Below are positions 1 through 39,436 of a DNA stretch of 39,436 bases, one piece after another. The stretch comes from a virus: the IMG/VR virus record IMGVR_UViG_3300046557_000207, positions 1 through 39,436 of that record. One strand, 5' to 3'. Each line of letters begins with the position of its first letter. Position 1 is the first letter of the stretch. The notes under the pieces are model-generated. The model had not been told where the DNA came from. It saw only the letters and a list, made by a program, of their open reading frames with translations, and did no database searches. The position numbers were made by a program, and so were the translations under genes.

Positions 1-2
1 AG

Positions 3-245
3 AAAAGCGCATTCGACGACGAAACAACATTCGTTGCGAACTGCGCAGAGAAAGAACGCGGTAAGCGATGGGCCTACCGCTCGCGTGGCCAGGCGTGGGA
101 GTCGTTCAAGATCCGCTGCGGCTATCGCCTTACCTATGCCGAGGCTAACGCTGACTTCTGCAAGGATCTCGTCGACCTTGTTAGGGTCACGAACCCGTAC
201 GCGCTCGACGTTTCCCACGTCGCTGGCGCGATTCAATTCAACTGA
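3..245 (+). CDS. Partial hypothetical protein (5' end outside window)
   Basis: An open frame enters from the left edge and ends at the TGA at 243-245, giving the last 80 residues of a protein. The C-terminus ends in AGAIQFN. It is rich in Lys, Arg and aromatic residues and has several Cys, but I see no motif I recognise. It reads into the next gene with a 12-nt gap that contains that gene's ribosome site (GAGGAAAG), so it is probably cotranscribed with the methyltransferase genes. Function unknown; coding status is inferred from the frame and the operon spacing. Confidence 0.6.
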   Translation, partial: KSAFDDETTFVANCAEKERGKRWAYRSRGQAWESFKIRCGYRLTYAEANADFCKDLVDLVRVTNPYALDVSHVAGAIQFN

Positions 246-257
246 GGAAAGACTGAC

Positions 258-467
258 ATGCACCTATACAAGACTGCAGTAATGGGCGCCTTGGCGCAGG
301 CCGTGCTAGCCGCTGGCACGTACACGAGCGAACGGCCGCCAATGAGCGACGACTGGAGCGACGCTCCGTCGCCAATGTCCGTCGAGGCCAGGCGTGCGGC
401 CAAGAAGCGCAAGGCGAACGCTCACAAGTTTCGCGGGAATAAGCGGCGGGCTTTCGATCATGGGTAA
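258..467 (+). CDS. Small hypothetical protein with hydrophobic N-terminus and basic tail
   Basis: This 69-residue protein starts at ATG 258, 7 nt after a GAGGAAAG ribosome site. Residues 5-19 are hydrophobic and could be a short membrane segment or signal sequence. The second half is strongly basic (an AAKKRKANAHK stretch), which suggests nucleic-acid contact or, if exported, surface binding. It overlaps the start of the downstream methyltransferase by 8 nt (ATGGGTAA), so the two are likely translationally coupled. No family recognised. Confidence 0.6.
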   Translation: MHLYKTAVMGALAQAVLAAGTYTSERPPMSDDWSDAPSPMSVEARRAAKKRKANAHKFRGNKRRAFDHG

Positions 468-981
468 AAGGTCGACATTCAAGCGCGTTGAAAAGGACGC
501 CTATCAGACCATAGACCCGCGAGCCTTCCCGCCGCTGTTGCCGCACGTCCAGCACGTGCGCAGCTATGCGGAGCCGTTCGTCGGCGAGGGCCGCCTCGTT
601 GCCCATCTGGAGGAGATGGCGCCATGGATGGAATGCGGATATGCGAACGATATCGAGCGCGGCGAGGACGTGTTGACCGGCGACGAGTTGGCCAACAACC
701 GAGAGCGCTACGACGCCATTATCAGCAACCCGCCTTGGTCGCGCAAACTCCTTCACCCGATCATTGAGAAGCTCGCGGCCATAGCGCCGACGTACCTCCT
801 GTTTGACGCGTCGTGGGCTTTCACGAAGCAAGCCAGGCCGTTCCTTCCGTACTGCGTCAAGATCATTTCCGTTGGCCGCCTCAAGTGGATTCCGGGAACG
901 AAGATGAGCGGCAAGGATGACTGCGCCTTCTATTATTTCAACAAGGATCACGACGGAGGCCCACGGTTTTACAATGAATAA
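460..981 (+). CDS. SAM-dependent DNA adenine methyltransferase, NPPW type
   Basis: A 173-residue class I methyltransferase, predicted to transfer a methyl group from S-adenosylmethionine to adenine N6 in DNA. The SAM-binding motif I is AEPFVGEG (about residues 37-44), a variant of the DPFxGxG motif. The catalytic motif IV is SNPPW (89-93), characteristic of N6-adenine or N4-cytosine enzymes. Start ATG 460 overlaps the stop of the upstream gene; earlier in-frame starts would lie deep inside that gene. It is short and I see no separate target-recognition domain, as in many small phage methylases. A second, unrelated-looking methylase lies 0.45 kb downstream in the same operon. The likely role is protection from host restriction or epigenetic marking. 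Base specificity (A versus C) is inferred from the motif only. Confidence 0.8.
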   Translation: MGKRSTFKRVEKDAYQTIDPRAFPPLLPHVQHVRSYAEPFVGEGRLVAHLEEMAPWMECGYANDIERGEDVLTGDELANNRERYDAIISNPPWSRKLLHPIIEKLAAIAPTYLLFDASWAFTKQARPFLPYCVKIISVGRLKWIPGTKMSGKDDCAFYYFNKDHDGGPRFYNE

Positions 982-1255
982 CACGTTCCCAACATACGCA
1001 GGCCCGAACGTTGTCAGCGCCGCCCATAAGTTCGGGCGCGGGAAGCTTGGCCACCCGAACTACCGCAGCGCTCGACAGCGGCTTTGCATCCGAGTGGAGG
1101 GCGCCTTCCGCGCGGTAACAGCAAAGACCGGGCGCCGGCCAATCGGGCGCAACGATGCGCAGCGACAAATCCTCGATATCGACCCTTCGCTAAAGGTGGA
1201 GGATCAATACGACGTCGGGACAATCATTTTCTCAATCTTCAACGCGGGGCTCTAA
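974..1255 (+). CDS. Hypothetical protein between the two methyltransferases
   Basis: This 93-residue protein starts at ATG 974, overlapping the upstream methylase by 8 nt. It is basic in its first two thirds (GRGKLGHPNYRSARQR) and ends in a hydrophobic stretch (IIFSIFNAGL). Its placement between two methylases, with coupled starts on both sides, suggests a part in the same process, for example target recognition, but nothing in the sequence shows that. No family recognised. Confidence 0.65.
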   Translation: MNNTFPTYAGPNVVSAAHKFGRGKLGHPNYRSARQRLCIRVEGAFRAVTAKTGRRPIGRNDAQRQILDIDPSLKVEDQYDVGTIIFSIFNAGL

Positions 1256-1431
1256 TGCAAAAGCCGAAGTATACGCACGCGCAGGCGCTGGCCATCCTCG
1301 AAACGCTCGACGTGACGTTGCGCACTGGCGGCGAGGACGCGGTTTCCGTCGCCATCGCTAACGAGTTGCGCAACGTAAAGCATCCGGCTTGGGCGCCAGG
1401 CGTCAAGCTGTCCGTCATGGTGCGCAAATGA
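1255..1431 (+). CDS. Small hypothetical protein
   Basis: A 58-residue protein starting at ATG 1255 in a TAATG overlap with the upstream stop and ending in an ATGA overlap with the Dam-like gene. It looks helical (HAQALAILETLDVTLRTGG), with a basic C-terminus. The longer in-frame start at 1084 would sit inside the preceding gene, so the coupled start is preferred. Function unknown. Confidence 0.6.
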   Translation: MQKPKYTHAQALAILETLDVTLRTGGEDAVSVAIANELRNVKHPAWAPGVKLSVMVRK

Positions 1432-2129
1432 AGTACATGGGCAGCAAGGGCCGTCACGCTCGCGAGATCCTTCCTATCATCCTCGCCGGGAGGAAGGAGG
1501 GGCAAACCTACGTTGAGCCGTTCGTCGGCGGAGCGAACATTATCGACAAGGTGACCGGCGCCAGGATAGGGGCAGACACGCATAAGCACCTAATCGGCAT
1601 GTGGCAAGCCGTGGCCGTCGACGGTTTCAAGCCGCTGCGCTACTGCGGCGAGGCGTTCTATCGTGAGTGCTCGACGATGAAGGGCTATGCCATAGGACGT
1701 GCCGTGCTCGGCTACGTGGGCTTCGCCATGTCGTACGGCGGGAAATGGTTCGGCGGATATCGTCGAGACAGGACGGGCAAGCGCGACTATGCCGACGAGG
1801 CCTATCGGTCTGCACTCAAGCAATTCCCTCTCTTGCGGGACGTAGATTTTCGCTGTTGCGACTATCGCGAGTTGGACTTGCCGGCCGCCAGTTTGGTCTA
1901 TTGCGACCCGCCCTACGCAGACGTGACGGGCTACAGCACTGGCGACTTTGACCACGCGGCATTCTGGCAATGGTGTAGAGATATCCACAGGGCAGGGCAT
2001 ACCGTTTTCGTTAGCGAATACTCTGCGCCTGCGGACTTTGAATGCGTTTGGTCTAAAAAAGTCCACAATACGTTAGTAGACGATACCGGCGCGAAGAGCG
2101 GAGTCGAGAAGCTTTTCACTCTGCGTTAA
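1428..2129 (+). CDS. Dam-type DNA adenine N6-methyltransferase (MethyltransfD12 family)
   Basis: A 233-residue methyltransferase of the D12 (Dam) class, expected to methylate adenine N6 in a short target. The N-terminus KYMGSKGRH (2-10) matches the conserved GxK loop of the family. Motif I is YVEPFVGG (28-35) and the catalytic DPPY is at 160-163 within VYCDPPYADVTGY. Start ATG 1428 overlaps the preceding stop as ATGA. Dam enzymes usually run to about 270-280 residues, so this copy is compact, mainly in the central recognition region. It ends the first operon; a 155-nt spacer with a promoter follows, then a protein with a SeqA/RAMA-like layout. The likely use is anti-restriction or regulation by methylation. 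The target sequence cannot be read from the protein. Confidence 0.88.
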   Translation: MKYMGSKGRHAREILPIILAGRKEGQTYVEPFVGGANIIDKVTGARIGADTHKHLIGMWQAVAVDGFKPLRYCGEAFYRECSTMKGYAIGRAVLGYVGFAMSYGGKWFGGYRRDRTGKRDYADEAYRSALKQFPLLRDVDFRCCDYRELDLPAASLVYCDPPYADVTGYSTGDFDHAAFWQWCRDIHRAGHTVFVSEYSAPADFECVWSKKVHNTLVDDTGAKSGVEKLFTLR

Positions 2130-2215
2130 CTTTTTGCAACGCGGTAAGTCCTTATCCTGCGGTGATTATCTCGGAACGCATCGCAGGCGATCTTAATCAT
2201 ATCTGATTATCACCG

Positions 2216-2244
2216 TTGACTAGTTATCCGCTCCGTAATAAAAC
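2216..2244 (+). promoter_or_regulatory. Putative sigma70-type promoter (variant of the repeated TTGAC cassette)
   Basis: TTGACT at 2216-2221, a 17-bp spacer, then TAAAAC at 2239-2244. It drives the gene at 2285, whose ribosome site is AAAGGAG. Leader and ribosome site differ from the four stronger copies of the cassette, so this is the least certain member. Confidence 0.45.
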
Positions 2245-2284
2245 GAGTCTGTCAAGTGCAGTCACGCATAAAAGGAGCGCATCT

Positions 2285-2851
2285 ATGACAAAAGATAAGG
2301 CAGTTGCCATCAAACTACACAACATCGGAGTCGACTTCGAAATCTATCAGCTTATCGAGTCGGCCAGGCAGAGTTTCGACGAGCAACCGCACGACGTGCT
2401 TAAGCGGCTCCTTCACCTTGAGCAACGCCACGTCGACGCCAAGGCAAACGAAGAGATCGACGCCAAGCGCGAGGCCAATATCGCCACGGCCAAGGCTCGA
2501 AACTATGGACGCGGGAAGGCGTGGGAACGCGAGGGCGTTGTCATCCCGCACGGTAGCGAGGCCAGGTTTACCTATCAGCGCGGCCAGCAACATAAAGAGG
2601 GCCGATTCCTCGACGGTGACTTAGTCGTCGACGGCAAGCGCTACTCGACGCTGTCCGAAGCCGCGAACGATCTCGCTACAACTCGCAATGGAAAGCGCAC
2701 TCGTCTCAACGGGTGGGCGTATTGGGAAGTCAAAATAGTTGGGGATAATACCTTTCGGGCTATGGACGATTTGCGGCATGGGCCTAGCATTAAAAAGCCC
2801 GTCGTGCGTGTCAAGGCTGGTTCTAGCGCGGCGGCTGCACGTAGTCACTGA
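2285..2851 (+). CDS. Putative methyl-DNA reader: SeqA-N-like plus RAMA-like domains
   Basis: A 188-residue protein. Residues 12-46 resemble the N-terminal oligomerisation/ribbon-helix-helix region of SeqA: a short strand (IGVDFEIY), a helix, and the HDVLKRLLHL ending, comparable to SDILRRMLKF in SeqA. Residues about 47-85 are a charged linker. Residues 86-150 look like a RAMA (restriction enzyme adenine methylase associated) or DUF4357-like domain: EGRFLDGDLVVDGKRYSTL, then AANDL, then NGWAYWEVK. ATG 2285 is chosen because AAAGGAG precedes it; longer in-frame starts have no such site. It follows two adenine methylases and has its own promoter. SeqA proteins bind methylated or hemimethylated GATC, and RAMA has been proposed as a reader of modified DNA. 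Reading of the phage's own methyl marks is my inference. Both assignments rest on eye comparison, not a search. Confidence 0.6.
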   Translation: MTKDKAVAIKLHNIGVDFEIYQLIESARQSFDEQPHDVLKRLLHLEQRHVDAKANEEIDAKREANIATAKARNYGRGKAWEREGVVIPHGSEARFTYQRGQQHKEGRFLDGDLVVDGKRYSTLSEAANDLATTRNGKRTRLNGWAYWEVKIVGDNTFRAMDDLRHGPSIKKPVVRVKAGSSAAAARSH

Positions 2852-2931
2852 GGGAAGGCCGGTGCGGTTGCCACCAACGGCCGCGCCGGCTGGAATGCCA
2901 AACGCACCTAACGACATTCCCTCCCAAGGGC

Positions 2932-2960
2932 GGCCAGGGCGCGAATGCCTTGGCCTTTTT
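2932..2960 (+). terminator. Rho-independent terminator
   Basis: A 9-bp stem (2932-2940 with 2947-2955, one G-T pair), a 6-nt loop GCGAAT and a TTTTT tract at 2956-2960. It lies 80 nt after the SeqA/RAMA-like gene and 12 nt before the next promoter, so it separates two transcription units. Confidence 0.85.
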
Positions 2961-2971
2961 CATTTAGTGGG

Positions 2972-3000
2972 TTGACGACTCCTCCCGTCGAGCGTACAAG
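2972..3000 (+). promoter_or_regulatory. Promoter cassette copy A
   Basis: TTGACG at 2972-2977, 17 bp, TACAAG at 2995-3000. The leader runs to CAACGGAGTGAACGAC and ATG 3027, 55 nt from the start of the -35. The same elements and distance recur at 5801, 7551 and 9976. Confidence 0.75.
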
Positions 3001-3026
3001 GGTGCACCAACAACGGAGTGAACGAC

Positions 3027-3233
3027 ATGTACGAGATTTGCGCACTGCTTCGCCAGCCTAAAATCAAGAAGGCTCGCAAGGCCGCAATCAAGTCTATCCG
3101 CGTTGGCGCATTGGTGGAAGTCCATGGTCGCACGTTCAAGGTGACGGGCCGCGACACTCGCTTTGCAAACGCCTGGTTTGTGGAAGGCGCGCACCTTTCT
3201 TTCAGCAGAGACATGATTAAGGTTATCGGCTAA
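3027..3233 (+). CDS. Small basic hypothetical protein
   Basis: A 68-residue protein. ATG 3027 is preferred over GTG 3018 because GGAG at 3015-3018 would overlap the GTG but is 8 nt from the ATG, and the same leader precedes ATG in other cassettes. The N-terminus is Lys/Arg-rich; the middle (VGALVEVHGRTFKVTGRD) has the alternating pattern of a small beta-barrel such as an SH3/KOW-like fold. It is a single-gene unit flanked by promoter A and a UUCG terminator. Function unknown. Confidence 0.65.
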   Translation: MYEICALLRQPKIKKARKAAIKSIRVGALVEVHGRTFKVTGRDTRFANAWFVEGAHLSFSRDMIKVIG

Positions 3234-3243
3234 CGACTAAGGC

Positions 3244-3264
3244 AAGGGCCTTCGGGCCTTTATC
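3244..3264 (+). terminator. UUCG-loop terminator (weak T tract)
   Basis: Stem AAGGGCC with GGCCTTT around a TTCG tetraloop (3251-3254), followed by TATCTT. It lies 11 nt after the stop of the gene at 3027. The T tract is interrupted, so termination may be partial. Confidence 0.6.
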
Positions 3265-3287
3265 TTAACGCTAGGGGAGACGGGAAT

Positions 3288-3557
3288 ATGGCCAATCCAA
3301 ACGAAACCAAGACTGAGGCAAGGACGCGCATCTATCGAGAGCGCCTCGTGCATCTGTCGCACAACGTTTACAACGTCATGGCAATAAACGATCTCAACGG
3401 CAAGCCGAAGGTCGACGTCATGAACTGGATTTGCCTTAACTCAGAGCTTTCCAATCACTGGCACGGCGACGAGATCCGCGCGGCTATTGCCATGGCGCAG
3501 AGCCGTTTTGACATCAACGCCAGCGTCGTAGGGCACGGCAAGGGTGACGCGATATGA
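3288..3557 (+). CDS. Hypothetical protein
   Basis: An 89-residue protein starting at ATG 3288 after AGGGGAGACGGGAAT. It is largely helical and polar, with a Lys/Arg/Glu-rich N-terminus and a middle containing NWICLNSELSNHWHGDEIRA. It ends in an ATGA overlap with the next gene and begins a run of four coupled small genes. No promoter of the TTGAC cassette precedes it, so it probably depends on readthrough of the weak terminator at 3244. Function unknown. Confidence 0.65.
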   Translation: MANPNETKTEARTRIYRERLVHLSHNVYNVMAINDLNGKPKVDVMNWICLNSELSNHWHGDEIRAAIAMAQSRFDINASVVGHGKGDAI

Positions 3558-3922
3558 ACCGCCAGCACGCAACCAACATCCTCGCCATCCATGGCGTTGC
3601 CGACGCAGGCCGGCTCATCGCTCACAAGTCGACGAAGGCTTATGACGTTTGGGTTTGGGAAAACGGAATCACGAAGCGCATGCACAAAGTAAAGCGCGCG
3701 GCCGAATTCGGCTGGATTCCGGATTATCGCATTGCGAATCACGGCAAGGCAAAGCAGGCTGTCGCGACGTACTACTTCGCCCTGGACAACAAATTTCCCG
3801 ACAACTGGCGCGGCCTCGACGAGGACATGCTTGCTCTGTTGCGGGTTGCCGAAGCCATCGTTCAGAACGAGACGGACGAATGGCGCGCTCGTCGCCGGGC
3901 TAGCCTGAGGGTTGTCCAATGA
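3554..3922 (+). CDS. Hypothetical protein
   Basis: A 122-residue protein, ATGA-coupled on both sides. The first half is basic with several Trp/Tyr (YDVWVWENG, RAAEFGWIPDYRI). The second half is acidic and helical (GLDEDMLALLRVAEAIVQNE), and the C-terminus is Arg-rich. No motif recognised; no membrane segment. Confidence 0.65.
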   Translation: MNRQHATNILAIHGVADAGRLIAHKSTKAYDVWVWENGITKRMHKVKRAAEFGWIPDYRIANHGKAKQAVATYYFALDNKFPDNWRGLDEDMLALLRVAEAIVQNETDEWRARRRASLRVVQ

Positions 3923-4152
3923 GCCGCGCCGAAGAGATCATTCGCAGCCGCAAGCGCATAGCCAGCCGCATGACGGCGAATCCCCTTTGGGTGGCGTATG
4001 CGTACCTGGCAATCGTCGCCATTGGCTGCGGCTTCGTCGCGGCCGGCGACGGCAAGCCTCGTCGCGAGTGCGTGGCGTTCCACTACGAGGCCGCGCCGGC
4101 ATGGCTTGGCCATAACTATCGAGTCCATTGCGACCGATACCGGGAGGACTAG
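3919..4152 (+). CDS. Small single-pass membrane protein
   Basis: A 77-residue protein with a basic N-terminus (RSRKRIASR), one hydrophobic segment at about residues 23-42 (PLWVAYAYLAIVAIGCGFVA), and a soluble tail with two Cys. By the positive-inside rule the N-terminus is cytoplasmic and the tail periplasmic. It is ATGA-coupled to the upstream gene and one of at least seven tiny membrane proteins in this phage. Role unknown; host-membrane modification or superinfection exclusion would fit the type but is not shown. Confidence 0.65.
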   Translation: MSRAEEIIRSRKRIASRMTANPLWVAYAYLAIVAIGCGFVAAGDGKPRRECVAFHYEAAPAWLGHNYRVHCDRYRED

Positions 4153-4153
4153 C

Positions 4154-4396
4154 ATGGATAATGCAGACGTCTGCGGCGAGCAGCCGACGCCAACTATCGA
4201 GCTGCACGAGATAGATGCGGATTGGCTTGCCGTGCTCACGAAAGGCCAGATTGCGTTCGCTTACGTCTCGTCTAGGCGGGAGGCATTCGCCGGCAAGTTG
4301 TTCCGTGGCGAGCCGCATCTCGCTATCGAGCGCGACCGCGTCAACGCCTTCAAGGCCAGCGCTGCGGCGCGCGGCGTCTATGTGGAGTTGATCTAG
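4154..4396 (+). CDS. Hypothetical protein
   Basis: An 80-residue protein starting at ATG 4154, one base after the upstream stop, with GGGAGG at 4141-4146 as ribosome site. It is acidic at the N-terminus (IELHEIDADW) and mixed helix/strand after that. The longer in-frame start at 3998 would lie inside the upstream gene. It ends in a TAGTG overlap with the next gene. Function unknown. Confidence 0.6.
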   Translation: MDNADVCGEQPTPTIELHEIDADWLAVLTKGQIAFAYVSSRREAFAGKLFRGEPHLAIERDRVNAFKASAAARGVYVELI

Positions 4397-4701
4397 TGGC
4401 GGAGCCCATAGAGCAAAACAGATTCCCAATCATCGGCGGCCCATGCGACGGCATGACGCGCGATCGCGATTCACCATTTGCGACTGAGGAGAGGGGAGTG
4501 GTTAAGCCCGACTACAGCCGCGTGCCGCGCATTGCTCTAGCCATGCCAAGGCGCACCTATTATCAGTCAAGACAGATGCGCCAGCCAAGCCCGGTTGCCG
4601 GCATGCCAGGGCGATACATTACGATTATGTGCCCTAGCGACATGACGGAGGATCACCTCGCCTCCATCCTCAACGAACGATTCCCCCACGGCCTCGCGTA
4701 G
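4396..4701 (+). CDS. Hypothetical protein with an IIGGPCDG motif; GTG start
   Basis: A 101-residue protein starting at GTG 4396, which overlaps the upstream TAG. Residues 12-19 (IIGGPCDG) match a short Gly-rich signature seen near the N-terminus of many small phage proteins of unknown function. The rest is basic and Pro-rich, with a C-terminal helix (TEDHLASILNERFP). No catalytic motif seen. It ends 24 nt before the large lipoprotein gene and is probably cotranscribed with it. Confidence 0.6.
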   Translation: MAEPIEQNRFPIIGGPCDGMTRDRDSPFATEERGVVKPDYSRVPRIALAMPRRTYYQSRQMRQPSPVAGMPGRYITIMCPSDMTEDHLASILNERFPHGLA

Positions 4702-4725
4702 GCCCATCAACAAGGAGTGCCCATC

Positions 4726-5748
4726 TTGAAAAACCTATTCTATGCCTTGTGCTTCGCCGCCGCAGCCTGCCTTGCGGGTTGTTCGGCCTTCCCGTCGCTG
4801 CCGGCCGTCGGGCCTATCCCGCCAGTCGTCACGCCCTACTCCTCAATCCACAAGCCGCCAGTGTACAAGAAGGTGGCGGCGCCAGCGGTTACGATTGTGC
4901 CTGCGGTCAAGCCTGAGATCGCGCACAATGCCGGCCACGTCGTCGACATCGTTCGCCAGGCGCCGTTGCATGCGTTGCCGGTAATCGAGGCCGTCGACCA
5001 TGCCAGCGCCATTGTGCGGGGCGATATCACGTCTGCCGTTACGAAGGTGGAGGAGGGGCATATCGCCGCCTCCTGGCGCGAGGGGAAAACCAACGCCGAA
5101 TACGTGCTTATCGCCGTGGCCGTCATCTTCACAGTTGCCGGCGCGGCGTTGATCGGCGAGCGCATCAAGCGAGGACTTCCCGCCAGCCTTCCGCATATCG
5201 AGATTGCCCCGCTCGTCGAGAAAGCAAAGGTTGACGCAAAGGCAGAAGAGGCGAGGATAAGCGCGCTCGCGAAGACGGTTGCGGCCGACGCCCTTTGGCA
5301 GAAGTTCGCCAGCCCGATCAAGGACGCATGGCAGGAAACGGAGGGCTACCTGCAGCATGAAATCGCCGAAGTGAAAGCAGCCTATGACGAGCACGTTGCC
5401 AAGCCCGTCGACGAGGCTAAGGATGCTGCAGATCTTGACGCCATGCCGGGCTACGTTCTGGACAATCCGGCCGCCGTGCCAAACCTCATTGCCGGCGATA
5501 CCGTGCCATCCGTCGAGGTTGCCGCCGCACCTGGCTACATCCAAGACGCTGCGGCGCCAGTCGAGACGGATCTCACAACCGGCCAGGCGCTCGCCCCTGT
5601 CGTCGAGGCCGTCGAGCTGTCGCTTAATGAGCAACTGGCCAAGGCAAAGGACGAATGCCTTAAATTCACATACGGGACTCCGGAGTACAATGAGGCGTTC
5701 AAGCGCCTTTCGGATCTCGCCGGCCGCGTGGCGTCGCTGGCGGCTTAA
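4726..5748 (+). CDS. Phage lipoprotein with internal membrane segment (spanin-like topology)
   Basis: A 340-residue lipoprotein. TTG 4726 is chosen because AAGGAG (4711-4716) is 9 nt upstream; the GTG at 4717 would abut it. The signal peptide ends in a lipobox LAGC with the lipidated Cys at residue 19. Residues 20-125 are Pro/Val-rich and presumably periplasmic. Residues 126-144 (YVLIAVAVIFTVAGAALIG) form a membrane segment followed by basic ERIKRG, predicting a cytoplasmic C-terminus. Residues 160-340 are Ala/Glu-rich and probably coiled, with two similar PGY(V/I)xD blocks. A lipid anchor at one end and an inner-membrane segment further on is the layout of unimolecular spanins, but the 190-residue cytoplasmic tail and the absence of nearby lysis genes do not fit. 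Superinfection exclusion is an alternative. A strong terminator follows at once. Confidence 0.75.
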   Translation: MKNLFYALCFAAAACLAGCSAFPSLPAVGPIPPVVTPYSSIHKPPVYKKVAAPAVTIVPAVKPEIAHNAGHVVDIVRQAPLHALPVIEAVDHASAIVRGDITSAVTKVEEGHIAASWREGKTNAEYVLIAVAVIFTVAGAALIGERIKRGLPASLPHIEIAPLVEKAKVDAKAEEARISALAKTVAADALWQKFASPIKDAWQETEGYLQHEIAEVKAAYDEHVAKPVDEAKDAADLDAMPGYVLDNPAAVPNLIAGDTVPSVEVAAAPGYIQDAAAPVETDLTTGQALAPVVEAVELSLNEQLAKAKDECLKFTYGTPEYNEAFKRLSDLAGRVASLAA

Positions 5749-5772
5749 TCGGCCGTTAACCGAAATCCAGTC

Positions 5773-5798
5773 AAGGGCGCTTCGGCGCTCTTTTTTAT
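5773..5798 (+). terminator. Rho-independent terminator with UUCG loop
   Basis: Stem AAGGGCGC with GCGCTCTT around TTCG (5781-5784), running into a TTTTTT tract from 5791. It closes the 3288-5748 unit and lies 3 nt before promoter copy B. Confidence 0.92.
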
Positions 5799-5800
5799 TA

Positions 5801-5829
5801 TTGACAGACTCGCGAGGGAGGAATACAAC
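5801..5829 (+). promoter_or_regulatory. Promoter cassette copy B
   Basis: Consensus TTGACA at 5801-5806, 17 bp, TACAAC at 5824-5829. It is preceded by AT-rich TTTTTTATTA and followed by CAACGGAGTTAACGACT and ATG 5858, 57 nt from the -35 start. Confidence 0.8.
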
Positions 5830-5857
5830 CGACGTCAACGCAACGGAGTTAACGACT

Positions 5858-6112
5858 ATGGCTAAGACACCTTATGAAATTCGCCGCAACTGGCTTCGCA
5901 CGCAGAACATTCGCTCCTTGCTTTCGTCTCTTGAAGCTCAAGGAGACGGTATCGCCGCCGACGCGCGCATAACGAAAGCTGCAATCGCTAACATTGAAGA
6001 GCCTTCGGTCAAAGATATCGATCTAGAAAAGCTACTCCGCGACTTGCAGGACGCGCAAGACCATATCGGCTACGTCCTTGGAGAGCTGCGCGAGCGCCTG
6101 TCGGAACGCTAA
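5858..6112 (+). CDS. Small helical hypothetical protein
   Basis: An 84-residue, highly charged protein, first gene after promoter B; the start is fixed by the AACGGAGTTAAC leader. It is almost entirely alpha-helical, with heptad-like stretches (LEKLLRDLQDAQDHIGYVLG), so a coiled-coil dimer is likely. No DNA-binding or catalytic motif seen. Function unknown; expression is expected to be early and strong from the promoter quality. Confidence 0.7.
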   Translation: MAKTPYEIRRNWLRTQNIRSLLSSLEAQGDGIAADARITKAAIANIEEPSVKDIDLEKLLRDLQDAQDHIGYVLGELRERLSER

Positions 6113-6182
6113 GCGCTTAGGTGCCGTCATCTGCGGATGGCGCATCCTCAACGCTTAGCAAACCTCAACGGAGTTAACCATT

Positions 6183-6422
6183 ATGGCATTGAAGTATTGG
6201 GCAAAAGCAGGGAAGAGCCTTATCGGCCCATTCGAGACGCGCAACGGCGCTATCGAGTCCATGCGCGACCGCCAGGCTGATAAGCGCCCATTGCCCGACT
6301 ACCTGGCGCGCGCTCGCAAGAACCAGATCCTTACCGGCTACGGCGAGCACGGCCCGCACTTCGGCCTTGCGTGGGTTGACGCCTATAACGTCACCATGGC
6401 GAAGCGCGACCTTGGCCTCTAA
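6183..6422 (+). CDS. Small hypothetical protein
   Basis: A 79-residue basic protein after a CAACGGAGTTAACCATT ribosome leader. The N-terminus (YWAKAGKSLIGPFETRNGA) resembles a short strand-turn-helix unit found in small phage proteins whose role is not known. A 70-nt spacer with an imperfect hairpin separates it from the upstream gene, and the shared leader suggests duplication of the expression signal. Function unknown. Confidence 0.65.
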   Translation: MALKYWAKAGKSLIGPFETRNGAIESMRDRQADKRPLPDYLARARKNQILTGYGEHGPHFGLAWVDAYNVTMAKRDLGL

Positions 6423-6492
6423 GCCCTACGGTAGTCGGCCATAGCGCCGCCTATCCTAGCGCTTGCTAGTAACCCCGCCTGAGGAGGCACAC

Positions 6493-6582
6493 ATGCACGC
6501 CGACTTTACCACGCTCGTAATCTGCACTGTCGTCTTTATCGTCCTCGTCGCCGTGCAGCTTATCAGCGACAGGCGCGCTTAA
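6493..6582 (+). CDS. Micro-membrane protein, 29 residues
   Basis: A 29-codon gene with a strong ribosome site GAGGAGG at 6481-6487. After MHADFTT comes a single hydrophobic helix (LVICTVVFIVLVAVQLI) and a short basic tail SDRRA, so N-out/C-in topology is likely. The strong ribosome site, an in-frame stop 15 nt before the next ATG, and similar tiny membrane genes at 7423 and 9828 support it as real. Role unknown. Confidence 0.6.
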   Translation: MHADFTTLVICTVVFIVLVAVQLISDRRA

Positions 6583-6597
6583 CAGGGAGTCCCGACT

Positions 6598-6870
6598 ATG
6601 AACGACAAGCGCCGCAAGGCTATATCTGCCATCGTCGACCGCATAGACGCGCTCAAGGCGCTCGCCGCCGATATCCAGACCGACATTGAAACGCTTGCCG
6701 GCGAAGAGCGGGATTACCTCGACAACATGCCGGAAAGCCTGCAGGGTGGCGACAAGGGGCAGAAGGCCGAAGCTGCGGCCGACGCGCTCGACGAGGCTTA
6801 CGAGTCTGTCGGCGAACTGGACGGAACGCTTGACGAGGCTATCTCGTCGCTCAACACCGCAACGGAGTGA
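6598..6870 (+). CDS. Coiled-coil phage protein with NMPESLQ motif
   Basis: A 90-residue acidic helical protein. It begins with basic NDKRRKAISAIVDRIDALK, has a central turn DNMPESLQGGDKG and a second acidic helix. The layout of two helices around NMPESLQ is a recognisable and widespread small phage protein type with no assigned function. Ribosome site AGGGAG, 10 nt before ATG 6598. It ends just before the next gene. A helical hairpin that dimerises is likely. Confidence 0.75.
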   Translation: MNDKRRKAISAIVDRIDALKALAADIQTDIETLAGEERDYLDNMPESLQGGDKGQKAEAAADALDEAYESVGELDGTLDEAISSLNTATE

Positions 6871-6872
6871 CC

Positions 6873-7082
6873 ATGCACATTAACGGAATCCACCATTTGG
6901 CCGTATGGGATACCACTCACAAGGCCTACGTGCGAGTGTCCGTCGACGTCTTCATTGACGTTGACCGCATCGTCAAGCGCCTGGCCACGAAAGCGCATAA
7001 CGGTAAGAGCGGCCGCGCCGTGGCCATGGGTGGCGACGTGACGGTCAAGCTCGTTAAGGCGAAGGCGCGCAAGGATGCGTAA
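6873..7082 (+). CDS. Small hypothetical protein
   Basis: A 69-residue basic protein. ATG 6873 is preferred over GTG 6867 because the AACGGAG ribosome site overlaps that GTG. It has a beta-rich N-terminal half (HHLAVWDTTHKAYVRVSVDV) and a Lys/Arg-rich C-terminus. It overlaps the next gene by 8 nt. Function unknown. Confidence 0.6.
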   Translation: MHINGIHHLAVWDTTHKAYVRVSVDVFIDVDRIVKRLATKAHNGKSGRAVAMGGDVTVKLVKAKARKDA

Positions 7083-7407
7083 GGGCAGCTTTAAGATCCG
7101 CGTGGATGACGACGGCGAATGGACCTGGCGGGAAGTCGAGGGCTACGTCAACGACACGTTCGGCGTTCGCGCTCGCGACTCCCTGGCCAGCTATTACGAC
7201 ACGACGCACCTGCAGACTGGCTTTCGCATAACCATGCTGGCCAGGCGCTCGCTTGACGACGCATTGTGGATGGCCGACGAGCTTTCGGTTAGGCTCAAGT
7301 GGGATGGCGACGACGTCCACGCTATCGCCAGGGCCAACGGCATGACTCGCGACGAGCTGCATAAGGCTATCCTCAGGATAAAGTTGCCGCCAAAAAATAG
7401 TCGTTAA
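7075..7407 (+). CDS. Hypothetical protein
   Basis: A 110-residue protein translationally coupled to the upstream gene (overlap ATGCGTAA). The C-terminal third (HAIARANGMTRDELHKAILR) has the spacing of a helix-turn-helix, so DNA binding is possible. The N-terminal part is Asp/Trp-rich and mixed alpha/beta. It is followed by an AAAATAGTCGTT element that recurs at promoter C. Function unknown. Confidence 0.6.
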   Translation: MRKGSFKIRVDDDGEWTWREVEGYVNDTFGVRARDSLASYYDTTHLQTGFRITMLARRSLDDALWMADELSVRLKWDGDDVHAIARANGMTRDELHKAILRIKLPPKNSR

Positions 7408-7552
7408 GAGAAGGGGCTTTACATGTCAGACCAAGCAATAACCGGAATCGTACTCGTCGTTGGTATCGTCGCTATCCTTTGGTTTGTCCATTGGTACGAC
7501 GATAGACAGAGCGCTAAGGACGACTATTGCCAGTGGCGATAAAATAGTCGTT
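7394..7552 (+). repeat. Direct repeat AAAATAGTCGTT at two sites
   Basis: The 12-mer AAAATAGTCGTT occurs at 7394-7405 and 7541-7552. The second copy runs into the -35 of promoter C; the first precedes the small membrane gene at 7423. A related AAAATAATCGGTT precedes promoter D. It may be an UP element or an activator site. Confidence 0.5.
7423..7542 (+). CDS. Micro-membrane protein, 39 residues
   Basis: ATG 7423 follows AAGGGG at 7411-7416. The protein has a short polar start (MSDQAI), one hydrophobic helix (TGIVLVVGIVAILWFVHW) and an acidic/basic tail ending in YCQWR. It ends 8 nt before promoter C. The compact size, ribosome site and clean fit between neighbours support it. Role unknown. 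Confidence 0.6.
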   Translation: MSDQAITGIVLVVGIVAILWFVHWYDDRQSAKDDYCQWR

Positions 7553-7579
7553 GACGAATCGCCTGCGGAGGAATACACA
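7551..7579 (+). promoter_or_regulatory. Promoter cassette copy C
   Basis: TTGACG at 7551-7556, 17 bp ending GGAGGAA as in copy B, TACACA at 7574-7579. The leader GCAACGGAGTTAGCTCAT leads to ATG 7607, 56 nt from the -35 start. Confidence 0.75.
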
Positions 7580-7606
7580 AGATCCATCGCAACGGAGTTA
7601 GCTCAT

Positions 7607-7828
7607 ATGTCGGCCTGGACGAAGGTACTCACAAAGGAAGAGATCGCGGCTTATCACGCATTGACCACGACGCTTGACCCGTCCTTCGCCCGTGGACAAC
7701 GCGAGTTTTACGAAAGCCGTAGCGATGGCGAATTGCGCTCGCTCATGAATGGCGCATGGAATTGCAGCGAAGGCGACGCTTATCAGCTCGCTCGCTCTTA
7801 TCTCAACCTCAGGGAGTCGGTAGTATGA
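7607..7828 (+). CDS. Small hypothetical protein
   Basis: A 73-residue protein, first gene after promoter C. ATG 7607 is fixed by the AACGGAGTTA leader; the long in-frame extension back to 7460 would run through the promoter and is rejected. It is helical and acidic, with Trp/Tyr residues (TKEEIAAYHALTTTLDPSF). It is ATGA-coupled to the next gene. Function unknown. Confidence 0.7.
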   Translation: MSAWTKVLTKEEIAAYHALTTTLDPSFARGQREFYESRSDGELRSLMNGAWNCSEGDAYQLARSYLNLRESVV

Positions 7829-8133
7829 ACAACGAAATCAAAGCACTTAGCCAGCGCGTGGACTTCCTTCGCCATTGCGCGGACGTGGCAGAGCGTAACT
7901 ACGTGGCGCCGGCCGCGCCGATGGTCGACGAGGACGATATCGAGGATGCGCCGCTGCAGCCATTGCATGAGCGCCTGCGCTTCGCCGCTACTCAGGCCCG
8001 CGAGCTACAGCGCGCGCTTGAGTCTATCGAAGAGCTGCGCGAGTACGTCGACGATATCAACCGCAGCGCCACGGAAGAGGCGAAGAAACAAGAGTGGTAT
8101 GATGACGCATACACGGGCTTTTGTGGCGGTTGA
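7825..8133 (+). CDS. Hypothetical coiled-coil protein
   Basis: A 102-residue acidic protein coupled to the gene before it. Two helical parts (KALSQRVDFLRHCADVAERN and ARELQRALESIEELREYVDD) flank a Pro/Asp-rich linker, so a helical bundle or coiled coil is likely. The C-terminus ends in FCGG. A UUCG terminator follows 14 nt later. Function unknown. Confidence 0.65.
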   Translation: MNNEIKALSQRVDFLRHCADVAERNYVAPAAPMVDEDDIEDAPLQPLHERLRFAATQARELQRALESIEELREYVDDINRSATEEAKKQEWYDDAYTGFCGG

Positions 8134-8147
8134 GTAGCCGTTGAGCG

Positions 8148-8167
8148 GCGGCATTCGTGCCGCTTTT
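8148..8167 (+). terminator. Rho-independent terminator with UUCG loop
   Basis: Stem GCGGCA with TGCCGC around TTCG (8154-8157), followed by TTTT at 8164-8167. It closes the two-gene unit driven by promoter C. The next gene begins 23 nt later without an obvious promoter, so partial readthrough is likely. Confidence 0.8.
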
Positions 8168-8189
8168 CAACTGCTAGGGAGTTAGCAAC

Positions 8190-8411
8190 ATGCAAACGCT
8201 TATCGACGCCGACGCATTCCTTCGCTATAGCCAGGACTGCGAAGCCAGGCTTAATGGCTATGGCTACCCCGCTTTCGCCGCGTGCCAGATGGCGGCGGAT
8301 ATCAACACGTTCAAGGCTTTCCGGGAAGGCAAGACGACTCGCGCTTATGTCGACGAGATGCTTAAGGCCGACGGGTGGGAAATCCGTGAAACCGTCGTGG
8401 AGGCTAGCTGA
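8190..8411 (+). CDS. Small hypothetical protein
   Basis: A 73-residue helical protein after AGGGAGTTAGCAAC. It carries aromatic residues (YGYPAFAACQMAADINTF) and an acidic C-terminus. It begins a coupled run that continues to 9971. No motif recognised. Confidence 0.6.
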   Translation: MQTLIDADAFLRYSQDCEARLNGYGYPAFAACQMAADINTFKAFREGKTTRAYVDEMLKADGWEIRETVVEAS

Positions 8412-8412
8412 T

Positions 8413-8721
8413 ATGGACGGCTGGCACAACACGGAAGCCGAGATAAAGTCGGAAGCGGCGCGAGCTAAGCGCCAGGCTGCGGCAATGCTCGACGGTAAGC
8501 AGGCGCTCGCCGATATCATGGCGGCCCGCATGGATGGCGAATTTAAGTCGGCGGCAATGGCGTATATCGAGCTTATGGCGGCCGGATATGACGAATTGGT
8601 CAAGCTGGCGGCGCTCGTAGGGGAGGAGAATGATCCGTTCGCGGCTTGGGAGTCGATTCAGCCTGCACTTGAGACGCTCGAAAGCATTTCAAGAGACATG
8701 GCGGCGGGGCTTGACCCATGA
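8413..8721 (+). CDS. Hypothetical helical protein
   Basis: A 102-residue Ala/Glu-rich protein starting at ATG 8413, 1 nt after the upstream stop. It is predicted to be nearly all helix (IKSEAARAKRQAAAML and KSAAMAYIELMAAGYDELV). It is ATGA-coupled to the degenerate helicase-like gene at 8718, which makes it a possible partner, though nothing direct shows that. Confidence 0.6.
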   Translation: MDGWHNTEAEIKSEAARAKRQAAAMLDGKQALADIMAARMDGEFKSAAMAYIELMAAGYDELVKLAALVGEENDPFAAWESIQPALETLESISRDMAAGLDP

Positions 8722-9068
8722 GCCCGAACGCAGAATTCATCCTCCAGCAAATCATGCCAGGCGAAGAGGTTTACCTCAGGGCGCCCATAGGCCACGGCAT
8801 TACCAATTTCATGGCAGAAGCGGCGACGGCGTTTAATGACGTTCTCTTTGTCGCCGACCGTCACGAGATCGCAGAGCAATTCAAGCATGAGGCTAAGCGC
8901 TACGGCAAGCACGTGTCGGCCGTGAGCACTCAGTCTGTGCGCATCCACACAACATTGCCACGGGCTGATTTAGTTATCGTCCATTACCTGGCAGACCGTC
9001 GGCGCCTCGACGTTCTCCTTGCTCGCATTCGCAGCCATAAGCCTAATGTCGCCGTGGTGATCCTATGA
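8718..9068 (+). CDS. Degenerate helicase-like RecA-fold protein lacking Walker A lysine
   Basis: A 116-residue protein that reads like a shortened first RecA domain of an SF2 helicase. RAPIGHGITN (21-30) sits where aPTGsGKTn would be. VLFVADRHEIAEQF (42-55) matches motif Ia, VSAVSTQSV (67-74) lies where the TxQ region falls, and ADLVIVHYLA (83-92) replaces the DEAH box. The P-loop lysine and the Asp-Glu of Walker B are both absent, so ATP hydrolysis is not expected. It is coupled to genes on both sides. It could be a decoy, an oligomer partner or an inhibitor of a host helicase or restriction motor; this is inference. The fold call is by motif order only. Confidence 0.55.
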   Translation: MSPNAEFILQQIMPGEEVYLRAPIGHGITNFMAEAATAFNDVLFVADRHEIAEQFKHEAKRYGKHVSAVSTQSVRIHTTLPRADLVIVHYLADRRRLDVLLARIRSHKPNVAVVIL

Positions 9069-9607
9069 GCAAGCAAGAAGTCGTCGAGTGGGTGAAGGCC
9101 TACGCGCGGGAAGCCGGCAAGGACGTGGTCGACGTGTCGAGTATGCCAGCCGCCATTACCGGCGTCGACCTGGCCAGCGGTCCGGACAGCTTCAAGGTGC
9201 AAGTCCAGATGCGCGGCGTTAACGGCGGCTGGATAACGATTGACGAAGCGCGCATGTCGCTTGGCGTCGACGGCTTTTACCGCATGCATGATACCGAATA
9301 CGGCCGCCATACGGCCTTGATGGCAGAGCTTGCGGCTATCGAGCGGGAATTCATGCTTGAGCCAGACGGCGCCGCGCAGATTGACGAGTGGTATCGAGCG
9401 CTTGAGGCCAACATGTCCACGCGGGCCGACGCCATCATTGATAGCATCGTCGACGAGCTGCGCGTAACGCCGGCCGCGCCGCAGAAAATCGTTGACCACT
9501 ACCCGCACGTCTGCAACAACAATCGCAAGGCACGACGCGCAAGCCGCAGTCGAGTCGTAGAACCGGACAACCATAAGGCCCCATGGCCTGGCAGGAGAAA
9601 GTCATGA
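9065..9607 (+). CDS. Hypothetical protein
   Basis: A 180-residue protein in ATGA overlap with genes on both sides. It has an N-terminal helical part, a central beta-rich stretch (VQVQMRGVNGGWITIDEARM) and a long acidic helical region. The C-terminus is Arg-rich (KARRASRSRVV), consistent with nucleic-acid or membrane contact. No catalytic motif recognised. It follows the helicase-like gene directly, which may point to a shared task. Confidence 0.6.
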   Translation: MSKQEVVEWVKAYAREAGKDVVDVSSMPAAITGVDLASGPDSFKVQVQMRGVNGGWITIDEARMSLGVDGFYRMHDTEYGRHTALMAELAAIEREFMLEPDGAAQIDEWYRALEANMSTRADAIIDSIVDELRVTPAAPQKIVDHYPHVCNNNRKARRASRSRVVEPDNHKAPWPGRRKS

Positions 9608-9828
9608 AAACCGTTATCATTCTCGCCGCGCTCGTCGGCCTCGTGCTTAGCCCCGCGCTTGGGCTAATTATCCTCGTCGTCGGCTTGCTCTTCGTGATCG
9701 CTTGCCGGCTTGGCGCAGCTCGACAGGGGCTTGAGGGTAGGCCGCGCGGCGTGCAGTACCCTGCAGGCATGAACATGTACGGGCCGGAACGCGTTGCGTA
9801 TGGCAAGGCTATGCGGGCCGGTAAGTAA
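9604..9828 (+). CDS. Small membrane protein with two hydrophobic segments
   Basis: A 74-residue protein. ATG 9604 is chosen (AGGAG at 9593-9597, ATGA overlap with the upstream stop) rather than ATG 9583. Residues 3-35 are hydrophobic in two blocks (VIILAALVGLVLSPALGLII and LVVGLLFVIACRLG), followed by a basic, Gly/Pro-rich cytoplasmic-type tail. A membrane hairpin of this size resembles small phage holin-like or host-membrane proteins, but no lysis gene is adjacent. Role unknown. Confidence 0.62.
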   Translation: MKTVIILAALVGLVLSPALGLIILVVGLLFVIACRLGAARQGLEGRPRGVQYPAGMNMYGPERVAYGKAMRAGK

Positions 9829-9971
9829 TGCTAGCTGCGCGCTGGCTTATGCAGACGTCGACGGACGGACAGCCGGTTACGGCCGTCGACCCTATGGACA
9901 ATCCCATTCTCCAACTGACGATCATTGCGCTATGTCTGGCCGTTGTCGTCATATCGAGACGCCTAAAATAA
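9828..9971 (+). CDS. Small membrane protein, 47 residues
   Basis: Starts at ATG 9828 in a TAATG overlap with the previous stop. A polar N-terminal half with two further Met residues is followed by one hydrophobic helix (LTIIALCLAVVVI) and a basic end SRRLK, predicting N-out/C-in. It ends 4 nt before promoter D. It may function with the adjacent two-helix membrane protein. Role unknown. Confidence 0.55.
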   Translation: MLAARWLMQTSTDGQPVTAVDPMDNPILQLTIIALCLAVVVISRRLK

Positions 9972-9975
9972 TCGG

Positions 9976-10004
9976 TTGACGACTCAGGCGTGGAGGGCTA
10001 CTAC
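9976..10004 (+). promoter_or_regulatory. Promoter cassette copy D
   Basis: TTGACG at 9976-9981, 17 bp starting ACTC as in copy A, TACTAC at 9999-10004. ATG 10031 lies 55 nt from the -35 start. The leader differs (CGAAACGAGGTTACGGTT) but keeps the spacing. Confidence 0.72.
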
Positions 10005-10030
10005 CTCCATATCGAAACGAGGTTACGGTT

Positions 10031-10456
10031 ATGACTAGCTTAGCGTCATTCAAATACGTCTTTCAGTGCGCGCATTGCGGGGCTGATTTTGGGGCAAATC
10101 AAAAGAATAAGATCTACTGCGGCAAGCGCTGCAATAGCAATTCTTTCCGCTCGAAGAATCCAGACAGGGAGGCAGCATACGCGCGGAAATCCCGCGCCAA
10201 CAATCCAGAGCGCAGCAAGAAAGCGCAGGCGATTTACTACGAGAAGCATCGAGAAGAGGCTATAGCCAGGAGCGCGGCTTATTACTTAAAAAACGGCGAC
10301 AAGCTAAGGCAGAAAAGTAGAGACAAAAATCTAGAAAATCCATCACGACGAGCGGGGCTTACTATGTCCTGGCTTAGGCGGCAAGCGGCAGCCAAGGCCC
10401 GCCAAATCGCAATGATAGAAATCAAAGAGCTAGCCAAGGAGCAAGCAAATGTCTAA
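10031..10456 (+). CDS. Zinc-finger basic protein resembling the N-terminal part of phage HNH enzymes
   Basis: A 141-residue, very basic protein. Residues 13-34 hold a zinc-knuckle pattern, Cys13-x2-Cys16 and Cys30-x3-Cys34 (CAHC and CGKRC). It is followed by repeats of the type YYEKHREEAIARS and YYLKNGDKLRQKS, which in other phages precede an HNH or similar nuclease core. No H-N-H core is present here, so catalytic activity is not expected; a DNA-binding remnant is likely. Codons are richer in A/T than its neighbours, suggesting later acquisition. It is the first gene after promoter D and overlaps the next gene by 8 nt. Confidence 0.6.
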   Translation: MTSLASFKYVFQCAHCGADFGANQKNKIYCGKRCNSNSFRSKNPDREAAYARKSRANNPERSKKAQAIYYEKHREEAIARSAAYYLKNGDKLRQKSRDKNLENPSRRAGLTMSWLRRQAAAKARQIAMIEIKELAKEQANV

Positions 10457-11060
10457 ATTCCACAATCTAACGGTAGCGCAGCTTTACAAGGCCCTCGACG
10501 GCTATCTTATCGACGGAGACCACGCCATACGCGACGCGTGCGTTGTTCTCGTCGAGCTGCGCCAGCGTGGCGAACGTCCTGAGGTAACGCGGTCTGGAGT
10601 ATTTAAGTGGTTTCGCGAGATCGCGACAGAACAGCTAACTCCGCGAGCTGTCCTCGTTTTTGCGGATGCATGCCCGACAGTCTTAACGAAGCTATCAGGA
10701 CAGCCGCGAGACTACCAGAACGCCCTAGCCGACGGCAAGCGTATCGAGTGCGCCCACGTCGACGACAAGCTTAACGTCGAGACGCGCAATATTGAAGTTG
10801 TCCGTATGAATAAGTCTGTCATGGACGCAGTCTTCGCCCCGAATGGTAGCATTCGCCCTGTCGAAAAGCAGGCTGAAATACTCGTCGAGCTGGCCAAGGC
10901 CAAGGCGTCCCGCAAGGCTGAATTTAAGCCTGTTGTCATCAAGGCGAACACTGGCGCCGACACGGTAACGGTCAACGGCGTGGACGTAAGCAGCGTCGAC
11001 CTTGCGAACGCCTTGCAAGAGCTTGGCTATGTCATCACTCGCCAGGCTATCGCAGCCTAA
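10449..11060 (+). CDS. Hypothetical protein
   Basis: A 203-residue soluble protein starting at ATG 10449, overlapping the upstream gene. The N-terminal half is helical with paired Cys/Val-rich segments (DACVVLVELRQRGERPEV) and a Trp motif SGVFKWFREIATEQL. The C-terminal part is mixed and ends LANALQELGYVI. The length and charge pattern could fit a DNA-binding or replication accessory protein, but I recognise no family. Confidence 0.6.
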   Translation: MSKFHNLTVAQLYKALDGYLIDGDHAIRDACVVLVELRQRGERPEVTRSGVFKWFREIATEQLTPRAVLVFADACPTVLTKLSGQPRDYQNALADGKRIECAHVDDKLNVETRNIEVVRMNKSVMDAVFAPNGSIRPVEKQAEILVELAKAKASRKAEFKPVVIKANTGADTVTVNGVDVSSVDLANALQELGYVITRQAIAA

Positions 11061-11081
11061 CGCCCACGCCAGGAGACCACT

Positions 11082-11564
11082 ATGAACGCCTACGCCCTTA
11101 TCCCGCTCGATACCGCTCATATCGAAGAATTCCGCCGCCCTGCGCCATACTCGCACTTCATGGCTGAATTCCAATCTATCGGCCGTGGCCTTCGTGCCAT
11201 TCCAGCCGACGCCGCCGTTGTAGACTATTCGCCCACGGCCTCGCTTCTGCAGCGCAAGCACAAGGAACGCCAGGCCAGGTTCGCCGCCAAGGCCGTGCCA
11301 GACACGCTTGCCCCGCCAGTGCCGTGGGCGCTCGATGGTGACCCACAGGAGGAAGAGGAGGGCGAATTCTTGACGCGGCCTCGTTGCGCCAGGTCGGATA
11401 TCAACCGCCGCAACCACGCCTTTACGCAGGATTGGGCGCGCGGGAAGTCAATCGACTTTCTGGCGGAGAAATACAAGGTGCTGCCCCATACCGTGATGCG
11501 CATTGCTCGCGAGCTTGGCTTGCCTCGCCGTGGACGGGCGAAGCGCGGGAGTATGAAGCGTTGA
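11082..11564 (+). CDS. Protein with C-terminal helix-turn-helix, GcrA-like spacing
   Basis: A 160-residue protein after a CAGGAGACCACT ribosome site. The N-terminal 90 residues are low in motif and end in a Glu-rich patch (DPQEEEEGEF). Residues about 110-150 form a helix-turn-helix: FTQDWARGKSIDFLAEKYKV, then HTVMRIARELGLPRRGRAKR. The W-x2-G-x-S start and the LGLPRR end follow the pattern of GcrA-type regulators, which in alphaproteobacteria bind sigma70 and sense adenine methylation, but also that of generic small helix-turn-helix domains. A transcription factor role is likely; the GcrA link is only suggestive. Confidence 0.55.
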   Translation: MNAYALIPLDTAHIEEFRRPAPYSHFMAEFQSIGRGLRAIPADAAVVDYSPTASLLQRKHKERQARFAAKAVPDTLAPPVPWALDGDPQEEEEGEFLTRPRCARSDINRRNHAFTQDWARGKSIDFLAEKYKVLPHTVMRIARELGLPRRGRAKRGSMKR

Positions 11565-11878
11565 GCGGCGCCATTTACCACGTCGACAAGTTTGGCGTCG
11601 AGCTGCGCGGCGACCCATTGCTTATCCATGACGATGGTCGCGAGCTGCGGCTATTCGCAGACGCCTACCGCTTGCCAGGTGACTATGCGGCAATCATGGT
11701 TATGGATACATCGCAGCCGGGCATTGCCGGGACGTCGGTTCGCTACGTCGATAGCCGTAAGGTCCGCGTCGCTACTGCCAGCGACGCCGTCAACGCAGCG
11801 ACTACGGGGCTGGCGCCATGGTGGCCAATAGCCGTTATCGCCTTCGCGGCTATCGTAGCCTATAAGGTGCTGGCATGA
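11561..11878 (+). CDS. Membrane-anchored hypothetical protein; TTG start
   Basis: A 105-residue protein starting at TTG 11561 in a TTGA overlap, with CGGGAG 9 nt upstream. The soluble N-terminal domain (about 85 residues, beta-rich with acid clusters such as LLIHDDGRELRLFAD) is followed by a C-terminal membrane helix at about 86-103 (WWPIAVIAFAAIVAYKVLA). This makes it a tail-anchored protein with the bulk in the cytoplasm. ATGA-coupled to the next gene. Role unknown. Confidence 0.6.
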   Translation: MSGAIYHVDKFGVELRGDPLLIHDDGRELRLFADAYRLPGDYAAIMVMDTSQPGIAGTSVRYVDSRKVRVATASDAVNAATTGLAPWWPIAVIAFAAIVAYKVLA

Positions 11879-12177
11879 CCGGCGCGGGCATAGCTGGCGG
11901 CCTCCTTGGCAAAGAGCGGCGCGCGTACTGGCAACGCCTGGCCGACGACATAGCTGCAGCCGAAGCCGCCGACGAATTCACCATTGCCGTTGCTCACGTA
12001 ATAGCACCAACAGCCATGTCGCTTACGCCTGAGATGTACGGGACAGACGAAGCCGGCTTTCGTCATACGCTCGCATGGGGCAGTAGGATTCAGGCATTGA
12101 AGAGAGCGCGGGAAGCAATCGAGATGGTGCGGGCTCATGACGGCGCGTCGTTGGCTAGGCCCGCTCCTATATCGTAA
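11875..12177 (+). CDS. Hypothetical helical protein
   Basis: A 100-residue protein coupled to the upstream membrane protein. Two helical regions (YWQRLADDIAAAEAADEF and IQALKRAREAIEMVRAHDG) flank a Met/Pro-rich linker. It is the last gene before the 614-nt AT-rich non-coding region. No terminator is visible directly after it. Function unknown. Confidence 0.6.
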   Translation: MTGAGIAGGLLGKERRAYWQRLADDIAAAEAADEFTIAVAHVIAPTAMSLTPEMYGTDEAGFRHTLAWGSRIQALKRAREAIEMVRAHDGASLARPAPIS

Positions 12178-12397
12178 GATGCGCATATTAGTGTTTTCTT
12201 TGTAACGATTTTTGCGGCGATCTTTTTGCGTTTTGAGTACAGCACAAATGCAACCGGAAAAGTGCGGCGCTCAACACGTACTATCCATATCAGTTCCATA
12301 ATATCGTCCGAAATCATTCAATAAAACACGAAAAGCTCACTTTCAAACCGCCGCAAACATTCGTTAACATTTTGGCCTCAGGTTGTAGTAATCAGGG

Positions 12398-12406
12398 TTA
12401 TTCACA
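12398..12406 (+). promoter_or_regulatory. DnaA-box match
   Basis: TTATTCACA fits the consensus TTATNCACA exactly and sits 2 nt before a reverse iteron at 12409. A single match could be chance; its position among iterons raises its weight. Confidence 0.5.
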
Positions 12407-12509
12407 GTTTTGCGGCGGTTTGCGCGATGAACAATTTTGCATGCGCGCAAGATTTTTCCATGCGCTAGATGCATATCGAGACTTTTGAACATTAGTGTTT
12501 TCTCACATG

Positions 12510-12524
12510 CATTGATTATCAATG
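12510..12524. promoter_or_regulatory. 15-bp palindrome, operator-like
   Basis: CATTGAT-T-ATCAATG is a perfect inverted repeat around a single T, the size and form of a dimeric repressor or activator site. It lies between the second and third ATTAG repeats. Confidence 0.45.
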
Positions 12525-12657
12525 ACTTAGCGCATTATTAGGTTTTACTAACTCAACCGTTTTCGTTTCAGATTTACAACCCTAGATCTTGCGGCGGTTG
12601 ATTTTTCAGACCGCCGCAAACCGCCGCAAATTGATGCTTATGCTATACCCTTTTACC

Positions 12658-12702
12658 CCATATATCCCCCTGTATCCTTAAAAGGTACAGGAGGGTATAT
12701 GG
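12658..12702. repeat. Long imperfect inverted repeat (hairpin)
   Basis: Arms 12658-12679 and 12682-12702 pair at 20 positions (CCATATA, CCC, CCTGTA and CCTT blocks) with three single-base bulges and a very tight loop. No T tract follows, so it is not a standard terminator; an origin hairpin or protein-binding site is more likely. Confidence 0.6.
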
Positions 12703-12725
12703 AGGGAATAGGCGCGGGAGAGAGA

Positions 12726-12755
12726 TTGACAACCGCCGCAGATGTATGAGATGAT
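12726..12755 (+). promoter_or_regulatory. Possible promoter overlapping an iteron
   Basis: TTGACA at 12726-12731 and, 18 bp on, GATGAT at 12750-12755 (4/6 to TATAAT). The spacer contains CCGCCGCA, so a protein bound to the iterons would block or modulate transcription of the operon starting at 12792. Confidence 0.45.
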
Positions 12756-12791
12756 CGAAACAGCAATGCAACCTGAAAACGGAGTCGGGAC

Positions 12792-12980
12792 GTGAGAACA
12801 TACACGGTTAGGGCCTTTGCCAAAACTCAGGCCGGAAGCAAGATCAAGTTAACGCGTAAGGGCGTGACCCTGGCCGACGTCGACAGCGTCAAGAAGAGCT
12901 TTAGGGAAATTCTATTTGGATGCGGGGAAATGCTCGTCGGCGTCACGTACGAAGTCTCCAGCTTTGGCGCAGTCGAATGA
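12792..12980 (+). CDS. Small basic hypothetical protein; GTG start
   Basis: A 62-residue protein starting at GTG 12792, 7 nt after AACGGAG, the same ribosome site used elsewhere in this phage. Alternating strands and Lys-rich stretches (SKIKLTRKGVTLADVDSVKK) resemble small phage proteins of alpha/beta type. It shares its overall layout (strand-turn with acidic and basic blocks) with the next protein. First gene after the iteron region. Function unknown. Confidence 0.6.
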   Translation: MRTYTVRAFAKTQAGSKIKLTRKGVTLADVDSVKKSFREILFGCGEMLVGVTYEVSSFGAVE

Positions 12981-13177
12981 AAACGCACTCAATCCGAATC
13001 GAGGCGTACACGCACGACGGTCAAAAACTGTCTAACCTGCGCATAGGCGTCGACGGCTATCACGATCTTGTGGAGCGGGACATGCGCGAAGAGTTGGCCA
13101 TCCATGGCGTAACGCCACGCAATGCGAAGAGTTACACGATTACTTACACGGAGGAAAAATCCAATGTCGAGGCATAG
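12977..13177 (+). CDS. Small hypothetical protein
   Basis: A 66-residue protein ATGA-coupled to the preceding gene. It is mixed alpha/beta (IRIEAYTHDGQKLSNLRIGV) and ends EEKSNVEA. It overlaps the next start by 14 nt, where a strong GGAGG lies inside its own coding region. Function unknown. Confidence 0.6.
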   Translation: MKTHSIRIEAYTHDGQKLSNLRIGVDGYHDLVERDMREELAIHGVTPRNAKSYTITYTEEKSNVEA

Positions 13178-13577
13178 CTATCATAATCCAATGTCCGTCA
13201 ATTGGTCGGAGTCGGTCATGAGCCTGAATAAACGCGACCGCTTGCCAACGGTTCAAGAGTACGGCTTGCTGCACGATAGGCAGAAGGCGGCAATCAACCA
13301 TACGCATTCGAATGCCAAGTTGTACACGGTAATCATTCGTGGGCGTAGCTGCGGCGTTGCCCCGTGGTCGATTATCAACGTCAAGTGCGTCAATGTCAGC
13401 GAGCGCAGGATTCCCGACGCTATGGAATATCTGCGGAAGGAATACAGGGCAATGGGCGGCCGACGGTTCGGCTCATCCTTCCGAGTCGTCGAGCAGCACG
13501 TCGATTGCGTGCCCGTCCGCATCGTTCGCCAGCGTGACTTGAAGGCTGCTTTCAGGGGTATATACCATGGCGTTTAA
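13164..13577 (+). CDS. Hypothetical basic protein
   Basis: A 137-residue basic protein. ATG 13164 follows GGAGGAAAAATCC. The N-terminus is Asn/Ser-rich; the middle has a beta-rich part (KLYTVIIRGRSCGVAPWSII) and the C-terminal part is Arg-rich (EYLRKEYRAMGGRRFGSSF). The charge suggests nucleic-acid binding. It overlaps the VRR-NUC gene by 11 nt and so probably works with, or is made with, that nuclease. No family recognised. Confidence 0.6.
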   Translation: MSRHSYHNPMSVNWSESVMSLNKRDRLPTVQEYGLLHDRQKAAINHTHSNAKLYTVIIRGRSCGVAPWSIINVKCVNVSERRIPDAMEYLRKEYRAMGGRRFGSSFRVVEQHVDCVPVRIVRQRDLKAAFRGIYHGV

Positions 13578-14085
13578 GCGCAAGCGCACGATGGCCAAAC
13601 GCGTCGAGGAGTTGGCGCCAGGCAAGGCGATACGCCAGACGACAACAGTTGGCGGGAAGCGCATGGTCATTACGCAAACCCGCCTACGTGACGGGACAGT
13701 GCGGACAACTGCCAAGCCGGCGCTCGCGCTTGAGGTTGACCTGCAGGCGGCGCAGGTTACCGCGTTGCTGCAGCATCCTGAGTATGGACGGCGATTCATC
13801 CTGGCTGGCGACATGAACGCGGCCAAGCGCGGCAGCAAGGCTATCAGTGATGCACTTCGTAGCGGGATGACGGAAGGCGAGCCGGATCTCAGGCTGTATT
13901 TCGACCGTGGCCGCTTGGCACTCGTCGAGAACAAGGAGGCTAGCAACGATCTTTCGAAGGCGCAGGTTGACCGGCATTCGGCGCTGGCGGCGTTGGGCCA
14001 CCATGTCGAGACGATCTATGCTGCGACGGAAGCTCGCGCCGTGGAGTTGATTATGGAAATCGTGGAGGAACATCTTAATGGATGA
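13567..14085 (+). CDS. VRR-NUC domain nuclease (PD-(D/E)XK fold)
   Basis: A 172-residue protein whose C-terminal half (about 85-165) matches the VRR-NUC fold. It has a helix with Asn/Arg, then EGEPD (103-107), the catalytic VENKE (120-124, the E-x-K of the PD-D/EXK core), then SKAQ (130-133) and a G-H-x-V strand (HHVETIY). Such phage enzymes act as structure-specific DNA nucleases, often taking a Holliday-junction resolvase role in recombination-linked replication or packaging. The N-terminal 60 residues are basic and Thr-rich and may help DNA binding. Coupled to genes on both sides. Confidence 0.8.
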   Translation: MAFKRKRTMAKRVEELAPGKAIRQTTTVGGKRMVITQTRLRDGTVRTTAKPALALEVDLQAAQVTALLQHPEYGRRFILAGDMNAAKRGSKAISDALRSGMTEGEPDLRLYFDRGRLALVENKEASNDLSKAQVDRHSALAALGHHVETIYAATEARAVELIMEIVEEHLNG

Positions 14086-14590
14086 TAAAGAATTGCCGCC
14101 AGGAACGTACGTAGGCAGGTTTATCGACAACGACGGCGAGCGGACAAGATACGCCGTGGACTACGATGGCAAAGAGCATATCTTGTCGTTTCCTCCGCCT
14201 ACCATGCAGGACGTAGAGGCCGCACTTACCGCAGAGTTTGCCAATCCTAAGCTCGACGTCGACGCAATCACGGCGCTGCAGACGTTGCAGCATTCGTTGC
14301 TATCAGGCGTGCAGCGGCTATCGCAATGGTTCGGCCTGTCCTATGCGTCTTGGCTCACCTGGCCGCGCGTGCTTATGGAGGACATGCCCGACGATTGGCA
14401 AAGACGCATGGCTGTCCTGGCGGAAGAGTTTGACAAGGCGTATCCGTCTTGGATCCCCGATGACGGCCGTTTCTATGTTCAGATGCGCAAGAAACGCCGC
14501 TGGCACGCTTTGCCGTCCTGGCTTGGGAATTATCGCCGGCCAGACGCGGACGCTATCGAGCAAGCCAAGCGGCCATGGTGGACGGCATGA
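14078..14590 (+). CDS. Hypothetical protein
   Basis: A 170-residue protein overlapping the nuclease gene by 8 nt. It begins with a small beta-type part (GTYVGRFIDNDGERTRYAV) and continues with helices. The C-terminal half is very rich in Trp and Arg (RFYVQMRKKRRWHALPSW). No catalytic motif seen. Coupling to the VRR-NUC gene suggests a role in the same DNA-processing step. Confidence 0.6.
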   Translation: MDDKELPPGTYVGRFIDNDGERTRYAVDYDGKEHILSFPPPTMQDVEAALTAEFANPKLDVDAITALQTLQHSLLSGVQRLSQWFGLSYASWLTWPRVLMEDMPDDWQRRMAVLAEEFDKAYPSWIPDDGRFYVQMRKKRRWHALPSWLGNYRRPDADAIEQAKRPWWTA

Positions 14591-14775
14591 CGTTGCCTCT
14601 CGTGCGCTACAAGGCAACAGTAACGGCCAGGAACGTCTCCCACGCGAATGACGGCGTCTATGTGCTGTCGACGCAGGTTATAGCCTCGACGCGTTCTCAG
14701 GCTCGCGCTATGGCCAGGAAGAATGCCGGCAATGCGGGATGCATCGTTATCGGCGTCGAGCTGCAGGCTATCTAA
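14587..14775 (+). CDS. Small hypothetical protein
   Basis: A 62-residue protein starting at ATG 14587 (ATGA overlap); ATG 14575 is a less likely alternative. It has an alternating strand pattern at both ends and a basic helix in the middle (TRSQARAMARKNAGN). Last gene before a 641-nt stretch without a clear gene. Function unknown. Confidence 0.55.
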   Translation: MTLPLVRYKATVTARNVSHANDGVYVLSTQVIASTRSQARAMARKNAGNAGCIVIGVELQAI

Positions 14776-14794
14776 CTTTTTCTCCTGGCCTCGC

Positions 14795-14825
14795 TTGTCA
14801 ATCGTCGGGCTAGGTAGCATATAGA
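14795..14825 (+). promoter_or_regulatory. Possible promoter for the structured RNA
   Basis: TTGTCA at 14795-14800 and TATAGA at 14820-14825, spacing 19 bp. The spacing is 2 bp longer than ideal, so strength is uncertain. Transcription would begin near 14832, just before the first hairpin. Confidence 0.35.
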
Positions 14826-14831
14826 GAACAT

Positions 14832-15160
14832 GACAAAGACGAAACGAGCCTAAAACATCAAACTTTCACAACCTCTTAGCAGAATGGAAAGCAGATGTTT
14901 AGCGCCAAGCGTCTAGGCTCATGTTAAGACAAGAACCGCGTCACGCGCTTGTGTGATGGCTGCAACCCGCTATAGTGAGCAACGCGGTTCTTGTCTCTAA
15001 GGTTTCAGTTTGGTCGACGCCGGCATTTGTCACCGTCGACCGTGGGCAATAATGGCGCGCGCTGTCGTTGTTGCCCATCAATTCGCGACAGCACTTGCAA
15101 CAGGGCTGGCGCGACAAAGGCGAGAAGTAGAGGCAGTGGTGGGCCTCCTTCTCGCCTTTT
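14832..15160 (+). ncRNA. Candidate structured non-coding RNA, about 330 nt
   Basis: No gene fits here, but four successive hairpins do. P1: GAGCCTA AAACATC (14846-14859) pairs with GATGTTT (14894-14900) and TAGGCTC (14914-14920), with CTTTC/GAAAG (14863-14867/14887-14891) inside and a 13-nt bulge. P2: a perfect 15-bp stem, 14927-14941 with 14982-14996, enclosing 40 nt. P3: GCTGTCG/CGACAGC (15061-15067/15086-15092). P4: a terminator at 15116-15160. A weak promoter precedes. The 5' end is approximate. A regulatory RNA or a long structured leader for the HNH gene are both possible. It does not have tRNA form. Confidence 0.55.
15116..15160 (+). terminator. Strong two-tier rho-independent terminator
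   Basis: AAAGGCGAGAAG (15116-15127) pairs with CTTCTCGCCTTT (15148-15159), and inside it GAGGC (15130-15134) pairs with GCCTC (15143-15147), followed by TTTTCC. It would stop transcription coming from the candidate RNA region. Confidence 0.85.
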
Positions 15161-15416
15161 CCTATTTATGGGGGCTGCAATCCGACGCGAAAGCGAAAGC
15201 AGCCAAACCCGCCAGCGTGATTCATTCCGTATCCTGACTAACCCGGCTTATTATAGTGTCCTCTGTCGCGAGCAAGGCATTCAACGGCGCCTAGGGAGCA
15301 TGGCCGGTCAACTCGCGCTGGCGGTTCTATCGAAAGTCCCCGTGCGGGCAAAGCAGTGCATGCGTCGATTGGCGCGAATCACCATGACGGGCTCCATTGG
15401 GCTCAAGGATCACGAA
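15161..15416 (+). other. Leader region before the HNH gene
   Basis: These 256 nt hold one more hairpin (GGCTGC 15173-15178 with GCAGCC 15199-15204). An open frame in phase with the HNH gene has possible earlier starts at ATG 15300 and ATG 15384. GGAG before 15300 is only 1 nt from the ATG, so I do not use it. No clear promoter seen; TATTAT near 15250 lacks a matching -35. Confidence 0.4.
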
Positions 15417-15719
15417 ATGACGGACTATCGCAGCGCGGAGGCGACGGCCTACCGGAAACTTTATAAGACTGCGCGCTGGCAAAAGCTACGCCTGGCGCAT
15501 ATCCGCGATAGCCCTATTTGCGTCTATTGCGCGAGATCGCGTGAAATCAGCGTGGCCGATATCGTCGACCATATTCGACCACATAAAGGGAATACGGAGT
15601 TGTTTTTCGACCCGAATAACCTACAGTCGTTATGCAAGCCCCATCACGACAGCGAAAAGCAGCGCGAGGAGTCGGGGCAAAATATCGTTAAATTCGGCCC
15701 CGATGGATGGCCGCTATAA
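15417..15719 (+). CDS. HNH endonuclease of the phage packaging type
   Basis: A 100-residue HNH nuclease of the short class found beside terminase genes. Order of motifs: KLYKTARWQKLR (14-25), zinc Cys35-x2-Cys38 (CVYC), VADIVDHIRPHKG (46-58, catalytic His52), NNLQSLC (67-73) and HHDSEKQ (76-82) completing the metal site. In HK97-type cos phages such proteins work with TerL to cut cos ends. ATG 15417 is used because AAGGA lies 7 nt upstream and the family usually begins just before the LYxxxxW motif. Here it is 3.2 kb before terS, which fits a position at the right end of the linear genome if cos lies between them. Confidence 0.88.
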   Translation: MTDYRSAEATAYRKLYKTARWQKLRLAHIRDSPICVYCARSREISVADIVDHIRPHKGNTELFFDPNNLQSLCKPHHDSEKQREESGQNIVKFGPDGWPL

Positions 15720-15738
15720 CCGGAGAAATGTCGCCACC

Positions 15739-17073
15739 ATGACAATTAGCTTTGCAGAAGCAACCCAAAAGCCAACGCGTCGCTTCGAAGTGATGCGCAA
15801 TCCGACGCCGGTCTTCAACCTTCGCGCAGACTACGAGATGCACTCGATAAACACAGAGCAAGGAATCGTCACTCTGCGCGCCAGGGAAGGCTTTGACGCC
15901 ATGACGTGGACATTCGACCTGGCCGACTTGCGGGAAGTCGCCACTAAGGCCGAACCGAAGCCGCTTTCGTTCTCGCCGCGCCGGTTCCGCGTCAAGCCTA
16001 TCGCCTCGTCGCCGGCATTCAAAGGCGGCTATGTCTATTCCGAGCGCGAGCGCAAAATCAGCGACGAACGTATCGGCCTCAATAGCGATGGCGGCTTTGT
16101 GCGGTCATTCGAGCCTGGTGAATTGGAGGAGGTATTCGTCGACGACATTGTGCCAGATATACAGTCGGCTCCGTCGCGAGGCGATCTCGAAAAGCGCAAC
16201 TATGCGCTAACCCTTGAGCGCGACGAGTGGAAAAGCGCCTCTATATCTTGCAGCCGCGCCAATGGCGAGATTAACGAACGGCTCGACGGCGCTTATGATC
16301 GCATCAAAGACCTTGTCGAGGCCCACGGCCGGAAAGACGAAGAGCTTAGCAAGTCGGCAGATAATAGCGTTCGCCTCGTCGAGGATAACGAAAACCTACG
16401 TTCATCGCTTTCGCTCGTGACCGGCGACTTCGAAGCCGAATGCGTCAAGAATCGTGAGCTTTGCGACGTCAACGACACAATGCGCGCCAGCCTGGCCGAA
16501 GGCGTCGAGCATATCGGCAAGCTCATTGCTCGCGTTGAAGAGCTTGGAATGCTGACGGACACGTTGCACGGCGATATCGGGCACTTGGAAGCCAACGTCG
16601 CTGCGGCTCAACGAGAAACCGCAATCGCTGACATTGCATTAGCCGGCGCTCGCGAGCAAATCGACACTCAGGCGGAAATCATCGTCGGCTTGCGCAACAC
16701 AATCGAATATAAGTCGCAACTCTTCCTGCAGGAGCGGGCCAAGCGCAAGGAACGCGTTTTGCGTAGGCAAGCGCAGGTAGTGGCGCTAGAAAGCGCTGGA
16801 CGGAAGCTCCTGGCCATGAACGGCAAGCTTGTAGATCACGTCAACACAACGACTGCAGGTAATGATTTCCTTATCGAGCGCGTCGAGCAACTGCAGCGAG
16901 TCAACGCGGCTCACATTGACTATGCGGACTCCGTCAATCGCCAGGTCTCCAAGCTGGAGGGATGGCTGCGCTCATGCGAGTCAGCCCTGGCGCTGGCGCA
17001 GCGGCCGCTATGGCGTAAAGTCTATGACCGGCTCGTCAATCGTTCGTTCTGGACGCAGGATTCCGGCAGATGA
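15739..17073 (+). CDS. Long coiled-coil protein
   Basis: A 444-residue acidic protein. The first 110 residues form a mixed domain (PVFNLRADYEMHSINTEQG and EGFDAMTWTFDLADLREV). Residues about 150-420 are one long run of heptad-like helix (SCSRANGEINERLDGAYDRI, and VNRQVSKLEGWLRSCESALA). It ends in a basic WRKVYDRLVNRSFW tail. ATG 15739 is chosen although GGAG is 13 nt upstream; the preceding stretch overlaps the HNH gene. SMC-like or structural roles are possible, but there is no ATPase motif. Lying between HNH and terS it may be virion-associated or act in packaging; this is inference. Confidence 0.65.
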   Translation: MTISFAEATQKPTRRFEVMRNPTPVFNLRADYEMHSINTEQGIVTLRAREGFDAMTWTFDLADLREVATKAEPKPLSFSPRRFRVKPIASSPAFKGGYVYSERERKISDERIGLNSDGGFVRSFEPGELEEVFVDDIVPDIQSAPSRGDLEKRNYALTLERDEWKSASISCSRANGEINERLDGAYDRIKDLVEAHGRKDEELSKSADNSVRLVEDNENLRSSLSLVTGDFEAECVKNRELCDVNDTMRASLAEGVEHIGKLIARVEELGMLTDTLHGDIGHLEANVAAAQRETAIADIALAGAREQIDTQAEIIVGLRNTIEYKSQLFLQERAKRKERVLRRQAQVVALESAGRKLLAMNGKLVDHVNTTTAGNDFLIERVEQLQRVNAAHIDYADSVNRQVSKLEGWLRSCESALALAQRPLWRKVYDRLVNRSFWTQDSGR

Positions 17074-17294
17074 GGCTAAGCGCCAGGCAAAAGCGAATCC
17101 TCGTCGCGCTGTCGAATGCCCCGCATACCTGCAGGTATTTGCAAGCGTGGTGCGGAAAGCAGCCTGGCGACGCTTACGAGGCGCTACGAGCATTGCGGAC
17201 GGCTGGCCATGTCATTAAGCCTGTCGGCGGCGCTATGTGGCGCATTACTGCGAAAGGCCGTGAAGCCTTAGGACAACGGAGATTACCGCTTTGA
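17070..17294 (+). CDS. Putative winged-helix DNA-binding protein
   Basis: A 74-residue protein ATGA-coupled to the coiled-coil gene. SARQKRILVALSNAPHT, then DAYEALRALRTAGHVIK, then AMWRITAKGREAL follows the helix / recognition helix / wing pattern of small winged-helix regulators (compare RxILxxL at the start and WxITxxGRxAL at the end). Two Cys lie before the recognition helix. It probably binds DNA as a transcription factor. Target unknown. Confidence 0.6.
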   Translation: MRLSARQKRILVALSNAPHTCRYLQAWCGKQPGDAYEALRALRTAGHVIKPVGGAMWRITAKGREALGQRRLPL

Positions 17295-17485
17295 AAATCA
17301 TTAGCGTCGACAATTACAATCGCGAAGACGTTGCCGACGTTCTTGTGCTGGAAAGAGTCCCGCCTGGCGTCGCTAGGGCACTCGTCGATAAGTTCAACGA
17401 CGAGGCCGGCCCTAACCCGGCGCGCTGGCATAGAGCCGTGGCCGACGACTACCGGCTTTCGCGCGGCATGGAGGATCTCGTCTAA
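17291..17485 (+). CDS. Small hypothetical protein; TTG start
   Basis: A 64-residue protein starting at TTG 17291 in a TTGA overlap, with CAACGGAG 9 nt upstream, the ribosome site used repeatedly in this phage. It is acidic and helical (REDVADVLVLERVPPGVARA) with a C-terminal RLSRGMEDLV. Coupled to the next gene by TAATG. Function unknown. Confidence 0.6.
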   Translation: MKIISVDNYNREDVADVLVLERVPPGVARALVDKFNDEAGPNPARWHRAVADDYRLSRGMEDLV

Positions 17486-17718
17486 TGGCAACTCATTCAT
17501 GCCTGCGATGCGGGAAGCGTGGACCGCGTCACTATCGAGGCGCCTGGTATTGCGACGATCACGTGCCGATTGCGCCTTATGGCGGCTTCAGTGTCGTTGG
17601 CACTGATATAGACGGCCCCGATAGCCGCACGCAAGGCGACGGTATCGACTTCGCTAGGGCCATGGCTGTTATTGCTGCGCTCACCTTCCTGGCCTACCTG
17701 GCGTGGGCCTGGCTATGA
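17485..17718 (+). CDS. Membrane-anchored zinc-ribbon protein
   Basis: A 77-residue protein. The N-terminus has a zinc-binding set, CLRCGKRG (Cys6, Cys9) and WYCDDH (Cys23, His26). A Gly/Asp-rich linker leads to a C-terminal membrane helix (about 59-76, AMAVIAALTFLAYLAWAWL), so the zinc domain would hang on the cytoplasmic face. Coupled to both neighbours. First of three adjacent small zinc proteins. Confidence 0.6.
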   Translation: MATHSCLRCGKRGPRHYRGAWYCDDHVPIAPYGGFSVVGTDIDGPDSRTQGDGIDFARAMAVIAALTFLAYLAWAWL

Positions 17719-18068
17719 CCGGCATTGCGTTGACCATGGCCGAAGACTGGATAGCGAGTAAGCGCCAGGAGCTTAAGGATATTGAGGCCGACGTTGTCTT
17801 TATGCGTCGAGAGATCATTGACGCAGAGCGCGGCGAAGGCTCTATCTTGACGCATATCCGCCAATGGGCAGAGGACGCCAGGCCACGGTATACGACGAGG
17901 CGCGCACCATGGCGCCTGCCTACAGCGACAGCATACAGGCACGACATATGCGACAAGTGCCAAGGCTCCGGCGTGCATAGCCATACCGATAGCGGCGAGT
18001 GGTGCATTGCCTGCGGAGGTAGCGGTGGCGCCGAAGTTAATCCCAACGCGAGGACAACCCATGACTGA
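17715..18068 (+). CDS. DnaJ-type zinc-finger protein
   Basis: A 117-residue protein; ATG 17715 is in ATGA overlap. Residues 8-50 form a helical hairpin (EDWIASKRQELKDIEADVVF). Residues 79-105 hold two CxxCxGxG units (CDKCQGSG and CIACGGSGG), the half-motif of the DnaJ cysteine-rich domain. DnaJ has four such repeats, here only two, so one zinc ion is expected. No J-domain HPD motif. It may bind protein or RNA; role unknown. Overlaps the next gene by 8 nt. Confidence 0.7.
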   Translation: MTGIALTMAEDWIASKRQELKDIEADVVFMRREIIDAERGEGSILTHIRQWAEDARPRYTTRRAPWRLPTATAYRHDICDKCQGSGVHSHTDSGEWCIACGGSGGAEVNPNARTTHD

Positions 18069-18252
18069 CGACATTCACAGCACTGGCACGTGCTCGATAT
18101 GCGGCCATCGCTTCACCATGAACCTAGGAAAGCTGGCCTGCGTACCGTGCTCGACAACGGTAGCCATCATGGCGCCTACCGTGCCACGGCTAACCCGTGC
18201 GCTAGGCGTGGCACGTGCCTCGCTTATCACCTGGCTACGTACTGGCCAGTAG
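18061..18252 (+). CDS. Small zinc-ribbon protein with possible helix-turn-helix
   Basis: A 63-residue protein starting at ATG 18061. A zinc ribbon, Cys11-x2-Cys14 and Cys27-x2-Cys30 (CSICGHRF and CVPC), is followed by PRLTRALGVARASLITWLRT, which has the spacing of a helix-turn-helix. It may bind DNA. It is the last gene before the repeat-rich gap upstream of terS; an autoregulator of that region is conceivable but not shown. Confidence 0.6.
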   Translation: MTDDIHSTGTCSICGHRFTMNLGKLACVPCSTTVAIMAPTVPRLTRALGVARASLITWLRTGQ

Positions 18253-18283
18253 GGTAGGCCCTAGAACGTAGGGACGCCAGAAC

Positions 18284-18314
18284 GTGCGCTTATATTCCTA
18301 GGATATAGGCGCAC
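18284..18314. repeat. 31-nt near-perfect palindrome centred on CCTAGG
   Basis: GTGCGC (18284-18289) pairs with GCGCAC (18309-18314), with TATAT/ATATA inside and CCTAGG at the centre, interrupted by one T-G pair and one bulge. It lies 32 nt after the last gene of the right-hand operon. It could act as a cruciform, a bidirectional terminator without T tract, or a protein site. Confidence 0.55.
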
Positions 18315-18392
18315 GCTCGCATACCCCTACCCCGTCATAGGTATACATTCCTATTGGCTGCTTATATCTAGGAAAGAAAACCTAACGTAATA

Positions 18393-18636
18393 ATATTGCG
18401 CAATATGCGCCAACAAAGCAAGATTGTTGCGCAAATAACGATTGACATTGTGCTTCGATTGGCGGGTGACGACGACTGTAACAAAGCGTGATCACTTTGT
18501 GCTTTTCTTGCGCGACTCGGTAACAATATTGCGCATAGACGAAAGAATATTACGTTTAGACGCCTGTTTGCGCAACAATATTACGCCGCGCAACAATCTT
18601 GCGCGAGAGGGGGGCTAGACGACCTTTTATTGCGCG
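18393..18636. repeat. TTGCGC(A/G) repeat array
   Basis: Cores at 18396 (inside the 14-bp palindrome ATATTGCGCAATAT), 18427, 18508, 18529, 18568, 18599 and 18630. Larger units GCGCAACAATATTACG (18570-18585) and GCGCAACAATCTTGCG (18588-18603) are tandem at 18-bp steps. The 15-mer GCAAGATTGTTGCGC (18418-18432) is the exact inverse of 18588-18602. The order and spacing suggest cooperative binding by one protein, possibly TerS. Confidence 0.7.
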
Positions 18637-18646
18637 CGATTCCTTC

Positions 18647-18662
18647 GGACCGGCGGGGGTCC
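18647..18662. other. Candidate cohesive-end cut site (cosN)
   Basis: GGACC (18647-18651), GGCGGG, GGTCC (18658-18662) form a GC-rich dyad inside an otherwise AT-rich gap, next to the repeat array and upstream of terS. Two-fold symmetry with a G-rich centre is common at cos ends of phages with HNH plus HK97-type terminase. Not proven; no end can be seen in an assembled sequence. Confidence 0.4.
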
Positions 18663-18863
18663 AAAACATACGCATATGCAAATCACACGTTTGGCCAATA
18701 TATATGTAATCGCCGGTTGCATAGGCTTTTAGCGCTATGTTATCGGGTTATCGTCGGCTGGCATGTAGGGGAGATCGGAAGTGCCTGGCGCTCTAGGGCT
18801 GCAGGGCTTTTCATACCCTTATATTGTACTCCACCCACGCTAGAAATCAACCGATAAAATGAT

Positions 18864-18893
18864 AATGCGCATAAATAGCGAAAGCGCATTTTT
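18864..18893 (+). terminator. Weak hairpin with T run before terS
   Basis: AATGCGC (18864-18870) pairs with GCGCATT (18884-18890) across a 13-nt loop, followed by TTT. It could limit transcription into terS from upstream. The stem is short, so confidence is modest. Confidence 0.4.
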
Positions 18894-18935
18894 GGCCCAT
18901 ATAGAAGGTCATGCGATTAAAAACGGAGTGATGCA

Positions 18936-19337
18936 ATGCCTAGGCCACGCAAGCCGAAAGTTGCCGCCAAGACGGAAGGGCGGGACGTAATGAACAAGGC
19001 CCGCTTCGAAGGCCGCAACGAGTACACGAGCGATGCGCTTGGCGACCCGCCAGACTGGATGCAAGACACGCCGACGTACAAGCCTCGCGCAGCCTGGCGC
19101 CTCTTCGAAGTGGAGGTTCCCTGGCTTAGACAGCGCGACCGTGGGCTTGTCGAGATGGCGTGTACAGTGCGCGGGAAGCTGATAGCCGGTATCGAGCCGC
19201 CAGGCGTTCAAGCCCTGCAGCTCTTGCGCATGTGCCTTAGTCAGATGGGCGCCACGCCATCCGACGCCACGAAAGTAGGAGCGCCGAAGAGCGATGACGA
19301 CAAAAAAGACGACGACGATATCCTCAGTCAACCCTAA
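18936..19337 (+). CDS. terS: Terminase small subunit, P27-like
   Basis: A 133-residue protein that recognises the packaging site and recruits the large subunit. The N-terminus is basic (PRPRKPKVAAKTEGR), followed by the family's hallmark order: GDPPDWMQDTPTYKPRAAW, then a helix with RQRDRGLVEMACTVRGKLI, then QALQLLRMCLSQMGATPSD. The C-terminus is very acidic (KSDDDKKDDDD). ATG 18936 is preferred to ATG 18931 because GGAG lies 7 nt before it, against 2. It overlaps terL by 44 nt. The repeat array just upstream is a natural binding-site candidate. Confidence 0.85.
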   Translation: MPRPRKPKVAAKTEGRDVMNKARFEGRNEYTSDALGDPPDWMQDTPTYKPRAAWRLFEVEVPWLRQRDRGLVEMACTVRGKLIAGIEPPGVQALQLLRMCLSQMGATPSDATKVGAPKSDDDKKDDDDILSQP

Positions 19338-21318
19338 GGCTCGGAAGAGCAAGGAGTCCACCAATGGAAAAGCCAATAATCCCGGCGCCGCAGTCCGGAA
19401 GCCCGTTCGCCGCCCTAAGCCAGGAGTGGCAAAGGCTGCGCGCCGGCCTGCCGCCCCTAAAGCCCCGCCCAATGCGTTGGAGCGAGTATCTGCGTACGCT
19501 AGCGACGTGTTGGGCGGCAAGATCGTTGCAGGGCCTCACGTGCGAAATGCGTGCCGCCGCCATCTTCGTGACGTCGAATTCGGCAGCAAGCGCGGCATAT
19601 TCTTTGACCTAGCCAAGGCAGAGCACGCCTTCCGGTTCTTTGAGAAGGGCCTCAAGCTATCCGAAGGCCAGTTTGAGAATCAGCCGTTCTTGCTCGCGCC
19701 AATGCAGGCCTTTATCATTGGCTCGCTATTCGGCTGGAGGCGCAAGAACGGTCAAGGCGTATCCGTACGGCGGTTTCGTCGAGCGTATATCGAGATGGGC
19801 AAGGGGCAGGGCAAATCGCCGCTGGCTGGCGGCATTGGCCTATATGGCATGTGCGCCGACGGCGAGGCCGGATCGCAGATCTACGCCGCCGCAGCCAAGA
19901 AGGAGCAGGCCGACATTCTTTTCCGCGACGCCGTCAAGATGGTTCGCCAGTCTCCGTTGCTGTCGGCCGTCATCAAGGCGTCGGGCGGCATGGGGAAGGA
20001 ATTCAACCTCGCGCACCATAAGTCGCAATCATTCTTCCGGCCGATCTCGAAAGAGGCTGGCAAGACCGGCTCCGGCCCGCGTCCGCACTTCGCCCTTTGC
20101 GACGAGGTGCACGAGCATCCGGACCGCTCGATAATGGATATGCTTGAGCGCGGCTTCAAGTTTCGCCAGAATCCCTTGCTGTTGATGATTACCAACTCAG
20201 GTAGCGACCGCAACTCTATCTGTTGGGAAGAGCACGAGCACGCCGTTAAGGTCTGCGCTGGCACGGTCGCGCCTGACGACGTCTTTACGTATGTCGGCGA
20301 GGATATCGACGATTCGACGTTTGCCTATGTCTGCGCGCTCGATAAAGGCGACGACCCGCTTACGGACCCGTCATGCTGGATTAAGGCCAATCCCATGCTA
20401 GGCGTTATCCTGACTGAGGAATACATTGCCGGCGTCGCTAAGCAGGCCAGGGATATGCCGGGCAAGCGCAACGGCATTCTGCGGCTGCACTTCTGCCAAT
20501 GGACCGATTCGGACGAAGGGTGGATGAATCGCGAAATGATTGACGCGGCTATGGAGGAATTCGACCCGTACGAGATCCACAAGGGCAAGAATGTCTGCGC
20601 TGGCGTCGACCTTTCGGCCACGCGAGATTTAACGGCAATGGCCTTCGTCGTGAAGACTGGAATGAAGGTCTTGACGCGGGAAGACGGGGAGACAGTTTCG
20701 CTGCCGACCTTCGATTTGTGGATTGAGGCCTGGACGCCTAAGGGGACGCTCAAGGCGCGCTCTGAGGCTGACAAGGCCCCATATGAACTATGGGTTGAGC
20801 AAGGCTACCTCAAGGCCCCGCCTGGCGACCGCATCCGCATGGACCACGTTGTCGACCACCTCGTCAAAGTCGACGCAGAGATGACGGTTACTGGCGTCGC
20901 ATATGACCGCTACGCCTACGAGGCTTTCAAGATCGAATGCGAGGCGCGCGGGCTAACGCTTGACCACGTCGTGCATCCGCAGGGCGGGAAGGTTCGCGCC
21001 AAACCGGAGCCGGAAAAGATCGAAGCGGCTAAGGCTGCAGGCGTCGAGCCTCCTCAAGGTCTATGGATGCCAGGAAGTATTTCTCTGTTTGAGGACGCTA
21101 TTCTTGACGGACGCCTCCGCATCCGTAAAAGTCCTCTCACAATGACCGCGCTAATGGGAGCGGCCTTTGACCATGATGCGCTTGATAACCGATGGTTTGT
21201 AAAAACCAAGGCTAGCGTGCGCATTGACCCTGCAGTCGCCGCCGCAATGGCAATCGGACTTTCTAACGAAAACTCGGTTGTCAAAAAAGAAAAGGCTTAC
21301 CAACTGATAATCATCTGA
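19294..21318 (+). CDS. terL: Terminase large subunit, HK97/Terminase_1 type
   Basis: A 674-residue packaging motor with ATPase and nuclease domains. The first 60 residues are an unusual Lys/Pro/Ala-rich extension; the family core begins near 67 (AYASDVLGGKIVAGPHVR). Walker A is GKGQGKS (169-175), Walker B ends in CDEVHEH (269-275, Asp270-Glu271), and the coupling motif is MITNSGSDRN (298-307). The RNase H-like nuclease starts at CAGVDLSATRD (Asp439), with VAYDRYAYE further on. ATG 19294 overlaps terS by 44 nt and has only a weak GAAGAG ribosome site, so the true start is less certain than the gene; no other in-frame ATG occurs before the core. Members of this class cut cos with a partner HNH protein, matching the gene at 15417. 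Confidence 0.95.
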   Translation: MTTKKTTTISSVNPKARKSKESTNGKANNPGAAVRKPVRRPKPGVAKAARRPAAPKAPPNALERVSAYASDVLGGKIVAGPHVRNACRRHLRDVEFGSKRGIFFDLAKAEHAFRFFEKGLKLSEGQFENQPFLLAPMQAFIIGSLFGWRRKNGQGVSVRRFRRAYIEMGKGQGKSPLAGGIGLYGMCADGEAGSQIYAAAAKKEQADILFRDAVKMVRQSPLLSAVIKASGGMGKEFNLAHHKSQSFFRPISKEAGKTGSGPRPHFALCDEVHEHPDRSIMDMLERGFKFRQNPLLLMITNSGSDRNSICWEEHEHAVKVCAGTVAPDDVFTYVGEDIDDSTFAYVCALDKGDDPLTDPSCWIKANPMLGVILTEEYIAGVAKQARDMPGKRNGILRLHFCQWTDSDEGWMNREMIDAAMEEFDPYEIHKGKNVCAGVDLSATRDLTAMAFVVKTGMKVLTREDGETVSLPTFDLWIEAWTPKGTLKARSEADKAPYELWVEQGYLKAPPGDRIRMDHVVDHLVKVDAEMTVTGVAYDRYAYEAFKIECEARGLTLDHVVHPQGGKVRAKPEPEKIEAAKAAGVEPPQGLWMPGSISLFEDAILDGRLRIRKSPLTMTALMGAAFDHDALDNRWFVKTKASVRIDPAVAAAMAIGLSNENSVVKKEKAYQLIII

Positions 21319-21353
21319 GGTTAGCCGGCGACAACCAAACATTGGAGGCCGTC

Positions 21354-21359
21354 ATGTAA
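21354..21359 (+). other. Start-stop element ATG-TAA with strong ribosome site
   Basis: GGAGG at 21344-21348 is followed 5 nt later by ATG and immediately by TAA. It lies in the 83-nt gap between terL and the protease/capsid gene. It may be a relic of a deleted gene or a functional minigene that holds ribosomes. Confidence 0.3.
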
Positions 21360-21401
21360 AAGCTTTCGAAATGCCAAGCACTTGATACGAAAGGACAAAC
21401 A

Positions 21402-23408
21402 TTGAAAAAGCTGTTGGACAAAACGAAAAAGCAAACTGCCTTTTCGCTGCTTACGGTCAAGGACGTCAGCGCTACGCCGGGCAAGGCCACGGTTATTACC
21501 GGCATCGCCACAACCCCTACGCCAGACCGAGTCGACGATATCGTTGAACCGCTTGGCGTGACGTTCAAAAACCCACTGCCCCTCTTGTGGCAGCACGACA
21601 TGTGCGCACCTATCGGCACTGTCGTTTTCGACGCACCGACCGCCAAGGGAATTACTTTCACCGCGACCATTCCATACGTCGAGGAGGAGGGCGATCTCAA
21701 GGACAGGATCGACGAAGCCGTGCAGTCCGTAAAGTACGGTCTTGTACGCGGCGTTTCAATCGGCTTCCGGCCGCTTGAATACAATTGGATGGAGGACGGA
21801 GGTATTCGTTTCGTCGAATCCGAAGTTTACGAGCTTAGCCTCGTGACCATTCCGGCCAACGCAGATGCTACCATAGACTCTGTGAAGGCCATGTTCAAAA
21901 CCAATGCGTCGGCCGCGATTGGCCAGCGGCGCAGCGGAGTAAAGGCCGGCGTTTCGGTCACCACAAAGTCAGCAAAATCGAAACAGCCGGTTTCGATTAT
22001 TTCCAAAAAGGAGACACCCTTGGAAGCTATCAAGAAACAGATCGAAGATTTCCTGGAATCCAAGTCGCTCAAGAGCGACCGACAGGCGGAAATCATCAAG
22101 GATGCATCAGGCTCGACTTTCGACGACGCGCAGTCGGCTGAATTCGACGGCCTGGAGGAGGAAATCGAGGCCATCGACAGCCATGTCAAGCGCCTCGAAA
22201 GCACCCTGAAGCGCATCGAAGCCAACGCCTCGACGGCAAAGCCCGTCAACAAGAGCACCTCCGTTGCTGCCGGCTCCGCGACCCGTTCGCATGCCGTCGC
22301 CAAGAACACGGAAACGCTTGACAAGGGCATTCGGTTCGCTCGTTGGGCAATCTGCCTGGCGTCCGCAAAGGGCAACCTCATGCAGGCCCAACAGATCGCC
22401 GCCAATCGTTACGGCGACGACGAGGATATCAACCTCGCCATGAAGGCCGCTGTTGCTGCAGGCTCGACGACTGACCCGACTTGGGCCGGCCCGCTCGTGT
22501 TCATGTATCAGCGTTTCGCAGGCGACTTCGTCGAGTTTCTGCGTCCGCAGACGATCATCGGCAAATTCGGCCAGAACGGCATTCCCGGTCTGCGTCACGT
22601 GCCCTTCAATATCTCCATCGTCGGCCAGACTTCGGGCGGCTCGGGCTATTGGGTGGGTGAAGGCCAGGCGAAGCCGCTCACCAAGTTTGACTTCAACGAG
22701 ATTCATCTCCGTTGGGCCAAGGTTGCGAATATCGCCGTCCTGACGCAGGAGCTTGTCCGCTTCTCGAATCCGGCCGCCGAAGCACTCGTCCGCAACTCGC
22801 TTGCTGATGCGCTGATTGCTCGCCTCGATACCGACTTTGTCGACCCTGCAAAGGCACTCGTCGCCAACATCTCGCCTGCTTCGATCACCAACGGCGTGAC
22901 CGGCGTTGCGTCGAGTGGCAACGATGCGGCTGCAGTTCGTCAGGACGTCAAGGCTCTCTTCACGAAGTACATTCAGGCGAACCAGACTCCGACGAACGGC
23001 GTTTGGATCATGTCGGGCGTCAACGCTCTTGCGCTGTCCCTCATGATTACCCCGCTTGGTACTCGTGAATTCCCCGGCATTACGATGATGGGCGGCGTAT
23101 TCGAAGGCCTGCCGGTTATCGTGTCGGAATACACGCCTCCTGGCACTGTCATCCTGGCCAACGCTTCGGACATCTATCTGTCGGACGACGGACAGGTTGT
23201 CATCGACGCCTCTTCGGAAGCGACTCTCCAGATGGATACGGCGCCGACGCAGGCCGGCCTCCCGGCTACCCCGACCACGGGCGTTTCCATGTTCCAGACC
23301 AACAGCATTGCACTTCGTGCGGAGCGTTGGATCAACTGGCAGAAGCGCCGCGCCGAAGCCGTCCAGATGCTGACCGGCGTTGCTTGGGGCGACCCTGTTA
23401 CCCCCTAA
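21402..23408 (+). CDS. Prohead protease-scaffold-major capsid fusion (HK97 fold); TTG start
   Basis: A 668-residue polyprotein. Residues 1-165 are the HK97-family (U35) prohead protease: WQHD with His65 and GLVRGVSIGF with Ser119 are the expected catalytic pair, followed by ESEVYELSLVTIPANADA. Residues about 207-285 are a charged helical delta/scaffold domain (AIKKQIEDFLESKSLKSDRQ). Residues about 300-668 are the HK97-fold capsid protein (DFVEFLRPQTII, YWVGEGQAKP, and a C-terminal RAERWINWQKRRAEA). Protease and capsid are normally separate genes; here they share one frame. TTG 21402 has AAAGGA 6 nt upstream. A second internal start at 22020 may give the capsid alone. Self-cleavage between domains during head maturation is expected for the family. 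Confidence 0.93.
   Translation: MKKLLDKTKKQTAFSLLTVKDVSATPGKATVITGIATTPTPDRVDDIVEPLGVTFKNPLPLLWQHDMCAPIGTVVFDAPTAKGITFTATIPYVEEEGDLKDRIDEAVQSVKYGLVRGVSIGFRPLEYNWMEDGGIRFVESEVYELSLVTIPANADATIDSVKAMFKTNASAAIGQRRSGVKAGVSVTTKSAKSKQPVSIISKKETPLEAIKKQIEDFLESKSLKSDRQAEIIKDASGSTFDDAQSAEFDGLEEEIEAIDSHVKRLESTLKRIEANASTAKPVNKSTSVAAGSATRSHAVAKNTETLDKGIRFARWAICLASAKGNLMQAQQIAANRYGDDEDINLAMKAAVAAGSTTDPTWAGPLVFMYQRFAGDFVEFLRPQTIIGKFGQNGIPGLRHVPFNISIVGQTSGGSGYWVGEGQAKPLTKFDFNEIHLRWAKVANIAVLTQELVRFSNPAAEALVRNSLADALIARLDTDFVDPAKALVANISPASITNGVTGVASSGNDAAAVRQDVKALFTKYIQANQTPTNGVWIMSGVNALALSLMITPLGTREFPGITMMGGVFEGLPVIVSEYTPPGTVILANASDIYLSDDGQVVIDASSEATLQMDTAPTQAGLPATPTTGVSMFQTNSIALRAERWINWQKRRAEAVQMLTGVAWGDPVTP
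22020..23408 (+). CDS. Possible nested capsid gene from internal TTG start
   Basis: Within the fusion frame, AAAAAGGAG (22005-22013) lies 6 nt before TTG 22020, a better ribosome site than that of many genes here. Starting there gives a 462-residue protein of delta domain plus capsid, without the protease, close to the usual size of an HK97-type capsid precursor. This would let capsid be made in excess over protease, as internal starts do for scaffold proteins in other phages. The KKE codons could create the site by chance, so this is a hypothesis. Confidence 0.5.
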   Translation: MEAIKKQIEDFLESKSLKSDRQAEIIKDASGSTFDDAQSAEFDGLEEEIEAIDSHVKRLESTLKRIEANASTAKPVNKSTSVAAGSATRSHAVAKNTETLDKGIRFARWAICLASAKGNLMQAQQIAANRYGDDEDINLAMKAAVAAGSTTDPTWAGPLVFMYQRFAGDFVEFLRPQTIIGKFGQNGIPGLRHVPFNISIVGQTSGGSGYWVGEGQAKPLTKFDFNEIHLRWAKVANIAVLTQELVRFSNPAAEALVRNSLADALIARLDTDFVDPAKALVANISPASITNGVTGVASSGNDAAAVRQDVKALFTKYIQANQTPTNGVWIMSGVNALALSLMITPLGTREFPGITMMGGVFEGLPVIVSEYTPPGTVILANASDIYLSDDGQVVIDASSEATLQMDTAPTQAGLPATPTTGVSMFQTNSIALRAERWINWQKRRAEAVQMLTGVAWGDPVTP

Positions 23409-23433
23409 TACCTAGGGGTTAGCCTTTGACAAG

Positions 23434-23459
23434 GCCCGCGCCAATCCCCTGGCGCGGGC
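23434..23459 (+). other. GC-rich hairpin after the capsid gene
   Basis: A perfect 10-bp stem, GCCCGCGCCA (23434-23443) with TGGCGCGGGC (23450-23459), loop ATCCCC. No T tract follows. A smaller CCCCTA/TAGGGG hairpin lies just before it (23402-23418). They may protect the 3' end of the capsid message or attenuate downstream transcription. Confidence 0.65.
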
Positions 23460-23482
23460 TATTCCATAAGAGGAGACCGAAA

Positions 23483-23764
23483 ATGGTAAAGCTTATCGCC
23501 ACAAAAGCCCATTCGTACGGAACGAATTTCCACAAAGTCGGCGCCACCTATGAAGCCGCGACGGATCTTCACGCGAAGCTCATGATTCAGTTTGGCAATG
23601 CCAAGCTTGCCGAAGCAAACCCCGCCGACGAGCTGTCGGAGCTGCGCGCGAAATACGAGGCGCTGTCGGGCAAGAAGGCGCATCACCTTTGGAAGGTCGC
23701 GCGCCTGGCCGACGAGATCGCCGCAGTTACGCCGGCCGTCGAGCCCGTAGCGGCTTCGGAATAA
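23483..23764 (+). CDS. Small protein after the capsid gene, possible head accessory
   Basis: A 93-residue protein starting at ATG 23483 behind AAGAGGAGACCGAA. The N-terminal part is beta-like and basic (VKLIATKAHSYGTNFHKVG); the rest is helical with LSELRAKYEALSG. Small genes after the capsid often encode head decoration or completion proteins, and the opening resembles that type, but I cannot assign it with certainty. Confidence 0.55.
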   Translation: MVKLIATKAHSYGTNFHKVGATYEAATDLHAKLMIQFGNAKLAEANPADELSELRAKYEALSGKKAHHLWKVARLADEIAAVTPAVEPVAASE

Positions 23765-23783
23765 TCCAGACAAGGAGTCGGGA

Positions 23784-25214
23784 ATGTTTGAATTCATCGG
23801 CAAAGCCGCCTTGCGGATAGCCAAAAGCCTACACGTGCCCGGCTCTATGGGCAACTGGTATCCTATCGTCCGCGAAGGGTTTGCCGGCGCATGGCAGCAA
23901 AATATCGAGATCCGGCAAGATACCGTGCTTTCGTACAGCGCGGTTTACGCGTGCATGACGCTCATTGCCAGCGATATTGCCAAGCTTGGAATCAAGCTCG
24001 TCGTCGCATCGCAGGGCGTTTGGCTTGAGACGAGCAATCCGGCGTACTCGCCAGTGCTTCGCAAGCCCAATCCAAACCAGACTCGAATACAGTTCGTCGA
24101 GAATTGGATTCTTTCGAAGCTGACGAACGGCAACACGTACGTTTTGAAGGTGCGGGATGCACGCGGAGTCGTTTCGCAGCTTCGCATCCTTGACCCGTGC
24201 CGCGTCCAGCCAATGATTTCCGACAACGGCGATATATTCTATCAGCTCACGACGGACAATTTCGCCGGCCTGGAGCCTGAGGATCAATTGCTAGTTCCGG
24301 CAAGTGAAATCATCCACGACAGGTTCAATTGCATCTTTCACCCGCTCGTCGGCGTCTCCCCGATCTACGCTTGTGGCCTTGCCGCCATGGCTGGCACGTT
24401 CATTACGGAAAATAGCGCCAAGCTCTTCCGCAATGGCCAGAAAATGCCAGGCATCCTTAGCGCTCCTGGCGCAATCGGCGACGACACTGCGGCCCGCCTT
24501 AAGGCCCATTGGGAAGCAAACTATGTCGGCCCCGAAAGCTTCGGCAAGGTTGCCGTTCTTGGCGACGGGCTCAAGTACGAGTCCATGGCTATGACGTCTG
24601 CCGACGCGCAGCTTATCGAGCAATTGAAATGGACGGCCGAAACCGTTTGCTCGACGTTTCACGTTCCGACGTGGAAAGTCGGAGTTGCAGCCATGCCAGC
24701 CTATGGCAATATCCAGAATTTCAACATCGACTATTATGGCACGTGCCTGCAGTCGTTGATTGAAGCCATGGAGCTTTGCCTTGACGAAGGTCTAGGCCTC
24801 CCGTCCTGGCTTGGTATTGAGGTTGACGTCGACGGCTTGATGCGCATGGATACGCAGAGCTTGATTTCCGCCCTTGGCGAAGCGACGACGAAAGGCATCA
24901 TGGAGCCCGACGAGGCCCGCCGCAAGCTCAACCTTAAGCCGACCAAGGGTGGCAATGCTGTCTACATGCAGCAACAGAATTTCAGCCTCGCCGCGCTGGC
25001 CAAGCGGGACGCCGGAGCCGACCCATTCGGGACAGCGAAGCCGACGCCTGTAGCTGCCCCGCCAGCGGCTTCCGACAATTCGACGGCCGATCAATCGACC
25101 GTGGACGCAAACGCCGCCGACGCCGCCGCCAAGGCTGTAGAAACCGACACGGCCGAAGCCTTAGAGCTGTTGCTCTTCCGCTTGAAGTCCGTCCAGAAGG
25201 AGTTTGAAAATTGA
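23784..25214 (+). CDS. Portal protein, HK97 family
   Basis: A 476-residue portal, the dodecameric ring through which DNA enters and leaves the head. Typical features are YSAVYACMTLIASDIAKL (51-68), the NPNQTRIQF and LTNGNTYVLKVRDARG blocks, SEIIHDRFNC then LVGVSPIYACG, TAETVCSTFHVP with IQNFNIDYYGT, and the C-terminal EPDEARRKLNL. The Ala/Asp-rich tail after about residue 410 is low in complexity. ATG 23784 follows AAGGAGTCGGGA. Its position after, rather than before, the capsid gene is unusual for this family. Confidence 0.93.
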   Translation: MFEFIGKAALRIAKSLHVPGSMGNWYPIVREGFAGAWQQNIEIRQDTVLSYSAVYACMTLIASDIAKLGIKLVVASQGVWLETSNPAYSPVLRKPNPNQTRIQFVENWILSKLTNGNTYVLKVRDARGVVSQLRILDPCRVQPMISDNGDIFYQLTTDNFAGLEPEDQLLVPASEIIHDRFNCIFHPLVGVSPIYACGLAAMAGTFITENSAKLFRNGQKMPGILSAPGAIGDDTAARLKAHWEANYVGPESFGKVAVLGDGLKYESMAMTSADAQLIEQLKWTAETVCSTFHVPTWKVGVAAMPAYGNIQNFNIDYYGTCLQSLIEAMELCLDEGLGLPSWLGIEVDVDGLMRMDTQSLISALGEATTKGIMEPDEARRKLNLKPTKGGNAVYMQQQNFSLAALAKRDAGADPFGTAKPTPVAAPPAASDNSTADQSTVDANAADAAAKAVETDTAEALELLLFRLKSVQKEFEN

Positions 25215-26533
25215 AGATGGAAATTATCAAGGCCCTCGACGAGATCGTTGATACGGTCAAGGCCACGGTTCGCTCCGCAGTCGACCCGCTCAAGAAGGAT
25301 ATTGCGACGCTGCATATGTCGATAAAGTCTATCGTCGGCCGCGTCGAGGAGGTTGCCACGAAGGCGCTCGAAAACTTCAAGGCGGTTTCCGACGACGTTG
25401 CGTCGCTTTCCGTCGAGATTGACGGCACGCGCAAGGCCGCAGTCGACAGCCTCCTTGCCCTTGAGGAGAAGATTGCCACGGTAACGCGCTTTCGCGACAG
25501 CGACCGCGTCGACATCAACGAGGCAGAGCAAGCAATAAGTTCCGCAGAGCGGGCAATTGGGCAGCTTCAAGAGGAGGTTGTCAATCTGTCGACGACGCGC
25601 CTAGCATCTGTCGAGTCGGATCTTGCCGAAATCGCGAAAGGCCTTATGGACCCGGATGCGAACATTGCCGACATCATGCAACAGATTCAGAACGTCAACG
25701 ACGTCTTGAACGCTCATACATCTGATTTGCATCGTATCGGCACGCTCATTGCTACGCCGCCAGCGCCAGGCGTCAACGGCGTTGACGGCAAGAGCGTTAC
25801 GAGCGCCGACATGAACGACGATGGCGAGTTGCTTATCGAGATCGGCGGCGACGTCCAGCACAATGTTGGCCGCGTCAAGGGTTACGATGGCAAGGACGGC
25901 GCCGGTATCCAGAATATCACCGTCGACGCCGACGGCGCGGCTCATGTGTTGCTGTCGGACGGCCGCTCTATCGCCGTGGCAAACTTTACCGGACCGGCCG
26001 GCAACAACGGCCAGGACGGCGCCAAGGGCCAAGACGGCGTTAACCTCGCCGGCTTCGTAATCGACCGCGACGGCCACGCGCACGCCACCTTGAGCAATGG
26101 CGAGCTGAAAGACCTTGGCCCCGTCGTCGGCCAGGACGGCGCTCCCGGCAAGGATGGCCAGGACGGCATTGGATTCGATGACTTGACAGTTGAGCACGAC
26201 GGCGAGCGGGGCTTTTCGCTCAAGTTCGTTCGCGGCGACGTCGTCAAAGCCTTCGATTTCAGCATTCCGCTTCCGCTGTACCGTGGCGTATTCGACGAGG
26301 CCAAGGCGTACGAGCAAGGCGATATGGTGACATGGGGCGGCTCCATCTGGCACGCCAACGAAAAGCCATCGGGCAAGCCTGAGGTTTCCAAGTCCTGGCA
26401 GCTCGCCGTCAAGCACGGTCGCGAGGGCAAGAAGGGCCTAGACGGCGCGAACGGCAAGGACGGCCCACGCGGCGAGCCTGGCCGGTCTGGACGCGATCTA
26501 ACGCAGATGGGGCAGGATGGAAGCAAATGGTAG
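25211..26533 (+). CDS. Collagen-like coiled-coil protein with a carbohydrate-binding-like module; TTG start
   Basis: A 440-residue protein, TTGA-coupled to the portal gene with AAGGAG 8 nt upstream. Residues 1-175 are coiled coil (TVKATVRSAVDPLKKD and so on). From about 185 come Gly-x-y stretches (PGVNGVDGKS, then GPAGNNGQDGAKGQDG) alternating with DGxAHVxLSDG units. Residues about 358-395 (YRGVFDEAKAYEQGDMVTWG, then SIWHANEKPSG) resemble a ChtBD3/CBM5-like binding module. The C-terminus holds nine Gly-x-y triplets. A trimeric fibre displayed on the virion is likely. Its place between portal and connectors suggests a head- or neck-associated fibre rather than a tail fibre; that is inference. 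Confidence 0.75.
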   Translation: MKMEIIKALDEIVDTVKATVRSAVDPLKKDIATLHMSIKSIVGRVEEVATKALENFKAVSDDVASLSVEIDGTRKAAVDSLLALEEKIATVTRFRDSDRVDINEAEQAISSAERAIGQLQEEVVNLSTTRLASVESDLAEIAKGLMDPDANIADIMQQIQNVNDVLNAHTSDLHRIGTLIATPPAPGVNGVDGKSVTSADMNDDGELLIEIGGDVQHNVGRVKGYDGKDGAGIQNITVDADGAAHVLLSDGRSIAVANFTGPAGNNGQDGAKGQDGVNLAGFVIDRDGHAHATLSNGELKDLGPVVGQDGAPGKDGQDGIGFDDLTVEHDGERGFSLKFVRGDVVKAFDFSIPLPLYRGVFDEAKAYEQGDMVTWGGSIWHANEKPSGKPEVSKSWQLAVKHGREGKKGLDGANGKDGPRGEPGRSGRDLTQMGQDGSKW

Positions 26534-26838
26534 ACCCGCTAGTAACTCTCGACGAAGCCAAGCGCCGGCTTAACGTCTATCACGAGGATCAAGACGACGA
26601 CATAAACGACGCCATCATGCAGGCAACCGCCGTCGTCCTCGACTACATCAAGAAGCCAGACGCCACGACGTTGACGGCGCCGCAGCTTCTTTGCGCGCAA
26701 GTTGGTTGCCTGCAGATGCTTCGGTTTATCTGGAATGGTGAAGACTCTGACGGCGTCAAGTACGTTCCCGCCGACGGCTACTTGCCGCAGGCCGTTACGA
26801 CGGTCTTGCATCGCCTTCGTGATCCGGCGCTAGCCTAA
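26527..26838 (+). CDS. Head-tail connector, gp6-like
   Basis: A 103-residue helical protein typical of the HK97 gp6 / Phage_connect_1 class that docks under the portal. The opening TLDEAKRRLNVYHEDQDDDI is diagnostic (an L-x-E-A-K-x-x-L start, then D-D-x-I), followed by helices including AVVLDYIKK and LLCAQVGCLQMLRFIW. ATG 26527 overlaps the collagen-like gene by 7 nt. Followed by TAATG coupling to the next small gene. Confidence 0.85.
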   Translation: MVDPLVTLDEAKRRLNVYHEDQDDDINDAIMQATAVVLDYIKKPDATTLTAPQLLCAQVGCLQMLRFIWNGEDSDGVKYVPADGYLPQAVTTVLHRLRDPALA

Positions 26839-27017
26839 TGTGGTGCCGATTCCTTCATGATTGGGATTGGCGAACGCAGCGTTTCACAATCGCCTATCGG
26901 GCGGGAATGGACATAAACATTCCAAGGGTGGCGGCCGAACAAGCCGTTTCCCTTGGCAAGGCAGTCCGGATAACCCGCAAAAACCGCAATGATCCATTCG
27001 AGGAAATCGCCACATGA
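26838..27017 (+). CDS. Small hypothetical protein in the connector cluster
   Basis: A 59-residue basic protein starting at ATG 26838 (TAATG overlap) and ending in an ATGA overlap with the head-tail adaptor. It opens with a Trp-rich stretch (MWCRFLHDWDWRTQRFTIAY) and has an Arg/Lys-rich C-terminal half. The perfect tiling between two connector genes is the main evidence. Function unknown; a head-completion accessory is possible. Confidence 0.65.
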   Translation: MWCRFLHDWDWRTQRFTIAYRAGMDINIPRVAAEQAVSLGKAVRITRKNRNDPFEEIAT

Positions 27018-27367
27018 CGAATTCAGGCAATCTTGGCATGCTCTATCAATTCCAGCGGCGCACGGCGGCCGACGATGGTTTCGGCACTGTCACGCCTGGC
27101 GCCGGCCCGTGGGAGAACGTCTTCAAGGCTGCAGGCCAGCCGACGCCATTGACGCGCCGTGGCGGCGAGAAGATGACGGAGGGGCTACTGCTCGGCAACA
27201 TGCCTTATAGCGTGCGCATTCGCTATAGCCCGACTACGCGGGCAGTCGATTCCACCTGGCGGGCCATCGACCGTGAAGGCAAGGTTTACAACGTCAACGC
27301 CGTGGCAGACTCCGACGGCAAGCGCCGCTGGATTGACGTTGTCATGACATCAGGCGAGGCCACATAA
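27014..27367 (+). CDS. Head-tail adaptor/stopper, gp16-like
   Basis: A 117-residue protein of the phage head-tail joining class (SPP1 gp16-like). It is beta-barrel rich, with LYQFQRRTAADDGFGTV, then the family's central PYSVRIRYSPTTRAVDSTW and a closing VYNVNAVADSDGKRRWIDV. It closes the DNA channel and bridges the connector ring to the tail. Coupled on both sides (ATGA upstream, TAATG downstream). Confidence 0.85.
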   Translation: MTNSGNLGMLYQFQRRTAADDGFGTVTPGAGPWENVFKAAGQPTPLTRRGGEKMTEGLLLGNMPYSVRIRYSPTTRAVDSTWRAIDREGKVYNVNAVADSDGKRRWIDVVMTSGEAT

Positions 27368-27846
27368 TGGCGGCGACGGTTCAAGGGCTGGCCAGCCTGC
27401 AGAAGAAGCTAAAGGCTCTTCCTGCGGCTGCTAAGGCGGCCATTGCCGGCGCCATGGAGCAAGGCGCGCAAGATATTGTCGCGCAGATGAAAAACCTTTG
27501 CCCTGATGGCTATCCGACCTTGCGCGAAAGCATTGGCTGGACGTGGGGCAAGGCGCCTAAGAACGCAATGGTTATAGGGACGATCAAGGGAAACATCGGC
27601 GATCTCGTGATAACGATCTATGCCGGCAACCATAAGGCGTTCTATGCGCGTTGGGTTGAATTCGGCACGCGCTCGCATATCAACAAGGGGCTCTTCCCTG
27701 GCACGCAAAACCCCGGCACGCGCTCGCATCCTTTTTTCTACGTCGCTTATCGAGCCAACAAGCGAACCGTCAAGGGCCGCATAACGCGAGCAATCAACAA
27801 GTCAGCGAAGGCTATAGCCGCGCAATCCTCAGGAGGTAACCCATAA
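27367..27846 (+). CDS. Tail-joining protein, HK97 gp10 family
   Basis: A 159-residue basic protein. It has the order of HK97-gp10: VQGLASLQKKLKALPAAAKA, an amphipathic helix, CPDGYPTLRESIGWTWGKAP, a beta part, then FYARWVEFGTR and a Pro/Phe-rich HPFFYVAYRANK. The family lies between the adaptor and the tail-completion protein, as here, and takes part in joining the tail. It overlaps both neighbours by one base or more. Confidence 0.88.
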   Translation: MAATVQGLASLQKKLKALPAAAKAAIAGAMEQGAQDIVAQMKNLCPDGYPTLRESIGWTWGKAPKNAMVIGTIKGNIGDLVITIYAGNHKAFYARWVEFGTRSHINKGLFPGTQNPGTRSHPFFYVAYRANKRTVKGRITRAINKSAKAIAAQSSGGNP

Positions 27847-28271
27847 TGGATCCAATATTTGAGCTTAAGAAAGCCGTGCTGGACAAGCTTAAGGCGACGA
27901 CGGCAATCACTGATATGACGGGCACGAGGATCTATGACCGCATCCCGCCAGGCTCTACGCCGGTTCCCTCGCCGTACATCTCGCTAGGCGCCGTAACGTC
28001 GCTTGACAACAGCGCAGATTGCATTATCGGCAAGGACATAACCATGCAGATTGACGTCTATTCGTGGGGCATTGGCCTGGCCGCCAGCACTGCGGAGGCG
28101 ACGCAATTGGCGTACCTCGTCGAGAAAGCCTTGCGGGACGATATCGAGCTGACTGTCAACGCCCTCGTGCTCCTGCAGTACCGTGGAACAAACGTCATAG
28201 TAGGCGGCCCCGACGGCGTCACAACTCAGGCCGCAATTACTTACCTCGCAACTACGGAGGAGGTTGATTAA
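27846..28271 (+). CDS. Tail completion protein, DUF3168 family
   Basis: A 141-residue protein with the DUF3168 layout: PIFELKKAVLDKLKATTAIT, then GTRIYDRIPPGSTPVPSPYI, then LGAVTSLDN and IDVYSWGIGLAASTAEATQL. Such proteins cap the tail tube at the head end (lambda gpU-like). Start ATG 27846 overlaps the upstream stop. Normally the tail tube gene follows directly; here three inserted genes intervene. Confidence 0.85.
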   Translation: MDPIFELKKAVLDKLKATTAITDMTGTRIYDRIPPGSTPVPSPYISLGAVTSLDNSADCIIGKDITMQIDVYSWGIGLAASTAEATQLAYLVEKALRDDIELTVNALVLLQYRGTNVIVGGPDGVTTQAAITYLATTEEVD

Positions 28272-28320
28272 CGCTGCTTAAGGCGTACCTCATGAGTTGA
28301 ACGCAACAAGGAGAAATATA

Positions 28321-28596
28321 ATGGCGAGTCGCCTAAGCACTACAGCCGACACCGCAATCGGCGCATCTTGGAGTCCTGCCGGCGAAACTGTCCTGCAGTT
28401 CATTCCGACGTCGACTACGGCTTACCCCATCATTAGCGTGCAGCTTAGCCAGGACGGCGGCGCGACATGGAACGCAATTGTTAACATCTCGACGAAGGTT
28501 CAGAAACTTATTCGCTTGCCGCAATACAAGCTCCTTCGGCTCGTCTTGAAGGCAAACGAAGTCGGGCAACAGTTTACGGTTGTCGACAATGAGTAG
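28321..28596 (+). CDS. Small probable virion protein
   Basis: A 91-residue beta-rich protein behind AAGGAGAAATATA. It is Thr/Ser-rich with a sequence of strands (PIISVQLSQDGGATWNAIVN), compatible with a small jelly-roll or immunoglobulin-like fold. It overlaps the next gene by 8 nt and belongs to the three-gene insertion between tail completion and tail tube genes. Likely an accessory to the tailspike, by position only. Confidence 0.55.
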   Translation: MASRLSTTADTAIGASWSPAGETVLQFIPTSTTAYPIISVQLSQDGGATWNAIVNISTKVQKLIRLPQYKLLRLVLKANEVGQQFTVVDNE

Positions 28597-28780
28597 CATT
28601 CCCGGCATGACAAAGCCGGTCTTGCTACCGCTGTCGCTGACGATGTACACGACGGCCGCAGACGTCAACGGCTTGGCGTCTAGCGGCGGCAAGAAGCACG
28701 CAAGCGCGCTTAAGCTGGCCGACGGCGTTCACTTCCTGCTTTTGGCCGATGGCGCCAGTAGGCTTTCTCTCAACTCATAA
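28589..28780 (+). CDS. Small hypothetical protein upstream of the tailspike
   Basis: A 63-residue protein; ATG 28589 is in an ATGAGTAG overlap with the upstream stop. It consists of alternating strands (KPVLLPLSLTMYTTAADV, then KLADGVHFLLLADGASR). It could be a small virion protein or an assembly helper for the tailspike that starts 9 nt later. No family recognised. Confidence 0.55.
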   Translation: MSSIPGMTKPVLLPLSLTMYTTAADVNGLASSGGKKHASALKLADGVHFLLLADGASRLSLNS

Positions 28781-28789
28781 GGGGCTAAC

Positions 28790-30514
28790 ATGGCTGACAG
28801 TAAACTATCAGACTTGACAGCGGCTTCGGCCTTAACGGGCTCGGAGCTTCTGTACTTGCTGCAGGGCGGCGCCGACCGCAAGGCGACAACGAAGCAGTTG
28901 CAAGACTATATCGGTTCGGCGTCGATCTTCTCGCTGCTTTCGCCAGCGCAGATTGCCGACATCAAGGCGGGCACGGCGACGCTCGATATGGCGCCAGCCA
29001 TCAACACGGCGCTCGCGCTTGGGATTCCGATCAAGTTTCCGGCCGGCGTATATGGGCACAATTCGCAGTTCACTTTGCCGAAGTCTGGCGCAGTCGTTCT
29101 TACCGGCGACGGGGCTGGCACGGAATTCCGCGCAATGGCTGCGATGACTTATCAGGTCTACAAGGATGGCACGGATAACGGCGCGACGAAAGACCCGGTA
29201 ACGATCAAAAACATCCGCATCAACGCGAACCGCCTGGCGAACTACTGCCTACGCATCGGCGCGTCAAAGAAGGGCGAGCTTTCAGGCCTGGCGCTTGACA
29301 ACTTCCTCCTTCAAGCCGGCAGACTCGGCGACGACAGCGGCGGCGCGACCGCCATGTACTACGAAAACCTTGTGCAGCACATCAACTGCGATGGCAACAT
29401 TTCGTATGCTGGCGCCGTGGGGACAATGCCGACTGACGGCCTTTACTTCACGTCGAATGCGACCGACAACGCCGTTATCGACGTGGTCGCGGCCTACATC
29501 TCGAATGCAGGCGTGCAATCGTGGGGAGGCTTCAACAAGCTTTACGATATCCATTCGTACGGGCTGAATACGTCTGGCACGGGACCGTCGTTCAACATCA
29601 TCGCAGGCGCCGCAACAATCATCGTTGCCCCTGAAACCGACAACGTGACAGATGCGGGCGTTTGGGTTCGCTTCAACAGCGTTACGATTGTCGGCGGCTC
29701 AAGCTATTGGCAGACGGCCAACGTTCCGACGGCGGCAACTTGCTTCGGCTCGATCTCTGGCACGGTCTTGACGGTAACAGCCGTAAGCCCTGGAGTGCTC
29801 GTCAAGGGTCAACGCCTCGTCGGCTCAAATATCACGGCGGGGACTAAGCTCGGAGATCAGCTCACGGGCACGGCGGGAAGCACGGGCACGTATACGGTTA
29901 CGATTAGCCAGACCGTTGCCGCGACAAACATCACCGCAGCCGGCGCCGTGGCGTTTCTTATCGACAGCACCGTGAGCGACTGCACAATCATCGGGCACGA
30001 GCTGCGCGGCTACAACAGCAATAACCCTGCAATCGTCTGGCTTGGCACTAGCCGTCCGTCTGGATTGGTTGTCAATATCGGAGGGGACAGCTTCACCCCG
30101 CAGCAAGGAGATAACGCGCATCAATCTCTTAAGCATTCCCTCTTGCTTTTGCGGAGGACTGGCGCCGACACGACGCTAACTCTCGACGCTGGCGCAACGC
30201 AGAAGGCAATCATAGATTTCCGCGACCAAAACTCGCCGAAATACAAGGTCTACAAGGACACGTCGAATAACTTCGTTATCTCGTCTTGGTCTGGAGCCGT
30301 CGAGACTGTCGTTGCGAAACACTTCTACGCAAGCGGCCAGTGGGAATTATACGGCAAGACTATGTTGGGCGGCGCGGGAGGTTCGCTTGGCTTCTTAGGC
30401 ACGACGCCGATAACGAAGCAGACCCTAGCCGTAGCGGCTACGGACGCAGCGTCAACGCAAACACTCGTCAACGACATCCGAAACAAGCTCATTGCCTACG
30501 GGATGACGCTTTAA
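28790..30514 (+). CDS. Tailspike/tail fibre protein with beta-helix
   Basis: A 574-residue protein. The N-terminus ([20 protein letters not shown]) is a common particle-binding head of phage fibres. Residues about 75-290 look like a parallel beta-helix of the pectate-lyase type ([38 protein letters not shown]). Residues about 320-385 hold a [19 protein letters not shown]-type beta module. The C-terminus ([11 protein letters not shown] and [14 protein letters not shown]) resembles the trimer-forming end of other phage fibres. It probably binds or cuts a host polysaccharide. Its place among head-tail joining genes is unusual; spikes usually lie after the hub. Confidence 0.78.
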
Positions 30515-30522
30515 AGCACTGC

Positions 30523-30548
30523 CGGCGCCGGTTGATCCATCGGCGCCG
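30523..30548 (+). other. GC hairpin between tailspike and tail tube genes
   Basis: CGGCGCCG at 30523-30530 and again at 30541-30548; the 8-mer is self-complementary, so the copies form a stem with a 10-nt loop. No T tract follows. It may mark the right edge of the inserted tailspike module or affect the message of the tail tube gene. Confidence 0.5.
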
Positions 30549-30599
30549 ATGAACTACCTAGCTTGTAATGCCACCTTCAACACTCAAGAGGAGTTCTTA

Positions 30600-31040
30600 A
30601 TGGCTCAACCAACAACCGCACGCTTTGGCAAGTTCACTGTCAAGCTTGGCGACAGTGCAACGCCAGTCGTCTATACGGCTCCGTGCGGCTTCACTTCGAA
30701 GTCGCTGATTCTCACCAAGAACCTGACGGAAGTCAACCTCCCGGATTGCGACGATCCCGACGCAGTGGCCTGGATTGGCCGCGACGCCGCATCGCTTTCC
30801 GCCGAAGTCACCGGCCAGGGCGTTGCCGCAGCCGAGTCCGTTCCGACCTGGCTTGCCGCATGGGAAAACGTCGAGTCCGTTCCCGTCAAAATTGAGCTTG
30901 TCTTCCCGGCGAAGACGATCACGTGGACGGGCTTCATGCAGGTTTCCGTCCTGACAATCGGCGCGCAGCAGGGCGGCCGAGTCACTCTAGACGTTACCAT
31001 GTCGAGCGATGGCGAGCTTGTCCGCGTGGAAACGCCGTAA
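30600..31040 (+). CDS. Major tail (tube) protein
   Basis: A 146-residue protein behind AAGAGGAGTTCTTA. It is beta-rich and acidic-neutral, with the pattern of siphophage tube proteins: GKFTVKLGD, a long strand region (SLILTKNLTEVNLPDCDDPD), VTGQGVAAAESVPTWLAAWE, and VTLDVTMSSDGE at the end. It comes directly before a tail assembly chaperone and the tape measure, the conserved order. Codon use is very regular, as in the capsid gene, which fits high expression. Confidence 0.85.
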   Translation: MAQPTTARFGKFTVKLGDSATPVVYTAPCGFTSKSLILTKNLTEVNLPDCDDPDAVAWIGRDAASLSAEVTGQGVAAAESVPTWLAAWENVESVPVKIELVFPAKTITWTGFMQVSVLTIGAQQGGRVTLDVTMSSDGELVRVETP

Positions 31041-31606
31041 TGCGCGACGCGAAGGTTGAACTAGCCTTCGCAGATGGCAATTACGTATTCCGACTCTCTT
31101 GGGGCTCGCTTATCGAGCTTCAAGAGGCCGTCGGGATGGGTCCATATGCGATTCTAAATCAGCTCAATTCCGACCAATGGAAGGTTGAGCAAATAAGCGA
31201 GATCATCCGCCTTGGCATTCTTGGCGGCGACAAGACGCTCCACCCAACGAAGGCGACTAAGCTAGTCGACCGCTATGTCAAAGACCGACCACCATTCGAA
31301 AATTTAGTGCTCGCAAGAGCGGTTCTTACGGTTGCGCTTTTCGGCGCTCCGGATGAAGATGAAAACAAGTCAGCTGCCAAGGGCGATGAAATCGAGACGA
31401 CGGACGGCAAGCTTAAGGCGAAGGAAATCTATGGCGCTGGCGCCGTCATGGGATTCACCCCGCAGCAAATCAATGAAATGTCCGTCTGGCAATTCATGTC
31501 AGCCTTTGACGGCTACGTGAAGCATCACGCGCCAGACGACGGGAAGCTTACGCCTGAGGAATTCAACGAGCTTGGAGATTTCCTCGAAACAGTACCGGAA
31601 GGTTAA
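31040..31606 (+). CDS. Tail assembly chaperone, GTA-like, both parts in one frame
   Basis: A 188-residue protein in TAATG overlap with the tube gene. The N-terminal part (VELAFADGNYVFRLSWGSL, IELQEAVGMGPYAIL) matches the chaperone type of gene transfer agents and related alphaproteobacterial phages. The C-terminal part (GFTPQQINEMSVWQFMSAFD) resembles the second chaperone that many phages make by ribosomal frameshift. Here both parts lie in one continuous frame, so no slippage is needed. It coats the tape measure during tail assembly. Position between tube and tape measure genes supports this. Confidence 0.8.
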   Translation: MRDAKVELAFADGNYVFRLSWGSLIELQEAVGMGPYAILNQLNSDQWKVEQISEIIRLGILGGDKTLHPTKATKLVDRYVKDRPPFENLVLARAVLTVALFGAPDEDENKSAAKGDEIETTDGKLKAKEIYGAGAVMGFTPQQINEMSVWQFMSAFDGYVKHHAPDDGKLTPEEFNELGDFLETVPEG

Positions 31607-31653
31607 CGCCATCTAGCCGCGCGAATGCGGCACGTCGGCAATAGGGAGACATC

Positions 31654-33909
31654 ATGGCGGCGACAGATCTTGAAAGGCTTGTAGTTCAGCTATCGGCCGA
31701 TATCACCAAATACGAAAAGAGCATGAATCGTGCGCTTGGTATCACGAACACCAATGTCAAGAAGATGCAAGCGACCGCGTCGGCCGGCGCCGGAGGCATT
31801 GAAAAGGCCTTCACGTCGCTAGGCGCCAAGGTTGCCGGCGTGTTCGGAGTTATTGAGGGCGCTAAGGCGTTCGTCAACTTTTCCGATTCGGCCACGAAGA
31901 TTTCCAACTCGCTCAAGACTGCCGGGCTTGCTGGCGACGACTTGAAGAAGGTCTATAACGAGTTGTTCGTTGTGGCCAACAAGAACGGCGCTCCCGTCGA
32001 GGCTCTGGCGCAGCTCTATAGCCGCGTCGCCGTCGTGCAGAAAGAGCTTGGCGTGTCATCGGAGCAGCTCGTCGGCCTGACTGACAACGTCGGCAAGTCG
32101 CTAAAGATTACCGGCGTGTCTGCGGCCGAAGCTAGCGGGACGTTGCTACAGCTCGCGCAGGCGTTCGGCGGCAACAAGATCCAAGCGCAGGAATACAACA
32201 GCTTGATTGACGGCGCGTTGCCCTTGCTCAAGGCGGCTGCGGCCGGCATTAAGGAGGCTGGAGGCTCTGTCGCGGCGCTGACGTTGCTTGTCAAGTCTGG
32301 CCAGGTATCAAACAAGGCGTTCTTCGACGGTATCGAGGCCGGCAGCTTCACGCTTGATAAGGCGTTGGGCGGGGCTACGCAGACCGTCGGCCAGGCTATG
32401 GAAAATCTGAATACGTCGCTCATCAAGGCGGCTGGCAACTTCAACGACCAAACCGGCGCGTCGACCGCGTTGGCCCACGGCATCCAAGCCATTGCCGACG
32501 CAGCGACCAACATAAAGTTTGACAGCGTCATTGCCGAAGTCAACGCCATTACGAGCGCCATCAATTCGGCTATCGGCGCGGCGGCTGGCCTCCTTCAAAA
32601 GCTTGGCGATCTCGGCAAGGCAAGCGGCGCCGTCGACTACGCGGCCAGCCTGCCGACGAACGACATGAATAGCATTATGCTGCAGCTCGACAAGAACGCG
32701 CAAGGGCCGACGTCGGACAGCAAGCTTTCAGACCTGGCAAATCAGCGCCTATCCGTCGAGCAAAAGATTGCAGACATTCGCGCGCAGGGCCTCGACACGC
32801 TCGACGCCGGCAAGGGCGCGCTTGACAACTATTCCGCCGACCTGGCCAATATCGACAAGCAAGTCAGCTCCATCAAGGACAGCGTCACGTCGACGAAAGA
32901 CGCGGCCGTACTGCCGAAGACTGCGCAACCCGCAAGGCCGTTCTCGCCGACGCCTGCAGCCGGCAATAAGCCTATCGACGACAGCCGCGCCGGCTCCGTG
33001 AGCATCAAAGATCCGAAGTACGCCGTCGCGCCGACTAAGAAGACTGGCGGCGGAAGCAAGGCCGACCCTTACGAAAATCAGCTCGCCTCGATAACGAAGC
33101 GAACCGACGCTATCGAGGCGGAGACGGCGGCGCAGGCTAAGCTGAATCCTCTAATTGATGACTATGGCTACGCAGTCAACAAGGCAAAACAGCAGTCATT
33201 GCTTGAGACGGCGGCAATCAAGAAGAATGGCGAAGTCACGGCGGCGCAGGCTGCGGAGATCGATAAGGTTTCAAGTGCCTATGCTGCGGCCGAAGCTGCG
33301 GCCGCGAAGCTCGACGAGCAACAGAAAAAGATCAAGGAAACGCAGACCGAAATACAAGCTACTGCGCAAGACGTTACGCGCGGCATCGTTGACGGCTTCA
33401 TTGCCGGCGAGTCAGCTGCAAAAGTGTTCAGCGATGCGCTTGGCAAGATCGCAAACAAGCTCCTCGACATGGCATTCAACGACTTGTTCACTTCGTCGAG
33501 CAAGGGAGGCGCCGGCCTTGGCGACCTGATTAGCAAGATCTTCGGCTACTCGGAAGGCGGCTATACGGGCGCCGGCAGCAAGTACACTCCGGCCGGTATC
33601 GTCCACAAGGGCGAATATGTCGTACCGAAGTCCACCGTCGACAAGCTTGGCGTTAGCGGCCTGGAGAAGCGCCTGGCTGGCTATGCTAACGGCGGCCTCG
33701 TAGGAGCCCCGCGCCTGCCGAGTCTCTCGCCGGCTTCGTCTGGCGGCGGCGACACCTTCACCTATGCGCCAGTCATCGACGCGCGAGGCGCAGACACGAA
33801 CGCTATTGCGGCGCTGCGCCAGGCAATGGAAAACGACCGAAAACAGTTCGCCGCAAAGACAATCGAGACTGTCCGCAAGGCGAAGCAGAGCAACGTAAAG
33901 GGCATCTAA
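31654..33909 (+). CDS. Tape measure protein
   Basis: A 751-residue protein that sets tail length. The N-terminus (LERLVVQLSADITKYEKSMN) is the common tape-measure start. Residues about 55-250 (FSDSATKISNSLKTAGL) match the TIGR02675-like region, followed by long helical stretches (TEIQATAQDVTRGIVDGFIA). The C-terminus has the lambda gpH-like GGYTGAGSKYTPAGIVHKGE. At about 0.15 nm per residue it predicts a tail near 110 nm. A GGGAGA ribosome site precedes ATG 31654; the next gene starts one base after its stop. Confidence 0.9.
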   Translation: MAATDLERLVVQLSADITKYEKSMNRALGITNTNVKKMQATASAGAGGIEKAFTSLGAKVAGVFGVIEGAKAFVNFSDSATKISNSLKTAGLAGDDLKKVYNELFVVANKNGAPVEALAQLYSRVAVVQKELGVSSEQLVGLTDNVGKSLKITGVSAAEASGTLLQLAQAFGGNKIQAQEYNSLIDGALPLLKAAAAGIKEAGGSVAALTLLVKSGQVSNKAFFDGIEAGSFTLDKALGGATQTVGQAMENLNTSLIKAAGNFNDQTGASTALAHGIQAIADAATNIKFDSVIAEVNAITSAINSAIGAAAGLLQKLGDLGKASGAVDYAASLPTNDMNSIMLQLDKNAQGPTSDSKLSDLANQRLSVEQKIADIRAQGLDTLDAGKGALDNYSADLANIDKQVSSIKDSVTSTKDAAVLPKTAQPARPFSPTPAAGNKPIDDSRAGSVSIKDPKYAVAPTKKTGGGSKADPYENQLASITKRTDAIEAETAAQAKLNPLIDDYGYAVNKAKQQSLLETAAIKKNGEVTAAQAAEIDKVSSAYAAAEAAAAKLDEQQKKIKETQTEIQATAQDVTRGIVDGFIAGESAAKVFSDALGKIANKLLDMAFNDLFTSSSKGGAGLGDLISKIFGYSEGGYTGAGSKYTPAGIVHKGEYVVPKSTVDKLGVSGLEKRLAGYANGGLVGAPRLPSLSPASSGGGDTFTYAPVIDARGADTNAIAALRQAMENDRKQFAAKTIETVRKAKQSNVKGI

Positions 33910-34551
33910 ATGTCGATCATCACATTTCCCCGCGATATCCTGGCGACATTCCCCGGCGTATCGACAAAGTTTGATCTATTCTATCGTCAATCCCGCTCGC
34001 GCTCGGCTGGCGGGACGACGTACTCTAAGGACTTCGGAACGCCGATTTGGAAGGCGACCTATCAATCTCGCATCATGCGGCCTAACGAGCTTTCGAAGTG
34101 GAAGGCCATTATCAAGAGCCTCGACGGCGGCCTCAACGCGTTCAAGGGCAGAGACATGGTGCGGCGCTACCCTATCGCCTATCCTCGCGGCTCCTGGCCT
34201 ACTGGTGGCGCGTTTAGCGGCTCGGCTACGCTGGCCGTCGTCGGCTCAAGCAATAAGGATATCGACATTTCCGGCTTGCCGGCCGGCTTCAAGTTTAGCG
34301 CTGGCGATATGCTGCAGATTGGCACGACGGACTTGCATCAAGTCATGGCAGACGTGCCGGCGAGCGGCGCCGGCTACGCTACTGGCGTCGAGCTGCGGCC
34401 GCACTTGTGGCCTGGCGTCGTTGCTGGCCGAACTGTCCTCGTCAAAGATCCGGCGTGCGTTATGATTCCGGATCCGGATACGATCAACACAGATGCGGAA
34501 GAAACGCAGGGTATAGGCCGCGTTTCCTTTGACGCTTGGGAGTTTCGTTAA
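33910..34551 (+). CDS. Minor tail protein, distal-tail-like
   Basis: A 213-residue protein directly after the tape measure, the usual place of the distal tail protein that forms the base of the tip. It starts with SIITFPRDILATFPGVSTKF, has a central beta domain (DIDISGLPAGFKFSAGDMLQ) and ends IGRVSFDAWEFR. Overlaps the next gene by one base (TAATG). Family assignment is from position and fold type, not a clear motif. Confidence 0.7.
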   Translation: MSIITFPRDILATFPGVSTKFDLFYRQSRSRSAGGTTYSKDFGTPIWKATYQSRIMRPNELSKWKAIIKSLDGGLNAFKGRDMVRRYPIAYPRGSWPTGGAFSGSATLAVVGSSNKDIDISGLPAGFKFSAGDMLQIGTTDLHQVMADVPASGAGYATGVELRPHLWPGVVAGRTVLVKDPACVMIPDPDTINTDAEETQGIGRVSFDAWEFR

Positions 34552-35183
34552 TGCCTCGCGATATTTCAGCCCCGAACCTGGCGGCAATCCAGCAAAATCG
34601 CCTCGTCGCTCGTGACTTCCTTTGGATCATTGCGCGCGACCGCGTGACCGGCGCCGCCGTGCCAGATGGAACGTGGAGCGACTACGGCAACGTGACGGCG
34701 TCCGTCATCAACCCTAATACAGGCCTGGCGGAAAGCCGCGATTTCTACGGTTCTGGCACACTGATTCAAATGTCTGATATTCCGCTCGTGCTCAACTTGA
34801 CAGTCCAGAACGTGACCGTCGAGTTTTCGCAGACGAGCGATCACATTGACACGCTAATTCGTCAGTACGACGTCAAGCAAGCTCCCGTTGAGATCTATCG
34901 CGGCCTCTTCGATCCTGAGACGCGTAAAATGGTGGCGCCGGCCGAAGCTCGATTTGTCGGCTATATCGACGACGTGGTTGTCACTACGCCTTCGGAGAAC
35001 AGCGACGGTAGCGTGCAGCTCACATGCGCAAGCTCTACGCAGGAAATGACGCGCTCGAATACGGAGACGAGATCGCACGAGAATCAGATTATCCGCAACA
35101 ATACCGACGCGTTCTTTAAGGACAGCGCGACAACGACGACTTGGAAAATCTGGTGGGGACAGCAAAAAGGTACGATTGCATGA
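34551..35183 (+). CDS. Minor tail protein, DUF2163-like
   Basis: A 210-residue tail-tip protein. LVARDFLWIIARDRVTGA, then LTVQNVTVEFSQTSDHIDTL, then RFVGYIDDVVVTTPSE form beta layers seen in the DUF2163-like hub partners of alphaproteobacterial siphophages and gene transfer agents. It ends with FFKDSATTTTWKIWWGQQ. ATG 34551 overlaps the upstream stop; ATGA overlap with the acetyltransferase gene follows. The assignment is moderate. Confidence 0.65.
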   Translation: MPRDISAPNLAAIQQNRLVARDFLWIIARDRVTGAAVPDGTWSDYGNVTASVINPNTGLAESRDFYGSGTLIQMSDIPLVLNLTVQNVTVEFSQTSDHIDTLIRQYDVKQAPVEIYRGLFDPETRKMVAPAEARFVGYIDDVVVTTPSENSDGSVQLTCASSTQEMTRSNTETRSHENQIIRNNTDAFFKDSATTTTWKIWWGQQKGTIA

Positions 35184-35620
35184 TGGTGCGGGAAGCCAGG
35201 ATAAGCGACGCCGCCGCCATCGTCGATTTGCTTCAAGGCCTATACAACGAGGCGCGGCCAGATTACCCCTTCTTGCGAGCCCCTACAGCCGCGTTTGTGC
35301 ATCAATGCATCAATGGGCCGCGTAGCCTCGCTATCGTCGTGGGTGACGTTCCTTGCGGCGTCCTGCTAGCGTCTTGCGCGGTCAATCCATTCACGAAGGA
35401 GCGCGTCGCCGAAGAGCATGCGCTTTTCGTGTCGCCTGAGGCCAGGGGCGGCGCTGGCGTGCGCTTAATCCAAGCTTTCGAGGCGTGGGCCATCAAGAAT
35501 GATTGCGCAATGGCCAGGCTGACTATGCAACATTCCATCAAGCCGGAAGAGATTTCAAAACTATATAGAAGGCGTGGTTATTCCGAAATGGAAACGTCCT
35601 TTTCAAGGAGGCTTAAGTAA
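35180..35620 (+). CDS. GNAT-family N-acetyltransferase in the tail operon
   Basis: A 146-residue acetyltransferase fold. REARISDAAAIVDLLQGLY is the typical first strand-helix. HALFVSPEARGGAGVRLIQA (about residues 76-95) is motif A with the acetyl-CoA loop (R-G-x-G-A form), and YRRRGYSEMETSFSR is the closing strand. Acetyl-CoA would be the donor; the acceptor is unknown. It sits between tail-tip genes and is ATGA/TAATG coupled on both sides, as seen in other siphophages of this kind. It may modify a tail protein or a host factor. Confidence 0.8.
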   Translation: MMVREARISDAAAIVDLLQGLYNEARPDYPFLRAPTAAFVHQCINGPRSLAIVVGDVPCGVLLASCAVNPFTKERVAEEHALFVSPEARGGAGVRLIQAFEAWAIKNDCAMARLTMQHSIKPEEISKLYRRRGYSEMETSFSRRLK

Positions 35621-38265
35621 TGCCTATTTTTACGGCCATCATTGCGGGCATCGCTGGCCTTTCTGCATTCATCGGGACACTTGGCCCCGTTGGCGCGTTC
35701 TTGCTCAAGGCGGCCGTCGGCGTCGGGCTTAGCCTGGCCGCGCAAGCTCTATCGGGAAAGCCGAAGTCAGCCAAGGCGCAGCCGTTCAACATCAACGGCG
35801 ACATACAGGGCGGCGGCGCGCTACCTCGCTCCTTCCTAATGGGCTATTACAGCACGGCCGGCTCGCTCGTATGGGCGAACACGTGGGGCAAGGATAGCGG
35901 CACGCCGAACGCCTGGCTAACTCAGGTCATTGCTTTGTCGGATATGCCGGTCAAGGGCTTGCTTGGCTTATGGGTGGATGGCGTCAAGGTGACGTATGAC
36001 CCCGCGCATAACAACGACACGGAATTCGGCTACTCGATTCCGCAGTACGTGAAGAGCGGCGCGAATCTGTACATCAAGTTTTACGATGGAACGCAGACGA
36101 CGGCAGACCCGGCGACTGTTGCGCATGCATCAAGCGTTGATCGTCCGTACGGTAGCGACCGCGTCGGCCGTGGCATTGCTTACGTTGTCATTCATGCTCG
36201 CTCTACGAAGGGCGTATTCAGCGGCTTCCCGGCGTTCAAGTTTGAAGTCGACGGCATGCGCCTGTACGACCCGACGAAGGACTCCACGGTAGGCGGCACG
36301 GGAAGCCAGAGCTATAGCGACCCGTCGACATGGGGCGGAGACGGTGACTATCTGCCGGCCGTCCAGACCTACAATCTATTGCGCGGTATTCGCTATAACA
36401 CGAAATGGGTTTATGGCCTGCAGGCTATGACCACGGCGCGGCTCCCTGTCGCCAACTGGATTGCAGCTATCAACAAGTGCCGAACCGTAATCCATAGCGC
36501 ATCTGGCGACGTCCCGCAGTACCGCAGCGGCGGCGAGATATCCGTTGACCAGCCGATAACGGCCGCCATGGATGCGCTCCTTACCGCGTGCCAGGGAAGC
36601 ATCTCGGAAATCGGCGGCGTCTATCGCATGTTCCTTGGGGAGCCTGGTAGCCCGACGATCTCGTTTACCGACGACGATATTCTGTCGACTGAGGATGAAA
36701 GCTTTACGCCTTTCTTCGGCCTGGCCAATTCCATCAACGGCATTACCGCGTCGTATCCGGAGCCAACTAGCGGCTGGCAAACGCAGACGGCGCCGCCATA
36801 CTATCGGCCGGATCTTGAGACGCTCGACGGCGGCCGGCGCTTGCTTGCCGATACGCCTTTCAACCTTGTTCCGTACGCAGAGCAAGTCCAGCGCCTCATG
36901 AAGTCCGCGCTCCTGGCCGCCCTACGCGCTCGCCGGCATACGTTCGTGCTTCCGCCGTCGTTCTGGCCGTACGCGGTTCCCGGCGAGGTTATGTCGTTCT
37001 CGTCAGTCCGCAATGGCTACGTGAGCAAGCTATTCCGCATTGACGGCGTATCCGACCGTGGCAACCTAGACGTCATGGTTGACTTGACGGAAGTTGATCC
37101 AAGCGATTACGACTGGCACTCGGATACGGAATTCCACCCGCCGACAGACGGCGCCGTAGGGCCGATTATTCCATCTTCGCAGCCAATCGTTGACTGGTTC
37201 GCGGAGCCGTATACTCTCGTCGACAACGGCGGCGCCGCTCGCCGGCCAGCCATCCGCATCACGTGGGATAACACGACGGACAGGCTTATCGGCGTCATCG
37301 GCGTAGCTTGGCAGGTTCGCGACTCCGCAACGCTGGCCGTTATCTTCACTGGCCGAACGGATCAACCGGAAGTAGGCGCCGCCATCCTGTCGCAAGGGTT
37401 GCTGCCAAACAACCTGTACGCAGTGCGCGGGCAGTACATCGCGCAGGACGCCGACCGCGAAACAGACTGGAGCGATTGGCTGCAGGTTCTTACGCCAGAC
37501 GTTCGGTTGACTGATGCTGACATTTACCTGCCAGGCGTAGTCGATCAGCTTGAGCAATTCGTCGGCGACGCCACGGAGTGGATTCGTGACGGAACGCGGC
37601 AACAGATACTTGACGCGCAACGCATCGCTCGGTTAACTGTTGATCAAGACATGGGAGACTACACAGACCGGCAGTTGCTTCGCCGTGAAGTCGTGTCGAC
37701 GGCCGGCTCAATTCGCGCTGCCTACACGGAGGAAATCGTTGCGGCAACCGGCCCGACTTCGGCCCTGTCCGCTCGAATTGAAACCGTCGAGGCTATCATT
37801 CCCTCGCTCGCAACGGCGTCCTCCGTGTCGCTTCTGTCGGCGCAGGTAACGACTATCGACGGCAAGGTAACGGCGCAGGCTTCGGCTATCACGTCGCTAT
37901 CGGCTGGCACGACGGACGGCAATGTCGCCACGGCTAACTTTCGCATGACGGCGACGGCCGGCCCGGCTGGCTATGCGTCGCGTATCGGCTTCGAAGCTCG
38001 CGCAGGCGGCTCCGGTAGCTATAGATCGGCGAGCATGTTTCTCGACGTGCCCTCCGACACTTCGCAGCCGACGCGCGTTGCATTCGTCGCCGATCAGTTT
38101 TCGGTTACGAACGGCTCCGCGACGCAGACGCCGCTGATATTCCAATCTGGCGTTCTGACGTTGGCCGTTGCCAATATCGGCGCCGTGACCGCTGGCACTA
38201 TCTCGTCGTCGAATGGCAAGATAGTTATCGACTTGAACAACGCAAACATCGTCATATCGGATTAA
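35620..38265 (+). CDS. Tail hub / host-specificity protein, J-like
   Basis: An 881-residue protein that forms the central tail tip. The N-terminus is hydrophobic (IAGIAGLSAFIGTLGPVGAF), as in other alphaproteobacterial hubs. Residues about 60-500 are the conserved hub domains (GYYSTAGSLVWANTWG, then WVDGVKVTYDP, FVLPPSFWPYAVPGEVM). Residues about 510-620 contain fibronectin-like strands. The C-terminal third has coiled coil (EQFVGDATEWIRDG, SARIETVEAIIPSL) and a DUF1983-like end (VAFVADQFSVTNG then FQSGVLTLAVANIG). It contacts the receptor or carries the tip fibre. ATG 35620 overlaps the acetyltransferase stop. Confidence 0.88.
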   Translation: MPIFTAIIAGIAGLSAFIGTLGPVGAFLLKAAVGVGLSLAAQALSGKPKSAKAQPFNINGDIQGGGALPRSFLMGYYSTAGSLVWANTWGKDSGTPNAWLTQVIALSDMPVKGLLGLWVDGVKVTYDPAHNNDTEFGYSIPQYVKSGANLYIKFYDGTQTTADPATVAHASSVDRPYGSDRVGRGIAYVVIHARSTKGVFSGFPAFKFEVDGMRLYDPTKDSTVGGTGSQSYSDPSTWGGDGDYLPAVQTYNLLRGIRYNTKWVYGLQAMTTARLPVANWIAAINKCRTVIHSASGDVPQYRSGGEISVDQPITAAMDALLTACQGSISEIGGVYRMFLGEPGSPTISFTDDDILSTEDESFTPFFGLANSINGITASYPEPTSGWQTQTAPPYYRPDLETLDGGRRLLADTPFNLVPYAEQVQRLMKSALLAALRARRHTFVLPPSFWPYAVPGEVMSFSSVRNGYVSKLFRIDGVSDRGNLDVMVDLTEVDPSDYDWHSDTEFHPPTDGAVGPIIPSSQPIVDWFAEPYTLVDNGGAARRPAIRITWDNTTDRLIGVIGVAWQVRDSATLAVIFTGRTDQPEVGAAILSQGLLPNNLYAVRGQYIAQDADRETDWSDWLQVLTPDVRLTDADIYLPGVVDQLEQFVGDATEWIRDGTRQQILDAQRIARLTVDQDMGDYTDRQLLRREVVSTAGSIRAAYTEEIVAATGPTSALSARIETVEAIIPSLATASSVSLLSAQVTTIDGKVTAQASAITSLSAGTTDGNVATANFRMTATAGPAGYASRIGFEARAGGSGSYRSASMFLDVPSDTSQPTRVAFVADQFSVTNGSATQTPLIFQSGVLTLAVANIGAVTAGTISSSNGKIVIDLNNANIVISD

Positions 38266-38271
38266 AAAGAC

Positions 38272-38766
38272 ATGGTAGCAAGACTCCTTATAACGGCCGG
38301 CCGAACTATCCTTTCAAAGGCCGGCGTCGCCGTGAGTACGGGCATAGCCGACGAGCAAAAGATATTCGACAGCGCTTGGAATTTCTCGGCTGTCGTCATC
38401 AAGAGCGGCGAGATAAGCGACCCGTCACCTATCAGCACGTCGAGCGGCGTCCCCAAGCCAGACAACACGCCGTCTAGCGCTCCAATCGTGATAGACTTCC
38501 CGGCGCCTGGCTACATCCCATGCGCCTACCTGATAAGTGAGCGGGATGCGCAATACAACTCAGGCGGTTCGCCCGCAACGCGAGGCTTTAGCGGCTTCAA
38601 GAACGTTGGTCCAATAGGCGGAGGCAAGCTAGCGGCGCACGGGGCGGAGCCGTATGTGACGGCGTCGCAAATCATTATTCCCCGCGTGCCGTCGACCGAC
38701 ATATCCGGCGCCTATGTTCGCTATAGTGGCATTATCCGCTACGTTGTTTTCGGGATATCGCAATGA
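38272..38766 (+). CDS. Tail-tip protein, first of three related genes
   Basis: A 164-residue protein. The N-terminal 40 residues (LLITAGRTILSKAGVAVSTG, then FDSAW) follow the short leader of small tail-tip proteins that in this region start with a basic M-x-R-R, an Ile/Gly part and an x-K-A-G-x-x-V block. The rest is beta-rich (APGYIPCAYLISERDAQYNS; GAYVRYSGIIRYVVFGI). Starts 6 nt after the hub stop, ATGA-coupled to the next gene. Likely part of the tail fibre or receptor-binding set. Confidence 0.6.
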   Translation: MVARLLITAGRTILSKAGVAVSTGIADEQKIFDSAWNFSAVVIKSGEISDPSPISTSSGVPKPDNTPSSAPIVIDFPAPGYIPCAYLISERDAQYNSGGSPATRGFSGFKNVGPIGGGKLAAHGAEPYVTASQIIIPRVPSTDISGAYVRYSGIIRYVVFGISQ

Positions 38767-39275
38767 CAAGAAGAACCGCAATCGGCAATGCGTTGGGCAC
38801 TTATGGATTCTTCGTAAGCCAGCCTGGAGACGACGTCCTGGCGCCGACGAAAAGCCTCATAGTCGACAGTCGATTCCAAACGCTCAACATTCATGCACAA
38901 GGGCAGTTCACGCTTAGCCGCTACGACGTGCCTTCGCCTAACAACGATACTATCTGGTATGGACAGCAAGGCTTTGCGGATCTCGGCTATCGGCCGCTAT
39001 TCTTCGGCTCCATCATTTACGTGTCGGCGAACGGAATCGGGATACCCGTAAACAGCTCTTATTATCCGTCGAGTTGGTTTATCCTAGATATCCCTGGCAA
39101 TGACACGACGATGGCCGGCTCCGATCTAAGCACCTCGCCGGAAAACCTTGACGCCTCCGGAGTCTGGCTATCAGACAACGCGACGATATCGTGCAAGGCT
39201 ACCTGGCTTCTGTCGAATTCGGCGACGCTCAAGTGCTCATATACGATATTCAAAAATAGGATGGAATCAGGATGA
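38763..39275 (+). CDS. Tail-tip protein, second of three related genes
   Basis: A 170-residue protein that begins TRRTAIGNALGTYGFFVSQP, then GDDVLAP, closely parallel to the next gene (TRRVAIGN). The remainder is beta-rich (FTLSRYDVPSPNNDTIWYG and LFFGSIIYVSANGIGIPVNS). The shared leader suggests a common docking motif on the tail tip with divergent outer parts. ATGA-coupled on both sides. Confidence 0.6.
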   Translation: MTRRTAIGNALGTYGFFVSQPGDDVLAPTKSLIVDSRFQTLNIHAQGQFTLSRYDVPSPNNDTIWYGQQGFADLGYRPLFFGSIIYVSANGIGIPVNSSYYPSSWFILDIPGNDTTMAGSDLSTSPENLDASGVWLSDNATISCKATWLLSNSATLKCSYTIFKNRMESG

Positions 39276-39436
39276 CAAGACGAGTTGCAATCGGAAATTT
39301 CGGCGGGCCTTTCTTGTTCCGCATCGCCAAGGCTGGCCTAGACGCGCTCACGGCTTCGCTTGAGCAACTCGTGATACACGAGGGCATGTCGCCGCCGACG
39401 CCGTGGGAGAGTGGATATATGACACTAGGCGCTGGC
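39272..39436 (+). CDS. Tail-tip protein, third related gene (3' end outside window)
   Basis: An open frame from ATG 39272 (ATGA overlap) runs off the right edge; 55 residues are visible. It starts TRRVAIGNFGGPFLFRIAKA, then GLDALTA, the same leader as the gene before it. The rest of the protein lies beyond the window. Confidence 0.6.
   Translation, partial: MTRRVAIGNFGGPFLFRIAKAGLDALTASLEQLVIHEGMSPPTPWESGYMTLGAG

Follow-up and report, generated by a model that had tools for sequence, protein, structure and literature searches.

A hairpin chain ahead of the packaging genes of an HK97-like phage, probably an undescribed RNA control element for late genes

What is the role of a gap of about 640 nt that carries no conserved gene, lies between the early genes and the packaging genes of a phage, and folds into one hairpin after another? 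The gap was found in an HK97-like phage genome, a virus record whose entire stretch of 39,436 nt was analysed and is referred to here as the window. A sequence-only reading had suggested a phage regulatory RNA, a packaging RNA near the cos-side genes or a sponge for a host factor. The region is very probably a noncoding structured RNA element that belongs to an undescribed, phage-wide family or design, and this RNA probably serves to control how late genes are switched on.

In the window, the gap runs from the end of p66 (14775) to the ATG of an HNH endonuclease gene, and the hairpins within it are placed between the early genes and the HNH-TerS-TerL genes. Capsid, portal and tail genes follow 3' of TerL. 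Homologues of the HNH protein were identified in 177 of the loci examined. The proteins p170, p66 and 10449-11060 gave no match when used as bait in viral contigs. TerL shares up to ~69% identity with its counterparts in Brucella/Ochrobactrum, Rhizobium and Sinorhizobium phages and prophages, so that the host probably belongs to the Rhizobiales and is probably a soil alphaproteobacterium.

The hairpin chain and its terminator

Six hairpins were predicted between 14827 and 15160, the last of which is an intrinsic terminator (Table 1). The stems of P1 (GAGCCTA/TAGGCTC, AAACATC/GATGTTT and an inner 5-bp stem) and its 13-nt 3' bulge are present as the sequence-only reading had them (7+7+5 bp), although a variant pairing (outer ACATGA/TCATGT, AGACG/CGTCT) is preferred in longer context. 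The perfect 15-bp stem of P2 was borne out; among the perfect Watson-Crick hairpins in the 39-kb window, it is the longest. P3 exists with a stem of 8 bp rather than the 7 bp given earlier, and the original list, whose members P1, P2, P3 and terminator are all real, was incomplete in that it missed P4 and P5.

The terminator has the two tiers described for it, with an outer stem of 12 bp (15116-15127/15148-15159) and an inner GAGGC/GCCTC stem of 5 bp (15130-15134/15143-15147), followed by TCCTATTT. Two bulged bases, T-A (15128-15129), stand between the tiers on the 5' side only, giving the layout AAAGGCGAGAAG-TA-GAGGC(AGTGGTGG)GCCTC-CTTCTCGCCTTT-TCCTATTT. The terminator has an A-tract and a T-rich tail, and a terminator scan matched at 15138-15156. 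At the other end of the chain, the promoter suggested previously can be seen by eye, but it is weak and missing from a sigma-70 consensus scan, which listed no site upstream of the hairpin chain.

Table 1. Features of the gap and of the genes that follow it (window coordinates)
Feature	Coordinates	Strand	Remarks
Possible promoter	14795-14825	+	TTGTCA-17-CATATA (or 19-TATAGA); weak, seen by eye
P1	14827-14925	+	Long hairpin, large 3' bulge/internal loop; can pair in two nearly equivalent ways
P2	14927-14996	+	Perfect 15-bp stem (arms 14927-14941/14982-14996), 40-nt loop
P3	15012-15041	+	8-bp stem GGTCGACG/CGTCGACC; predicted fold
P4	15042-15078	+	16-bp stem including G-U pairs
P5	15083-15114	+	Interrupted stem TCGCG..CGCGA
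Two-tier terminator hairpin	15116-15159	+	-301 of HNH; carries the bulged-helix motif
T-rich tail of terminator	15157-15170	+	TTTTCCTATTTA; read from sequence
HNH endonuclease	15417-15719	+	PF01844, phrog_2323; first recognisable gene downstream, start of packaging/late block
TerS	18936-19337		
TerL	19294-21318		

The hairpin region is noncoding. A frame at 14991-15719 overlaps it, which represents an upstream extension of the HNH frame with homology to other HNH proteins from ~15417; no conserved gene covers 14827-15160, in agreement with the original claim. The strong folding also withstood comparison with shuffled sequences, as 14832-15160 (329 nt) folds at -146.9 kcal/mol against -105.7 +/- 5.2 in dinucleotide shuffles (z -7.98, 0/100). 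When the whole window was scanned in 200-nt windows at almost 400 positions with mononucleotide shuffles, position 15001 ranked first, 14901 fifth and 14801 sixth.

The element is absent from Rfam, with no match in the window at the gathering threshold and best scores of 19 and 17 bits in a permissive search, against thresholds of 60 and 51.5. No relative of the hairpin region at the DNA level was detected among the phages and fetched relatives searched, and the P2 arms, used as an exact pattern, were absent from the viral and genome contigs searched.

Other structured or repeated sites occur elsewhere in the window. For example, a 14-bp hairpin inside the tail tube gene (31095-31127) gives the third strongest fold signal. 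Copies of AACCGCCGCAA / TTGCGGCGGTT are clustered and form two hairpins at 12340-12745 (intergenic 12178-12791), where six copies with at most one mismatch fall within 400 nt, and nine occur in the whole window compared with 1.6 expected. From its sequence, this cluster looks like operator or iteron repeats.

A bulged helix in related phages

Hairpin chains are found at the same place in relatives. Two phages with the window's gene order (L187 and L188), found with the capsid protein as bait, have a gap behind the early genes that consists of a hairpin chain with a terminator at its end, and in Rhizobium phage 16-3 (NC_011103, about 59414-59850) the 434-nt gap before HNH likewise consists of a hairpin chain and a terminator. 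The fold z of the gap is -6.0 in L187, -4.0 in L188 and -5.8 in phage 16-3. The first hairpins of L187 and L188 are clearly related (0/1000 shuffles), and P1 of the window is similar to the first hairpin of L188 (5/1000 shuffles) and weakly so to the one of L187 (63/1000). The terminator of L188 is plain and lacks a bulge. Phage 16-3 shares with the window the succession of a hairpin chain, a terminator with the bulge and GAG motif, and then HNH, cos and TerS. However, its sequence is unrelated, its UC bulge is in a permuted orientation, it has a CCUCCUCU loop and GUAACUA, and its 3' part is annotated as ORF p109. This hypothetical ORF (L269 7554-7856) overlaps the chain's 3' half and the greater part of the bulged terminator, and is probably no real gene.

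The last hairpin of the relatives follows a strict plan, with an outer stem, a one-sided bulge of two bases, and then GAG opposite CTC. A first scan for this motif with a TT or TA bulge, covering the 6 kb before TerL in 90 non-redundant loci, gave 47 gene-strand matches and no minus-strand match in 506 kb. A second scan, in which a TC bulge was added, covered 84 non-redundant loci (TerL identity of at least 45%, plus phage 16-3); it placed the motif before HNH-TerS-TerL in 50 of these, the window counted, with a single minus-strand match in 482 kb, and found no motif in 34. With a bulge of any sequence, GAG scores 59 and the next-best trinucleotide 27. The window terminator shares this geometry, being a terminal hairpin on the gene strand before HNH-TerS-TerL with a 2-nt one-sided bulge by GAG/CTC, except that its bulge is UA instead of UU/UC and AG/CU replaces GG/CC. 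The TA variant was admitted to the scan because of the window, and the case for counting the window as a member therefore depends on geometry, on the location at -301 of HNH and on there being almost no minus-strand matches.

The stems of the motif vary widely, including GGCGGG, GCGAGCGG, GACCGGG, CACCGGG and GCGCCAGG, with GGCGAGAAG in the window. In a stem alignment, for which the inner loops were trimmed beforehand and the members selected for having the hairpin, seven of 11 pairs are doubly changed and the covariation score lies above all 500 shuffles. In the same alignment, 100% of cells pair, partly because members were chosen in this way, and the evidence for covariation is therefore the doubly changed pairs and not the complete pairing. 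A second set of motifs, a circular permutation of the first, has its loop at the opposite end of the helix (CTC-CC..GG-UU/UC-GAG), with eight pairs doubly changed. Because the loop is tolerated at either helix end and ranges in size from 2 to over 30 nt, the bulged helix would be readily explained as RNA but hardly as a DNA site.

In many relatives, a U-tract is missing behind the bulged hairpin, and termination there may therefore fail. Between the bulged hairpin and HNH, Ochrobactrum and Brucella prophages carry tRNA genes or other genes, and in relatives other than phage 16-3 such a separation reaches up to 1.5 kb. In L040 (9054-9221), L046 (1911-2065) and L077 (8853-8924), phage tRNA genes begin about 9-13 nt after the bulged hairpin, and would thus be transcribed only via read-through or their own promoters.

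Together, the recurrence of a terminator-ended noncoding gap before the HNH and terminase genes, the covarying and permutable bulged motif, and the lack of an Rfam match support the earlier proposal of a phage regulatory RNA. The relatives keep the pairing and not an open frame, the opposite of the outcome that would have spoken against a structured RNA.

A proposed late-operon leader and competing explanations

In lambda, the pR'-tR' late leader ('6S RNA'), which works with Q antitermination, is a noncoding stretch between the regulatory and late genes with a terminator before the late operon. By analogy, the region may be a structured late-operon leader with a terminator gate, a reading to which we assign a probability just short of even, and which as a proposal is about evenly balanced against its nearest rivals taken together. 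For transcription, gating, the factor involved and any action in trans, we infer the following course. A transcript would enter from about 14.83 kb, via its own promoter or read-through, fold into the hairpin chain, and stop by default at 15159, where the two-tier terminator ends. This terminator's bulged stem would be the conserved recognition point for a phage or host factor that permits read-through into the packaging genes during lytic growth, and the short terminated leader may double as a small RNA.

The late-leader reading fits the position between the early and late blocks, the terminator, the recognition-like bulge and the genes downstream; the genes and tRNAs between hairpin and HNH in relatives are consistent with cargo placed behind a gate. 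Also in its favour, p107, which matches sigma-70 region 4 weakly, is encoded upstream in phage 16-3. The AP-16-3 paper (PMC10460002) treats the terminase genes as the beginning of the late region in 16-3-like phages. The window resembles lambda in having a noncoding stretch, a terminator and a late operon, but differs in that the consensus scan found no promoter and in that no Q was identified among the window proteins scanned, for which PHROGs named no antiterminator and left several proteins of unknown function. The element is also far more structured than its lambda counterpart, and has the conserved bulged-helix motif and, in relatives, an anti-Shine-Dalgarno (anti-SD) loop. Besides the missing promoter and antiterminator, the absence of U-tracts in many relatives, the 34 loci without the motif, and the divergence of the window from the form common among relatives count against a late leader.

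In this common form, most motif-bearing relatives have, directly upstream of the bulged terminator, a hairpin with a covarying stem and a CUCCUC or CCUCC loop (also CCUCCUC), which is complementary to Shine-Dalgarno sequences. Such loops make a trans-acting small RNA the main rival, which we regard as unlikely. This RNA would have its own promoter or be released by cleavage at the 3' end of the early operon. In relatives, its CCUCCUC loop would mask Shine-Dalgarno sequences in mRNAs of the host or the phage, with the bulged terminator serving just as its 3' end. Anti-SD hairpin sRNAs with CCUCCUCCC loops have been described in Rhizobiales, for instance RFMSmelA075/RFMSmelA099 (PMC3927594), and the relatives are similar to these in having CUCCUC/CCUCC loops on variable stems together with a terminal hairpin. 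However, the element is phage-borne, present in one copy beside the terminase genes and without an Rfam match, and the window has no CCUCCUCCC-like loop; a hairpin with a CUCCUC/CCUCC loop was sought directly upstream of the terminator in the window, L187, L226 and L252, and none was detected. Moreover, anti-SD loops explain neither the conserved bulge of the terminator nor the linkage to the terminase genes. With regard to the possible sponge for a host factor, too, such loops are a feature of the relatives and not of the window.

A further feature of the common form is a GUAACUA box within 600 nt upstream of the motif, which occurs in 37 of 50 relatives and is absent over the same distance in the window. 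In 977 kb of motif loci, this box was found 49 times on the gene strand versus four times on the other. In L077, L040, L013, L269 and others, it immediately follows a G-rich hairpin arm and precedes the bulged hairpin. A covariance model of the common form, R1, scored the window at chance level (7.7 bits, E 2.8 at 15121-15154). Having no anti-SD loop, GUAACUA box or R1 match, the window would be either a divergent member of the family or an independent element of the same design. R1 also found one copy each in four of six host genomes of known relatives. A host origin of the element was rejected, as R1 matched in two of the family's 151 genomes and those copies in host genomes that were checked adjoin VRR/HNH/TerS prophage genes.

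The late leader and the small RNA can also be combined, in a new RNA family of alphaproteobacterial HK97-like phages whose leader, with its permutable UU/UC/UA-bulged terminator helix and often an anti-SD loop, would gate late transcription by a new antitermination system and interfere with translation in trans. In this full form, the proposal is unlikely.

Terminators are common between gene blocks, and the region might be just an ordinary strong terminator of the early operon, with the other hairpins incidental and the GAG bulge of the window due to chance. The window sequence is without a homologue in the collections searched, and the admission of the TA variant on its account is in keeping with this. 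Nevertheless, a z of -8 over 329 nt, the recurring hairpin chains of L187, L188 and 16-3, and the rarity of minus-strand matches in both motif scans make this explanation distinctly unlikely.

In phage HK022, the put antitermination RNAs are compact two-hairpin modules that stand at the head of an operon and have conserved unpaired bases. The common form in relatives is likewise a compact two-hairpin module with conserved unpaired bases, and could act in cis by making RNA polymerase ignore later terminators of the late operon. Such an antiterminator would be compatible with U-tracts being weak or absent in many relatives, and with the genes and tRNAs directly downstream. The phage element differs in lying before the late block; furthermore, the window hairpin, with its terminator tail, looks like a good terminator, and the loops resemble anti-SD sequences. 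A put-like role is thus improbable.

A packaging element, be it a cos site, a terminase-binding site or a packaging RNA, is highly improbable despite the closeness to HNH-TerS-TerL and the presence of the motif in phages sharing the window's TerL family, because phage 16-3, with the order homing endonuclease, hairpin chain, HNH, cos and TerS, has its element from near 59795 and its annotated cos (60186-60195) past HNH, the element and HNH are separated by genes and tRNAs in other relatives, variable inner loops and permuted forms are unlike a DNA-binding site, and a distinct repeat cluster precedes TerS in the window. This cluster, in the long noncoding gap before TerS, has TTGCGCAAYAAT-like repeats in both orientations (18390-18620) and is a candidate terminase-binding/cos region. 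The same gap holds a 15-bp hairpin, CGTGCGCTTATATTC/GGATATAGGCGCACG, with a 3-nt loop (18283-18315), the second strongest fold signal of the window.

Meaning for the phages of Rhizobiales

A literature search for a described phage RNA of this kind returned nothing specific, and term searches of the Ochrobactrum phage paper (PMC5492332) and the AP-16-3 paper (PMC10460002) turned up no account of one. As an RNA family, it would be new to Rfam. Late-gene control is well understood in lambda-like phages of enterobacteria, and much less so in phages of Rhizobiales. A conserved, covarying RNA module directly before the packaging genes, present also in the long-studied phage 16-3, is a concrete candidate for the late switch of these phages, and one that is easy to test.
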